A DNA stretch of 64,000 nt, taken from the NCBI GenBank assembly GCA_956465555.1, contig OY101125.1, positions 1,490,501-1,554,500 of the forward strand, given 5' to 3'. This document shows, piece after piece, positions 1 to 64,000 of the stretch. The DNA comes from Nitzschia sp. pyKryTriq1. Lineage: Eukaryota > Bacillariophyta > Bacillariophyceae > Bacillariales > Bacillariaceae. The notes beneath the pieces are model-generated. The model saw only the letters and a list, made by a program, of their open reading frames with translations, was not told the DNA's origin and did not search any database. The first letter of the stretch is position 1, and each line of letters starts with the position of its first letter. A program made the position numbers and the translations under genes.

Positions 1-546
1 CGGAGTCGAATATTTGCGGGACCCTAGCAAGACATCCGGCGCTCGGTACCACAAAGTGACGACTTCGTGCGTGTAGGACCTCACTGGAATTCCAAAGGCC
101 CGCGCCAGTCCAAAATCCGCCAGCTTGAGCTGCCCCTCTCGATTGATGAGGAGATTCGGAGGCTTCAAATCGCGATGCAGCACTCGATGGTGGTGGCAGT
201 AGGCGACCCCCGTCAGGAGCTGGTACAAAAAGCTCTTCATGATGGGCAGTCCCAAACCAGAATCGCACACATCCAAGTACTTTTTCAAATCCTGATCCAA
301 AAACTCAAAGACCAGTGTGAGTTTGCGCTCCGTGTGCACCACATCGTACAGCCTCACAATGTTGGGATGTTGGAGCTCCTTGAGCAGCGAGATTTCCCGA
401 ATGGCAGTCGACGGAATCCCCTCATCTTCGGCCTCTAATCGGATCTTCTTGAGCGCTATGATCTCTCCCGTCACCCGGTCCTTCGCCTTGTAGACGACTC
501 CGTAGGTGCCCTCCCCGATCTTTTCCATCTTCTGATACCGCTCCAT
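1..546 (-). CDS. CDKA/CDK1-type cyclin-dependent kinase, N-terminal part (cut by window edge)
   Basis: The reverse strand reads 182 codons from an ATG at 546 to the window edge without a stop. Visible kinase features in order are the glycine loop [11 protein letters not shown] (about residues 11-21), the ALKKIRLE lysine motif, the exact cyclin-binding helix PSTAIRE (about 45-51), the catalytic loop HRDLKPPN, the DFGLARAFG magnesium motif and the T-loop segment up to [17 protein letters not shown] is the hallmark of the CDK1/CDKA class, which drives the G1/S and G2/M transitions with cyclins in the nucleus. Length and spacing match the family, so this is a real gene broken only by the window boundary. 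The catalytic loop reads KPPN where nearly all CDKs have KPQN; the catalytic Asp and Asn are kept. The assignment to CDKA is very likely. Confidence 0.96.
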
Positions 547-2148
547 CTTATATTGTTCGAATCTTCTTGACGCTGGACGGGAATTTTTCTTTGGGGATGA
601 TGCTGTGCTGCGTCAAGTACTCGTATTTTAACTGCAGGAAGGCGGCGACACTAACTGAATGAATCACTGCTTCTAAAATGGCTTTCGGAGATAACGCGGT
701 GGATATGATCTACTCGTACTCGTACTCGTACTCTACTGCAGCAGCCCAGCGCATCAAACAGACAAGACACAAGACACGCAACGCTCATCTTCCAAACGCA
801 AAGGTCAAAGGTGATGCAAACTACAGTAGAGATGCGGGAAAAAAGGAGAGCGCAAGCAAGGACATGCTCTTCTGCGCTTGTTGACGATTTGAAGGTGGTG
901 GCGATTGATCGTGCGCTTTCGACCCCCGAGTGTTAAAGACCCATTGATAATTGTTTTATCATTATTGGATAATCCAAAGATGATCCAACGCTTGGGGGTG
1001 GAAGAATCAAATTGATGGGCGAGGGGAATGAAGATGGGTGTCTGAAATCGTGCTGGACGGAAGGCCAGACGTGACTGATTCGGATGTGTCGACAGCTCGT
1101 ATGGGCGGATTGGGTATCTTCTGTTTCGACAGCCTGACAGACGGAGGCAGAGGGAGTTTCCGGCTAATAGGCGTACGCCTGACAGGGCGCCAGCCGCTTG
1201 GGCCCGATCGCAGAATCGGCGCGAGGTTGGCGCAGAAGATTGTAGAGGCGAGAGAGTCGGTCTCACACAATGAAATCAAAATTTCTAGATTGTTGCCAGT
1301 TGCAGCACGCACCTCCGATAAGTGCAGTTCAAGGCTACGAAAAGTTGTATGTGTATGTGTTCTAACTAGTTGCAAAGTTTGGCGAAATGCCCGGTTAGTC
1401 TTCCTCGTCTCTTAGAGGAATTTCGGCTAGCACCATAGTAGTCACCAAATTCGTCGAAACGGAATCTTCCTCGCCGAATTTGTGTTCGAACTAGTCCTTG
1501 GGATCTTCCCGCGCTCGCTTTCTTCGCGAAATCTGCGCAATTCTTCACTTTGTTCCACGAATTCCCTCATGGAGGATTCCTTTTTGGCCACGTGGAACCT
1601 TGTTTGGGCTAAGTTAGTACCGAAATCTCCGTCTGACCTTCCCCTCAAGCTTGTCTTGTGTTCCACTTGTGTGCCGGTACCGGTACAGTACCGTTAGGCA
1701 CAGCTGTGGTCATCCTCGACCGCGCCGGGCGGCCGACGGATGAGGTACGGACTGAGTTCCGTTCTGCTCGTCATCCGCCTTCGAGTACGGACACCGTGAT
1801 GAGGCTCCGACTTAGTCATTTAGGGTGTTCGCCCCTCTCTACATATTGTCACTGTAGTTACTTATGGATACGGATGACAGACAAACGGTACAAGAAGTCT
1901 TGTACTTTCCAGGCTCATTCCTGGGTTGTACCGGTACTGTGAGCGGGCCGAGCGAGAGAACTGTTGTAGATCAATAAACTTAGTTTTTCGTCGCCATGTT
2001 CTGGCACGGTGCTTGGCCTGTAAATCCGTAGTAGACAGCAGTACCAGCGTAGAATGCTACGTAAATTATGTACTGAATTTTTAACGACTCAAATGATCAA
2101 CAAAAAGCTGCCTCTGGACCATCCATTTTCGCATCAATCGCCGTGAGC
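547..2148. other. Intergenic, no supported gene
   Basis: Several short overlapping open frames occur on both strands (for example 805-1266 and 1007-1415), but none shows a recognisable domain and they contradict one another. A short TCGTAC run lies near 712-732, and a GTACCGGTAC-type palindrome cluster lies near 1675-1695. I see no RNA gene. Confidence 0.5.
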
Positions 2149-2802
2149 TTACGGCATGCTGGGCCTGCGATATCGCCTCCGAACGCAGGTTGCTGGGGAA
2201 ATGTTGTTTGAAGTAGCCTTTTCTGGAGAGACTACTGCTGCAACACCAGTACTTATAGTAATTGCTTTGATGATGCGGTGCCGGAAGAGTGCCTGCCGAC
2301 CTCTGAGCTGGGGGAATCTTGGAACGGCCCGCCTGGCTTGTGGCTTTTCAGCCTTGCTGCCACGAGTCCCTAGTTTGATGAATGTTTCGCGGGGACCAAA
2401 ATGGGAGACCTCAACTTCATCTTGCAACTGATGTTCTTTTAAGAAATTGTACCATTGCTCTTTCGAGCTCTCCATCCGGTCGCCCTTGCCTCCCTTGAGC
2501 TGAATAAGCCCCACGATTTGGAGGAAGTCGTTGTAGGCTTTGATCGTCAGGCCCAAAACAGAGAAAAGATATTCTCCTTCAGATATTGTCAACCCCAACC
2601 CCACTGTAGTATCCATGGATTTCTCTGGTGACTTGGATTGCTCAATGGGCGCCTTGATGGCATACCAATGAGCGTCCGCGTCGGCAGCAACACGAAGAAA
2701 GTCCACAAACGCAGCAATAATTACAGAATTCCCACCCATTTCTGAGGGTGGGACAGGATTTGAGCCCCGTTGCGACCGGGTAGTCCTTCGAGGGGTCTCC
2801 AT
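2149..2802 (-). CDS. Hypothetical protein, doubtful
   Basis: An open frame of 217 codons with mixed amphipathic composition in its middle (about residues 25-150) and a basic C-terminus. I recognise no domain. Another reverse-strand frame (2642-3013) overlaps its 5' end and looks equally protein-like. The two could be halves of one decayed or spliced gene, but no convincing splice sites or frameshift point were found. Treat it as an open frame that may be a gene remnant. Confidence 0.25.
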   Translation of the reverse strand: METPRRTTRSQRGSNPVPPSEMGGNSVIIAAFVDFLRVAADADAHWYAIKAPIEQSKSPEKSMDTTVGLGLTISEGEYLFSVLGLTIKAYNDFLQIVGLIQLKGGKGDRMESSKEQWYNFLKEHQLQDEVEVSHFGPRETFIKLGTRGSKAEKPQARRAVPRFPQLRGRQALFRHRIIKAITISTGVAAVVSPEKATSNNISPATCVRRRYRRPSMP

Positions 2803-3013
2803 TGAAGCTGCCGTTAAAAAGATTGTAATCCTCAGCTAGTGAGAAGTGGATGATATCTCTCACACTTGTCGTTGGCATGTGAGAGTTTTGTGTTATCAAT
2901 GCAATGGATAGGCACGCAAAAGCGTTGATGGAAGGAAACTCGTGACTAGTTTTGAAGGAGTCCTTGATTCCGTGGAGAAGAAATCTTGTCCACGCGGAAC
3001 TCGTTGGATGCAC

Positions 3014-4412
3014 TCTCAGCTCGTGAATCAGTTTGTACCAGGGCTACTACGAGTTTTACATGTCCGATTCCCCAAGCACCGTGTGGGTACGAACGAACTA
3101 CATAAAGTAGTCTAACGTTCACTATTGATGGCCTTTAAATGTTCGCAAAGGGCTATTCAAGTTCGAAGATGTGCCCTTAAACTTCCATGCCTTTCGAGAG
3201 TTTTTCGCCGGTCGAACTTTCTACCAGTGGCTTATTTCTCCTTTCTGTGTTGTTGATGTTGATGTTGAACCACGATTAAGAATGAACACGAAGGAAACCA
3301 CATTTGTATCACATCGAAACTTTGGCGCCCTTTGTCCTGGAAGTACATAAGCCCAAAGAAGCTTCTCTTTTATCTGGGGAGAAGAAGTAGTGTGATACCT
3401 AGTACCTGTACACAATTGAAGTCTAATCTACATCTGTCCTCGGTAAGACTTGTACTAGCACAAGTCAAAGAAAACTTCCATGCCTTTCGAGAGTTGTTCG
3501 CCGGTCGAACTTTCTACCACTGACTTATTTCTCCTTTCTGTGTTGTTGATGTTTATGTTGAACCACGATTAAGAATGAACACGAAGGAAACCTCATTTGT
3601 ATCACATCGAAACTTTGGCGCCCTTTGTCCTGGAAGTACATAAGCCCAAAGAAGCTCACCTTCAGTCTGGGGAGAAGTGTGATAAGTTGTACCGGTACTT
3701 AATGGCAGTCTAATCTACATCTGTCCTCTGTATGACTTGTACGAGCACAAGTCAAACTTAATGGTAGTCTAATCTACATCTGTCCTCAGTAAGACTTGTA
3801 CGAGCACAAGTCAAAGAAAAACGTATGTATAATTATGACGACGATACTACCAGTACCACCAAGTGCATGCGAATATTTCTTATGCCAGGAGAATTCATGG
3901 ACAAATGATCGGCCTCGCCCGATAATTATGATGATCGGTATGTCGGACATTCACAACGATTAGCAATTATTAAAATAGAACACAAAGGAGCGAGAACTGT
4001 TGTGGATGTTTTTCGCTTGCACCAGTGGACTGTACTCTACAGGTACTACTGGCGGAGTACATAGTAAACACGGATGCTGATCGGCCCAAGACCGTCTGAA
4101 AATAATTGTTTTTTTTTCGCGTTATCCCCTGCTCTCCGATCAGCAAAATCGTCTTTTGGGTTTTCTACGTTGCGACGAAAGTCATTGCATGCTCGGTAAA
4201 CAGTGGCAAAAAAAATGTTTTTATTTTACGCGGGTGATCGGGTGGAGCGCAGATGTGCAGCATCAGGACTGTGCTTTCCTTTTTCTTCTCGTTCGAGAAA
4301 ATGCAAAAACGACCACAACCATCATAATCTGCTTGAGACGAATCTCGAGAAGGTCCTGCAACACAAACCCGAGGAATTATTGTAAAACAAAAGCATCACC
4401 ACCATCTTCATC
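3014..4412. other. Intergenic with nested tandem duplications
   Basis: No supported gene. The stretch holds the duplication described at 3181-3815, then AT-rich DNA with a poly-T run near 4108. The segment 4150-4412 is presumably promoter and 5' leader of the gene starting at 4413, but no clear core promoter element is visible. Confidence 0.5.
3181..3815. repeat. Nested tandem duplication (about 293 bp period plus short subunit)
   Basis: The block starting ACTTCCATGCCTTTCGAGAG at 3181 recurs at 3474, with about 200 bp of close similarity per copy. A shorter unit beginning AGTCTAATCTACATCTGTCC occurs at about 3419, 3707 and 3765; it contains GACTTGTAC followed by AGCACAAGTC, a near-palindrome. 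The last two short units are adjacent. The copies differ by scattered substitutions and small gaps, so the duplication is not brand new. Confidence 0.8.
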
Positions 4413-7400
4413 ATGAAGTTGTCCTTTGTCTCTTTTTTGGCTTTCGTTGCTAGTCCCGCGACCGCATCCATGGTTGCTTCGCGCAACAACGGTGATGATA
4501 ACCTCGACGACTCCTCTGGCTTGAAAATTCCGGAGTGGGATAGTGAAATCATCGATGCCTTGATGCGTCAAGTCGAGGCGTTGAATCACGAAAACGAAGC
4601 ATTGCAGCAAATGCTCTTGGAAAACAACCAAGTCGCCACCCGTGGAAGAAAGCTTAAACATAAATTCGAAAAGGACAAGGACGAGGACGAGGACGAGGAC
4701 AAGCCCAAGAGCAAGAGCAAGAAGGGCAAGTGCGATGAAGAAATTGAAGAACCACCTACGCTTCCTAGTTGCGACGTAAGTATCGTTTGCTCGGCTTCCT
4801 ATTGGCGAAGCATTGACGTTCCCAAGCTCACATGTCGCCTTTTCTCTTATTGTGATCATTCAATCGCCTATCTCTCTGCTATTTCTCTTAGTATGTAAGT
4901 ACAGGATAATCACTTGGTTGATTGGATGGGTCATGTCGAATCGAGAGATGTACGGAGCAGCAATGAAATGCTTTGACGTTCCCAAGCTCACATGTCGCCT
5001 TTCCTTTTGTTGTGTTGATTCAATCACAAATCTTTCTTGTCTTTCTCTTAGCCTGTAAGTACAGAACAATCGATGGAGTGGCCGGGTCGCGTGTTATGGA
5101 AGGATGCACGGAGCAGCCATGAAATGCTTTGACGATGCCAAGCTCACTTGTCGCCTTTCCTTTTGTGGTGATGATTCAATCGCCATTCTTTCTTCTCTTT
5201 CTCGTAGACTGTAAGTACAGGACAATCGATGGAGTGGATGAATATGGGTCGCGCCGAGTGGAGGGATGCACGGAGTAGCAATGAAATCACGGAGCAGCAA
5301 TCAAATGCGTTGACGTTCTCAAGCTAACAGGTGGCCTTCCCTTTTGTTGTGATGATTCAATCGCCAATCTTTCTCCTCTTTCTGTTAGGATGTAAGTACA
5401 GGACACTCGATGGAGTGGATGCATATCGGTCGCGTCGCATCGAGGGATGTACGGAGCAGCAATGGAATGCTTTGACGTTCCCAAGCTCACTTGTCCCCTT
5501 TCCTTTTGTTGTGATGCTTTAATTGCCAATCTCTCTGCTCTTTCTCTTAGTTTGTAAGTACAGGACATTCGATGGAGTGGAAGCGTATGGGTCGCGTCGA
5601 ATGGAGGGATGCTCGGAAGAGCAATGGAATGCTTTGACGTTCCCAAGCTCACATGTCGCCTTTCTTTTTGTGTTAATGATTCAATCGCCAATCTTTCTTC
5701 TGTTTCTTTTAGCTTGTAAGTATACGATAATTGATGTTTTGGAATAGTCGTGTCGGATGGTGGGATGCACGGAGCAGCAATGAAACGCTTTGACGATGCC
5801 AAGCTCACTTTTCGCCTATCCTTGGGTTGTGTTGATCCCATCGCCAATCTGTCTTTTCTTTCTATTAGAATGTAAGTATTGGATAATTGATGTAGTGGAA
5901 TGGTCGTGTCGAATGGAGGGATGTACGGAAGAGCAATGGAATGCTTTGACGTTCCCAAGCTCACTTGTCCCCTTTCCTTTTGTTGTCATGCTTTTATCGC
6001 CAATCTCTCTGCTCTTTCTCTTAGACTGTAAGTACAGGACATTCGATGAAATGGATGGGTCTTGTCGACTCGAGGGATGCACGGTGCAGCAATGAAATGC
6101 TTTAACATTGCCAAGCTCACATGTCGCCTTTTTTGTTGTTGTTGTTATGATTCAATCGCAAATCTCTCTCAATCACAAATCTTTCTTGTCTTTCTCTTAG
6201 CCTGTAAGTACAGAACAATCGATGGAGTGGCCGGGTCGCGTGTTATGGAAGGATGCACGGAGCAGCCATGGAATGCTTTGACGATGCCAAGCTCACTTGT
6301 CGCCTTTCCTTTTGTGGTGATGATTCAATCGCCAATCTTTCTTCTCTTTCTCGTAGACTGTAAGTACAGGACATTCGATGGAGCGGATGCATATGGGTGA
6401 CGTCTTATGGAGGGTTGCACGGAGTAGCACTAAAATCACGGAGCAGCAATGAAATACGTTGACGTTCTCAAGCTAACAGTTCGCATTTCCTTTTGTTGTG
6501 ATGATTCAATCGCAAATCTTTCTTTTTCCCTCATAGATTGTAAGTATAGCACAATCGATGGAATGGATGGGCCCCGTCGAATGAAGGGATGAACGGAGCA
6601 GCTATGAAATGGTTTGACATTCAAAAGCTCACATGTCCCCTTTCTTTCTTCTTCTTCAATTAGCCTGTAAGTGTAGGGAAATCGATGGAGCGGACTATGG
6701 GTCGCGTCGAGTGAAGAGATGCACAGAGCAGCAATGATATTGTTTGACATTCCACAGCTGACATGTCGCCTTTTCTTTTGTTGTGATGATTCAAACCCCA
6801 ATCTCTCTTCTCTTTCTCTTAGACTGTAAGTACAGGACAATCAATTGGCTGATTGGATGCGTCGTGTCGAATCGAGGGATGCACAGAGCAGCAATGAAAT
6901 GCTTTGAGATTGCCAAGCTCACATGTCGCCTTTTTTGTGTAATGATTCAATTCTTCTCTTTTTCTTAGTTTGTAAGTTCAGGACAATTAATTGGTTGATT
7001 GGATGGGTCGTGTCGCATCGAGGGATGTACGGAGCAGCAATGAAGTGCTTTGACGTTCCCACGCTCACATGTCGCCTTTCCTTTTGTTATGATGATTTAA
7101 TCGCCAATCTTTCTTCTGTTTCTTTTAGCTTGTAAGTACAGGTCAATCGATGATATGGATGGGTCGTGTCGAATCGAGGGATGCATGGAGCAGCAATGAA
7201 ATGCTTTGACATTGCCCAGCTCACATGTCGCCTTTTTGTTGTTGTTGTTATGATTCAATCGCAAATCTCTCTGCTCTTTGTCTTAGGGTGTAAGTACAGG
7301 ACAATCGATGGAGCGGATGCATATGGGTGACGTCTTATGGAAGGATGAACGAGCAGCAATGAAATGCTTTGACGTTCCCAAGCTAACATGTCGCCTTTCC

Positions 7401-8729
7401 ATTTGTTGTGATTTGCCAATCTTTTCCCCCCCTCTTAGCGTGTAAGTACAGGGCAATCGACGAAATGGATCGGTCGCGTCGAATCGATCGATGTACGGAG
7501 GAGCAAAGAAATGCTTTGACGTTCCCACGCTCACAGGTCCCGTTTCCTTTTGTTGTGTTGATTCAATCGCCAATCGTTCTTCTCGTTCTTTTAGCTTGTA
7601 AGTACTGGACAATCGATGGAGTGGTTGGGTCGCGTCGAATGGAGGGATGCGCGGAGCAGCAATGTATTTTTTGTCATTCAACTGCTCACATGTCGCTTTT
7701 CCTTTTGTTGTGATGATTCAATGGCCAATCTTTCTTCTCTTTCTCGTAGACTGTAAGTACAGGACAATCGATGGAGTGGATATTAGGTCGCGTCGAATGA
7801 AGAGATGCACGGAGCAGCAATGATATTGTTTGACATTCCACAGCTGACATGTCACCTTTCCTTTTGTTGTGATGATTCAATCGCCAATCTTTCTTCTTTT
7901 TCTGTTAGGATGTAAGTACAGGGCACTCGATGGAGTGGATGCATATCGGTCGCGTCGAATAGAGGGATGCTCGGAAGAGCAATGGAATGCTTTGACGTTC
8001 CCAAGCTCACATGTCGCCTTTTCTTTTTGTGTTAATGGTTCAATCGCCAATCTTTCTTCTGTTTCTTTTAGCTTGTAAGTATACGATAAATGATGTTTTG
8101 GAATAGTCGTGTCGGATGGTGGGATGCACGGAGCAGCAATGAAATGCTTTGACGTTCCCAAGCTCACTTGTCCCCTTTCCTTTTGTTGTCATGCTTTTAT
8201 CGCCAATCTCTCTGCTCTTTCTCTTAGGATGTAAGTACAGGACACTCGATGGAGTGGATGCATATCGGTCGCGTCGAATGGAGGGATGCTCGGAAGAGCA
8301 ATGGAATGCTTTGACGTTCCCAAGCTCACTTGTCCCCTTTCCTTTTGTTTTGATTTTTCAATCGCCAATCTTTCTTCTCTTTTTCTTAGGCTGTAAGTAC
8401 AGGACAATCGATGATATGGATGGGTCTTGTCGAATCGAGGGATGCACGGTGCAGCAATGAAATGCTTTAACATTGCCAAGCTCACATGTCGCCTTTCCTT
8501 TTTGTTGTGATGATTCAATCGCCAATCTCTCTGCTCTTTCTCTTAGTATGTAAGTACAGGACAATAGATGGAGTGGAATATCGTTGTTTGCGTTACAAAT
8601 TTCCTAACAGTTTTCCAATTCCTTATGTTCGCTTTGTTTGCTTTATAGCCAGCATGCGCCTTTTCTGTAACCTATACTTGCCCCCCCGACAAATATGGAT
8701 ATTGCGTTGGCCAAATTGTTTCTGTTTAA
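4413..8729 (+). CDS. Small secreted coiled-coil protein with 24 single-codon microexons
   Basis: Exon 1 is 4413-4775 (121 codons, ends in phase 0 at ...LPSCD). It has a signal peptide (MKLSFVSFLAFVASPATA), a heptad-like helix about residues 45-75 (IIDALMRQVEALNHENEALQ) and a charged K/D/E linker. The last exon is 8649-8729 after a TTTATAG acceptor; it reads in phase 0 from PACAFSVTYTC to CVGQIVSV and a TAA stop, giving 26 residues with three more cysteines. Between them lie 25 tandemly related introns (99-178 bp) separated by 24 exons of exactly 3 nt, each a full codon. Including all microexons gives 171 residues; skipping all gives 147. Function is unknown; a secreted or wall-associated protein with a cysteine-flanked variable loop is an inference. 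The alternative is one 3.9 kb intron made of decayed intron copies. Transcripts are needed to decide how many microexons are used. Confidence 0.75.
4776..8648 (+). repeat. Tandem intron array with 3-nt exons
   Basis: Twenty-four intron-like units follow a partial first one. Each starts GTAAGT, mostly GTAAGTACAGGACAATCGAT, and ends in a pyrimidine tract plus TTAG/GTAG. They share GGATGCACGGAGCAGCAATG and TTTGACGTTCCCAAGCTCAC in the middle. The 3-nt exons start at: 4892 TAT, 5052 CCT, 5208 ACT, 5389 GAT, 5551 TTT, 5713 CTT, 5869 AAT, 6025 ACT, 6201 CCT, 6357 ACT, 6537 ATT, 6664 CCT, 6823 ACT, 6969 TTT, 7129 CTT, 7287 GGT, 7439 CGT, 7595 CTT, 7750 ACT, 7909 GAT, 8072 CTT, 8228 GAT, 8390 GCT, 8547 TAT. 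Intron 1 (4776-4891) carries only the shared 3' half and intron 25 (8550-8648) only the shared 5' part. That is expected if the duplicated unit spanned intron 3' half, microexon and next intron 5' half. The usual period is 154-162 bp; exceptions are 127, 146, 152, 176, 180 and 181 bp. Confidence 0.93.
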
Positions 8730-9010
8730 ATTTTCTTGTTCGGCTGATTATCAACATGAGTGGGAAATACGGAATTCAAGTTTCAGGGGATCGTGTATCG
8801 AACTCCAGCAGCTTTGTTGTAAGAAAGGATAATGAAAGATATTTGGTCAAATGCTCGGGAGAGAACAAGTGAATCGAGCTGAAAATACGACACACGATTC
8901 CCATCCTCCAAGGGCGTTTCTGAAGAAGGGTTCAACTTCAATGGGATAAAGCTACTAGATTTGGGTGCTTTCGTCGTACTTCTACTAGTACTCATAGTCG
9001 TCGTCCTATC
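8730..9010. other. Short intergenic stretch
   Basis: Sequence after the stop of the microexon gene. I see no gene and no clear polyadenylation signal. Confidence 0.4.
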
Positions 9011-9690
9011 TTGATTTATCGACCACCAATGTCTCCTTCTGACTTAGCTATTGCTTTTTCTCGACTCCCCGATGCGTCGCTATATCAGATTCTTGCGACA
9101 CAGCGCTTCGACCCAAATCAACCTGTTGACTTGCGCGTCCAATCCGTCGCGTGTCAAGATAGCCATATTGGTGATCCTGACATGCGTAGTCATCTTGATG
9201 CTGGTGCCCAAGTGAGCACATGTCCCGATCGCCATTATCTGCACGGATACGTGCCCTTCGATTCCGATCGTCCCTCGCCCGTGCGTCTAATTGGTGCTAC
9301 TGGCGACTTCCGCTATCCCACAGGGTACGGATACCAGCTTCATCGCGACAAGGATGGAGTCCTTCAACCTTGTCTTTCATTCCATACGCCCTCTATACAC
9401 GACGTGTCAAGATCGCTCGCCATGTACGCTTTGATGAAGCGATGAATGATGTTGACGTTCCCTTCACCCTGTGTGGCAACGTCGCGTCAAGACTTCCGGC
9501 AAACGTCGAGCCCGGTATTGTTGCGATGGTTTCCCCCGACGTGATTTCTCTTTTCTCTAGGTTCAGTTTCTTGCTCCACGGATTGCATTTGATTCTCGCA
9601 TCCATGGACCAGGGGAAGGTATCAACGATAGGCGCCTGTGCTCCTTTTGCGTCGGCTCCTCCTGGTCGACTTCGGTCGACTCATCGTTGA
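9011..9690 (+). pseudogene. Degenerate Copia-type retrotransposon fragment (protease region)
   Basis: Two overlapping frames (9011-9445 and 9220-9690) together resemble the protease region of diatom Copia polyproteins. The segment HLDAGAQVSTCPD matches the retroviral-type D-S/A-G-A aspartic protease motif. It is followed by SPVRLIGATGDFRYPTGYGY and a Y/FHTP-like segment, a layout seen in Copia pol. There are no flanking gag, integrase or RT domains and no LTRs nearby, and the frame is broken. This is inferred from motif layout, so it is a moderate call. Confidence 0.5.
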
Positions 9691-10444
9691 TCGGGACAAC
9701 GACGCTACTCTAGTAGTACTAGCTAGAGTAGGTAGTAGCTACGATAGTAGTAGTAGTACTGTACTCTAGTAGGTAGTAGCTACTACGATAGTAGTAGATC
9801 GGGACAACGCTACTCTAGTAGTACTAGTAGGTAGTAGCTACGATAGTAGTAGATCGGCGGGACAACGCTACTAGTAGTACTAGTAGGTAGTAGGTAGTAG
9901 CTACGATAGTAGAAGTAGTAGTAGTAGTACAATGGCTTGATGCTATGGCGATACTAGTATGTGCAGGAGGTGGTAAAACTACTAGAGTTATTATATCATT
10001 CAAAGTACTACTACTATCTTACGAAATTTTCGATGACTCATAAGGAACCCGGCGGTTCAAGCTCGCGTTAAAATACGAGGCGCGGAGGATGGTTTTCTTT
10101 ATTTAAACGCATGTGACACCAATCTTCTTCTTTTTCCTTTCTTTTCCCCTCCTTTTCTTTTATAAAATCCGAGCAAACTACGTGGGGGGTGGCTAGCCGC
10201 GATTTTAGACTGGTACCAGTACTCCGGGACATGTACACGGTACAAGAGTACTATCGTAGTATCGTCTACCCGCTATATGATTTCCATCTCACCGATTGGA
10301 TCTACAAGTACAAGTATGCACTCTACTCTAGCTAGTAGTAGAGAGACGACCAAGTCTTGTTGTATTGGAGTACTACTACTACTTTTTAATATTATTCATT
10401 CAAGACAATATAATATAATAGAAGGAAGGGTGCTAATATACTCT
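9691..10444. repeat. TAG/TAC-rich minisatellite and dispersed repeat
   Basis: From about 9690 to 9925, three imperfect copies of a unit built from GGGACAACGCTACT, TAGTAGTACTAGTAGG and TAGCTACGATAGTAGTAG occur in tandem. From 10021 to about 10165 lies a copy of a dispersed repeat that recurs at 50194. The rest, up to the stop codon of the next gene at 10445, is TAC-rich without a gene. Confidence 0.7.
10021..10165. repeat. Dispersed repeat, copy 1
   Basis: It shares ACGAAATT.TCGATGACTCA, GCGTTAAAAT.TGAGGCG-like blocks and CTTCTTCTTTTTCCTTTCTT with 50194-50327 in the same orientation and order, with small gaps. There is no coding capacity. It may be a remnant of a mobile element's non-coding part. 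Confidence 0.65.
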
Positions 10445-11773
10445 CTAAGTCGTCGTCTTGACGAGTCCCTGCTTGATTTGTAGTAATGCTTGATATTCCG
10501 CATCACTTCGAATCCACGGTAATGGAGTGGACAGAACTTGTTGCGATTGAAAGGCGCGTTGAATCGTTTTCTTTTGTTCCACCGTACCATGTTTGCGAAT
10601 CATCTGCAACGAACCAGAAGAGTTCAAATGATGATACTCGTCGTCGTCATCCTTATTCATGACCAAATCGAGAATGATACGGGCTCGAGATGCCATGAGA
10701 ATTTGAGGCTTGGTCTCCAAGGTCGTTTCCAAGAATTTCAGAGATGCCACTTGAAGTCGACCACAGGGAGTCCCATCCAAAGTTCCATGTTCGCCACGTA
10801 ACGTAACTTGCTGATTTTTCGTAGTACCTTCTTCTTCTTCTTCTTCTTCTGGATGTTGTTGTTGTTGTTGTTTTTGTTGTTTTTGAAGAAGTAGTAGACG
10901 ATCCAAATCCAGTTCCCATGTGGCTCCACCACAAGGCGTCTCTTGACAAAGTTTCGTGGCACGTTCCATTTGTGGTTGAACGATGGTCGTATAGGTCTCA
11001 ATCATTTGTTTCAGTCGTTCTTCCACTGCTTGAGCACATGTCCGCAATTCCGTTCGTGCCGCTTGGGCCAAGGGCGATTGAAATTCTTCCATACTTTCCA
11101 CATCCCGACTGTGAAGAGTGATTTCGGCCAAGGAAATCTTCCTCGCTTTCGATGGAACTAACAACGACGACGACGACGACGACGACGATTGTTTGACTTC
11201 AATGAGGTGCGGCTCGTCGACTTGTTGGGCGACTTGTCGGAGCTGTGTGGAAAATTCCTCCAACGAGTCCATGGCCTGTTGAACGACTTCCAAAGGATTG
11301 TCCTTGTTGCTCTTGTTGTTGCTGTTATTATTGTTGTTGTGGTTGTTCTCGTCCGTCGGGTGCGCCTGCTGCTGCTGCCGCCGCTGCTTGTCATCAGCAC
11401 TACTACTACTACTACTACTACTACTCGTAGAAGTTGATGTAGAAAAGGGCGAGCGACGCGGCACTGCAGAGTGGAAGCTACGCATAGTCGTAGTAGTAGA
11501 CGATGGAAATGACCGAATAGTACTACCAAGGTAGAAGAAAGCGCATGATGGTAGTGATGATGATGATGATGATGATGATGCCAACGTTCGATCTGAGAAA
11601 GGAGTAGGAGTAAGAGGAGGATGACACGATGCCGCCGACAGTGGCGATCCTCGCGGTGATTTCAGTCGGATCGCACCATCATGCTGATATCGCAGTGGTC
11701 TTGTTGTTGTTGTTGTTGTTGCACTTCTTGATAAGGAGAATCTCCTCAGCAGAGAGGAGGGGTTTCTTCTCAT
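10445..11773 (-). CDS. Unknown protein, possibly mitochondrial, low-complexity rich
   Basis: A 442-codon frame. The N-terminus (MRRNPSSLLRRFSLSRSA) is rich in Arg, Ser and Leu without acidic residues, as in mitochondrial presequences. Low-complexity runs of Ser, Thr, Asn, Gln and Glu fill residues 20-190 and about 300-315. Between them are helical, family-like stretches (about 170-300, for example EEFQSPLAQAARTELRTCAQ, and 330-440, LQVASLKFLETTLETKPQIL). I do not recognise the family. A Ser run is coded by CGT/CGA-type repeats on the opposite strand. The long uninterrupted frame and the ordered blocks favour a real gene. Confidence 0.65.
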   Translation of the reverse strand: MRRNPSSLLRRFSLSRSATTTTTTRPLRYQHDGAIRLKSPRGSPLSAASCHPPLTPTPFSDRTLASSSSSSSSLPSCAFFYLGSTIRSFPSSTTTTMRSFHSAVPRRSPFSTSTSTSSSSSSSSSADDKQRRQQQQAHPTDENNHNNNNNSNNKSNKDNPLEVVQQAMDSLEEFSTQLRQVAQQVDEPHLIEVKQSSSSSSSSLLVPSKARKISLAEITLHSRDVESMEEFQSPLAQAARTELRTCAQAVEERLKQMIETYTTIVQPQMERATKLCQETPCGGATWELDLDRLLLLQKQQKQQQQQHPEEEEEEEGTTKNQQVTLRGEHGTLDGTPCGRLQVASLKFLETTLETKPQILMASRARIILDLVMNKDDDDEYHHLNSSGSLQMIRKHGTVEQKKTIQRAFQSQQVLSTPLPWIRSDAEYQALLQIKQGLVKTTT

Positions 11774-12405
11774 TGCATAGGACTACTACTGTAGAATCGA
11801 GTATAAATGTACATTAGGGTGGAAGGTCCTTCTATGGTCTATGATAGTGTGAACTCGGTACTTTTTGTCTTGCCAAACTCTATCTCTCTCTCCTCTCATG
11901 TTCGATCTTTCGGTGGATTTTGCCGTTGTTGCTACAATAGCTGCTTCCACGCGAGAGCGGGGCGGGGCGGGTCATCATCGCGAATACTGTACTTAGTACG
12001 TAGTCTACGGTAGTAATGTACCTAGTCATCCTTCCTCCCATGATGCGGTGAGCGGCGGTCATCCAATAAATGCTGGGTCAAATTGATCCATCCGAACTGA
12101 AATACTTTTTTATGCGCGCTACTAGCAATTAATAACAACTCGCATTTTGTCCTTCGACCATGGCGGGCCGGCCGCGCAGGCCGCATCGCACAAAGAGTAC
12201 AAGTAACGCAGTACCGCACTTTCGAACTCCGCATAATATACTATTGCTGCAGTACGCATACATTAGACTTATTACTCATACCGCATTGGCCTCTACTACA
12301 GTATTACATACGATAGTGCTTCTGCTGCTGCTGCTGCTTCCTCTTTTAATTAACGCATCATCAGCATCATTGTTCTTTTGTTTAAAAAGCAAAACAATAA
12401 TAATA
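11774..12405. other. Intergenic region between divergent genes
   Basis: The region lies between the starts of a minus-strand gene (11773) and a plus-strand gene (12406), so it should hold both promoters. A CTG triplet run lies near 12322-12335. No RNA gene or clear core element is seen. Confidence 0.5.
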
Positions 12406-13118
12406 ATGCCGTTTTTATCCTCCTTGGAAACCAAAGATGGCAAGGCTGTCGATGAGTCGACTTTGGTGGGAAAGTTGGTGCTGCTCTACTTTTCGTCAAG
12501 TTGGTGTAAGTAGTACATATATATATACATACATATATACTGTAGTGTATATTACTAGTATTATGGTGTGGATGTGGATGGCATGTCAAACCTTCTTACC
12601 GGTATATTATATTATTCATCATCCTTTATATTTTTATTAATGTTATTATAGGCGGCGCTTGTCGTACTTTTACTCCATTGTTGAGTGTCTTGCACGAAGA
12701 AGCCCAAGACGAAGGAGAAGAAGAAGGAGAAGATACATCCGTTCCATTTTTTCAAGTGGTTTACGTCTCGAGCGATGATACGGCCGAACAGTGTCATTCC
12801 TACATGAACGAAAAACATGGTGATTGGTTGCGCATTCCCTTTGACTCTCCCTTGCGAAATCAATTGAAAGCAAAATACGGAGTCTTTGCCGGGAAGGAAC
12901 AATCCTTATTGTTCCCGTCGGATGGTACTACTATTGATGGTACTGGTACTACTACTATTACTACTACTCTACGAAAGAGTGGAATTCCTACCTTGGTGGT
13001 CATTTCTCGAGAAGGAGAAGCGAAAGCAATGTTGGATTGCGATTCCGCCAAGGTCATTCAAGAAGTGGAAAGTAAGGGAACATCATTTTTGGATCAATGG
13101 AAACAATACAAATGGTAG
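12406..13118 (+). CDS. Thioredoxin-fold protein (tryparedoxin/nucleoredoxin-like), CGAC active site
   Basis: Two exons are proposed: 12406-12505 and 12652-13118, with a GTAAGT donor at 12506 and a TATAG acceptor ending at 12651. The lengths sum to 567 nt, giving 188 residues. The junction falls inside the first active-site cysteine codon and yields YFSSSWCGACRTFTPLL, the thioredoxin-like CxxC site (residues about 34-37) found in tryparedoxins and nucleoredoxins. Downstream are FQVVYVSSDDT (strand 3), WLRIPF and SGIPTLVVISREG with the cis-proline (IPT). These are all hallmarks of the family, which reduces disulfides in cytosol or nucleus. The active site is CGAC rather than the common CPPC or CGPC. 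No signal peptide is seen. An acidic insert (EEEGED) and a Gly-Thr/Thr repeat interrupt the fold. Confident family call; the substrate is unknown. Confidence 0.88.
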
Positions 13119-13710
13119 ACAAAGTAGTGCTAGTAGTAGTATAGATATTAGTATTAGTATTAGTATTAGTATCAGGTCTTATTAAAAGTTAGCAACGAAC
13201 TAACGATATGGGCGAAGGAGGAGCAACAAACGACCCGCTTTTGTCTCTATAGTACTCGTATAATGCAACAGTACTGTACGTCTTCGTAGTTCGTAGTCTA
13301 CTTGTACCGCAAAAGGAAACGAAACATCTACGAACAATAGCGGGCCAAGCTACGAAACAATACTATGTAGTAGAACGAGAAAGGATTCATTCTGTCTCAA
13401 GGTGATCATGGTGGAAGCAATGTAGTCGTCCGTAGTATAATATACTCGAGATACGAATATTATAGTGAAAGGCCAAAAGGGTATAGTACCGTGTAGACAC
13501 TGCTCTATTACGACGAGGAATGCAGTGTATCATATACTTCTCTGAACAGGAAAAAATAGATTCGGAACAGTCGTTTTGATACCACCACATGTATAGTCTA
13601 TACTATTATACAAGCACAGCATTAGCCAAATTTCAATCAAAACTATTTCATCATGTGTATAGTCTAATATCATGAAGGAAGGAAGAAAAGAATCAATCAT
13701 CATCCTTCAT
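13119..13710. other. Intergenic between convergent genes
   Basis: Holds an (ATTAGT)n-like run near 13144-13172 just after the thioredoxin-like gene, otherwise AT-rich DNA. I see no gene. Confidence 0.5.
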
Positions 13711-14448
13711 CTATCGATAACCCGGGGGCCCGCCCGCCGGGGGAGGAGGCTGATGAGGAAATTGGCCCGGAGGAAAGGGAGGAGGCGGACCCCCTCCCAT
13801 GGGAGGATATCCCATGGGCGGTGGTGGAGGTCCTCCCGGAAAACCACCTGGCGGAGGAGGTCCTCCCGCAAAACCACCTGGCGGAGGAGGTCCTCCCGCA
13901 AAACCACCTGGCGGAGGAGGTCCTCCCGGAAAGCCTCCACCAGGAGGCGGGGGTCCTCCATAAAAAGGTCGGGGCGGTCCTCCTCCCGGTCCTGGAGGCG
14001 GAGGACCTCCTCGAAAGCCTCCCGGTGGGGGTGGTCCTCCTAATCCTCCTCGATGGTGATTTTGAGTATTATTATTTTGAAAGTTGGGTGGCGGGGGTCC
14101 TCCGCGTCCCACTGGACCTGGCGGCGGTGGAATGAATCCCGGCCGTACCCACGTCCGTTCTCCCGTCTCGTCGTTATAGAAAAAGGCGATTCCCGTGACA
14201 TCGTCCGTATCTTCCTTCCATCCCGGCGGCAGTGGAGGAATCATGGGATCTTGATTTCCCTTCGCTTTGACATAGGCTTGCTGGGCCGAAGCCAATCCCA
14301 TGGGTCCCTTGCGCCAATCGGTGAGATGTGCCTCGTAGTGTAGCTTGAAATTCTCGCGAAACTTCCAACCGCGGCGTTGCTGCTTTCGCCCGGCGGCACT
14401 GTCATGTGTTAAATACGTATTCGAATAGTCATCAAAGAAGCGGGGCAT
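13711..14448 (-). CDS. U1 snRNP protein C-like, with WW domain, zinc ligands absent
   Basis: A 245-residue frame. The N-terminus [18 protein letters not shown] aligns position by position with the U1-C zinc finger (consensus MPKFYCDYCDTYLTHDS), and [16 protein letters not shown] with the helix (VRKTHCSGRKHKENVK). All four zinc ligands are replaced: C6 by D, C9 by S, H24 by Q and H30 by F. Residues about 90-125 form a WW domain ([27 protein letters not shown]). The remainder is proline/glycine-rich (GGPPPPGG repeats), as U1-C tails are. U1-C is known to stabilise pairing of U1 snRNA with the 5' splice site in the nucleus. An alternative is a WBP4/FBP21-like protein, but the N-terminal residues fit U1-C far better. 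Family is confident; whether it is the working U1-C of this organism or a divergent paralog cannot be told. Confidence 0.85.
13826..13945. repeat. 30-bp coding minisatellite in the U1-C-like gene
   Basis: Four consecutive near-identical 30-bp units (GGAGGTCCTCCCGCAAAACC and variants) encode [11 protein letters not shown] repeats. Copy number is likely to vary between alleles. Confidence 0.85.
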
Positions 14449-14826
14449 GGTGATGGATGATTGATATTGGATGATGGCTATGGTGATTCTGTTGTTGTGG
14501 TGGTTGTGGTTGTGAGAGTATAATATTATTTATTATCGAGTGCTCTACTGTACTTATATTATTATTTGTACCGCGATGATAGCAGCTGCCAAAATCACTG
14601 TACCTGGTACTGCGGCAACGGTAATACCCCGTAGCAGCAGAGTATTAGCGCGCGTGTTGAGAAACGTTCTCATGATGACGTACGACGAACGAAGTACGGA
14701 CGATATAGGACTCGACTCGTTACTCAATACTATTACGAGACCGAGGACTACACGTCCAATAGATCAAGAGCTCTGGGCCCAACGAAGCAAGAGTTAAAGG
14801 CCCAACGAAGCACGAGTTAAAGGCCC
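14449..14826. other. Intergenic, 5' of the U1-C-like gene
   Basis: Contains a GTGGTTGTGG-type run close to the start codon of the minus-strand gene. A short tandem duplication at about 14776-14823 has the unit GGCCCAACGAAGCA followed by GAGTTAAA. It borders the retroelement debris and may belong to its 5' end. Confidence 0.5.
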
Positions 14827-15150
14827 ATGGAAACCATGTGTAACAGGCCCATGGAGCCACCTCAAACATTCATAAAAGCAGAAAGTAGACACCTAGCGTA
14901 CTCAGACCTATTATTGTCTATGAACACAAAGACAGCCGAAGGAAAGGCTGCGTTCAACATAGTTAGATGGTCGAAGGACCGTAAAAATGCACGCGGAGAC
15001 GCACGAGAAGCCTGGAAGAAACTCGTAGAGAAATACGAGCCGAGGAACGCGATGGCGCGTTCCGAACTTTTAAAACAATATTACAGTAAAACGTATGCAG
15101 ATGTAGTTAAAACAGAGAAAGCGGCTCTTGCCACTTTCTCTGTCAAATGA
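14827..15150 (+). mobile_element. Copia-type gag fragment
   Basis: A 107-residue frame with AFNIVRWSKDRKNARGDARE and EAWKKLVEKYEPRNAMARSE resembles the gag (UBN2-like) domain of Ty1/copia elements, typically written as a WxxL..KYEP..A...L pattern. The upstream part of gag and everything downstream (zinc knuckle, protease, integrase, RT) are missing. It ends next to a 16-bp inverted repeat. It is a remnant, not a host gene. Confidence 0.7.
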
Positions 15151-15284
15151 GTTTGTGAAAGTGGTTTTGTTTTAGCTTTGTTTACCACTAGTATACAAAG
15201 GTAGCATCGCCGACCCAGTTTGTTTTTAAGAACACTGGATATAGTCGCACCGATACATAGTTCCTCAACATTTGACAGAGAAAG
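15134..15284. repeat. 16-bp perfect inverted repeat between two retroelement pieces
   Basis: CTTTCTCTGTCAAATG at 15134-15149 is the exact reverse complement of CATTTGACAGAGAAAG at 15269-15284, separated by 119 bp. The right arm lies just before the ATG at 15285. This suggests inverted joining of two copies of the same 5' leader. Confidence 0.85.
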
Positions 15285-15930
15285 GATGAGTGAGAACTCC
15301 GGAGGCACCGGAACACCAATACCCGCGACGCCGGACGAGATCGGTCGTCGCAACCGAAATAAGAATCGGAATCCTAGGCCAACCCAAACTACGTTCGTAG
15401 GTAAGGAAGACGAACATGATGATTGGCCTGCCTTGTACAGAAACCTCTCCCGCGCTCGCCAGAGATGGGGACAGGTCCGCCGCGTGTTAACACGGGACGG
15501 CGCAACACCGAGAATCTCAGGGATGTTCTACAAAGCCATCGTACAGTCGGTCTTACTTTATGGGTGCGAGACGTGGACCATCACGCCGAGGATGTTGAAT
15601 GCCCTCCGGGGCTTTCACCATCAGGTAGCGCGCAGGATTGCGGTGCGCCTCCCGAACAAGCTCCGAGACGGTAGTTGGGACTACCCGAGGATCGAAGTTG
15701 CCCGTAGTGAAGCAGGGCTTTACACCATCGAGCATTACATCGCAATCCGACAAAGCAATTTCGTCGACAAAGTGGCAATCCGCCCAATCAAACAGTTATG
15801 TGACAATGCAACCCGCCGGAGTGGAGACTCTAGTAGGCTCTACTGGTGGACTCAACCAACCCTGGAGCTAGACGAAGAAGCACAGGCGGCCGTGGTATCC
15901 GACCAAGAATCCGACGGGGAACAGGAGTAG
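15220..15930 (+). mobile_element. Composite retroelement remnant: Copia-like leader fused to LINE-type RT tail
   Basis: A 236-residue frame. From the second ATG (15285, MSENSGGTGTPIPATPDE, basic Arg/Asn stretch, QTTFVGKEDE) it resembles the N-terminus of a diatom Copia gag. From about 15435 it changes to LYRNLSRARQRWGQVRRVLT, then SVLLYGCETWTITPRMLNAL and FHHQVARRIA. This is the well-known segment just after the reverse transcriptase of non-LTR (LINE-type) elements. No RT catalytic YxDD box is present. The two parts are joined in one frame, perhaps by chance or by template switching. It ends in an acidic tail (DQESDGEQE). Confidence 0.7.
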
Positions 15931-16559
15931 GTAGTCTAAGAACGCACTTAGTAGTCTAGTCTAAGTGCCTGCGAGCCTCTGGTGGGATTGATATCCCGTT
16001 CTAACCACGCTCAATGGGACTGGAGACAGTTAACAACAACAACAACAGTAATGTCGATCCACCACCAACTCCTCGAGTAATCATTTGTTGTTGATCGCAG
16101 CAGAGGACGACGATCGAGGAGTCGCACTCCATCCGGATTTCTCGACTCCTCTGGCTGATCATCCCATCCCACCAGCAGCACACCAGGATCGATAGAATAC
16201 TACCGATTTTGTTGATCGTACAATTCTACACTAGAGTAAACCCTTATCGTGGACTACTAGTAGTACTACTAGCTAGAGGAGACTACTACTACTACTACTC
16301 TCTACTACTACTAGGAGCAAAAGCTCCTCGTGATAGATTGCCCGCCATGGATGTACTCTAGTATGTAGTCTAGTAGTAGAGTGAAGAAGAAGAGTTGTTT
16401 GTGCTGTACTACTGGTAGTACAGTAGAAGCAAGCAGCAACGTCTATAATAGTAGTAGCAGTAGAGTAGTAGAGTAGTATGATGAGCCTGATGTTGTGTGC
16501 ATTCCTAGTAGTACTTCGTACTTTTAGCGCTTGTTATTTGCTACATTACGTATATAAAT
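15931..16559. other. Intergenic, triplet-rich
   Basis: No gene supported. CAA and TAC/TAG triplet runs occur near 16030 and 16250-16480. Confidence 0.5.
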
Positions 16560-17504
16560 TCATTCATTCATGGTAGTAGCAGTAGTAGTAGTGTCAGTAG
16601 TGGGGGTTTGGGAAGGAAGAAACGCTGATGCTGGTATGGGGCTGAACGTCGAAGAGTTGGCACTCGCACTGCTGATGCTCCCCACGCTGCTCCTGTCCGA
16701 AGGACCTTCGGGAAGTTGACTCATGGTATCCGACATGGTTCTTCGGGGTAATATTTCGGGATGGTCGCCTTGATATGTGTATTGCTTGTGTGGCTGGTGT
16801 GAGAAATCTTTGCGAGGGGGTGAAATGTGAAACTTGAAATGATAGGCATCAGTAGTACCGGTACGTGCAGTGCTATCTGCTTTTGGTTGTTGCTTCTTTT
16901 TGCGGTGGGCAGCAGCTGTTCTTGAAAAGACTGAACCGGGCGAACTGGTGTCCAAACTGTTATGATCCTCCTCCTCCTCCTCGCTGACATCTTGGGCGCC
17001 GGGCACCACATGATCATCGTCGTCGTCGTCGTCGTCGTCCGCCACTGCCTCGCGACTTCCACAAGCAAACAACCGATCCATATCGAATAATCCCTGTCGT
17101 CTCGTTGTTCGAGAGTCACGAACCATATCTTCCAGAGCTTCTCGCGACGGAACGACATAAATCGAAGACGCCGAACTACTATTGGCCTCTTCCAAGCCGG
17201 GAATCTCGTCGTGTCTTGCGTTTGACTTTGTGGTGGGATTCTGCTGATGCTGCTGCTGCTGCTGCTGCGAAGTCGATGCCGACGGAGTAGAGGACGACGA
17301 CTTGGACTGGCAAGGTGCTCCGAGTCCGCTGTTGGCCGATGTGGTCGCTACATAATCCGATACATCATTCAGGGATCCACACTGAAAAATATGCTTCAAA
17401 GTGGTCACCAGATACGAGGAGGTTGCGCTCCTACTATTACTAGTGGTAGTAGCAGTACGAGCAGTCGTTTTCGTTTTCGTGTTCGTCGTCATGGTCAACA
17501 CCAA
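16560..17504 (-). CDS. Unknown Ser/Thr-rich acidic protein
   Basis: A 314-codon frame without a recognisable fold. It has two similar short motifs: HIFQCGSLNDVSDYV (about residue 38) and RLFACGSREAVAD (about residue 143). Around these are Thr/Ser-rich, poly-Gln, poly-Asp (DDDDDDDDDH) and Glu-rich stretches. The C-terminal third has HPEILPRRTMSDTMSQLPEG and Ser-rich sequence. The repeated x-IFxCGSxxxV motif suggests a short linear motif used twice. No signal peptide is visible; nuclear or cytosolic location is a guess. Confidence 0.55.
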   Translation of the reverse strand: MVLTMTTNTKTKTTARTATTTSNSRSATSSYLVTTLKHIFQCGSLNDVSDYVATTSANSGLGAPCQSKSSSSTPSASTSQQQQQQHQQNPTTKSNARHDEIPGLEEANSSSASSIYVVPSREALEDMVRDSRTTRRQGLFDMDRLFACGSREAVADDDDDDDDDHVVPGAQDVSEEEEEDHNSLDTSSPGSVFSRTAAAHRKKKQQPKADSTARTGTTDAYHFKFHISPPRKDFSHQPHKQYTYQGDHPEILPRRTMSDTMSQLPEGPSDRSSVGSISSASANSSTFSPIPASAFLPSQTPTTDTTTTATTMNE

Positions 17505-19245
17505 AGTGTTTGTTGGGCGCTTGTTGGCTTTGCGATTTTTTTGTAGATGATGAGAGTATTATTTCTATTATTCTTGTTCTGTTTGTTTATTCTCCCCGCC
17601 AAATTTTTGGGAAAGACTATCGCGTTCGTAGCAGTACATTCTGCGCGATTTCGGCCGCATGGCAATCGTGTTTGCGGCTCCCTTCCAGTCTTTTGAAAAG
17701 ACGTAGAAAATGGTACGTTCTCGTACCAATTCTGCTTGAATCTGAATCGGAAGATACGACTGGCATGCTCGGACAGTGTTCGGATGTTTTCTTCGTTCTT
17801 CGGACATTCTTCTTGCCTTTTCTGTGGATACAAGACACGTTCGTCGGTCTGTCTGTACGTTATTAAAAAACGCACTTGGACAGGGGTAAGCATGCGCTGC
17901 GTAGAACCACGTGGAAGTCCCATCGTTATCGTGAATGGCTTCGCGTCTTGTTCGACGACTGAATGACTGACTGACTGACTAACTGACGGGAATGTCGATT
18001 GATTGAGTACCGGTCGGAAATGATTGGCACGTGCTCGGTCTGGTAGCTACCGCTGTATGATACGTACCTCCTACTACCGGTAGTACTGGGAATGTCGTAC
18101 GTACAGGGTACGTACAGATGATAATGTACCGGTACCGGTAGAATAAGACGTGGAAAAGATAATTTGACACGATTTCTCTTGGTAGCCAAAAACGCGATTT
18201 TCGCTACAGTACTAGCTAGAGTACTCGGTAGTCGGTAGTACTACCGTACAGATTTCAAAAAGTGGCATCAAGAACAACGGATCATGATCATCCCATTATC
18301 TCGATAGAGGCAGGAGGAAGGATATTACATATCGATATCCACATGCATCATCATCATCATCATCAACATCATCATCATCAAGTCACCACAGCAAGAAGAA
18401 GAACAAGTCCTCCGTAAAGAAACAACGACGACGACCACGACCGAGCGACAGCCAGCACCGCAGCAGCAGCACGACCATCAATCAAGAATCAAGAATCAAG
18501 AAGAATCAGCAGCACCACACCATCATCATGGAACAAATCTACCAATTCGCCTCCACCGGTTGGACCGTACTTTACGTCACTGTGCATTGGATCTACTTCC
18601 ATGCCGTCGAATCTTGTATGGGATAATAGCTAATAATAAGAGGACAAACAATGAATGCATGATGGATGCCGGCTGATCATGATCATGCAGCAGCAGATGA
18701 CGAGATGGTGGTGGTGGTGGTGGTGGAAGATGCGGCTGGATACTTGTCCCAATCCTCACGGTTCATCGTCGTGATCGGGCAGCTACTACACACCAGCAGC
18801 TACTAGTAGGAGTAGGAGTATTACTGTCCGTACTAGGCCTGGAATGACGACAAGATTCAATATTGTTGTTCATCTCTCCGTACTACTACTTGTGCGAGCA
18901 CTCGTAGTGGGCGGCCTACTACCGCTAGGATATACTATCTGGTGCTGGTGGAAGATACAAGCTCCTCCTCGGATGATGGTGATTAGTTGAACAAAGAACG
19001 ACAGATGAATGGCGATGACGATGATGAAAGGGCACTTAGATAGAAGAATTTTCATAGACTATAATAATAATATGTAACAAGAACATGTAAAAAATACAAC
19101 AACATTTAGATTCTCATACCCACTTCATCGGTATTCTTCACTGACGTCGTCCGGCGGCATGTCCCATTTCTAGCAGAGCTGCTGCTGCTGCTTGGGTTAT
19201 TTGCCTTCTTGGCGCCGACAAGGAGAGGAACGACGAAGAAAGGGT
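17505..19245. other. Intergenic, no supported gene
   Basis: Several overlapping frames near 17510-17920 on both strands show no domain. (TCA)n runs lie near 18345-18380 and a GTACCGGTACCGGTAG palindrome cluster at about 18126. A 32-codon aromatic-rich frame at 18528-18626 has no support. The rest is TAC/TAG-rich. Confidence 0.5.
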
Positions 19246-20091
19246 CTATTCGTCCTTTTTCTTAGCCGTAAACTTGGTAATCAAGCCGCCAACTTTTTGA
19301 AAGAATCGATATCGCTTGCTCAATTTGTACGGCTTGCCTTCGGGAAATGGCAAAGGCTTACCGACTCCATAAAACAAGCCAAACATTCCTCCCAAACCGC
19401 CCGTATCCCCCTGGCGTCGGTCCACGGCATATCCCACTGTCATTTCCCGAATCAGTCCTTTCTCATTAAACTTGAAAGAATATACTTGCGGAGGTAATTC
19501 CACAGTCTTTCCGGTCGGTTCCTGTCCAAACAATTTTCCGGTATTCGTCGCCTTGAGTCTCGTGAAAAACCACACCCGTCCAGGTTCCAAAGGATCGACG
19601 GTGAATCCAAAGTAGCGATTGTCAAAATCGGGAAAGGCCTCGTAAATTTGAAACCCTTCTGCGGCTTGTAAGAACTCATCCTTGGACAATGGTCCGACGT
19701 ACGGAGCCACAAATTCAAAATCCTCCGCCCAAAGACTGGGATCTTTGACGCCCGAATCCTTTCGAAGCGCAAATTTGGCCTTGGCGACCAACGTCTGTGG
19801 CTGTATTGGATAGTTTTGTTTTTGTACCATTTGCAGTTCGGCCAGTAGAGTTCCACCCGCCTCACAGGAGTCTCCCAAAACTGTGGCTGTTTTCGAGTAA
19901 GGAGTCGTCGTTGCTGTCGTAGATATTTCTTCTTGTTCTTCGACGCCCGCCGCGGTCGAGAAACGAGACGTCAAAGTCCTCGAACAAGAGGAGGATCCTC
20001 CATCATGCTGGCTATGGAGCAGATGAACAAACGCTGTGGCGGTCTGCGCCGCAGTCGAAGACAAGCACAAGGCAAGGTAGTTCAATTTCAT
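19246..20091 (-). CDS. SnoaL/NTF2-like domain protein, probably plastid-targeted
   Basis: The ATG at 20091 was chosen, although the open frame continues 39 codons upstream, because it starts a good signal peptide (MKLNYLALCLSSTAAQTATA) followed by FVHLL. The TAF-V junction resembles the A-F motif at which diatom plastid precursors are cut. The mature part (about residues 75-281) has the conical SnoaL/NTF2-like pattern: DPSLWAEDFEFVAPYVGPLS, then FLQAAEGFQIYEAFPDFDN, WFFTRLKATNTG and VYSFKFNEKGLIREMTVGYA. It ends in a basic tail. Members of this fold bind or isomerise small hydrophobic molecules; the substrate here is unknown. The young retroelement begins 203 bp upstream of the start codon and may affect its promoter. 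Confidence 0.78.
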   Translation of the reverse strand: MKLNYLALCLSSTAAQTATAFVHLLHSQHDGGSSSCSRTLTSRFSTAAGVEEQEEISTTATTTPYSKTATVLGDSCEAGGTLLAELQMVQKQNYPIQPQTLVAKAKFALRKDSGVKDPSLWAEDFEFVAPYVGPLSKDEFLQAAEGFQIYEAFPDFDNRYFGFTVDPLEPGRVWFFTRLKATNTGKLFGQEPTGKTVELPPQVYSFKFNEKGLIREMTVGYAVDRRQGDTGGLGGMFGLFYGVGKPLPFPEGKPYKLSKRYRFFQKVGGLITKFTAKKKDE

Positions 20092-20294
20092 GGTTCGGCA
20101 GGATACTAGATAATGGAATACTGTAGCTACTGTACTCTTATGAGTTTGCTCAATGATCATGATGGTAGAAAGGAAAAGAATTTTGCCTTCACGCATCGCA
20201 TCCTGCATCGAAGAATGATGCGATGAGAGCCTCGGATGACGTGGGCAAAAGATCGAGGATGATGCGCGTGGCAGGTGGCAGGCAGGATGACTAT
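20092..20294. other. Short 5' region between SnoaL-like gene and retroelement
   Basis: Contains the left copy of the 6-bp target duplication GACTAT (20289-20294). I see no gene. Confidence 0.6.
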
Positions 20295-20975
20295 TGTTGA
20301 AGATGCACTTATGTCGGAAGAGTCAAACACGGAGAGACCCGACGGATGAAGTGCAGACGATGAGAAACGGTTCGATAACGGAAACAAAATGCCAACTTGA
20401 AGTATACGGGCACTACTCGCGAACTCATCTAAATGAATTGATTGGTCCTAACGCGAGATGGGCGAAGTTCGGATTGATGTATGATTAGACAATGAGCGAG
20501 GTCGGATGGCATCCGACCGGGCGTATCAAACGAGTCATACAATATACTGGAGATTCACTCGGGACTTGAATCTACTGATTTAATCGATTCGGATGCTATG
20601 ATCAAGATATATGAACTAAACTGATTGTGATCTTGGAATACAAAAGTAAGACCGGATTGGAAACAAAGTAAGATCAGATCGACGATATGTGTTGGAGAGA
20701 TATATGGGAAAGGAGATAAAGTGAACTGAAGATCTGTGACAAGTTAGTCTTGGATGATCTTATTCTATTCGTGAAGTCAGGATGAAACGACAAAAGGCAG
20801 AATAGAATTAATTTACTTTAGCTCACAATTCGAAAAGGGATATACTGACGAGCGTATTCTGGATTGTGCCTGCTGTATTTGATCACACAGCAGTAGTAAC
20901 AGGTATAAGTATATCTGAGCGGAGATATTGAGTTGAGACACGTGACGAGTCACGAGTGGTATCAGAACTTTAACA
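20295..20975 (+). repeat. Left LTR
   Basis: Begins TGTTGAAGATGCACTTATGT and ends with TGGTATCAGAACTTTAACA. TGGTATCAGA is the start of the usual Copia primer-binding site (initiator tRNA-Met complement), which here lies inside the repeated unit. Confidence 0.93.
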
Positions 20976-21005
20976 CGTTTTAAAACGACAGTCTAGAGTT
21001 CTAAG

Positions 21006-22253
21006 ATGACGAAAGATAAGGACTACGAGAAGACCTACACGGTGAGCTTCAATGGCGATGACAAGAACTGGAGAGCCTACAGGCTCAAGACGCGCGCCAC
21101 TGGAATGAAAAAGAAGTGGTGGAAAGTGATCCAGAAGGCTGGAAGCATTAGTGAAAGCGCTGAGGACAAAGAGCTGCGAGACGCAGCAGGGTACTATTTC
21201 GCGATGACATGCGAGAAGACAGCTGGAGACTACGTTAAGGCAAATCAATCGGATCCGTACTTGATCTGGAAGGCGTTCCTACGACGATTCGATGATTTGG
21301 ACATGAATGACTTGACTACGCTTTACACTAACTTTACGGAGCTGATTACTGACGGACCGGGCCTACAAGACCCGACTCTATGGTTCTATGCGATCGATGA
21401 AGCGCAAAAGGATATAGTCAAGGCAGGAGGAAAAGAGAAGGATGATCTCGAGTTGCTCTCGCTGGTGGTGACGCAGATGAACGCGAACGAGCATTATCGT
21501 GAAATAACATCGACGTTGAAGACCCAAAAGAATTCGAAGCTCGAATCCTACAAAGAAGAGTATTTCGATATTTGGAAGCGGGATATTGCGACCCGAGAAT
21601 TATCGTCGCATATGTCGAAACCAGGACCGGAACATTGGAAGGCAATGGAGCGTCTCGTCGGCTATCTGTCTGCACATGACAAATTTGAACTGGTCTTACG
21701 AGCACCTGAAGAGTTGAGAGGAGTCCACATCACGGACTCAGAATACGCAAAGTGCGCAGAAACGCGAAAGTCAGTCGGCGGAGGAATTGACACTCTCGGC
21801 GGGATGCTTATTGACTGGGAATCGAAGAAGCAGCCAATCGTGGCACTATCGACCAGTGAGGCAGAACTCGTTGCGTATTCGAATCGTTGCCAGAGCGCAA
21901 GATTCTTACAACATGTGTTGCTTGAGGTACTGATGGAAAAGAAGGCATCAATCATTTTTATCGACAACGTTGGGTCGATTTATCTTATCAAGAATCAGAA
22001 GGCGGGAGGAAGGACCAAGCACATGGAAGTGCGATTCATGTTCGTTCGTGACTTATATATCGACGGATCTGTGATTCCAAAATTTTGCAAATCTTTGGAG
22101 TGCATCGCTGATGGGTGCACGAAGCATCAACCGCAGAAACTGTTTTGTGAACATGCTGACGTCATGATGAATGGATTGTTACCGTATCGAAGGGAGGATG
22201 TTGAAGATGCACTTATGTCGGAAGAGTCAAACACGGAGAGACCCGACGGATGA
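21006..22253 (+). CDS. Retrotransposon gag-RNase H fusion protein
   Basis: An uninterrupted 415-residue frame. Residues 1 to about 195 are Copia gag: FNGDDKNWRAYRLKTRATGM, YYFAMTCEKTAGDYVKANQS and the WKAFLRRFDDLDMNDLTTLY helix. From about residue 205 it is the RNase H end of Copia pol: EHWKAMERLVGYLSAHDKFE, YAKCAETRKSVGG, DWESKKQPIVALSTSEAELV, FIDNVGSIYLIKN and RTKHMEVRFMFVRD. The RNase H acidic residues in EAE and DN are present. Protease, integrase and RT are absent at the joint, yet the frame is kept. The stop lies 55 bp inside the right LTR. The gag could still package its own RNA while enzymes come from a relative (inference). Confidence 0.93.
   Translation: MTKDKDYEKTYTVSFNGDDKNWRAYRLKTRATGMKKKWWKVIQKAGSISESAEDKELRDAAGYYFAMTCEKTAGDYVKANQSDPYLIWKAFLRRFDDLDMNDLTTLYTNFTELITDGPGLQDPTLWFYAIDEAQKDIVKAGGKEKDDLELLSLVVTQMNANEHYREITSTLKTQKNSKLESYKEEYFDIWKRDIATRELSSHMSKPGPEHWKAMERLVGYLSAHDKFELVLRAPEELRGVHITDSEYAKCAETRKSVGGGIDTLGGMLIDWESKKQPIVALSTSEAELVAYSNRCQSARFLQHVLLEVLMEKKASIIFIDNVGSIYLIKNQKAGGRTKHMEVRFMFVRDLYIDGSVIPKFCKSLECIADGCTKHQPQKLFCEHADVMMNGLLPYRREDVEDALMSEESNTERPDG
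22188..22198 (+). other. Polypurine tract
   Basis: GAAGGGAGGA-type purine run (with one T at its edge) immediately 5' of the TG of the right LTR, in the expected place for plus-strand priming. It overlaps the coding frame. Confidence 0.75.
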
Positions 22254-22879
22254 AGTGCAGACGATGAGAAACGGTTCGATAACGGAAACAAAATGCCAAC
22301 TTGAAGTATACGGGCACTACTCGCGAACTCATCTAAATGAATTGATTGGTCCTAACGCGAGATGGGCGAAGTTCGGATTGATGTATGATTAGACAATGAG
22401 CGAGGTCGGATGGCATCCGACCGGGCGTATCAAACGAGTCATACAATATACTGGAGATTCACTCGGGACTTGAATCTACTGATTTAATCGATTCGGATGC
22501 TATGATCAAGATATATGAACTAAACTGATTGTGATCTTGGAATACAAAAGTAAGACCGGATTGGAAACAAAGTAAGATCAGATCGACGATATGTGTTGGA
22601 GAGATATATGGGAAAGGAGATAAAGTGAACTGAAGATCTGTGACAAGTTAGTCTTGGATGATCTTATTCTATTCGTGAAGTCAGGATGAAACGACAAAAG
22701 GCAGAATAGAATTAATTTACTTTAGCTCACAATTCGAAAAGGGATATACTGACGAGCGTATTCTGGATTGTGCCTGCTGTATTTGATCACACAGCAGTAG
22801 TAACAGGTATAAGTATATCTGAGCGGAGATATTGAGTTGAGACACGTGACGAGTCACGAGTGGTATCAGAACTTTAACA
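22199..22879 (+). repeat. Right LTR
   Basis: Reads as identical to the left LTR over 681 bp. It is followed directly by the right copy of the target duplication, GACTAT. Confidence 0.93.
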
Positions 22880-23187
22880 GACTATTATCCTTGCTCAAAG
22901 AAGTACAGGACCGTCACTGTCCGTCGTCGTCCGATATCGGTCTTATGGTAGACGACGACCCTACCAGGTACCGGTAGTTTGCTAGTACTCAACTTAGACA
23001 AACTATTGAGGCAAGGATTTAGTTCAATGTTGTCTAACTACGTTTCGTTTCCTTAGATCAATCACACACTATAGAATGATTATGATAATGTTCTCTTCCA
23101 TTCTTGATACATATATAAAGCTTTCCAATCAAAGAACCGAGCAGCCACCCAGCAGCCAGTCGTCGGCATAACAAGGTCGCCTGAGAC
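22880..23187. other. Short intergenic stretch 3' of the ATPase gene
   Basis: No gene. It should contain the 3' untranslated region of the minus-strand ATPase and a GGTACCGGTAG palindrome at about 22970. Confidence 0.5.
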
Positions 23188-26100
23188 TTACTCCTTGAGT
23201 TCGGTGAGCTTGAGATGGGACACACCCTTGGGCAAGGTCATATCTCCAGTCTTTTGCGGAGGAGTATCCATAAAGCCGTATTCTTTATCGTCCGTGTCGC
23301 TGCCCATAAGCTTGAGGGTACGACGAACGGCTTTCTCGGCTTCCATGGTGAGAAAGACGATCACACCAAACAAGGCGACAATGCCCCACTGGAAGCCTTC
23401 CATGGGACCCATTTCAAAGACAACATTGTTCACGCCCGGAACGTACGTGATGAAACATTGCAGAGTACCAGTGATAGCGACAGAGTACCAAGCGTACTTG
23501 TTTCCTCGGAAAATACGGGGGTGGAGCGCCGAGTTGTAGGAGAAACGAGCGGACATGGTGATGAAGCAAGCTCCAAAGGTCAAAGTGTTGGAGGCTTGCG
23601 AGCGCATCAAAGGAAGGTAGTCCTCGTATTCACGGCCTTCGTTCTTGAACACTTCTTGGACCCAGAAGACGGAACCAACAGTGGTAGCAACCATGACGAC
23701 AGTACCAATGAAGATTCGCAAAAAGAGGTATCGACCAATCAGACGTTTTCCAACACGGCGAGGAGGAACATCCATGATACCATCTTCGGCGGGCTCGACG
23801 GCGGCGACGAATCCAAGAGTGACAGCGCAGATCAAGTTACAGTACAAGACTTGGATACCGGTGAGGGTATTGTCTTGAAGACCGAAGAGTAGACCAAAGA
23901 GGACGGAAAGACCTTGGGCGTTGTTGATGGGGGTGTTGATCATGAGGACCTTGCGGAGGTTATCCCAGACCACACGTCCTTCTCGAACGGCAATAATGAT
24001 GGTAGCAAAGTTATCGTCGGCGAGAATCATCTCGGCAGCTTCACGGGCGACATCAGTTCCTTCCTTACCCATGGCGACACCCATATCGGCGGCCTTGAGG
24101 GCGGGAGCGTCGTTGACACCATCTCCAGTCATCGAGCAAACTTCACCTTGAGCTTGAAGAGCCTTGACAATGCGAATCTTATTCTCGGGGGAGGCACGAG
24201 CGAAGACGTTGTACTTCATGACGGCAGCCTTCATTTCGTCGTCGCCCATTGCGTCCAGTTCGGGTCCAGTGATGGCATCAGTGTGCTCAGCGTCGACAAG
24301 TCCAAGATTGGCTCCAATGGCGAGGGCAGTGTCCCTGTGGTCTCCAGTAATCATTGCAACACGGACACCAGCGGAATGGGCTTCTTCAATAGCATCAATA
24401 CATTCGGGGCGAGGAGGGTCCATGATGGCACATAGGCCGACCAAAGTTAGCCAGGGTTCTTTGTCACGGATAAAGTCGGGCTTGAGGTTCTCTCCTTCGG
24501 TGACGGCTCCCTTGTCGAGGGTTCCTCGCAAAAGGGCCAAGACACGGAGACCGTGCGAAGAGAGGACAGCAATCGTTTCGAGCCAGTATTCCTTGTCGAT
24601 GGGTTCAGTTTCGTTGAGCAAACCAGCCTTTGCTTGCTTGTTGCAGAGGGATACCATACGGTCGGGGGCTCCCTTGACGTGGATGATAAGCTTGTTTTCC
24701 ATACCGGGGCCATCATTTTCAGGGTTGGATGCGTGAACAGTAGCCATGAACTTGTACTCCGAGGAAAAGGGGACCTCGGCGATGATGGGCGCGGCTGCCT
24801 TCATGGCGTTGACGTCGACACCAGTCCAGTAGGTAGCACGAAGAATGGAAAGTTCAGTTGGGTTGCCAATCTCTCCTTCACGGGTTCCGTTCTTTCCAAG
24901 AGTACACTTGGAGCACAAAACACCAGTGGCAAGGGCTTGGCGGAAGTAGGACATCTCGGGGGAAGCACCTTGACGAACGGGAAGGGTGTCGTTGTAGTTT
25001 ATCTTGACACCAGATGCCGGGGCGGGGGCATCATCGGTCTTTTCTTCTCCGGCGACCTTGTCAACTTCTTCGTCATTCATGGTGTATTGGAAGTCGTTGG
25101 GGGACTTTTTCTTGTGGCGAGAGTGACGAGAGGCACCTGGTCCCTTCTTGATGATATCGCGGGCCTTGATCAACTTCAGGTGGTCGGCACGTTCGGCCAA
25201 GTATTCATCCTCACGGATAAAGTTGCTCGAATTGCGCTCGCTGGCATGAGGATTGTTCTTGTAGTGCGCGTTGGAGGTAACAAACGCCACGCAGGACATG
25301 ACGTTAGTGGTCAAAGTACCAGTTTTGTCGGAGCAGATGGTAGTGACGGATCCCAAGGTTTCGACGGCAGGAAGTGCACGGACAATGGCATTTTCTTTAG
25401 CCATTTTTGAGACGGCCCAGGCGTAGCAGACGGTAACGATAGCCTCCAATCCCTCGGGGATCATGGCGACGGCGCAGACCAGAGCAGTGTTGAGGGCGAC
25501 GAGCCATTCTTCGCCCTCGGACAATAATCCGTACAAGAAAGTGAAAACGGCGACAATACCAATAAAGATGGCAATGTAAGTCGAGACGATGTCGATCTGT
25601 TCCAAGACGGCAGTCTTTTTCTTTTCCACCTGACTGACGAGCTTGTTGATGGTACCAATTTCTGTGTAGTCTCCTGTGCCAATGACCACACCGGCTCCGG
25701 ATCCCTGAGCAATCAAGGTAGCGGAGAAGCACATGTTGTGACGGTCTCCAAGCGGGACTTGCTTGGGGTTGAGTCCGTCCTTGGGCACAATGGCGGCCGT
25801 GGTCTTTTCAATGGGGACCGACTCTCCAGTCAAGGCCGCTTCGGCCGATGCCATGTTGTTGACCTCGAACATGCGGATATCCGCAGGAATGCGGTCTCCC
25901 AGGGACAGAATGACAACGTCTCCGGGCACCACAAGGCCGGCAGGCACCTTGGTCTCTTCACCGTTGCGCACGACGACGGCATCGGCGGAAAGCATGGCCT
26001 TCAAGGCAGCCGCGGCCTCTTCGGCGGATCCCTCCTGGATGATTCCGATGGCGGTGTTGATGCTGAAGGCGAAGTGAAGCGGATCGAGGGGTTGAGAGCG

Positions 26101-26554
26101 TGAGGTGAGCGAGGTATGAGTATGCGTATCTTCAATGGTTCCAAACACCAATTCACTTGTGATTGTATCCAAACTTCCACACTTGTACTTACACGATGAC
26201 AGCAACGATAATTCCAACCTGAATCCAGTTCTGCGCCACATTTCCAATCCCGGCGAAGGCCGAGATGGCCGAGATGATGGCCACAAAGACGAGGATACCG
26301 ACAAGCACGTTGTTGATTTGGTTCCAGATCTTCTGCAGAAGAGTCTCTTTCTCGGCCTCAGTCATCTTGTTCTCGCCATACTTCTCCAGGCGCGCTGCGG
26401 CCTCGGCGGTGGTCAGTCCGGTTCGTCGGATGTCCTCCTTGAGGCCCATTTCCTTGCAGACCTCCTCCTTGGACATGCAGTGCCATGGTGGCACTTCACG
26501 TACCACCTCGGGCGTTTTTTCAGCTTCCTTCTTTCCCATCTTGCTGTTATTCAC
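23188..26554 (-). CDS. P2-type cation-transporting ATPase
   Basis: Two exons (reverse): 26554-26193 and 26062-23188, with a GTAAGT donor and a TTCAG acceptor. The lengths sum to 3237 nt, giving 1078 residues. The junction restores [20 protein letters not shown] in M2. Features in order: N-terminal cation-ATPase domain ([13 protein letters not shown]), actuator TGES (about residues 199-202), M4 IPEGL (about 322-326), phosphorylation site [11 protein letters not shown] (Asp about 366), nucleotide site KGAPDRM, hinge [10 protein letters not shown] and [12 protein letters not shown]. The M5-M10 bundle begins [11 protein letters not shown]. It pumps cations at the expense of ATP. In the alignment I can make by eye, the SERCA M5 Glu and M6 Asp are replaced (NNAQG; CNLICAV), so a Ca2+ pump of SERCA type is not assured. 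It resembles bacterial PacL/PMA1-like P2 pumps in M6. A His/Lys-rich insert lies between P and N regions. Substrate unknown. Confidence 0.93.
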
Positions 26555-29500
26555 TTGCTCTTGCTCTTGTTGTTGTTGACACTTTCAATCAACTTCGACA
26601 ACAAACAAATGATTTGAGGAAGAATGCGAAGAAGGAGGTGAAGGAAAAATTCCCGTCGTCGTCGCTCGTCGTTGATCGCCGATGTCTGTCTCCATGTCTC
26701 CACAACGAAATAGAAAGTACGTCGCGGTGGTACATTACATGATGTAATATCTTCTTGGATCACCTTCGCCGTCGCCGCCTCTGCTGGCTCGCTGATCCGA
26801 GACGGGCTCGCGCTTCCTTTCCTCCAACCGGAACACGGCATTTCAAATCCAAGGAGAATTTGAATGAAGGAGCGCTTGGCCGTCTGTACGATCCTGATAA
26901 GGAAACAGTACGAAATAACACGAGTTCTCACAATTACTTGTTGAGGCGGCCAGAATGAATCTTGTCCCCACTATCAGTCCTCGAGCGCGCAAGCCAGGTA
27001 GGTATCTTCTAAGTAAATCCTGGGATGTTGACGACACACATGGTCGCGATGTGAGTGACGACACACCCCGGGAGAGTTACTGACGTCATTCCATCTTTCC
27101 GGATTTCCGACAACCACGATTTTCCGTGCCCACGCACACCCAAACTTTCTCACTTGCTTCGATAGCCAATCACAAGCATCCAAATTCTCAACGAATGCAC
27201 GGAAGTTTCAATTTTTGGATGCATCGAGCAGACGACGTACGGACGTGTTGCCTTCACTCTTCGCTTCACTCAACGTACCAGTACGTACCGCCGTTACATG
27301 TAACTAAAGGAGAAGAATGAATCTTCGCTGAGCGCCGCCAAAAGGCGAAGGTGGTTCCGACGGAATTTTTCTTTTCTTCGAAAACAATAGGAAAAGAAGA
27401 AACTGCTGAAGAGTGAAATAAGTGAAAGATACTGCAACTGGAATAGGAAGTACGTACCTACTACACATCCTCCTTGTCTTTTGCCACTTGTTGATGCTAC
27501 TACCAGTACCCGAAGCTGAACTTGACACTACTAGTAGGTGTTCAATCATTATGATGTTTTCCACTGGGTAGTGTCGTAGACGAGGGACGAGTCGTCACCA
27601 TCACCAGTCGTCGCTGGTCGCTCGTCGTCATTCCTTGGTGGTGACGACCCCCAGCACAAGTCATATGCTTCCCTTTGACGACAAGAACGACAAGAAACAG
27701 CCAAGGGGGCCCTCTTCTTCCAGCGAAAAAGGACAATTTTGCTACTACCAAGCGAGGACTATTCCGACGACGACCGACGACCGTCGTGTCGACGACAGGA
27801 GGCGGACCTCTTTCAAAGAATTTCCAGAAAATGATCTTTTCTTATAGATCATCCATCCTCTCGTCCTGTCCATCATCACCAGCAGAAACGCACGGTATCC
27901 AGCAACCGTCATGATGCAGCAAAGTCTGCTTGTGGTGTGGTGGTGGTGGATTTCTCGTTGCTTCCTGCTGCTGTTGGATAGAACTACTACTGCACCAGCT
28001 CCAGCAGCAGCAGCACCACCACCACCACCGCTATCATGATGCTGGACGACTGTAGCACTACTAGTAGCAGCTAGTATATGAGGAGGATGCATGGAAATCA
28101 CACCAGGGCGTGGCGGCACCGACTTTCTACTAGTACGTACATTGGAGTTGTTCTTGTTCTTGCGGTGGTCATGATGATGCTGGTTCGCCATCAAGTAGGA
28201 CGAATGAAGAATGGTGGATCCCGAACGAAAGGAACAACGAACAAACGAAGAACAAGAACGACCGGCCGAACGAAGAATCATCGATCATCATCATTGTTGT
28301 TCAATCCAAGAAGAAAAGAACCTCCTCGGCTAGTCTACTAGTACTCCTTGGTAGTGCTTGATGTGGTGGTTGTTTCAGATCCAGGAGTAGAAGTGCTTCT
28401 TGTCTGCCTGCTTGCTTGCCTGCTTGTTGCTTCATCGTCCGATCCGAGAACATTGCCAGCAGTCTCGCCGCTGCCCTGGTACTAGCACTAACTCTTTTAT
28501 GTACTACGCCGAGGGAAATGAATGAAGAAATCGTCATCCTCATCGTCGTCTAGTACAGGAAGCTGCTGCTGCTGGTTGTGGTTGTGGTGGTGCTTCGTGC
28601 TGGTTTTCAAGAACAAGCAGAGGAACAACAACAAAAATAAAAACAAGATTTAACGACAAGAACAAAAAACGGCAACAAGCAAGGCAGAAGCAGAAAGCTA
28701 GTACTAGCAAGCAGCACCATGACGAAGCAAGAACGAAGAAGGGGACGAGGAGGAGGAATGTGCAGCTGCTGACCAGCACACACGAGAGCAGAAACACCAG
28801 TATACTACTACTAGCTACTAGACAGCAAGTCTTGATCATGATAGTAATCTTGTCGTCGTCCTCTAGCTAGTAGTAGTAGTACTACTACTACTATTGCAAG
28901 AACAATAGTAATTATTGACAAGAAGAAGTACTAGTATAGTCTACTACTACTACCTTTGACAAAATAGTACGGAGTACTACAGCAGCGTCACTTCTTCTTC
29001 TTCTTCGAATAGTAGGCTAGGTAGACTAGTTCTACTTTCGAGAGGTAATACGGTAGTATAGACCGAATCATCCTCATCATCATCATCATCATCAGTCATC
29101 GGTATAGTTCAAGAAGTCGTCCTCCTCCCGACGACTCGAAGTAGGAGGAATCATGATCATCATCATCATCATCATCGCATAGCATACCGGTATCCTCCCA
29201 TCCATCCATCCATCCATCCATCCATCGAACAATCATCCGAGTCGTGAGTGAGTAAGTCATCATCCAATTTTTTTCGGCGATCGCGAGCGTGCCGCGCACC
29301 TTCCGCCGCGCCGGTCGACCCCTTTCGTATGTACTCGTATGTACTTGCTGGACACGTTGGCGTTGCGCCCCCCAACAGAAGTATTTTTTGAACTCTCCAA
29401 TGCCCGATGCTTTTCTTACACGCGAAACGGAAGGAGCGAGCGAGGAGGAATCGAGCGAGAGAACCATCCATGCATGGCCACAAAGGATGAGGAGTCGTCA

Positions 29501-29613
29501 AACGCTCACCAAGCGAAAAGACCAAGACCCATCACAACACAATCACATCCTACAATACAATAAAATACATTCCCCGTCCAACACAACAACAACAACAACA
29601 ACAACACCAAAAG
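26555..29613. other. Long intergenic region, no supported gene
   Basis: About 3 kb upstream of the ATPase. Frames such as 27745-28281 (-) are mostly built from triplet repeats and mirror open frames on the other strand. Microsatellites include CATC/ATCC runs at 29080-29225 (CCATCCATCCATCC) and TAG/TAC runs at 28860-28990. (GCA)/(CAC) runs at 27990-28030 are also present. I see no RNA gene. Confidence 0.45.
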
Positions 29614-30543
29614 ATGTTTCGCAGTAGTAGTAGTAGTAGTACCGGTAGTAGACCTTCTCCTTTGTTTCTTGGGGTTCACGTGGTATTTGTCGGTTTGGTG
29701 TTGTTGCTATCGACTTGTAGCAGTACCACAAGCGCCGAAACGGTATTACTCGCCGAATGTCCTCAAGAACCCGACGTGGAAGGCATCTTTCGAAACAATG
29801 GACAATATTGTGTCCGCGATCGGTTGGTCCTATCGAGAGAAGTCATTGATGCCACTTGTCCGGAAGATTATCATTTTCAAGGGAACAACAAGTGTCGAAA
29901 GAACAAAAGTAGTAGGGGCAACAACAAGGAGAAAGGCAATACACGTGGTGCTACTAGTAGTAGTAGTGGTGCTGCTGCTGCTTCTCGATCCGTCAATCCC
30001 ACTTGTCCTCCCAACTATCAACGATATGCGAACAAGTGTCACAAACGTTGTCCGACGAAGGAATATCGAACCACCTACAGTGATTGTATTTTGCCCCGTC
30101 AAACGTTGGGTCCCAAGTACATGACTTGTCCCAGTACTATACGTGCTACTAGGACTACTACTAGTGATGATACTTCCGACCATCCGCAGCCAGAACAGTA
30201 TCATCGTTATGATGCCTACTGTTGTATTCCTGGAGTGAACTGTCCACAATTGCAATGCAATGTGGGTCCCCAAGTTCCTGGCAAATTCTTTTATAATACG
30301 CAAGATGGAACGTGCGAACGTCAAGTCGCCACTCTCCAACGTCCCGTCACTGCCAGAAAAACCAATGAAGAATGTGTACCGCCACTGGTTCAAGTATGGG
30401 GTGTGTGCCAAGAACCCTGTCCGTATGGATATCAACCCCTCAAGGGCAAATGTGAATTGCGGCCGTGTACCTTTGATCCCAAAAATGACGAGTTTGTGGA
30501 ATGTCCCGAAGCGACCTATAAAGTGTCGCAAAGTATATTGTAA
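29614..30543 (+). CDS. Cysteine-rich secreted protein, unknown family
   Basis: A 309-residue frame. A Ser-rich start is followed by a hydrophobic signal segment (LGVHVVFVGLVLLLSTCSS, about residues 19-38). The rest carries over 20 cysteines in short modules: ECPQEPDVEGIF, ATCPEDYHFQGNNKC, TCPPNYQRYANKCHKRC, YCCIPGVNCPQLQC and EPCPYGYQPLKGKCELRPC. The CPxxY..x..KC pattern repeats at least three times, which suggests small disulfide-bonded knots. A Lys/Gly/Ser linker lies at about 90-125. There is no membrane anchor at the C-terminus. A cell-surface or wall role is inferred from composition only. Confidence 0.72.
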   Translation: MFRSSSSSSTGSRPSPLFLGVHVVFVGLVLLLSTCSSTTSAETVLLAECPQEPDVEGIFRNNGQYCVRDRLVLSREVIDATCPEDYHFQGNNKCRKNKSSRGNNKEKGNTRGATSSSSGAAAASRSVNPTCPPNYQRYANKCHKRCPTKEYRTTYSDCILPRQTLGPKYMTCPSTIRATRTTTSDDTSDHPQPEQYHRYDAYCCIPGVNCPQLQCNVGPQVPGKFFYNTQDGTCERQVATLQRPVTARKTNEECVPPLVQVWGVCQEPCPYGYQPLKGKCELRPCTFDPKNDEFVECPEATYKVSQSIL

Positions 30544-30749
30544 ATCACAACAACAACAACACAGTACATACTACTGTACTGTAGTGATGTACTCGTTCGC
30601 ACAGCATGAGAATGAATGAAACGAAATGAAGGTAAGGAAAGGGGAAACGATCCTATTGTATTGTTAACTATTTAAAAAAAGGATCTATCATAATATTACA
30701 TCTACATACTGCTCCTCTCTCTCTCTCTACCGGTGTAGTACTGGTACTA
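30544..30749. other. Short convergent intergenic
   Basis: A (CT)n run near 30713-30728 and a TACCGGTGTAG palindrome. Holds both 3' ends; nothing else seen. Confidence 0.5.
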
Positions 30750-32200
30750 CTATATCATTTCAATCTTTGCACGACGAGTCTTGGTATCAATCGTAAGAGA
30801 TTGGACCTTGCCATTGGCCCAGAACGTTCCTCCAATGGCCACAATATGAGGAGGAGGAGGAGGAGGATCATGCCGCGAGGTGTTTTCCTTAGCATCGTTC
30901 TTGTTGTACTCGTAGAACCAAGGCAATTGAAAACACGAGAGTCGCCAATACTCGGGACAAGAGGTCAATACCAAAGAAGAAGAAGAAGAAGATGGTGATG
31001 ATGATGATGATCCTCCTCCCCCGTCCAAATTACTGGATAGTGATACCGTCAACCCTTGGATCATCCTGCTGATGTTTTCGGGATTATTATTCTTCAACAA
31101 CCCAAGAATATCAACACCAGCAAGATGAACATCATCTGCCGCTGCTGCTGCTGCCGCCCGCCGCCAACAAGCCTTCGTCTTGGAACAGCGACGATGAAAT
31201 GATACATCCCGTCAAGCCTGTATCCAATACTACCACCACGGGGCGACGCAAAGTCTTCTTTGTATCAATCGTCCATGCTTTTTCTTCGTTTGGTGTGCTG
31301 CCATCATTATTATTATTATTATTTGCAAACTGAAAGGTCAATTCATGACAACAATCGACGGCATAATGATGTAAATCGGGACCATATTGGGATAATCCGT
31401 CGTAGAGTTTCATCAGGAGGATGGATTTTGTCTTCTTCTTCTTCTTATTCTTCTTTGGAGCAGGATTCTTCTTGTCATGATGATGATCATCCACCAGCAC
31501 GCCAGCGCCACCCCCATGATCGCCAACGGAAGAACAACAACAACAATAAGGAAGCATGGATTGACGAGTCAGAGTAAGGCGAGGAGAAGACCGACTGAAA
31601 TTGATTTGAAAAGATACCGGAGGACCTTCTTCTTCTTCTTCTTCTTGACCACCACGATGACCAGCATGACCAGCAGGACCGGAACCACCACCAAGGGACA
31701 GCTGTTGCCACAGAGTCGGACGATAATCGTCTCGATCCATCAAACCCAGGAAAACCCCACCTGTTTCTTCAATAACTTTCGTCGATGCCAGCATTCCCAT
31801 GACCACATTGGTCGACTCGAACACTCGAATCTTATTATTATTATTATTATTATTAGCAGTATTCGTACTGGAAGTAGTACTGGAAGTAGTACTTGAACAA
31901 CCAGTATTTGTGCTTGTACTTGTACCGATCCATGTCACAAGATCAGCGCGCCGCCATTCCATTTCTCCGGACGATTCACCATATTGTTCTTGAGAAACGA
32001 TAAGAGAGGAGGAGAATAGTGATTCTTCTTCTTCTTCTTCTTCTTCTTCTTCTTCCGTTTTGGAAGCACCACCAGGAGGACCGGTCCTCAGTACGGCAGT
32101 CGAGGCGACCGTCCTCGGGGCGGTCAAAAAGGGAGAACCAGTATCCACAATGGCGTAATAGCTGTAATCGATTTCTTCTTCTTCTTGCTGTTGCTGTTGC

Positions 32201-32289
<89 letters not shown>

Positions 32290-32904
32290 GTGGTCGTTGT
32301 CGTCATTACCATTATTGTCATGTTCATTCTTGTTCGTATTCGTCGTCGTCGTCTTCTTCTTCTTCTTCTTCTTCTTGAATTGAGTCAACGTAGTAAACAG
32401 GGCAAAGCAGCCACTGTTGGGAAGGAATCGAAGATTGAATTGTATCGTATCGTCGCCCACCAGGTCATTATTGTGGTCTCCTCCTGCTCCTGCTGATGCT
32501 TCTGATGGCGTTCCTATTGTTTCGTCGTCGTCGGATGTTGTCGTTGTTGTTGTTGTTGTTGTTGTTGGTGGTGTCTGGATCATCATGGTGGTCCTACTGC
32601 TGTCCGATGGCGGAAGCAGTGCCACCAAAGAAGAAGTCGTCGATGATGAGGATACGACCCACTTGGAAAAGTCGGAACGGGAAATCAGGAAAGAAGAACG
32701 CACCATGATGGGCGGCAGCATCAACAGTGGACCCCAGGCGTGACACGACATTATTTTTGTAGGAAGAATGCTGACCACGACGCTACTAGTAGCAAGAATA
32801 GCCCACCACCACCAACATCGCACCATTAGTAGTAACCTCGTTCTTGTTGATGGGGAGCCTCGTCGGCTTGAGTGTCTCGTCATGACTGATGATGATCTCT
32901 CCAT
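30750..32904 (-). pseudogene. Pepsin-like aspartic protease with long polyQ, frameshifted
   Basis: The first frame (32904-31132) has an N-terminal hydrophobic segment (WWWWAILATSSVVVSIL) and low-complexity Ser/Thr/Lys runs. A Gln run of about 40 residues is encoded near 32180-32290. The first catalytic motif is YYAIVDTGSPF (about residue 256) and the second is VVVVLDTGLTGCIIS (about residue 560). Two DTG motifs define the A1 (pepsin) family. This frame stops shortly after the second motif at 31132. The matching end of the fold (ADDVHLAGVDILGLL, then ISRMIQGLTV and HIVAIGGTFWANGKV) continues without a gap in another frame to 30750. The shift lies in the GC-rich repeat at about 31141-31165, where a CCC at 31157-31159 is one base out of step. 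It may be a sequencing or assembly error or a true null allele. Acidic inserts split the lobes. Confidence 0.75.
32180..32290. repeat. Long (GTT/CAA)n repeat coding polyglutamine
   Basis: About 36 consecutive GTT/TTG triplets on the plus strand, preceded by CTGTTG mixtures. On the minus strand they encode a run of about 40 glutamines directly before the acidic EEEEIDYSYY that leads into the first catalytic DTG. Confidence 0.95.
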
Positions 32905-33541
32905 CTTCTTCTGGCGGTTGCACGACGCTGCTCCTCGAAGGATGATGCCGCCCTGCTCCTGCTCCTATACGGCGTTGCTGGTGTTTTATGGAGGATGAGC
33001 ACTTTTCGTATCCTCCTCTGACAGCTGGTTGGTGTGGACGGAGGACTCAAACTACAGTAGCTATACGTTGTTATGAGAATGAGTTGCGTGGAGACGAGAG
33101 ACGATGATCATGCGTCATCATCGTCGATCGTTTTGTTCTTGTGTTCTTCCGGGGTCCGTACAAGTACAGTTCGTACTACTACCACTGATTATTCATTCTG
33201 TCGGCACGAATTTTGTTCCTTTCTGGATGATTCCTGCTCCCTGATTGGCTCCTCTGAATTGGACGGACAAAGACGAACAGTTGAAACATCACAAGTGAGG
33301 CTACTCTACGCAATTGAATAGCTAACTTTTCAACACGAGGTTTGTAGTGATCGCCAAAAAATTCGCTGTCATCCGGCGGAGGGAAGCCTCCAAGTGGCAC
33401 CAACAACAAGATCCAAAAAAAGATTTGCTTCCACTACTAGTACAGTAGTACGTTCTGACCACTGACCTGTACCACCGACCATGGACCATGGCGTCGGATC
33501 GATGGACGTATGTGTGTACTCGTACTGTATGACACTCGACA
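32905..33541. other. Divergent intergenic region
   Basis: The region lies between the protease start (minus) and the methyltransferase start (plus). Frames such as 33073-33321 carry no domain. It presumably holds both promoters; no specific element was recognised. Confidence 0.5.
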
Positions 33542-33559
33542 ATGAACGAAATATCAGCT

Positions 33560-33594
<35 letters not shown>

Positions 33595-35248
33595 CAGCCC
33601 GCGAGGAGGACTTCTGTTGCTGGTATTGCTGGTCATGCGGCTACTGCTGCTCGCCTCCTTACTAGCAGTAGTAGTAGCACAAGAATGCTCCTATCGAGGA
33701 GTGTCGGCCTTTACTTCCAACGCCCACCGCGTCTCTCGTGATGGTGTTTTCACCATGCCTGCCAGAATAAGAGTGTTCGAAAGGAGGAGTTCCTCAGCGC
33801 CGTCCTCTGACGAAGACATCGATGATGATACTTGTTCTAGTAGTACTGCTAGTATCAATAAAAAAAGAATGAGTCGCCGAGAACTCTTCTCCAACGCTTT
33901 CGCCGCCTCATCCGCTCTGACTCTTTTATCCGTGGGCAACGCTCCCCCTGCTACCGCTGCTGACGCTTCTTCTACTACTACATCACCATCACCCATCCAA
34001 CTTTCCGCCTCTTGGACGGCCACTTCTGGTCTCAATTCGTTGGATCCCAACGATCCCAGTTTTGTGGCATTTGATCCATCGGCCTATGCAGCCATGCGCG
34101 ACGATCCCTCTCGAACGCCGCTTTTCAAAAAGGCACTCCAAGAGCGTCTCAACAATGCGAAACTGTCCCCAGAAGGACCGCAAAGTCTGACGGTGTTGGA
34201 TTTGGGAACGGGTCCCTTTGCCCTGTTTGCCATTATGGCAGCCGAATTCGGGGCCGGAAAAGTCTACGCGGTGGAAGCCAATCCAGTGATTGCCGAGAAT
34301 GCCCGCAAAGTCATAAAACAACAAGGCTTGGACGATGTGATTACCGTGTTGGAAGGCTTTTCGACCGATATTACACTACCAAATCAAGAAAAGGCAGATG
34401 TCATTGTCGCCGAAGTCGTCGGTTCGATTGCCAGTGAGGAGGGAGCCTATGGGACGATTTTGGACGCTCACCAGCGACTGTTGAAAGATCCGAACAATCC
34501 ACAGAATTGGATCCCGAATCGGATCCAAACCTGGGCCGCACCGGCCAGCTATACGTTGCACAATCTCTTTACACCGCCCGAATTCGATTGGACCAAGATT
34601 GCCGCCGAACCGATCCGATTCAATTGTCGAGATTTGGGACTGGCTCTATTGGTCGACGAGCCTCAATGTGTGGAGGATATACAGTTTGCCGATATTGTCC
34701 AAAAGTCCAAAAGCAGCAAGGGGTCGCCGTCCTCCTCGTTTACAAAACATCCATTGACCTTTACTGTGTCGGCAGCCCGCATCGAAGAAAATACCGACGT
34801 TTTCTTTGACGAGTATCGCAAGGGAAAATTGGCCAAGGATGAGGCCTACGAATTGGCCAATCGCGCGGCTCATTCCTGTACGGGCGTTGCCTTTTGGCCC
34901 CGTCTATTTTTGCCATCATCATCATCATCATCGTCTTCTTCTTCTTCTTCTTCTTCTTCGTCCTCCTCCAAAGATGATGATCATGATTCTTCATCTAATT
35001 ATTTTTATGTGATTAATTCTCGCAATCATCCGGATGGTGGTCCTCAACGCAGTCATTGGCAGACGGTACTGCCCATCATGGGAGGCACACCGGCAATGGG
35101 TATACACGGCGGGGATACCATCCAAGTCACGTGTTCGTTTGAGACGCCAGGACCAGAGAATGTGGCCACTACGGCTCCGAAGTATGCTGTCGTGGCGGAT
35201 GTCATCTACGCTACTCCTAGTAGAAGTAGTAGTAAAAGTAGTTCTTAG
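33542..35248 (+). CDS. PRMT-like methyltransferase with thylakoid-lumen targeting signals
   Basis: A 568-residue frame. Targeting is in three parts. A poly-Ser start leads to a hydrophobic signal peptide (about residues 22-46, LLLLVLLVMRLLLLASLLAV). Next is GVSAFTS (about 53-59), which fits the diatom plastid SAF-type cleavage motif. Then comes a twin-arginine segment SRRELFSNAFAASSALTLLS ending ATAADA (about 111-142), typical of Tat-dependent thylakoid-lumen import. The enzyme part has SAM motif I VLDLGTGPFALFA (about 218-230) and the acidic post-I AVEANP. The double-E region is VAEVVGSIASEEGAY (E291, E299/E300). A terminal SHWQTVLP stands in for the PRMT THW loop. PRMTs methylate arginines. 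A Ser run interrupts the C-terminal barrel at about 460. Family is likely; lumenal location is inferred from the signals. Confidence 0.82.
33560..33593. repeat. (AGC)n repeat coding polyserine
   Basis: About eleven AGC triplets near the start codon of the methyltransferase gene, coding Ser in the region before the signal peptide core. Confidence 0.9.
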
Positions 35249-36865
35249 TACTACTAGAGCATTATCATCATTCTAAAATAATATTCGCTGCTGCTGCTTC
35301 TTTTCCACGATGCGTAGTCTCGACTAATGTGTCGGATAAGAATGGTATTGGTGGAGTCGAAATCTACTAGAACGAATTGGTGACAGCCTCCAGCACACCA
35401 CGGATGAAGTTTTCAAGCAAGAATGCGTGCATGCATGCATGTGAGGATCGATAAAAGGTAGTACTACTACTAGTAGTCTCACCACCGTTTCATTCATTCT
35501 GTCTACGACTTCTTCTTATCGATCGATGATGATTCCTTCCTGTTCGTTTCTTCTGGGGTCCTTGCTTTTCATTTATTTCGCGTTCACTTTCTGGATGATC
35601 ATGGGACAAACAACGCAGATCAAAAGAATGGATCCTCCACGTGCTCCGTCCTCCTCGCGAGGCGATGACTCCAAATAGACGTGTTCGACGAGGAGGCAGA
35701 CAACCACAGAAATAGTGGTATTATGTAGTACTCCTTACATCGCTGCTGTCGCTAGCAGAATGCGTCTCCTCGTCCTCTTGTTGTTTGTTCTCGACAGCCA
35801 CAACGTACGTTTTCATGTTTTCATGCAAGTTGCATAGTACGATGATGAGTGATCACGTTGCAGGTCCCGCACCGTATGATGATCATGATTCTTTGGTCAT
35901 TTCTTTGGTCGTCTCGTCCGATCGATGATGAGTCTTGTTCGTTCTAGTAGATTTCGTGGGTTCTTCTTGCTTCCTGCTTCTTGTTGCTTCGTGTTGTCGA
36001 TCTCATCCCATCATCATCATCCTTTAGTATAATATTTCGCGTTTGGAAACTATCTTGCCAAGACCAAGACCACTTTTTGGAAAGGGCGCGGATCGAAGAT
36101 CATAAAAGAATGTCCACGTGGTGCGGACTACTGCTGACCCATATTGTGCGGAGACGATCCCAAGACATTTGCGTTGCCATAAATATTAGAGAAACATAAA
36201 TAATACAAAACGGTCCCAAGCAATAAGACCCAAGACCTCCGCGGATCCCTAATTCAGCAAGATGACCGTGTTGCCATAAATATTAAACAATCGATTTTGC
36301 TTTTGTCCGAAATGTGGATTGGAGCTCGCTGGAGTTCGCTCGGGATACTGCAGTTGTTCCCTACTACTACCGGTACTGTAGTCTAGAGTAGTACCAGCTA
36401 AGAAAGCAGGAGAGATGCCAAGACCGACTTTCGAATTAACGAATGACCCCTTCGAAATCCAGACTTATGAAGTTCCATCAAAGACATTGATCTCCACTTA
36501 TTAAATATGTGAAAAGAACAACAACGAACGCTCATCGGACCATCTTGGTTCAAACAAGGAGTTGCAAATGCAAGACCATCGTGAGGCGCGTCGGGGGATT
36601 GAAGAATGCATCACAGTACACCGGATAATGTGTGGGCCCATCAAACCCAAGATTAAATTATGCGGCATATCATGATCCTCGACATTCTTGGCTCCGCAAG
36701 CGAGCGAGGGTGAAATAAAAAAGAATGTGGTTCGAAACTAAAACTCACAATCTTGACTTGAGTCCAAAAAGTAAAACTCAATTCGACAACACCACTTGAA
36801 GCGCATCCTGCTAATACAGTACAGTACAGTACAGTACAGTACAATAGAAGATACAATAGAAGACC
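35249..36865. other. Intergenic, no supported gene
   Basis: Contains a TGCATGCATGCATG run near 35430, ATCATC runs and a GTACA run (36824-36842) just before the next gene. No coding frame with a domain, and no RNA gene recognised. Confidence 0.5.
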
Positions 36866-39800
36866 ATGAAATTCGCTTCGACAAGTACCTTGCTTCTGCT
36901 CTCGTCCCTTCTGCTGTCTTATTCGGTGGCGGTGGAAGGCCAGCAGAACGATGCGGTAAGTTCAAAATGCCCACATTGTATTTACAAACGAATTCTTGCT
37001 TCCGATGATTCGTCTTCTAATAAACTTGTAACGCCTCGTGTTACTAATGATTTTTGGATAGGCCGCGACCCAAGGAGGAGTCCGCCGTCGTTTGGCTCAA
37101 AACAAAGAGTGCATTCTCGTCAAGATGATCCTACAGTTGAAAAATGGCGATCACTTAGAAAAGTGGGAATGCGAGCTTCAGGACTCGTCCGACGTGGCCA
37201 ATGCTGGAAATATGAGATTCGTAGACTTGGAAGGATTGGTCGAGGAAGATCTCAAGCATGCCCTCAGTGGCACTACCACTCTGATGGTCCAAGGAGGCAC
37301 AGTGTCCAATGGAAAGTTGAAAGTACCCAAAGGAGCCAATAAAGAGTTTGGAAAGACCGAGAAGCGAGGACCAGCTGATAAAGAAAAAAAAGAGAAAAAT
37401 CAGAACAAAGACAAAGACAATAAGAAGAACAAGAACAAAGACAAAGGCAAAGACAACACAGTCGTGGTCCGCCGACTGGCGGCATTGGGTATACGCAAGG
37501 TTCTGGCGGTCCGAGTCACTGCAAACGACGCAGCAACTACCTCATCTGCCAGTGCGATCTCCAACTTTATCTTTGGCACTAATAACGACGTCTCGAACCT
37601 CAAGGAACGATATGCTAGCTGCTCTCATGGAGACACGGTTATGGAACCGGCTACAGGAGTTAGTATTGTTAACGGCGTGTACGAAGTGAGCATCAACAAA
37701 AATGTTGGTGGTCGGAGCAGCAGCGCCGTTAAAAATGATGTTGTTGCTGCTCTCGAAAGTAAACTTGGAACCCTCGCTGGCCAATTTGATCATGTGATGA
37801 TATGTCTCCCTGCAGGTACCTCGGATGACTTCATCGCTTGGGGTAAGTCGGTTGCCACGTGGCTTGGTGTTTGTTCTCAGTGAGTCCTCTCTTTCTTTTG
37901 TTCTAACGCAGTATCTCCTCTCGCACCTATCTCTTTTTTCGAAATTCGAAGCCTATCTTGATCATTACATTTCGGTTTACAACAATGAATGGTGCAACTA
38001 TCCGTCGGGTCAGGTCCACGAAGTAGGTCACAACTTGGACCTAGAGCACGCGTGGGATGGATCTACAGAGTACGGCGATCAGACAGGCTTGATGGGCTAT
38101 TCATACTCGGAGGACACTACCAATATGTGCTTCAACCCGGCCAAGTCCTGGCAGCTTGGTTGGTATGCTGATCGACGCATCTCTTTGGATGTCGGTACTG
38201 ACGGACCGTTTACTGGGCAACTGATTGGACTTACCCACTATAAAGATGCCAACGCGGCTGGAAAGTACGTCAACGTTCGTGTGACATCGCCCGGCATAGC
38301 GGATGACGTCTTTGTCGGCTTCAACCTGGCAACGGGAATCAATAGTGGCACAAAGGAAGTTAAGAACCAAGTGACTGTCCACACCCAAACGGGGAACGAG
38401 AAATCGGTCCTAGTTGGGAAACTCATCTCGGGCGGTACCTACAAGGTGCCGAACTTCCAGAACGGTGAGACGCTCTCCATTGATGTCAAGTCCATCACCA
38501 CCACTTCAAATCCTATCCCTGTCGCCGTGGTGGATATCTACTTGGGCGACTGCAAGCCGGGTACCCTTTGTGCTTGTACTAAAGCAGGTCCGTCGTGCGC
38601 TGTGGCGTCAATTCAAAACGGCGTGTGTGTCTACGACGAGTCGGCTTGCTCTGGAAACAGTAATTTCGAGCTTGTGTTTACGAGCGACGGCTACCCAAGC
38701 GAGATTACCTGGCAGGTTCAAGACCTCTGTGCTGGGGGCAACGTTGTGCTTTCCGGTGGTCCATACGCCAACAAGTACACGACTTATACCGAGAAAGGCA
38801 ACCTCAACAAGCAAAATCGCTACCGTTTGCGCTTTCTTGACTCATATGGTGATGGTCTCTGCTGTGGAACCAATGGACCGACCTCCTTCTCTTCAACATT
38901 CGATGGCGCTGCAGTCGGATCAGCCTCGAACAATTTTGGGGCTGAGGCCAGCTTTGAATTCGGAGGAACTTGTGGAGCGACTCCAACTGCCAAACCGACA
39001 CCGGCTCCCACTTCCAAACCAACGCCAGCTCCAACGCCAGCTCCCACTGCCAAGCCAACACCGGCTCCAACTGCGGCTCCAACTGCTAACCCAACACCGG
39101 CTCCAACCGCGGCTCCAACTGCCAAGCCAACACCGGCTCCAACATCGGCACCAACTGCCAAGCCAACACCGGCTCCAACACCGGCTCCAATAGCGGCTCC
39201 AACTGCCAAACCGACGCCAGCTCCCACTGCCAAACCAACCCCGGCACCAACGCGCAATCCTACGCCCCCACCTGTCGTCAACCCCACCACTGCACCCTTG
39301 GCGACACTCGAGTTTGTTCTGCAACTGCAAACCGACTCGTATCCTGGTGAGAGCACATGGGTGGTGAAGGACCTTTGCAATGGTGATGCCGTCATGCTCT
39401 CTGGTGGACCGTACTCCGCTAAAAATACTATGATCGTCGAAAGGGGTGATCTACTCGCCGCATCTTCGTACTCGTTGACAGTTAACGATTCGTGGGGCGA
39501 TGGCTTGTGTTGTGGTTCAAGCACAAACAATCAGCCAACTTCATACTCTGCTACTTTTGGCGGGGCATTGATTGGATCCGCCCAAGGAGATTTTGGGAGC
39601 GTATCTACTCTGCTCTTTGGAGCCACCAGCTGCCCAGGCTCGCCTACTGCTAAGCCAACACCAGCCCCAACACCAGCCCCGACTCCAAGCCCAACACCAG
39701 CCCCCACGGCTAAGCCAACTCCGGCTCCGACTCCAAGTCCAACGCCCGTTACGACTCCAAGCCCAACACCTCCGCCCGTCGCTTCGTCAAACTTTGTTTT

Positions 39801-40497
39801 GGCAATAACGACCGATGGGTGGCCAGCAGAAACTTCGTGGGCGGTCAAGGATGTGTGCAATGGGAATGCCGTTGTCCTTTCCAATGGGCCCTACTCGCAG
39901 AAGGACACCGCCTTCACCGAGACGGGCACCCTTGGATCATCCAAATACGCACTTTACATCTATGACTCTTATGGCGATGGAATTGGGAGCGCCGGCGAGA
40001 CTCGGTTCACCGCTTCCTTTCAAGGAACAACCATCGGATCCGGAGGCGGTAATTTTGGCAAAGTATCCATTCACGTCTTTGGCTCCAGCTGTCAACCGTC
40101 GAGGTTGAGTCTCACCTACCAAGGAAATAATCTAGGGGCGGCCAACCCCCTCTCTGAATGTGGTGGAGACTGCGACAACGACTCGGAATGCGCGGGAGAC
40201 CTCGTTTGTTTCCAACGCGGCAGTGGTGGCTTGTCAGTGCCCGGCTGCAACGGCACGCCAAGCACTGATTTGGACTACTGCTACAGGCACTATTCTACCT
40301 ATGGCCCGGTTGCCGAGGTGAGCGATGGAGTCGGAGGTCTTCTTGTCTGTCAAGGCGACTGTGACACGGATAGCGATTGCGTGGGCAATCTTCTTTGCTA
40401 CCAGCAAAACGGCTTTGGCTTGGTCCCTGGTTGCGAAGGCACTGGTACCTCAAGCGGTTGGGACTTTTGCTACGATCCCACGCAAGGAATGTATTAG
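36866..40497 (+). CDS. Secreted M11 (gametolysin-like) metalloprotease with PT-rich linkers
   Basis: Three exons are proposed: 36866-36955, 37062-37842 and 37952-40497. The total is 3417 nt, giving 1138 residues, with GTAAGT donors and TAG/AAG acceptors. Exon 1 is a signal peptide (MKFASTSTLLLLSSLLLSYS). A propeptide with a Lys/Asp/Asn-rich run follows. The catalytic part reads AWAYLDHYISVYNNEW, then QVHEVGHNLDLEHAW (first His about 313) and GDQTGLMGYSYSED as Met-turn, then MCFNPAKSWQLGW. This is the M11 layout. Three copies of an about 110-residue module (TSDGYPSEITWQVQDLC, TDSYPGESTWVVKDLC, TTDGWPAETSWAVKDVC) are separated by PTPAPTAKPT linkers, and two CxGDCDxDSDCxGxLxC modules end the protein. 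The family digests cell walls or extracellular proteins. The zinc motif HExxHxxGxxH has Asp in place of Gly. The exon 3 acceptor was chosen by frame and by homology. Confidence 0.88.
38982..39290. repeat. Coding repeat: PTPAPTAAPTAK linker
   Basis: About 300 bp of CCAACACCGGCTCCAACTGC-type repeats (18- and 24-bp steps) coding the flexible Pro/Thr/Ala linker. A second, shorter linker is at 39648-39780. Such linkers are common in diatom secreted proteins. Confidence 0.9.
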
Positions 40498-41231
40498 CCT
40501 GCCGAATACTCGTAGTGCTGGTTTTGAAGATTATTACATTACATATGAACAATGCAATACATATTATTCAAGAATGCTAAAAAGAAACATTAGTTTTATC
40601 ATGCGTGATGTACTGTACTAGTAGTCTTCTGAAAGTTCAGATGCTTGTTGCGCGGTAGTACCTCTACTCTCTGGGTAGTAGAGAGTCGTCGGCAGTCTTC
40701 CTGGGCTCTATCGGTACGGTCCTGTACCGAGTTCATGTGTGAGGAGGGAAGTGTCTCCTATTGTACGTCGATTCCGTTGAGAATAACATACTAATGCTAA
40801 CCAGGTGACGAGCTCCTGGATTCGAGGATGCTTTTATATTTCTCGTTTCTTTTCTATGTTTATGGTTGTATTGTTTAGAAATGCCATGTTCATTCTTTGT
40901 TTGTTCATTATTATTAATATTTGTTTTCTTTCTTCTTCATTTTTTTGTATTAGTATTTATTATAAGAAACATTCAATTCAATTCAATTTCATGAGTGGAA
41001 ATAAAAATGCAAAGTCACACAAACATACCGGTACAGTAAGTAGACAAACGAGAAGTGGTTTCGTTTGCTACACGGCTTGCCTGGTTCCCCAAAGTAATAA
41101 TAGTTGTAACAATGATGACGACTGACGGCTAGAGATGGGCTGGTTGGTTCCTACCAAACAGTACAGATGCTGTACGAGTCTTCGGCCTTGAGGTAGCTAC
41201 CTAGAGTAGCCGCCTGGTAGCATCAGCGTCC
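40498..41231. other. Convergent intergenic region
   Basis: AT-rich 3' flanks of two convergent genes. The frame at 40805-41125 is hydrophobic and AT-driven, without a domain. Nothing else seen. Confidence 0.5.
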
Positions 41232-42657
41232 TCATGGATCCAAAGGAAACCCCGCCAAGGGCTCTTCCAATTGATCCAAGACATCCATACTGAGTTCGTC
41301 TGCTGCTACCGCCGAGTCATCGTAAATCCCGTACTCTTCGGGAGCTGCAACATCCATCAGGATGGGATCGTCGTCAACATCATCATCATCTGCGGGGCGA
41401 AGAAGGGAAGAGGGTTCCAAGGCAAATAAAGACGTGAGCATCTCTTGGTCAACAGATGAAAGTGATTCATCACGAATAGTACTGTTACTGGCACCCGCAG
41501 AAGTCAACTTCGCCGGGGATGGAATGGGGGGAATCGTGAGAGATGGTGATTCACCGGTGGGGATTACCACCTTGAGGTTGCTGCTCTTGAGAGTCCTGTC
41601 GGAAGGAGTGGGTGAGGCTTGCTCGGCGACTGCGTTGGTGGGTCTGGTGGCGGGGAGCGAAGTGACTGCCATGGGTTCCGGAGAAATGCGAGTCGCAGAC
41701 TCAAAAGATCCCACCGGCGAAGGCAGCGGGGTGATCTTTCGCTTCTTATTTTGATTGGCCGGAGGTGCAATGCTGGCTTCTCCGGTAAGCCCGGGAGCTG
41801 CTGCTACAACGGATTGCAAGAGGGACGTGAGGCGTTCCATGTCCTTGGCCATGCTGTTGATTTTGCTGCGAAGCTCGTACACTTCCGATCGAAGCGCATC
41901 CACTTCCTTCTTTTCCGCAGCTTCGGTGTGGTTGCTCTTTCGGATTTCCGACAAGAGATCGGGGCGTCCCCGTTGGAACTTGTCATGGCGGAACTTCCAG
42001 TATTTGGATTCGTTGTCATCCACGGCGTCGCGAAGGCGGAGGGGGTCGGACTTGATCTTGCGAAAGCCGTAAAAGTTCTGCAAGTGAACCGGTGAAGTGC
42101 GATGATACGGGGTGAGAACAGTGAATTGCATGAAACACGAAGAAGGCCACCGCAAGCGAGCCAAGGACCTCCAGAGGCTTTGCATTGCTGCTGCGGTTGT
42201 GTGCTCTTTCTAGCTGTAGCTTTATACGTAGTAGGCACTTACCAGTTGACGAACAAAGGAAGAAAAGTTGTTGTGCTTGAAGAATTGCCCGATAATTTCC
42301 GAGGCGAAGAGCTCGGGGTCCTTCACCACGAAAGCAAGACCATCCTCCGACCAGCCGGCAATGTCTTCATCGCAAGTGTCGATCATGTGGTAGGTCTCTG
42401 GAGTAGAGTAAGAGTAGACAAGAGCCGATAGGGAGGCACGAGGAGAGGAACGAAAAGCATCAGGATGTGAGGAGGTCTGAAGCGCGTAAAAAGCACGTAA
42501 AACTCGGTAGGAAATTGCCGTAGAAAGTCTACTGCATCTACTTACTTCGCAAGAAGATCGGTGCCGTCTCGGCTGCCTCCTTCTTCTTTTGTCCCTTGTT
42601 GCTTCGCTTTTTGTTAGCCTTGGAGGAGTTGATTTTGTCGAGAGAAGACGATGTCAT
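41232..42657 (-). CDS. Heat shock transcription factor (HSF), copy 1
   Basis: Three exons (reverse): 42657-42546, 42397-42243 and 42077-41232. The lengths 112, 155 and 846 nt sum to 371 codons with stop, giving 370 residues. The DNA-binding domain spans about residues 32-140: [60 protein letters not shown] and [20 protein letters not shown]. This is a full winged-helix HSF domain including the recognition helix SSFVRQLNFYGF. A heptad region (about 150-185, [20 protein letters not shown]) should trimerise the protein. The tail is Pro/Ser-rich and acidic ([14 protein letters not shown]), like an activation domain. Introns split the recognition helix region at L|N. HSFs bind nGAAn repeats; the family is greatly expanded in diatoms. 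Confidence 0.95.
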
Positions 42658-44119
42658 GGTCAAAGTTGTTGTTGTTGTTGTTGTTGTTGTTGTCAACCAA
42701 GAATGTGGAAGTGAAGACTGGGTCGTGTAATTTATGACCCTTCACACTGCGGTGGATTGTAGCTCTTTTCGCTGCTGCTAGCTGCCCAAACGTGTGCTGT
42801 GTTGCATTGCGGCAAAGATGAGAAGCCTTCTGCTTTTTGTTAGCGATATCGCGGAGAAGTTTTTGAACCACGTAGAAATGTACAGGAACCCGTAGGAAGG
42901 ACGGACTTCCAACCATTCCGATCTCCAACGTAGAATAACGCGTCAATAATTCGTTAAGTCAACAGCACGTAAAAAGGAAACTTCAAGCTCTCTGGAATAA
43001 GAGCAGTTTCAAGGATTAAATTCACTTCGAACTTCAGAAAATTCACATCTTCTTTATTTATAGGGATGGGAAAACGAAGATGACACGTCTGACGTAAGAT
43101 CTTTTTCCCTAAATCCAAAGGTCCACGTCACTCTTTTCGATTCAAGGAAGGTCATTTGGATCAGAGATTCGTTAAATGGTCTTACCGTTATTTACCTCCT
43201 CCTTCAACGTCAAGAGTGTTCTTCTAACGGAACTGTGTTGTTGTTGTTTCCAGCCACACATACACTCTCTAGTAGAGACAAACTGCTGTGCTGGTCTTCG
43301 CCAATTTTACCACGTGGCGCCACGCGGCGGCAAAAACGAGCTACAAACGGAAAGCCGGGTGGCCCGCCGGCGCACAGACTCTACGTACCTACCGGTACAG
43401 TACCGCCTACCGGTACGGTACTGTCGGTAGTACAGATTCTACGGTACACAAAAACTCGCCGTGCAAGTCGACTCAAGACTGGTTGGACCGCCCCGCTCGC
43501 CACAATTCGAGCAGGCCATCATTTTGAAATCACATCCCCTACTGTACACGTACCCTCAACGAATTCTTCTTCCATTACTCCTCTTGGCACAAAAAGCAAC
43601 ATCTCATTATCTGTTGTATGCGATCGTCCTCATGTCTATCGGGCTCCTACAGTACAAAACATTCTCGAGAGGAGGACCTTTCTTCGCCCGCATCGTCTAC
43701 GCAGGCGGCTACCGAGGCGGAACCATGTAATCCGTATCCTACCGGTACCGGTAGGATTAGTGACTGCGTCGTCCGGAGTCGTCAGTCGTCAATCGTCAGT
43801 GAGGTCAAGCGAGTCAAAAGGGCGAAGACCACGGTAAAATACAGTTCATAGTCTAAGAAGAAGAAACGACAAATAATAGTTTCTCCGCATCTACCGGTAT
43901 CATCGTAATACGTACAGTACAGCATCATTCCAATAAAATGCCAAGGCTATTCCTGCACAAAAAGAATCATCATCATCATCATCATCACAACTCTACTCTA
44001 CACTCTACACTCTACTATTAAAAAGTACTCGACAATAACAACACAGACAATATACAGTATTATTACAATCCAAATCCAAATCCAAATCCCAGCGTGGTTG
44101 GCAAACCTTAGTAGAAAGA
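42658..44119. other. Divergent intergenic region
   Basis: Contains a (GTT)n run at 42664-42690 next to the HSF start, plus several short palindromes (CTACCGGTACAGTACCG near 43389, TACCGGTACCGGTA near 43740). Plus-strand frames at 43176-43837 overlap each other and show no domain. A (TCA)n run is at 43970-43988, and ATCCAAATCC repeats lie at 44068-44090 before the next gene. Confidence 0.5.
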
Positions 44120-46263
44120 TTGAGATACTGTACTAATATGGATGCCTATAATATTACGCCGTGTAATGATGATGATGATGATGATGATTATGAAGAAGAA
44201 GAAGAAAAGAGACAAGGAGAACTCACGAGGTTGGTCTCGTCTCAGAAACACTTGGCGTTACAAGTACTCGAATTGCGAGCTGCTCTCGACGCAGTTCAGC
44301 AGGCGCAGTTGGACTTGCATCCACTGGACTCGTCCCACCGTTCGACGGGAAATAATAGGCGGCAGCAGTTGTCGGAGAACAACAAATTTCTGCTGGAGCG
44401 CAAATCCAGTCGCAAGCTGAAAGCGGCACTCAGTGCCAAGAAACTTCAAGTACATGTATCAGCACAACCACACGCACACGCACAACCACACGCAACAAGG
44501 AAAGATATAGAAGACAAAAGTGACGACAATGATGATGCCGACAATGACAATGACAACGAGGATGGCATAGATGATATTGAGCTCCCCCTCTTACCCGATG
44601 ACACCTTTTCCTTTTTCGCCTTTTCCAATATCAAGTCATCCGCCATGGCCACGGCACTGGTGGTCATCACGGTCCAGCTCAGTACGATTGTGGTATTGTT
44701 GGTAGACATGTTTTCCGATGGGACACCGTACAATCGATTGGGCGTACCCGCGAGGGTATCGCCGGCCACATCCATCATTCAAGTCCTTGCCTTGTTTATT
44801 GGTGTATTTTCGCAAACCGATTATCAAGATTCTCTCAACACATTACTGGTCGGATACGATGAAGTATGTTTGCGAGAAAATTTTGGACCCCGGATCAACT
44901 ACTGGCGCTGGGTCCTTTCCCTGTCGATGCGAATTGGCGTCTCTTTGATGGGGTTGGTGGCTACCTTTTTTTTGATCATTTCCGAATCCGATCCGACCGA
45001 ACTGCTCTTGGATTTTACGGCCATTGAATTTGTCACCAATTTGGACAATATTTTCTTTTGGTTGACCGCAAGGGGATATTTGGGATTGGGTGCTATGCAC
45101 GATGCCAATAAAGTGGTAACGGCCAAGGCAAAACATATGATTCTTCTCATTTCGGAAGAAGAAGAAGAAGAAGACTACAACGACGAAGAAGAAGAAGACG
45201 TTGTTCTTCCCATGGATGGATATGGACATGATCATGGTGCAAATGGCCATGATGGCTACGCTTTTGACACAGAGCACCCCCCACATGGTCGCAAGACGCA
45301 TTCTGATCCCTTCTTCGAGGGCAATCCTACTACTGCTACTACTACTTCTACTACCGCTACTAGTAGTAGTAGAGACGGTGCACACCGGCTTGGAGGACAC
45401 GCTCACAGCGATCCTCAGCTGATGGGAACCACAAGGCAATTATTCGGCAGTGCCAATAGTACTAATAGGTTTGGAAGGCAATTCAGTACCAATATTATGT
45501 TTGGTGGAGGGCAATCATCATCCAGCAGCGCCACACAACTTGGACGAAGACCATTTGGCTCTACTACTAGTAGTAGTAGTCGTAGTAGCCAGCAACAACT
45601 ACCACCTCATCGTCCGCCGAAACGGACCACCTCCCTGCTAGTGGCAGCGTCCAAGAAGGATGTCTTGCGTGATCGTTCGAGGAAAAAGAAGGACTCGTTT
45701 CACTACTTCTCGACCATTGGGGAACAAGATGAAGAAAACAACAACAAGAAGGAAATGGAAGACGAGATTTATGTTGACAGCAGCAGCAGCATGAGGAGGA
45801 GGAGCGAAATATTGGAAACTACGACTGATGGGCCGATCGTTGTAGTATCTCCTGGTAGAAAGGGCGGGTTCAAAACGGTATCGAAACGAAGAGCATCGCT
45901 GGTGGTACTAGATCCAACAACCGTAGGAGGTTCTTCTCCTGCTGCTGTTGCTGCTGCTGCTGCTGGTACCCTGACACGCAATGCGGAATTCCCTCGGTTT
46001 GGATTCTTGTGCTTTATCTATCTTTCCATCATGACTGCTTGGGCCATTTTCTTTTACCGACAAGTGTCGGGATACTACCTCTGTCAAACGGTCTTTGTTC
46101 AATTCAGTGATGCCTTTTATCCCGAGCTCGCAGCTTTTAGTGGATTGTACAATTACAATACTAATAGTAATGAGCGACTGGGACGCGGCGAATATTGGGA
46201 CGACGGACATGGCGCCTTTTCGAAAACAGCAAAGTAAGTCAAGTTGTTCGTTTATTGTTGTTG

Positions 46264-46294
<31 letters not shown>

Positions 46295-49200
46295 GAAAAA
46301 TTGCTTATCTCTCTCTCAAACTCAAACTCAAAACAACAGATTCGGTTACTGTAAGAGTGCACGGGTGTGGAGCTTTGTCTATGGCGAAAGTCCCACCAAC
46401 ATACCCGATGTCTGTGATTGGACTGCGAAATCCATCGAAATCAATCCCATGACGGCCAGGTCCTATGACATTATGTCGGCTGCTAATGAGGTGTGGTCCG
46501 TTCGGAATGCCCGTGGGTCGATAGTTCCTCTACCAACCTTTACCATGTTATGCTTTGACTGTACCAATGACCCAGATTTTTGTGGAGGCGAAGGGCGTGG
46601 GGAGTGTGTCGTAAGTTTTCACTACTTTGGCAGATGTGTGTTTTTGTTGTTGTTCTGATGGCTACTAATATCATGCTTGTTTACTATTGTGCTTCCAATA
46701 ATGCTATCCCGCACAGAGCAACCGATGCAAATGCAATCCCGGCTTTTACGGACAACGTTGTGAGTTTTTTGCTCCATGTGACAGACTGGAAGTTAATCCA
46801 CTTTATGACGGCTTTCGGGGAAATCGCAAATGGCCAGAAGCCTATTCTCTTGTCAGAACAGAAGATGGCGAGCCGGTCGAGGTGTATGGAAGGACAGTCT
46901 ATCAGGACGCCGAATCTGCAGGAAGAGACTTGATTTTCTTCAACGGAAGACGCTGGGTTATCGGGACTTCATCAGCCTTTCCGGAAGAACGCAAAAACTT
47001 TGGTGCTGTATTTTCCAAGTCATTTCATGCTCACTGGTCCAACTATACGGTTGGCTTTCTCAGTTCTGAAATTGGTGTTGATACTCCCGCAGATTTCAAC
47101 ACTCCTGTCGGCGAAATGTCATGGTTCCTGACGTCCGCTTTGGCGGGTGCGGGAGACAGGTCGACGCCAACCTTGAACAGGGCAGTCGATGCCAATTTCT
47201 TGTGTGCAGGGTGCTCCAACAGTAGTAATCCTTGCAGCTTCGACGGCTTCTGTCAAGTGGACGGATCTTGCCTATGTACCACTGGATCAACTGGTACTCT
47301 TTGCCAAATTCCTCCAGTCGGAAATACCTTTTGTGATAAGTTTTTCAACACACCCGAGTTTTCATATGATGGTGGAGATTGCTGTGAAGAGACTTGTACC
47401 CGTACTGGCATTGATTCTTGTGGGAAAGGTTTGATTGGAAGCTCCAGCGGGGTGGATGCCTTGGAGTTCATTGGCTATCCTTTTTGCAGTGATCCCCAAT
47501 TCACCTCGAAAATTGAGGGATCAAGGACCTTGTTTGATATTCTTGAAAGAGGCTTCGTCCAGTGCGGGACTTCATTTCAGTTGGGAATGGCGGTGTTTCA
47601 GAATGATACGTGGAAGGGATTTGAAGTGGATCTAGTAAGTGGATGAAATGGCCTGATTGCTCGCTTGTTTTTCGATTCTCATTGATATGGTTCGGTTATA
47701 ACAGTGCAAGGCCATAGCAGGAGCTATCTTCGGCAATCCTGAAGCTTTCGAGATCGTTCTCACCGATAGCTCAAATCGTTTCCAAGATCTCTTGGACAAA
47801 AAATATGATGTTGTCATTCGTCGAACAACGCACAACGCGGAACGCGACGTGAATGAGCAAGGCACAAACTCAGGATTCGAATTCTCCCAGCCGTACTTTT
47901 ATGATGGACTGCGGTACGTGATGGCACGGGAACTGCGGGATGCAGACTAACTCCGCGTTGACCCCCCTCCCTCCATTTGCAGTTGTCTAATGCATTTTTC
48001 TTCTCCATGTAGATATGCCGGAATTCCTCCTTTTGCGGCGTGTGCGGATAACCTCGACTATCTATCACCTGAATGTGTCGACCTCAGATTATGTGTCAAC
48101 GCTGCTTCGACATGGTATCAAGTCTCTAGAAAATTGTTCCCGGATTCTATCATTGTTGCAGTTTCAGAGGATACATCGAACCAAATTGAATTTCTCGAAC
48201 AAGGGATTTGCAATGCCATTGCCGGCGAGAGTACTGATTTGTTTCTCGATCAGATCCGTACGTTAGGCTTTACAGGTGCTGACTTTGAAATCGGCTCAAA
48301 CATATATTCGAAAGAGCCACTTGCTGCCATGACCCGGGAAGACGACCCAGTTTGGTCCAAGTTTGTGGCGTGGGTTATTTATGCACTAATTGAAGCTGAG
48401 GAATCAGGCATCACGATGAGCAGCGCTGATAGCATGTCGCCGACGGATGTCTTTGGGCCAACGTTTCGTCTGATGTTTCAAAACGCCGTCGCCGCCAATG
48501 GAAATTATGGCGAATTGTACGCGAAGAACTTGCAGGATCTGTTGCCTCGTGGCGGAATGAATGACATCAACGCGGGCACAGGCCTCCTCTTTCCGCTTCC
48601 ATTGGGTTTTGCGGAAGCCGTCGGTCCCGAACCCAACACAGAAGGGGCGCTTGGGAGAATTCGGAGGCGTGGATTTCTCAATTGTGGCGTTTTCCCCTCA
48701 CCAGGCTTTGCAGTTCAAGATCCTGTCACCTCGCTCTGGAGCGGATTTGAAATCGACTTTTGCCGTGGACTATCTGCAGCTCTTTTCAATGGAGGAATAA
48801 ACGTCAACTTCATACCAGTTACGGCTGCTCAACGTTTTGAAGATTTGGCTCGTGGGACTGTCGATCTTTTGGCAGCAAGAGTCACACATACGTTTGCTGG
48901 AGCAATTGAGGAGAAGTTGGAATTTTCCGAAGCCTACTTTTATGATAGCTTGACGTGAGTATAATCAAAAAGGTGCTGGAAACCATTGGCTGTCTCTCGG
49001 ATTCTAATTCCTCACAATGGTGCTGCTGCTGTTACTTCCTCTTTTAGCTTCCTGGGATACTTCCCATATGGGGAGTGTGCGGATCAACTCGTCTTTGACA
49101 ATGTCACGCTGAGCCCGGATTGTCCCAACACGAAAATTTGCGTGGAAGTTGCGACAACCTGGTTGGATGTGATGCGTGGCAGACTCGACATTCCAGAGGA

Positions 49201-49678
49201 AAATATCGTTACGACTCCATCGCAGGCCGTCTCGTTTGCCATGTTCGAATCCGGCGAGTGCAACGCTATGGCCGTTGACTATAGTTATCTGCTTGCTGTC
49301 GGTGGAGCGGACACAAACTCGACGGAGGATGGGCAGTCGGTGTATTATGGGAGACGGCAACACAGCAAAGAACCTATCGCCTTAGCCTCTCTCTCGGGGG
49401 ACCCTCAGTTTTCCGACTTTTTGAGATGGATGATCTTTGGGTTTTCGTATGCATCCGAACAAGGAATCACACAAGATTCTTTCTTCTTGATGCCGGGTTC
49501 TATAAATTTATTCGGCGAGTCCTTGTCGGGAATGTGGCAGAATGCTATCAACGCTGTGGGTAACTATGAGGAAGTGTTTACGAGGAATTTCGCCGGTGCT
49601 TTACCAGCGTCACGGAATAGGCTCAATGACGGGAACAGCCCGCAGCTGTACGCCATGCCAGGAGTGACGGAATTATAG
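44120..49678 (+). CDS. Large membrane protein with EGF, LNR and two periplasmic-binding-protein domains
   Basis: Six exons: 44120-46233, 46340-46610, 46717-47634, 47705-47913, 48013-48954 and 49048-49678. All junctions keep frame; the total is 5085 nt, giving 1694 residues. A second ATG six codons on is possible. Layout: acidic start and coiled coil (about 28-75). Four membrane segments at about 172-320 follow, with LLLDFTAIEFVTNLDNIFFW, a pattern I know from diatom multi-pass proteins. A long Ser/His-rich loop is followed by a fifth segment (about 628-650). Then EGF-like modules (CKCNPGFYGQRCE about 799-811; about 959-992) and a Notch/LNR-like FCDKFFNTPEFSYDGGDCC (about 1000) appear. Two type-3 solute-binding domains follow (about 1062-1360 and 1384-1690). 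Both start RxRGFxxCG and contain GFEVDLCKAIA/GFEIDFCRGLSAA. A receptor or ligand-capture role is inferred. Confidence 0.85.
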
Positions 49679-50714
49679 TATCTACCACTACTGGCTAGTA
49701 CTACACTACCGGTAGTCTAGAGAGTTTCCATCGTCTCTGCGTAGATGTGCAGATTAGCGCTGATGATCCCGTATGGGTGAAAAGAGTTTACTGAATCAAT
49801 CGGTGGACTGTCTGCCGTGGATTCATTGCTCTCGACCGTTTTAAAGTACTATTAGAAGTCTACTAGATCTCGAGAAGCACCATCACTCTATCTGCCTTGA
49901 TCTCGTTCTCGAACCAAGTTCTTCGCGTGGTTTCTACCGCGGTCAGTCACCATAGTCATAGCTTTTTCAATCATCCGATGAAGTTTGAAATGCCGTAGTG
50001 AAGGCAAGCAAAAATATTCCTCGTACTAACTTCTGAATGAATTACTTAACGCAAACGCGTCCTTACCACTTTTTAAAGGAATGATTTCGGGGGCGTGGGG
50101 GGGGGGGGGCAGGTAGACGACTGACTCGCAAAGTACATATGTACAGCGTACAATAATAGTCTACACCGGTACGGACATGGCTCGATTTTGGATACGAAAT
50201 TCTCGATGACTCAATAAGATCCGGGAGCGCGTTAAAATCTGAGGCGTGGACGATGGTTCTCTTCAATAAACGGTCGGGTGACACCAGTCTTCTTCTTTTT
50301 CCTTTCTTTTCCCCACCTTTTTCTTTAGAAAGAATGACCACGCACAAATGGTGTCGATCGTCTACAGATGCCCTATTACGCGTAGCTACGATAGGTTTCT
50401 CTGAAAACATATTACTAGCTTCTACTGAAGCTCATTCTTCTCTAGCTCTCTACTAATAGTAGAGAGTACTCGTCATCGAGAGTAGAGGGCCGAGTATGAG
50501 AGGGCAGTCATGAGTGCCAAAACAATGCCAGGGCTCCTGAAAACGGATGTGATTGACGCAGAGGCGGGATACGCAGGTCACAAGAACAAAACGTCACGAT
50601 GTCACAACACGGTCGGTAGTATCCGATCACCAACATGAACACCAAGCCTCTCTCGAATTATCATCATCATTCAGACAGGAAGGTCGTCCTAAGTACTTGT
50701 GATGATGATATTGC
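49679..50714. other. Intergenic, holds dispersed repeat copy 2
   Basis: No supported gene; the frame at 50063-50410 is antisense to the repeat. A run of about 15 G lies at 50095-50109. The dispersed repeat occupies 50194-50327. Confidence 0.5.
50194..50327. repeat. Dispersed repeat, copy 2
   Basis: Same order and orientation of blocks as 10021-10165: ACGAAATTCTCGATGACTCA, GCGTTAAAATCTGAGGCGTG, GTGACACCAGTC and CTTCTTCTTTTTCCTTTCTT. Confidence 0.65.
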
Positions 50715-52207
50715 TTAGTTCTTGGAAAACACATTTATGATCTCTTCCGCGACACCTGGGGGGAGGATACTGAAGAGATCGTCATCGGAAAATGTCATTC
50801 TTGAAACCGACAGAGGTGAAAAGAGAGAGCTACTATCGTTGAACTCATTCGTGGTGTCGCCCGTAGATTCCTGGGTCATGCAGTCGTGACGGGGCATCGT
50901 TGTCATCATCGTCTCCTCCTCATCGACTTCCATTCTGGGCTGCTGCTGCTGCGGCTGCTGCTGCTGCTCTGCCGATCCACAAAAGGTCAAATGAGCTGTA
51001 TCTGAAGAAAGTTCCGCCGCCATTGGGTCGCCGCCGCTGCTCGATGTTACGAGCAAGGGTTCGTCCTCTGGGGGACGAAGGAATACTTTGTCCCCTGAGA
51101 GAAGTCTTCTCTGATTGAAAATACCTGCGCAGAATGTCCCCCCAGAGCCGACCATCATTGTTGCCATGCTCGAGCCATCGGTAACAAACTTGTGGTTCTG
51201 AAAAGATGAAGGTGGCCCAACAACCTTCAACGAGTGGATCATTTTCTGAAGGGGTAGAGGGCAGGTCTCTGCTCGTTGAATCACTGGGGTGTTGTTGTTG
51301 TTGTTGTTGTTTTGCCGCGAGTTGACGTGGAGAAGTTCTTGGTCTCTTGAATTCTTGTTGTTTCTTCTTCGAGGAATGTGTGCACTATGGTTCCCCCCAA
51401 CTAGGAGATTGTCCGAAGAATTGGAACGTGGTTTAGTAGTAGTACTACTGATGTTGCTGTGGCATATGTGGTGTTTCTTGTGGTTGATTCGCATCATGAA
51501 ACGACAAAGGTCGGGCCTGCCACGCTCCAAAAGATCATGAGTATAAGCACCCTTGTGCTCGCCGGTTGGGTACATTTTGAAACCATACATGTTCACTGGT
51601 GGTGGTGATGATGATGGAGCATTTAGTACAGCAACAACAATGAATGTCAGCATTCGTTATAGCAAGAAGTTAAACGAGGAAACGACTGGTATAACAATCA
51701 CCGGAAGCATCATCATCATGCCTGTTGAATGGTGGTGCTGGCCAATGTTGTTTACTTACGCTGGCGTTGGAACGACTTGTACTGTGTCTGGCCGTGAAAG
51801 TATTTGGGGAGAATGGTTTCGATAAATTCTTCCCTCTGGTGGACTTTAAAGAAGCGACCGTTTTGTTCCCAAGAGACCACATTTATAAAGTCGAGCTTCT
51901 CGGCATCGTTGAGCATATCGTGCAGTTGCCAAGGGAACAGGGGAATTCCCGTCGGTCCAATATCGAAGTGGTTGCTTTCACCATCACCACCAGCAGAATG
52001 GTGCTGGTGATGATGATCGTCCGCTGGCGGGGGACTTCTTGATGTCACAGGTGTCTGTCCGGGCAGGCAAGGCGGGAATAACGAGGACGATAGAACCCGG
52101 TTTGGCTTGTTCGCGGTCGTCGTGACCATGCTGCTGGTGCTGTTGAGACAATTACTGCTACTAGTACTACTAGTATTACTTTTTGAGTTAACACCGGCAA
52201 GGATCAT
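50715..52207 (-). CDS. HSF-type DNA-binding protein, copy 2
   Basis: Two exons (reverse): 52207-51760 and 51595-50715. The lengths 448 and 881 nt sum to 443 codons with stop, giving 442 residues. Donor GTAAGT and acceptor CACCAG give the junction YKSFQRQLNMYGFKMYPTGE. The DNA-binding domain runs from IPLFPWQLHDMLNDAEKLDF through VVSWEQNGRFFKVHQREEFI and LPKYFHGQTQYKSFQRQLNM to HDLLERGRPDLCRFM. The first residues are Ser/Thr/Asn-rich. The tail has poly-His/Asn and poly-Gln runs and acidic patches, and ends FSILPPGVAEEIINVFSKN, a pattern shared with copy 3 (MPADMADDIMSTFLNHDD). A clear heptad trimerisation region as in copy 1 was not found. This HSF subfamily (TGIPLFPWQLHDMLNDA) lies in two copies in this window. 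Nuclear transcription factor; targets unknown. Confidence 0.92.
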
Positions 52208-53329
52208 GGCAATGGCAGGAAATTGATATGCTTTTGTGTTTGAACGTTGTTGCTGCTGCTGCTGTTGTTGTTGTTGTTGTTGTCAAGAAGCGGTCTATTT
52301 GTTTTGTGGGATTATGCATGTACTACGACAGAGGATATTGTGAGTGCGGTCGGTGGAAGCAAAAGGGCCTTCACGCCCCGAGCGAGCGAGGAGGAACGAT
52401 GATGATGATTCTTCGGTTCTCGTCCTTTACAGATAGGGCTTATCCAATCAATAACAAAATATCAGGCCCATTCAAATTGCAAATTGCAATTCTCTTTGGA
52501 ATGTTAACAATATTATGCTATTGGATTGGGAACAGTGTGATTACTCCGGAGTTCTCGAATAATTATCAAGATACAAGCCTCTGGGCGAGCTCCATGCATA
52601 GCTACCCTGTATTTATGGAAAGCGCAATGGGATCACGAAGGAGAGCGGACAAATAGCGCGAAATGCCGTAGTATGAGAGGCTACTACTGTACAAGTCAGG
52701 TACGCAATGTACCTGCCTGGTACCGCAGCGGTACATACTTGAACAGAAGAGCGATGATAGAACAATTATTATTACGGGATAAATCTTTTCGTCGCCGCAT
52801 AACTACCTACCGTTACGCAACTTCGTACAGTAACCACCGACCAGACGGCTTCATTAATAAAATTGACTAGTCGTAAAGAACGATCACGAAACCAAACATA
52901 AATACCATACCGGTACCGACCGTATGCCCACCAAGTAGAGCAATAGGTACTGTACCACCTGTACTCAATAGAGTGGTGGGCCACAATCCGTGGAAACCAA
53001 GGATTGCGATTACTTAAAGGGAGGGTACGTGGCAGCTTACGTCACAATCCTTGGAAGCAACCCGACGGATTGCTTCCAAGGGTAAACTCGTGCGACGACG
53101 GACGGCTATCGGTAGAAGTTATCCTTGCCGGATTGCGGAATTAGTAGACGGCCTACAAGGAATTCCTGCCAGGTTTGTCTGACATCTCGGATTCCGTCGG
53201 TGGAGTCTTGGAAAATGCGAACACAAGGAAAACGGATCGATGCGACGATGCGTTGTGTTGCGCAAGTTGTTGCAAGTCGTCTCGTCCCGGTCTTTATTTC
53301 CATTATCAATTTAACAAATATCACAAACA
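52208..53329. other. Intergenic, small hairpin
   Basis: A (TTG)n run at 52244-52282 lies close to the HSF start. TTGGAAGCAA at 53051-53060 and TTGCTTCCAA at 53070-53079 form a 10-bp stem with a 9-base loop; the same ACAATCC.TTGG sequence occurs at about 52990. The frame at 52228-52656 has no domain. Confidence 0.5.
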
Positions 53330-53911
53330 ATGGATACTGCTAGTACTAGTAGAAAGCTGCCACCTGCAGAGAAGTTGGTGGAGATCAACGGGCCGTACTG
53401 GAACCTTTTCCAGGCCATGTTGAATCTCGCCGACACATGCGAAGTCTACGAGTGGGCAACGACAAGGGCATGTGGCAGTGCCACTAATGGGTGGATCAAA
53501 TTTCATGATTCGATGGAAACCGGCCCCTCAAAAGACTACAGCATGGGTCTTTTGGGGGCTGGCAAAGGCAAAATATCCGATCAAAAAACTCGTCTCGTAA
53601 ACATTTGGACAAAGGCAGCACAGGCACTTGCATCCTTTCGTTCCAATTCCCCCGACCAAGCGCCGCCACCACCTCTTGTCCAGGCCGACAAGCAGCTAAC
53701 TAAATTTAATCAGACGGTAAAAAAGATCGCTGCTCGTAACACTTTTGCCTTCACTAGCCTCCGAGACGCTGTGCAGTCTCTTCTTCTCTGCGGAGAAAAC
53801 ATCCTCATTCCCGAACTAAACTTGGAGGGGGAGGTCCTACCCAAATCGCCTCGAGAATTCACTGTGGGGAACGTGAACGAAAGAAGGAGAAATTCGAATA
53901 CTCCGCACTGA
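53330..53911 (+). CDS. Hypothetical protein
   Basis: A 193-codon frame with even composition and no repeats, unlike most chance frames here. It begins MDTASTSRKLPPAEKLVEIN and continues WNLFQAMLNLADTCEVYEWA and KTRLVNIWTKAAQALASFRS. It contains a Pro run at about 112-116 and a final part FTSLRDAVQSLLLCGENILI. Secondary structure looks helical. No signal peptide, membrane segment or known motif. A plus-strand frame just downstream (53916-54119) with EEEEIKCAICSSVLSWVE could be a further exon in another frame, but no splice pair was convincing. Function unknown. Confidence 0.5.
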   Translation: MDTASTSRKLPPAEKLVEINGPYWNLFQAMLNLADTCEVYEWATTRACGSATNGWIKFHDSMETGPSKDYSMGLLGAGKGKISDQKTRLVNIWTKAAQALASFRSNSPDQAPPPPLVQADKQLTKFNQTVKKIAARNTFAFTSLRDAVQSLLLCGENILIPELNLEGEVLPKSPREFTVGNVNERRRNSNTPH

Positions 53912-55980
53912 AGCCTTGTGCCTAAAGGAAACAAGCCAAACGAGACAGAAGAGGCAGAAAACTACTAAGGCCACTTCCTGCAAGGACCGACCCCACAAGG
54001 CTTCTGAGCTCACTGAAGTATCAAAAGATTACTTCAAAGTGAGCATGCTGGAGGAGGAGGAGATCAAATGTGCAATCTGCTCCTCCGTTCTCAGCTGGGT
54101 AGAGATGAGGGGAGTGTAGATGAGATGAGAATGTATAGTGTGTTGTGTTTTAGTGAGAAAAATAATAGTACAGTAGCAGGTAGCTTGTTTTAATGGTGTC
54201 ATGGCGTATTCGCAGCGTATTCCTAGAGTAGCGTGTTTGGCGTGGCGGTTTCCTGGCAGTGTTATGGCGGGAACATCGCTGCGCGGTGGCGGATTGCTGG
54301 CGGTGGGAGTAGCGAATTCGTGGAGGATTCTTAGCAGTTTCGTGGCGGCGGAGCTGGCGGGTTGTTCGCTGTTCCTCGGCGGGTTCGGGAAGGGATGGTG
54401 GCGGGAGGGTGGCGGTTAGTGCACGCGAATGCGCGCGAGTGAGCGAATTTGATTGATATTATGGAAATGTCAACAGGGTCATTGTGACTCGAATAGCGGA
54501 TTGTTAGCTACGGAATCGGCATCATATGGGTTTCTTAGCGGGAAGTTGCGGTTTCATGGCGGATTCTTGCCATTGTGCCAGATTGCTATATATATGCCTA
54601 TGACCCGGGGTAATCCGCTACCAATCCGCTGGCCACAACTCCAGTGTCCCAAAGAAATTTTTTTACTCAACTCTGCTATGCCGCCGCAAGCCGCAAGCAA
54701 TAAGCACCCGATGACCGACACATAAAACCCAAACAACAACAACAACAACAACAACTGCAACAACGCATCCTTATTTCTGATCATGGAACGACACGGCAAC
54801 ACAGCTACCGTAGCAGGCCGTCTCCGTTGCTATCTCTTTTCTAAACCACCACCACCCGACAATGAGATTTGGATTTGGATTCGAATCCGCTCGTAATATA
54901 ATATAATATAATAAACAGCGACGCATCAGATGATATTACGAGGGAGTACAAAAAAGTACAGGGATACCTTTGATAGTAGACCTGCTGCATAATACCCACC
55001 GGGCACCCCAAGCGCGATATACACCACATGCGACTGGATATTAAGGAGGCTACTATACGACTTTAGAAGAGATGAAGTCGAATCATCATCAATCACGGTG
55101 CGTGTGGTCTTCGTCGTGATTTCCATCGAAAAGCTCATGTGTCTGTGTTGTCTACTACTACTACTACTACTACTACGGCCGGCGAGACATGAACTATTCC
55201 AATGCAGCCCCTACTACGGTATTTTGGTCAACAAAGTGACAGCCCAGACGAATGCCTCATTTGTTGACGATACTATGTGCGCTTTGCTGGGTTGTTCTTA
55301 TGCTGAAGAAATCCTCGACGACGATAGAGACGACATTATCGGGAGCGAAAGAGAGAGTCTGCTTACTACTCCTCGAAATAGTACGGGGGGGGGGCGTGCA
55401 TCCTTCGGTACTACTACTACAACTACTACAACTACTACTACGATCAAGAAGAGGTACAGAAGAAACTACTACGATCAAGAGGTACAGAAGAAACATCGCA
55501 AGAATCCCATAGGCTGAAAGCATTGCTGCTATAGCCAGCACACAGACAGGAAAGGAACCCAATCTCCAGAAGCTGTCGTATTGCGGGCAAAGGTCGACAA
55601 CGCTCATGGATGACTACTGGTGCTGCTGTACTATATGATTGTGTCTACTTCGTACTACTGTTCAAGAACAAAAGCGATCCTACAATAAGCGCTTGCCATT
55701 ATTATTTGCTGGTGGGCGGGTGCTGCGCTTCTGCTGTGGAAGACAGACACGTAAAGACGACAAGAAGGCACTTTTACTACACATCCAAAGTTTCTATTTC
55801 AGTCGGCAGCATATCATTTATTTATTCATTGTTCGATTTTTCTTTATCCTTCGAGTAGCGCAGACGAGAGCTATTTGAGCGTGGTTCGTCGTCGCTGCTG
55901 GACGAGGTGCCCCGCAAGAAGGCATGATCCTTAGGTTGTTGGGATTGGGTACTATTCCTCGCTGGTAGTACACGGCTCGT
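53912..55980. other. Intergenic, no supported gene
   Basis: The GC-rich part 54181-54420 repeats GTGGCGG/GCGGATT motifs and resembles decayed minisatellite DNA. ACAACAACA and TAC runs occur at 54732-54760 and 55150-55180, and an ACTACAACTACTAC run at 55415-55440. A (G)8 run is near 55386. No domain was found in any frame. Confidence 0.45.
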
Positions 55981-57185
55981 TTAGACGAGAGCGGCCGCCG
56001 CGGCAGCCACCATGGTGGTGGTAACAATGCCCAAGATGGAAACCACCTTGACGCTGTATCCCCCTGCTACCATGACACTGGAGGGGTCCAGCTCCAGTTT
56101 CAACTGGATTAGCTCGTGGTGGTGACGTTCGGTGGAGGAAGATAAGTCGGAAGCGAAGCGCCCATTCCTCAAAGAAGAAGTTGAGGCAAGAAGTTGCCTT
56201 CGTCCTCCTTCTCCAATGGTCATACTCCATTCTACCGAGACTGTGAGTTCGAGACTTGTTCCACTCAAGAACTTTTCAAAGGGAATTTCAAACGTTGCGT
56301 CACTTTTACCCAGTGTCAGTGTGTCAGGGAAGATCTCGTTCACCATGGGGGGAGTCAGGCCGACAACTCGAAGGTAGTAACCTAGGTCATTGCTCGCGCT
56401 GAGTGTGACAGTTTGGCCATATTGGATTGGCGATGGGGTCAGGATTGCCACGTCAATTGGAGGAGCAGGACGGCTGCCAGAGAAGTCCTCCTCCACAAAT
56501 TCGTCTGGAGCCATCGCGAGGCCCAAGTTGGCTTCGTCGATCACCGTAATCACATTGACGCTACCACCATCCTCTACTGTTATGGTGAGTGTGAACTGCT
56601 TGGTGTGAATCGGCAACTCCTGAAGTGCGGGTAAAAATAATTCGACCTTGATGCAAGCAACAAGCTCGGAACTCAAGCTGCTCGTCGTCCCAGAGTTGGT
56701 CAAAGTGACAGTGATTCCTAGTACAATGGGCGAGAGATGTTGCATAGTATGAGAGACACACCAAAACTGGCAAACCATAATATATTCCCAAATACCTGAT
56801 GGACGTACCAGTCGCGTCTCCTTCAGAGGAAAAGGAGTACCACCCCCCCGAGTCGAGAGGAACTCCACAGTTGGTGGCGCTAGCGGTGAAGTACCGGGAA
56901 ACATCTTCGTCTGCAATACCAGGCAGGAGAAAGTCAATTGCGACTGTATTTATTCCGCTCTCTTCAATATTCCAGGTGTCTTGCTCGTTGTTGACGGTAG
57001 CGGAGCCAACCTACCAGGGTCGAAGAATAACCATGTGTGAACGCACGGATATGATAAGAATAAATCACGAAACAACTACTGACGAGTCGTCGTCTCACCT
57101 GCAACTGAGCTGCGGCCCCATCAACTGCGTGTAGTAGATGCAAAAGGGCAAAGGTGCCCATGAAAAGGATGATAGCAAAGTTCAT
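55981..57185 (-). CDS. Secreted, probably GPI-anchored protein, member A of a divergent pair
   Basis: Three exons (reverse): 57185-57099, 57010-56809 and 56717-55981. The lengths 87, 202 and 737 nt sum to 342 codons with stop, giving 341 residues. Donors are GTGAGA and GTACGT; acceptors are GGTAG and ACTAG. The protein has a signal peptide (MNFAIILFMGTFALLHLLHA). It then has TWNIEESGINTVAIDF and a cysteine-containing stretch, with beta-rich middle segments (ITVTLTNSGTTSS, FTLTITVEDGGSV, VDVAIL-like). A region with FEIPFEKFLSGTSLELTVSV comes before a C-terminal hydrophobic small-residue tail (VVSILGIVTTTMVAAAAAAL). A cleaved N-signal plus C-terminal hydrophobic tail without a cytosolic part is the usual GPI-anchor layout. 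The gene mirrors 58246-59451 in domain order, TWNI motif, phase-1 intron and tail. No catalytic motif is seen; a cell-surface role is inferred. Confidence 0.78.
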
Positions 57186-58245
57186 GGTTGTTGATCGTTT
57201 CGAAGTTGTTGGAAGTACTACTTTTATTTTTGTGACCCCGGCCGCCGCCGCAAGCAAGTTGATTTAGTCCTCTGCGCCTTCGGGAAGAAGTTGTTCTTTC
57301 GTAAGCGCTGCTGCTCCGGGTTAACACCGTTCTCATACCACTTTGTGACTATTGCATTGCTGTAGATTTGAACGATGGATGGCGACGCCGTTCTCATACC
57401 ACTTTGTCACTATCGCATTGCTGTAGATTTGAACGATGGATTACGCAAAACAACAAGTTTCCTGATATCGTACAGTTCGCGAATGATCAGACATCACGTG
57501 AACAGCCTTCGCAAAAAACCTAACCGGTAGAACAGGCGACTACGGTTGAATTCACTACTGCTATTTAACTCCGCACTATTTTTAAATAGCCATATCCGGT
57601 GGGCACTTTTGAATTGCCAAGCCGCAGTGGTATTGTTGTTCAATATTTTGAAAAGCCCTTTCCGGGGGGCTTTTTTCAATTGTCAAGCCGCAGTGGTATT
57701 GTTGTTCAATCATTGATATAAATTCTAAAGTTCTTCCGGGCATATTCAGGGATTAATGGATTTCATCGACCATTCTATTCGTGAATGAAATAATATAATG
57801 TCGAAGCAAAGGTCTTCGCATGTTTCTGTTCAATCTATCAAAAGATGAGCTTGAAGTTCGTTGCTTCGTGTTTGTCTCAGGTTTACTCTTCGGATTTTAT
57901 CTTTTCGGTTCGCGACCATCTCACAAAATCCCGAAGCACCGACGTCAACTTCTGCCTTTGTCTTGGATTCTGGATCGTTCAAAGCTACAGACATCTAGTA
58001 CAAAATAGACATGTTCTCATGCTGATGAATTTGGATTCTAGTTCCTTCAAAATGAGAGACAAATCAGTTCATTTTGCATTGCTGGTTCGTTCAAAGCTAC
58101 AGGCATCTAGTACAAAACGGCCGTGTTCGCATACTGATTCATTTCGTGCACCATCAATCCAAATGAATCTCATAAAAATCGATACCAAGCAACTATTTCC
58201 TAGCCAACAATAAAAGCTCTGAAACCACCACCAGAACCCTCCACC
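57186..58245. promoter_or_regulatory. Shared divergent promoter region with three tandem duplications
   Basis: About 1.06 kb between the start codons of the divergent pair. It contains three independent two-copy tandem duplications. One at 57327-57444 has a 61-bp period and unit CCGTTCTCATACCACTTTGT. The second at about 57600-57712 has a 66-bp period and unit CAAGCCGCAGTGGTATTGTT. The third at about 57976-58140 has a 112-bp period and unit CGTTCAAAGCTACAG followed by CATCTAGTACAAAA. Function as a bidirectional promoter is inferred from position. Confidence 0.55.
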
Positions 58246-59451
58246 ATGAAGCTCTTTCTGCTTGTCGCCCTCAGCAGCCTCTCTTCTCTTTTGCAACCAG
58301 CAGCAGGCGCTCACATTACCCCGTCCGACTCCGAAATTGAGCAATTCGAGCTTACGAATGCCACACCCCCTACCACCTGGAATATTAAACCCGGAGAAGA
58401 GTTGGGGTTAAATACCATTTCCATTGGTTATAACCAGGCGGTCCGAAGCAAATATGATTCCTTCAGCATCACAATCGATCGAGAACATTGTACTACTCCT
58501 AATGGGATAAACGACGTTGCATCCCTCCTGACCACCTCCACAGGCACTTTCGCTGCGACTGCTGGTAAGTCCATAGATGAATCTTCATGGATATGGCCTG
58601 GGTGTTTGGCGATTCAACCAATGCTGTACTAAAACCTCCTCCTTTGGTTATTGTTCCTTTTTGTCGTCCGGCGCCCGGTAGCCGGTACCCTGGATGTCAC
58701 CTTCAAAAACCAAAACGCCCTCGGAGCCAACTTTCCCATCATTACCCCCGGAACCTTCTTCTGCTTCACCGCCCACCTCAAGGTTGGCACTACTGGCACT
58801 ACTATTGAGACACATCAAAAGACATGGTCTTGGGTGGTTACTGCCAATGCCCAGGGTACAAAATCCTCTGAGGCGAAGACCGTTTCAGATGGTGTCTTGC
58901 AAGTCTGGAATAATGGAGATGATGCTGCAAGTGCGGCGGGAGAAGTTACTCGTGCGGTCGAATCGATCACCATCACCTCTGTAGCTCCAGACACCATCTA
59001 CTTCAACCAGAACGTAATTGTCGTTGTGGCTGGAACCCCCCCAACTGGATATGACCCATGGTACTTCAAGATTACTCGTATTCAGCTTTTTGACGTCATC
59101 GACCCCACAATCGAATACACATCCATACCAGAGTACTTCCCTAATAATGGATTCCACAGAGGTATGACCCGAGCCTCCTTCAAAATGCCCTGGGCGGCCT
59201 ACCTCGCGGCAATCCAAAATACTCCGGACATCACTATCGTGGCAACTGTCGACTGGAACATGTACGACCCCAACAGACGCCTCCGTCGTTTGGATCAATC
59301 ATCGAACAACGAGGAGCCAACTGAAGGTACTGTCGAGGTTAGTGGCACGTATGCCCTTGCTCCTCTTGATACCGCTGGAGGCGGACTCACGCTCACCCTT
59401 GTCCCCGCCATGGGTATGGCGGCGGCCGGAGCTGCTGCCCTTCTCCTCTAA
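58246..59451 (+). CDS. Secreted, probably GPI-anchored protein, member B of a divergent pair
   Basis: Two exons: 58246-58564 and 58682-59451. The lengths 319 and 770 nt sum to 363 codons with stop, giving 362 residues; donor GTAAGT, acceptor CCGGTAG. It has a signal peptide (MKLFLLVALSSLSSLLQPAA) and TTWNIKPGEELGLNTISIGY, comparable to TWNIEESGINTVAIDF in member A. Beta-rich segments follow (FPIITPGTFFCFTAHLKVGT, AVESITITSVAPDTIYFNQN). ITIVATVDWNMYDPNRRLRR parallels LELTVSVEWSM...GRRQLL in A. The end is LTLVPAMGMAAAGAAALLL, a GPI-type tail. The intron sits at the same place and phase as intron 2 of A. The two genes are probably an inverted duplication that has diverged. No catalytic residues recognised; a surface location is inferred. 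Confidence 0.8.
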
Positions 59452-60394
59452 GCGGCCAAGAAAACTTTGTGTGTTCCGCCTACAACTATACTACTATATT
59501 ACTACCAGTGGACATGGCTGGCGTAATACTCTACTGTGACATCCAGCAAGCGAGACTGATGATGTGCGGTGATAATATCTGCCCGCCCCGTCCCAGGCCA
59601 ATCGGAAATCAGGACTACATTCTATTATACATACATACATATACATTGAAACAGACCCAAAAGAAGCAAACGCGCAACAGAAAAGGAAACGATAAGAAAC
59701 AAGCCCCCGAAAACACCACAAGAAAGGCCCGAGCATTGGTGGCAGCGGTTCGAGACTTTCGCATGTATGCAAAACAAACAAATAATCAATGAATAATCAT
59801 AGTAGGCACCAGTGAGGAACGAACCTTTTCTACGACGACGACGACTCAATCACTCTTTTCCTTCGGAGCAGCATGGCGAAAGGCCTCGTATCTTTTCTTT
59901 GATTGCCCAAAATAGCGATGATACCGTACAGTCGTCTCATCATGATGATGACAATGGCAATGGATGTATAAAATAAAACCGAGCACGGGACGCGATGGAT
60001 GAATCATCATCATCATCATCATCATCATCACTACCGCGGTATCATCATCGATACAATAAGAGGCGCATGGCAGCGCAGCCGCCAGAGAACTCTACGATGA
60101 GCCGCTAATACGCGCCTTGTGCAGTGTACGGTTGCAGGTATGATACCTGGTAAACGTAGACAGTACCACACCGGTCGAAGCACCGCCAGGGTACAGTACC
60201 ATAGTAATACCGCATAAGCTGATCGAAGCTTGAGCTTGTGACAAAGGGCAGGGCTTGGGCTTGTACCCAGTCGGTACTCGTACAAGAAGTACAGCACGCG
60301 TCGCACGATTACAATAAAAACGTTGTTATTATTAGATGTATGCATTGTTCGCAGCTATCTTCGCTATTACTATTACGCACTATCACCACTCCCC
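59452..60394. other. Intergenic between convergent genes
   Basis: A (TCA)n run at 60004-60029 and many GTAC words. Frames at 59469-59849 show no domain. No RNA gene recognised. Confidence 0.5.
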
Positions 60395-61408
60395 CTACAT
60401 ATCATCATGGTTGAGAAAGGTCGACATGATATCATCTGCCATATCAGCAGGCATCGACGAGAACAATAGGCTGCTGCTGTGAGCAGCAGCAGTACCACCA
60501 GCAGCAGCATTGTTATTGTTGTGACCTTTACCACCACCCGCCGCCGTATTCCCCGAAATGGCACCATGATGATGATGCCGCCTCAAAGGCACCGGCTCGT
60601 AATCCATAATAGGCGTGTTGCCGATCATCATCATGATGGCTTCTTCTTCTTCTGGTTCCATCATCTCGATCGTCCTCGAAGAATGATCACCAGCATCCTC
60701 AGCATCAAGATCATCATCGCTCAGATCCAAGGCGACGAGCGTCTGCAGAACCTGCAAGGGTTGTTCTTCCTTATTCTTCGAGGAGATCATTATTGGACTA
60801 CTATTCGTCGTGGTGGTGCTGCTGCTACTGGTCCTCTCGTCTTTATTATTCTTGTTGGTCGTGATGGTGGTGCTGGACGCCGATTCTTCTTCAGCACTTC
60901 TTGTTTCTTCTCCTCCCTCCCGACGATCGCTTCTTCTTCTTCTTCTTGCTGGTATCACTATTAGGGACGGCTGCATGATGATTGCGGCTCCGCCTCCGGC
61001 TGCGGCTAGTCGACGAGCATCATCAGACTTATGCTGCTGCTGCGAGATCTTCCTCTTGATGAAAGCTTGTTGTTCGTCTACTTGTCCTTCTTGCTGTGTT
61101 GCCGTCGATGGCGTTTCAAGCAGTAGAGCAGTTGGTGGCTGGACGAGAGGAGGAAGAACGCCAGTAGGAGTATTTTTGTTGTCGGCAAACCCGATTTTCT
61201 GGTGGTGGTAATGGTGGTGGTGGTGATGGCTGCTTTTTGGACTCACGGCCGCCGACAAAGAAGAATAATTCGCTGCCTTGTTGAGATCATTATCGGAAGA
61301 AGAAGAATGGGAGCGCGGCCTCATTGTCTTGTCGTTATGGCCGTGGCCGTGGCTATGGTTGTGGCTATGGTTGTGGCTATGGTTGTGGCCGTGGCTATGG
61401 CTGTCGAG

Positions 61409-61441
<33 letters not shown>

Positions 61442-62451
61442 GCTGTTGGCCGCCCGCTTGATAAATCGGCATTTGCCAGGCTTGCCGCGCTCCAGATGAT
61501 CATGAGTACAAGAACCCTTGTGAGATCCTGTCGATATTGCTTTGAATCCATACTGATCATGATGATGCGTCGGTCGTCCATTCAATTTATTTATATGAAA
61601 AGGGGGAGCAGCATCAGAGGAAGAAGAATATGGAGAAGAAAGAAAGGGCGGAGGAGAAATAAGAAGCAAGAAGAAGAAGTTGTGAGTGTACTAGTACCGG
61701 TAGTAGTAGTGTTTCGGCCGCCCGCCTGAGAAAATGTGCACGACGACTTACCATATTTACTACGGTATGATCGGTGCGGTCGCCCGAAGAATTCATAGAA
61801 GAGACAACACAGCAACAACAAGAGACGATTAGTACCACACTTGTAAAGGGATGATCAAAACAACAAGAATGACCGCATCATCATGATTATCATCATCACG
61901 ATCATCACGATCATCATCATGATCATCGACTGTTCGTTGTTACATTGGCGTTGGAACGACTTGTAATGCTTCTGGCCGTGAAAGTATTTGGGCAGCACGT
62001 GCGAGGTGAATGCTGCTCTATCAAAGACCTTGAATGATCGGCCCTCGTGCTGCCAAGAGACAATGTTCGTGAAGCCGCATCGCCCAGCGTCATTTAGCAT
62101 ATCATGAAGTTGCCAAGGAAAAAGGGGTATTCCGGTGGGAGCTGTACTAAAAGTTCCGTCTTCCACGTTGTGGTTGTCGTCGTCGTCGTCGTTATGTGGC
62201 GGTGGGGGGCTCGTTGGAACAATGTGGTCGACTCTCCTTGTGGTGACGGTGGGTGAGATTCTTGCTGTTGAACAAGCGAATGCCTTCTCACTTTCATCGC
62301 TGCCGGTATTTCTTCTGTCGAAATACTGATTGAATGGAGGGTTCAATCGTTGCTCCGTTCGTCGTTGTTCAGCACGGTCAAGACTTGCGTCGTCGTCGTC
62401 AGTGCTGGTAGTACCAGCAGTACTGCTGTTGTTCGACGAGGAGATATTCAT
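60395..62451 (-). CDS. HSF-type DNA-binding protein, copy 3, with an irregular exon junction
   Basis: The first exon (reverse from 62451) encodes a Ser/Asn/Asp-rich start and most of an HSF domain: TGIPLFPWQLHDMLNDAGRC, IVSWQHEGRSFKVFDRAAFT and LPKYFHGQKHYKSFQRQ, ending near 61944. The second block (60395 to about 61552) continues with YGFKAISTGSHKGSCTHDHL and ERGKPGKCRFIKR. A long tail follows with His, Gln, Asn and Ser runs and the ending MPADMADDIMSTFLNHDD. Copy 2 has the same plan. The only GT near the expected donor (GTAACA after 61944, phase 1) does not match the phase-0 acceptor CAG|TAT at 61552, and no other AG in the pyrimidine-rich stretch restores frame. The gene may be frameshifted, use a non-standard splice site or carry a sequence error. 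Family certain, integrity uncertain. Confidence 0.8.
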
Positions 62452-64000
62452 TCTAGTAACAGAAGAGCACGAAGGAGGAGGATCTCTTGTTCGATTACTG
62501 CGTTTTGTTGTTCAACGTCGTTTTGATCAGGAATGGCGATGTTTTGTCAATGATAATAATATGGTATAATAGTGCCGAATTAATAATTTGTGAGGCTGCA
62601 ACACTTCTTTTGCTCATACAGCACTGGTACTACCACCCCGATGTCCTTCCTCTTCTTCTCGCAGTTAGGACTTCAACCTCGGAGCAAAAACTCCGGCAAC
62701 ACGATAGATTTGGAATGAGGTGAGCTGGCGTGTGCGACCGAACGAGAAGTCCGCCGTACAACCAAAATTGATATTTGCGGAAAAACTAAACAATCTACAG
62801 ATGTACAGTATTGTACAGGTTCTCGTAGTCTACCACTACCTGGTACTCTCTCTCTCTCTAACCTACCAGTACCTGTACTCTCTCTACCGGTACTCAAATA
62901 GTCTACCGGTACCCGTACCGGTACCGGTACTACTACCGTACTACTACCGGTAGAGAGGAGTTGCTGTAGTAGTGTACCAAAGCGTTAGTAATCTCACTTC
63001 AGTATCTCATTACTACTACTACTAATACTACGGCGTAATAGATTGCGGTCGGAATAATAGGACCGAATCAGAAGCTTGAGGGTTCGGCTTCGACGGGAAA
63101 GATAAATAATAGTGAGATAGTAGACCGATTAGATAAACACAACAATAGCCAGACATCATCGTGGTCTTGCTTGCGAGCTGACCTCGGAAGTTTACGCATG
63201 GAAAGACGAACTTGTCTGAATTTTTGTTCCTTACTACTGGGTTCTCATTTTCAAACGTTATATGGTATAACACGTCGATTCTGTAAACGAATTGGATGGA
63301 CGCAACTTCAATTCTTATCATTAAGTGCTATGCCTCTAGTACAATCGAAATACCACCACATCTTTCTTAAGAACGACAAAACAGGACCCTCTACTAGTAG
63401 TGATTATGATAATTCTCCGAAGAAATCAGATCGTCTCCTCATTATTTACCACTATCTCCACGACGGGGAGGGCGGGTACTATTGTACCTCTACTACGCTA
63501 CCGGTACTGTTCCGGTTCCGTATTGTACATTACAGCATATTCTTTCGGTACGTACCGTACCGTACAGTACACTCGTACCGCAGTCACAAAACCCAAACTC
63601 TCAAGCTATTACTTTAGCTACCTAGTTCAATCTACTACGAGTAGAGGGCAGCGAGAATAGGCTGATGGAACGGTCGTTGGTTGCTCCAGATTATTCGTAG
63701 TAGAAGAAGTCTGATATTCACTCACTCGTTGGTGCTGTCTACTAGAGCTAGAGTGGGCCGTCCTTGGTGTTTCGAAATTTTCTTAATAGTAGTATAGGCA
63801 GTACTAAATAGTACTACTAGTAGTACAGGTACACCAAGAATTCGTTGTTGCGCTGCCACTGGTTCTCACGATATTTGACTACATGAATATTATCAAGTAG
63901 CGTGCCCCCTAGTAGGAGCAGTTATTGTCATTCTTGTTGTTGTTGTTGTTCCTCGTCTCCTCATGACGAAGGACAAGAGAGAAATGTCGTCATGATTTCT
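62452..64000. other. Intergenic, palindrome-rich, no supported gene
   Basis: The segment 62820-62960 is a dense cluster of ACCTGGTAC, TCTCTCTC and GTACCGGTAC words. TAC/TAG runs continue to the window end, and a (GTT)n run is at 63929-63945. Plus-strand frames at 63171-63660 show no domain. Confidence 0.5.

What the first reader, a model, noticed from the sequence alone, without database searches (positions are those of the whole stretch)
4776..8648. Array of 25 related introns separated by 24 exons of exactly one codon
Every unit begins with GTAAGT and ends with a pyrimidine tract plus AG. Exactly 3 nt lie between each AG and the next GTAAGT, 24 times in a row. Exon 1 ends in phase 0 and the terminal exon (8649-8729) opens in phase 0 with a plausible Cys-rich end and a stop, so every 3-nt exon is a whole codon. 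Microexons are known singly in plants and animals. I know of no described tandem array of this kind, but I cannot search.
Basis: partly seen in the sequence, partly recalled or inferred. Interest (0 to 1): 0.95.

Follow-up and report, generated by a model that had tools for sequence, protein, structure and literature searches.

The report
Gene with 24 one-codon exons
A diatom gene for a probably secreted protein is laid out so that 24 amino acids in a row each come from their own three-letter exon, separated by copies of one intron, and a transcript-derived protein from a related alga carries matching runs of these amino acids in the same order.

Summary
It looks like a real coding array. (1) The predicted spliced protein has one database hit, a transcript-derived protein (source label mmetsp), 65% identical end to end, whose middle reads PTDF...IP...GRLTDL in the order of the exons (0 of 20,000 codon-order shuffles score as high). 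(2) The genome holds a diverged paralogue (C3) with homologous first exon, first intron and last exon and 19 one-codon exons. (3) Codon positions 1-2 are saturated while introns differ at about 24%; between near-identical units 7 of 18 such sites changed, 1.1 expected. (4) An intronless paralogue ends in 24 NNT codons of 28, as if copied from spliced RNA. Eight silicon-transporter matches mark a diatom. Signal-peptide-like start, coil, RXL and lysine-rich stretch suggest a cell-wall protein (inferred). Combinatorial skipping (up to 2^24 in-frame products) is untested, as is splicing in this species itself.

The parts
4413..4775 (+). exon 1: signal-peptide-like start, helical coil, RKL (RXL) tripeptide, Lys-rich stretch; ends in phase 0 at ...PSCD
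   Evidence: transcript-derived homologue 82% identical over 121 aa
4647..4655 (+). RKL tripeptide (RXL-type motif); also RKL in the C3 paralogue and RML in C2
   Evidence: motif definition from passages of PMC5525289
4776..4891 (+). intron 1 (116 nt); its first 45 nt match intron 1 of the C3 paralogue at 38 of 45
4892..4894 (+). exon TAT (Tyr)
4895..5051 (+). intron 2 (157 nt)
5052..5054 (+). exon CCT (Pro)
   Evidence: in transcript PTDF run
5055..5207 (+). intron 3 (153 nt)
5208..5210 (+). exon ACT (Thr)
   Evidence: PTDF run
5211..5388 (+). intron 4 (178 nt)
5389..5391 (+). exon GAT (Asp)
   Evidence: PTDF run
5392..5550 (+). intron 5 (159 nt)
5551..5553 (+). exon TTT (Phe)
   Evidence: PTDF run
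5554..5712 (+). intron 6 (159 nt)
5713..5715 (+). exon CTT (Leu)
5716..5868 (+). intron 7 (153 nt)
5869..5871 (+). exon AAT (Asn)
5872..6024 (+). intron 8 (153 nt)
6025..6027 (+). exon ACT (Thr)
6028..6200 (+). intron 9 (173 nt)
6201..6203 (+). exon CCT (Pro)
6204..6356 (+). intron 10 (153 nt)
6357..6359 (+). exon ACT (Thr)
6360..6536 (+). intron 11 (177 nt)
6537..6539 (+). exon ATT (Ile)
6540..6663 (+). intron 12 (124 nt)
6664..6666 (+). exon CCT (Pro)
6667..6822 (+). intron 13 (156 nt)
6823..6825 (+). exon ACT (Thr)
6826..6968 (+). intron 14 (143 nt)
6969..6971 (+). exon TTT (Phe)
6972..7128 (+). intron 15 (157 nt)
7129..7131 (+). exon CTT (Leu)
7132..7286 (+). intron 16 (155 nt)
7287..7289 (+). 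exon GGT (Gly)
   Evidence: in transcript GRLTDL run
7290..7438 (+). intron 17 (149 nt)
7439..7441 (+). exon CGT (Arg)
   Evidence: GRLTDL run
7442..7594 (+). intron 18 (153 nt)
7595..7597 (+). exon CTT (Leu)
   Evidence: GRLTDL run
7598..7749 (+). intron 19 (152 nt)
7750..7752 (+). exon ACT (Thr)
   Evidence: GRLTDL run
7753..7908 (+). intron 20 (156 nt)
7909..7911 (+). exon GAT (Asp)
   Evidence: GRLTDL run
7912..8071 (+). intron 21 (160 nt)
8072..8074 (+). exon CTT (Leu)
   Evidence: GRLTDL run
8075..8227 (+). intron 22 (153 nt)
8228..8230 (+). exon GAT (Asp)
8231..8389 (+). intron 23 (159 nt)
8390..8392 (+). exon GCT (Ala)
8393..8546 (+). intron 24 (154 nt)
8547..8549 (+). exon TAT (Tyr)
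8550..8648 (+). intron 25 (99 nt), unique 3' part
8649..8729 (+). last exon: PACAFSVTYTCPPDKYGYCVGQIVSV and stop; shares VTYxC with the C3 paralogue and the transcript

Best explanation
A working nuclear protein-coding gene of a diatom. A long first exon (signal-peptide-like start, coil, RXL motif, lysine-rich stretch) and a short cysteine-bearing last exon are joined through a hypervariable middle segment in which each amino acid is encoded by its own 3-nt exon. Each exon is flanked by copies of one intron of about 155 nt carrying its own donor, branch-site-like CTNAC, pyrimidine tract and acceptor. The introns are removed one at a time by intron definition (a 3-nt exon is too short for donor and acceptor to be used at once, so the junction must be made in sequence). 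The segment grew by tandem duplication of the unit (intron + codon), each duplication adding one residue, after which the first two codon bases changed under selection while the third stayed T; NNT cannot be a stop and any skipped unit keeps frame. Shown here: anatomy, paralogue with the same architecture, transcript-derived homologue with the codons in order, accelerated change of codon positions 1-2. Inferred: sequential splicing, unit-wise growth as the origin of all units, and a cell-wall (silica-associated) destination.
For: Anatomy. Transcript-derived homologue, full length, codons in order (0 of 20,000 shuffles reach its score, 5 of 200,000 reach a 6-residue common run); its 17 array residues contain none of the five amino acids NNT cannot encode, against 37 of 145 elsewhere in it (P 0.007). 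C3 paralogue: exon 1 homology E 5e-6, 38 of 45 identical at the start of intron 1, 19 one-codon exons in phase 0, last exon DKCHVTYNCITGVCTLAV. Codon positions 1 and 2 are the two most variable of 218 columns in the window array and ranks 1 and 3 of 207 at C3; in 9 disjoint close pairs 7 of 18 such sites differ against 1.14 expected from the intron bodies (binomial P 7e-5), third position 1 of 9. Block duplications carry codons along (units 2-3 and 9-10 both CCT ACT; C3 units 6-7 and 17-18 both AAT TCT). A relative of the same intron sits singly between Pro and Asp codons of an enoyl-CoA hydratase gene on C4, where its removal restores the family frame, so the sequence works as a plain intron. 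Intronless C2 paralogue: 24 of 28 tail codons NNT against 17 of 97 upstream (Fisher P 5e-11). Diatom: 8 silicon-transporter matches over cut-off.
Against: No transcript of this species or of the C3 gene was found, although another source in the same database holds the C2 protein at 100% identity, so sequence from this or a very near organism is there. The relative's transcript could come from an intronless gene. It has about 17 array residues against 24, so the lengths differ. 12 or so of 17 are shared, no better than exon 1, so rapid diversification between species is not evident. The close-pair test uses pairs and a cut-off (13%) that I chose, on related units.
Confidence: 0.86

Rival explanations
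1. The array is a library: donors and acceptors pair in many combinations, so single cells or clones make many in-frame versions of the variable segment (up to 2^24), a combinatorial surface or matrix peptide.
For: All 24 exons are 3 nt and NNT, so every combination is in frame and stop-free; donors are identical (25 of 25 GTAAGT) and the acceptors alike, giving little reason for fixed pairing; the C3 gene also has a second, alternative tail with its own one-codon exon and last exon.
Against: Only one isoform of a relative is seen, and it keeps long ordered runs. No expression data.
Confidence: 0.3
2. One long non-coding repeat intron: 4775 is joined straight to 8649 and the AG-NNN-GTAAGT periodicity is only inherited from tandem duplication.
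For: The units are tandem repeats, so regular spacing is partly inherited.
Against: The transcript-derived homologue has residues there in the right order; codon positions 1-2 are saturated while flanks are conserved; exon length is constant in 24 and in 19 cases while intron lengths vary; the intronless C2 copy has an NNT-rich tail.
Confidence: 0.04
3. Introner-like origin: successive insertions of a mobile intron into an older NNT-rich coding tail like that of C2, rather than growth by duplication of intron plus codon.
For: A related intron stands alone in an unrelated gene; C2 is intronless.
Against: Only one solitary intron copy was found (plus a degraded fragment) with two intron queries (first-look limits make counts lower bounds); insertion exactly between every codon, 24 and 19 times, with no two-codon exon left, is hard to get; block duplications carrying codons are visible.
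Confidence: 0.12
4. A decaying pseudogene whose repeats happen to keep splice sites.
For: A degraded fragment resembling the array end lies elsewhere (C11:250578).
Against: Open frame through all 26 exons, 25 of 25 intact donors, acceptors and CTNAC, 82% conserved exon 1 in a transcript-derived homologue.
Confidence: 0.03

Closest known systems
Schistosoma micro-exon genes (MEGs); passages of PMC10526429
   Same: Signal peptide plus many consecutive short exons, mostly multiples of three, in secreted proteins; variation by splicing.
   Different: MEG exons are given as 6-81 bp (3-81 in the abstract), mostly 15 bp, with introns up to about 5 kb; here all 24 are 3 nt and the introns are repeats of one another. 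Animal parasite versus diatom; no sequence relation was tested.
Aphid bicycle and megacycle genes; passages of PMC9168663
   Same: Many very small internal exons of one phase in fast-evolving secreted proteins; one gene with more than 100 microexons.
   Different: Exons are not one codon and are mostly phase 2.
Single 3-bp and 1-nt microexons: Drosophila homothorax (abstract of PMC7392893); plant APC11 and VPS55 (passages of PMC8831610)
   Same: Shows that spliceosomes can include a 3-nt or 1-nt exon; plant APC11 also has intronless copies ascribed to reverse-transcription-mediated loss, as proposed here for C2.
   Different: One such exon per gene, not an array.
Introner elements (search listing only)
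   Same: Near-identical introns at many positions.
   Different: Here tandem within one gene family, with one solitary relative found.
Diatom biosilica-associated proteins with signal peptide, RXL and lysine clusters; passages of PMC5525289 and PMC9650480
   Same: Signal-peptide-like start followed by a stretch ending in RXL; lysine-rich stretch.
   Different: No sequence family hit; localisation untested; stretch before RXL is longer (about 60 aa against about 30 in Sin1).

Membership tests
Micro-exon gene (as an architecture, not by descent) | many consecutive short exons, multiples of three | tested here: met
   24 exons of 3 nt; 19 at C3
Micro-exon gene (as an architecture, not by descent) | secreted product | tested here: inconclusive
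   hydrophobic N-terminus read by eye; no signal-peptide program was run
Micro-exon gene (as an architecture, not by descent) | alternative splicing of the exons | not testable with these tools
   no RNA reads
Micro-exon gene (as an architecture, not by descent) | sequence relation to schistosome MEGs | not tested
   no direct comparison made
Introner elements | many near-identical introns dispersed in unrelated genes | tested here: not met
   one solitary relative (C4) and one fragment found (lower bounds)
Diatom RXL biosilica protein | signal peptide followed by a stretch ending in RXL | tested here: met
   RKL at aa 79-81, RKL at C3, RML at C2; signal peptide judged by eye; short motif, may be chance
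Diatom RXL biosilica protein | location in the frustule or silica vesicle | not testable with these tools
   needs tagging
Any Pfam family | score above curated cut-off | tested here: not met
   none for P0001 or exon 1

The most novel reading that the evidence does not exclude
A natural stop-proof NNT codon library: a combinatorial splicing array in which each spliceosomal exon is one amino acid, so that one gene can emit up to 2^24 in-frame peptides and can lengthen or shorten its variable segment one residue at a time by unequal crossing-over.
Probability: 0.3. Interest if true: 0.97.

Novelty: new variant of a known kind. Interest (0 to 1): 0.91.

Why it matters
It pushes split genes to the limit of one codon per exon, repeatedly and in order, and gives a ready model for how a spliceosome handles donors and acceptors 3 nt apart. 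Because each codon is embedded in near-neutral intron copies, the introns serve as an internal clock for selection on single amino acids. Gene finders will miss such genes, so others may be hidden. It also shows a way to lengthen a protein one residue at a time by duplicating an intron.

Tried and rejected
Chance spacing was rejected (24 in a row). The single-long-intron and pseudogene readings were rejected for the reasons given among the rivals. A dispersed introner family was looked for and not found. Arrays with GTATGT donors were sought at one spacing only (100-130): 14 isolated matches, no run. A plasmid DNA search gave nothing. Structure prediction of P0001 alone was poor (mean pLDDT 57.8; only the helix at 41-79 is confident, the array segment is not), so no fold search was made. 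Pfam and PDB gave no family. Paper searches showed no array of one-codon exons in the listings; the library lacks most subscription papers. The organism was not identified to species.
Full report
Observation. The 64-kb window lies in a 40.65-Mb, 20-contig genome. Between 4776 and 8648 there are 25 introns, all GTAAGT...TAG, 99-178 nt, and 24 exons of exactly 3 nt. The joined frame encodes 171 aa and a stop. The codons are TAT CCT ACT GAT TTT CTT AAT ACT CCT ACT ATT CCT ACT TTT CTT GGT CGT CTT ACT GAT CTT GAT GCT TAT: all end in T. Every intron carries CTNAC (19 CTCAC, 4 CTAAC, 2 CTGAC; 25 of 25, with 9.6 expected from mononucleotide shuffles), in most at about 62 nt before the acceptor. At C3, 16 of 20 introns have CTNAY 55-59 nt before the acceptor. 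All 25 introns would bring a stop or frameshift if retained.

Transcript evidence. The predicted protein was searched against 5.77 billion proteins. One of 35 candidates scored E <= 1: P0001, 162 aa, E 1.5e-61, source label mmetsp and a transcript name; I take this label to be the marine microbial eukaryote transcriptome project (recalled). It aligns over the full length at 65% and exon 1 at 82% over 121 aa. Its middle is N-PTDFSGIPSGIGRLTDL-IECALTVTYSC. Against the 24 window codons the end-gap-free score is 53; the best of 20,000 shuffles of codon order was 42; a 6-residue common run is reached by 5 of 200,000 shuffles. Taking N as the end of exon 1 (my choice), 17 array residues contain none of M, K, Q, E, W, the residues NNT cannot encode; the rest of the protein has 37 of 145 (P 0.007). 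The organism and gene structure of this transcript are unknown. No transcript for the window gene itself or for C3 was found, while the C2 protein is present at 100% identity over 111 aa under another source label (lgn, 4 contigs).

Paralogues. Pattern searches for GTAAGT-N-AG-NNN-GTAAGT with spacings 69-191 found one other run, C3:63067-65826 on the minus strand, and eight isolated places. The reversed-pattern control had 451-488 matches on the + strand and 16-23 on the - strand in each of the four searches, so isolated matches mean nothing; the runs are the evidence. Just upstream of the C3 run lies a homologue of exon 1 (E 5.4e-6, 44%). Reading it gives 128 aa, an intron with donor GTACGT, then 19 exons of 3 nt: GAT CTT GAT CTT AAC AAT TCT ATT AAT TTT GAT GGT TCT GTG CTT ATT AAT TCT GCT (17 of 19 end in T), and a last exon DKCHVTYNCITGVCTLAV*. 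Downstream a second partial tail has a one-codon exon TCC and another last exon, ITCQSTYICDGASCSLL*. The first 45 nt of intron 1 agree at 38 of 45 between the two genes, whereas no other unit of the window reaches more than 21 of 45, so the architecture is older than the split of the two genes. The units of C11 and C3 are related (E 3.9e-14, 68%).

The third gene, C2:4130999 onward, is intronless with 125 aa. Taking the tail to begin where the paralogues' exon 1 ends (my choice by homology), 24 of 28 codons end in T against 17 of 97 before it (Fisher P 4.7e-11); among amino acids that have a T-ending codon 24 of 27 against 17 of 69; baselines are 254 of 829 in the window's ATPase frame, 28 of 85 and 34 of 102 in the two first exons, 11 of 24 and 6 of 17 in the two last exons. 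This is what a gene copied from, or converted by, spliced RNA would look like. C2 also shares 5' leader and 3' flank stretches with C3 and a 26-nt 3' stretch with C11.

Selection. With intron flanks aligned, codon positions 1 and 2 have mean pairwise differences 0.76 and 0.74 in the window array, the highest of 218 scored columns (next 0.61); position 3 has 0.00; intron body mean 0.24. At C3 they are 0.77 and 0.72, ranks 1 and 3 of 207, position 3 is 0.20, body mean 0.24. Where intron sides differ by only 9-13%, positions 1-2 already differ at 77-82% per site for the upstream side (58 pairs) and 50-77% for the downstream side at 7-13% (36 pairs) in the window. In nine disjoint closest pairs (five in the window, four at C3, body difference up to 13%) 7 of 18 sites differ where 1.14 are expected (binomial P 6.8e-5); position 3 differs in 1 of 9. 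Four of those nine pairs that are duplicates of larger blocks keep the codon in the window or C3 (6/21, 2/9, 3/10, 6/17) and so does 7/18, so five of nine pairs have no change. The test rests on related units and on a cut-off that I set. Across species the array is about as conserved as exon 1, so this need not mean ongoing rapid change; differences between positions of one protein would give the same saturation.

How it works. Intron definition with sequential removal is the likely route, since 3 nt cannot hold both complexes at once (established splicing knowledge; inferred for this gene). A relative of the intron stands alone in an enoyl-CoA hydratase gene on C4 (176 nt, between Pro and Asp codons), and the joined frame scores ECH_1 at 1.3e-21, which shows that this sequence behaves as an ordinary intron. 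Growth by duplication of intron plus codon is visible as blocks. Since every exon is one NNT codon, any donor-acceptor pairing keeps frame and adds no stop; whether the cell uses that is untested.

Product. Eight matches to the silicon transporter family over the cut-off, in a control of 14 genomes with none over it, mark a diatom. The protein has a hydrophobic start (by eye), a helix at 41-79 predicted with confidence in the relative, RXL-type tripeptide in all four family members compared and a lysine-rich stretch. RXL domains after signal peptides are described as typical of many diatom biosilica proteins (passages of PMC5525289); lysine clusters target silaffins to silica (passages of PMC9650480). 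A cell-wall role is therefore my guess, about 0.4.

Novelty. Single 3-nt and 1-nt exons and genes with many short exons are known. In the listings of the paper searches I saw no array of one-codon exons and nothing joining microexons with diatoms that bears on this; the library has gaps. I file it as a new, extreme variant of micro-exon gene architecture.

Noticed in passing
L020:4000-4377 (G000:C2): Intronless paralogue with an NNT-rich tail, possibly a natural cDNA-like copy of such an array gene.
   Followed up: yes
L019:3360-3640 minus strand (G000:C3): Second partial tail of the C3 array gene: one-codon exon TCC and another last exon (ITCQSTYICDGASCSLL*), a possible alternative 3' end.
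   Followed up: partly
L009:3647-3822 (G000:C4): Solitary relative of the array intron, between Pro and Asp codons of an enoyl-CoA hydratase gene.
   Followed up: yes
L010, about 4000-4160 minus strand (G000:C11:250578): Degraded fragment resembling the last unit and last intron of the window array, perhaps a relic of another such gene.
   Followed up: partly
window 3697-3815: Two 59-nt tandem copies (95% alike) about 0.6-0.7 kb upstream of the array gene.
   Followed up: no
window 21006-22253: Frame that looks like a piece of a Copia-type retrotransposon polyprotein (recognised by eye, not searched).
   Followed up: no
G000, four pattern searches: The reversed control pattern matches 451-488 times on the + strand but only 16-23 times on the - strand, suggesting some strand-biased repeat elsewhere in the genome.
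   Followed up: no
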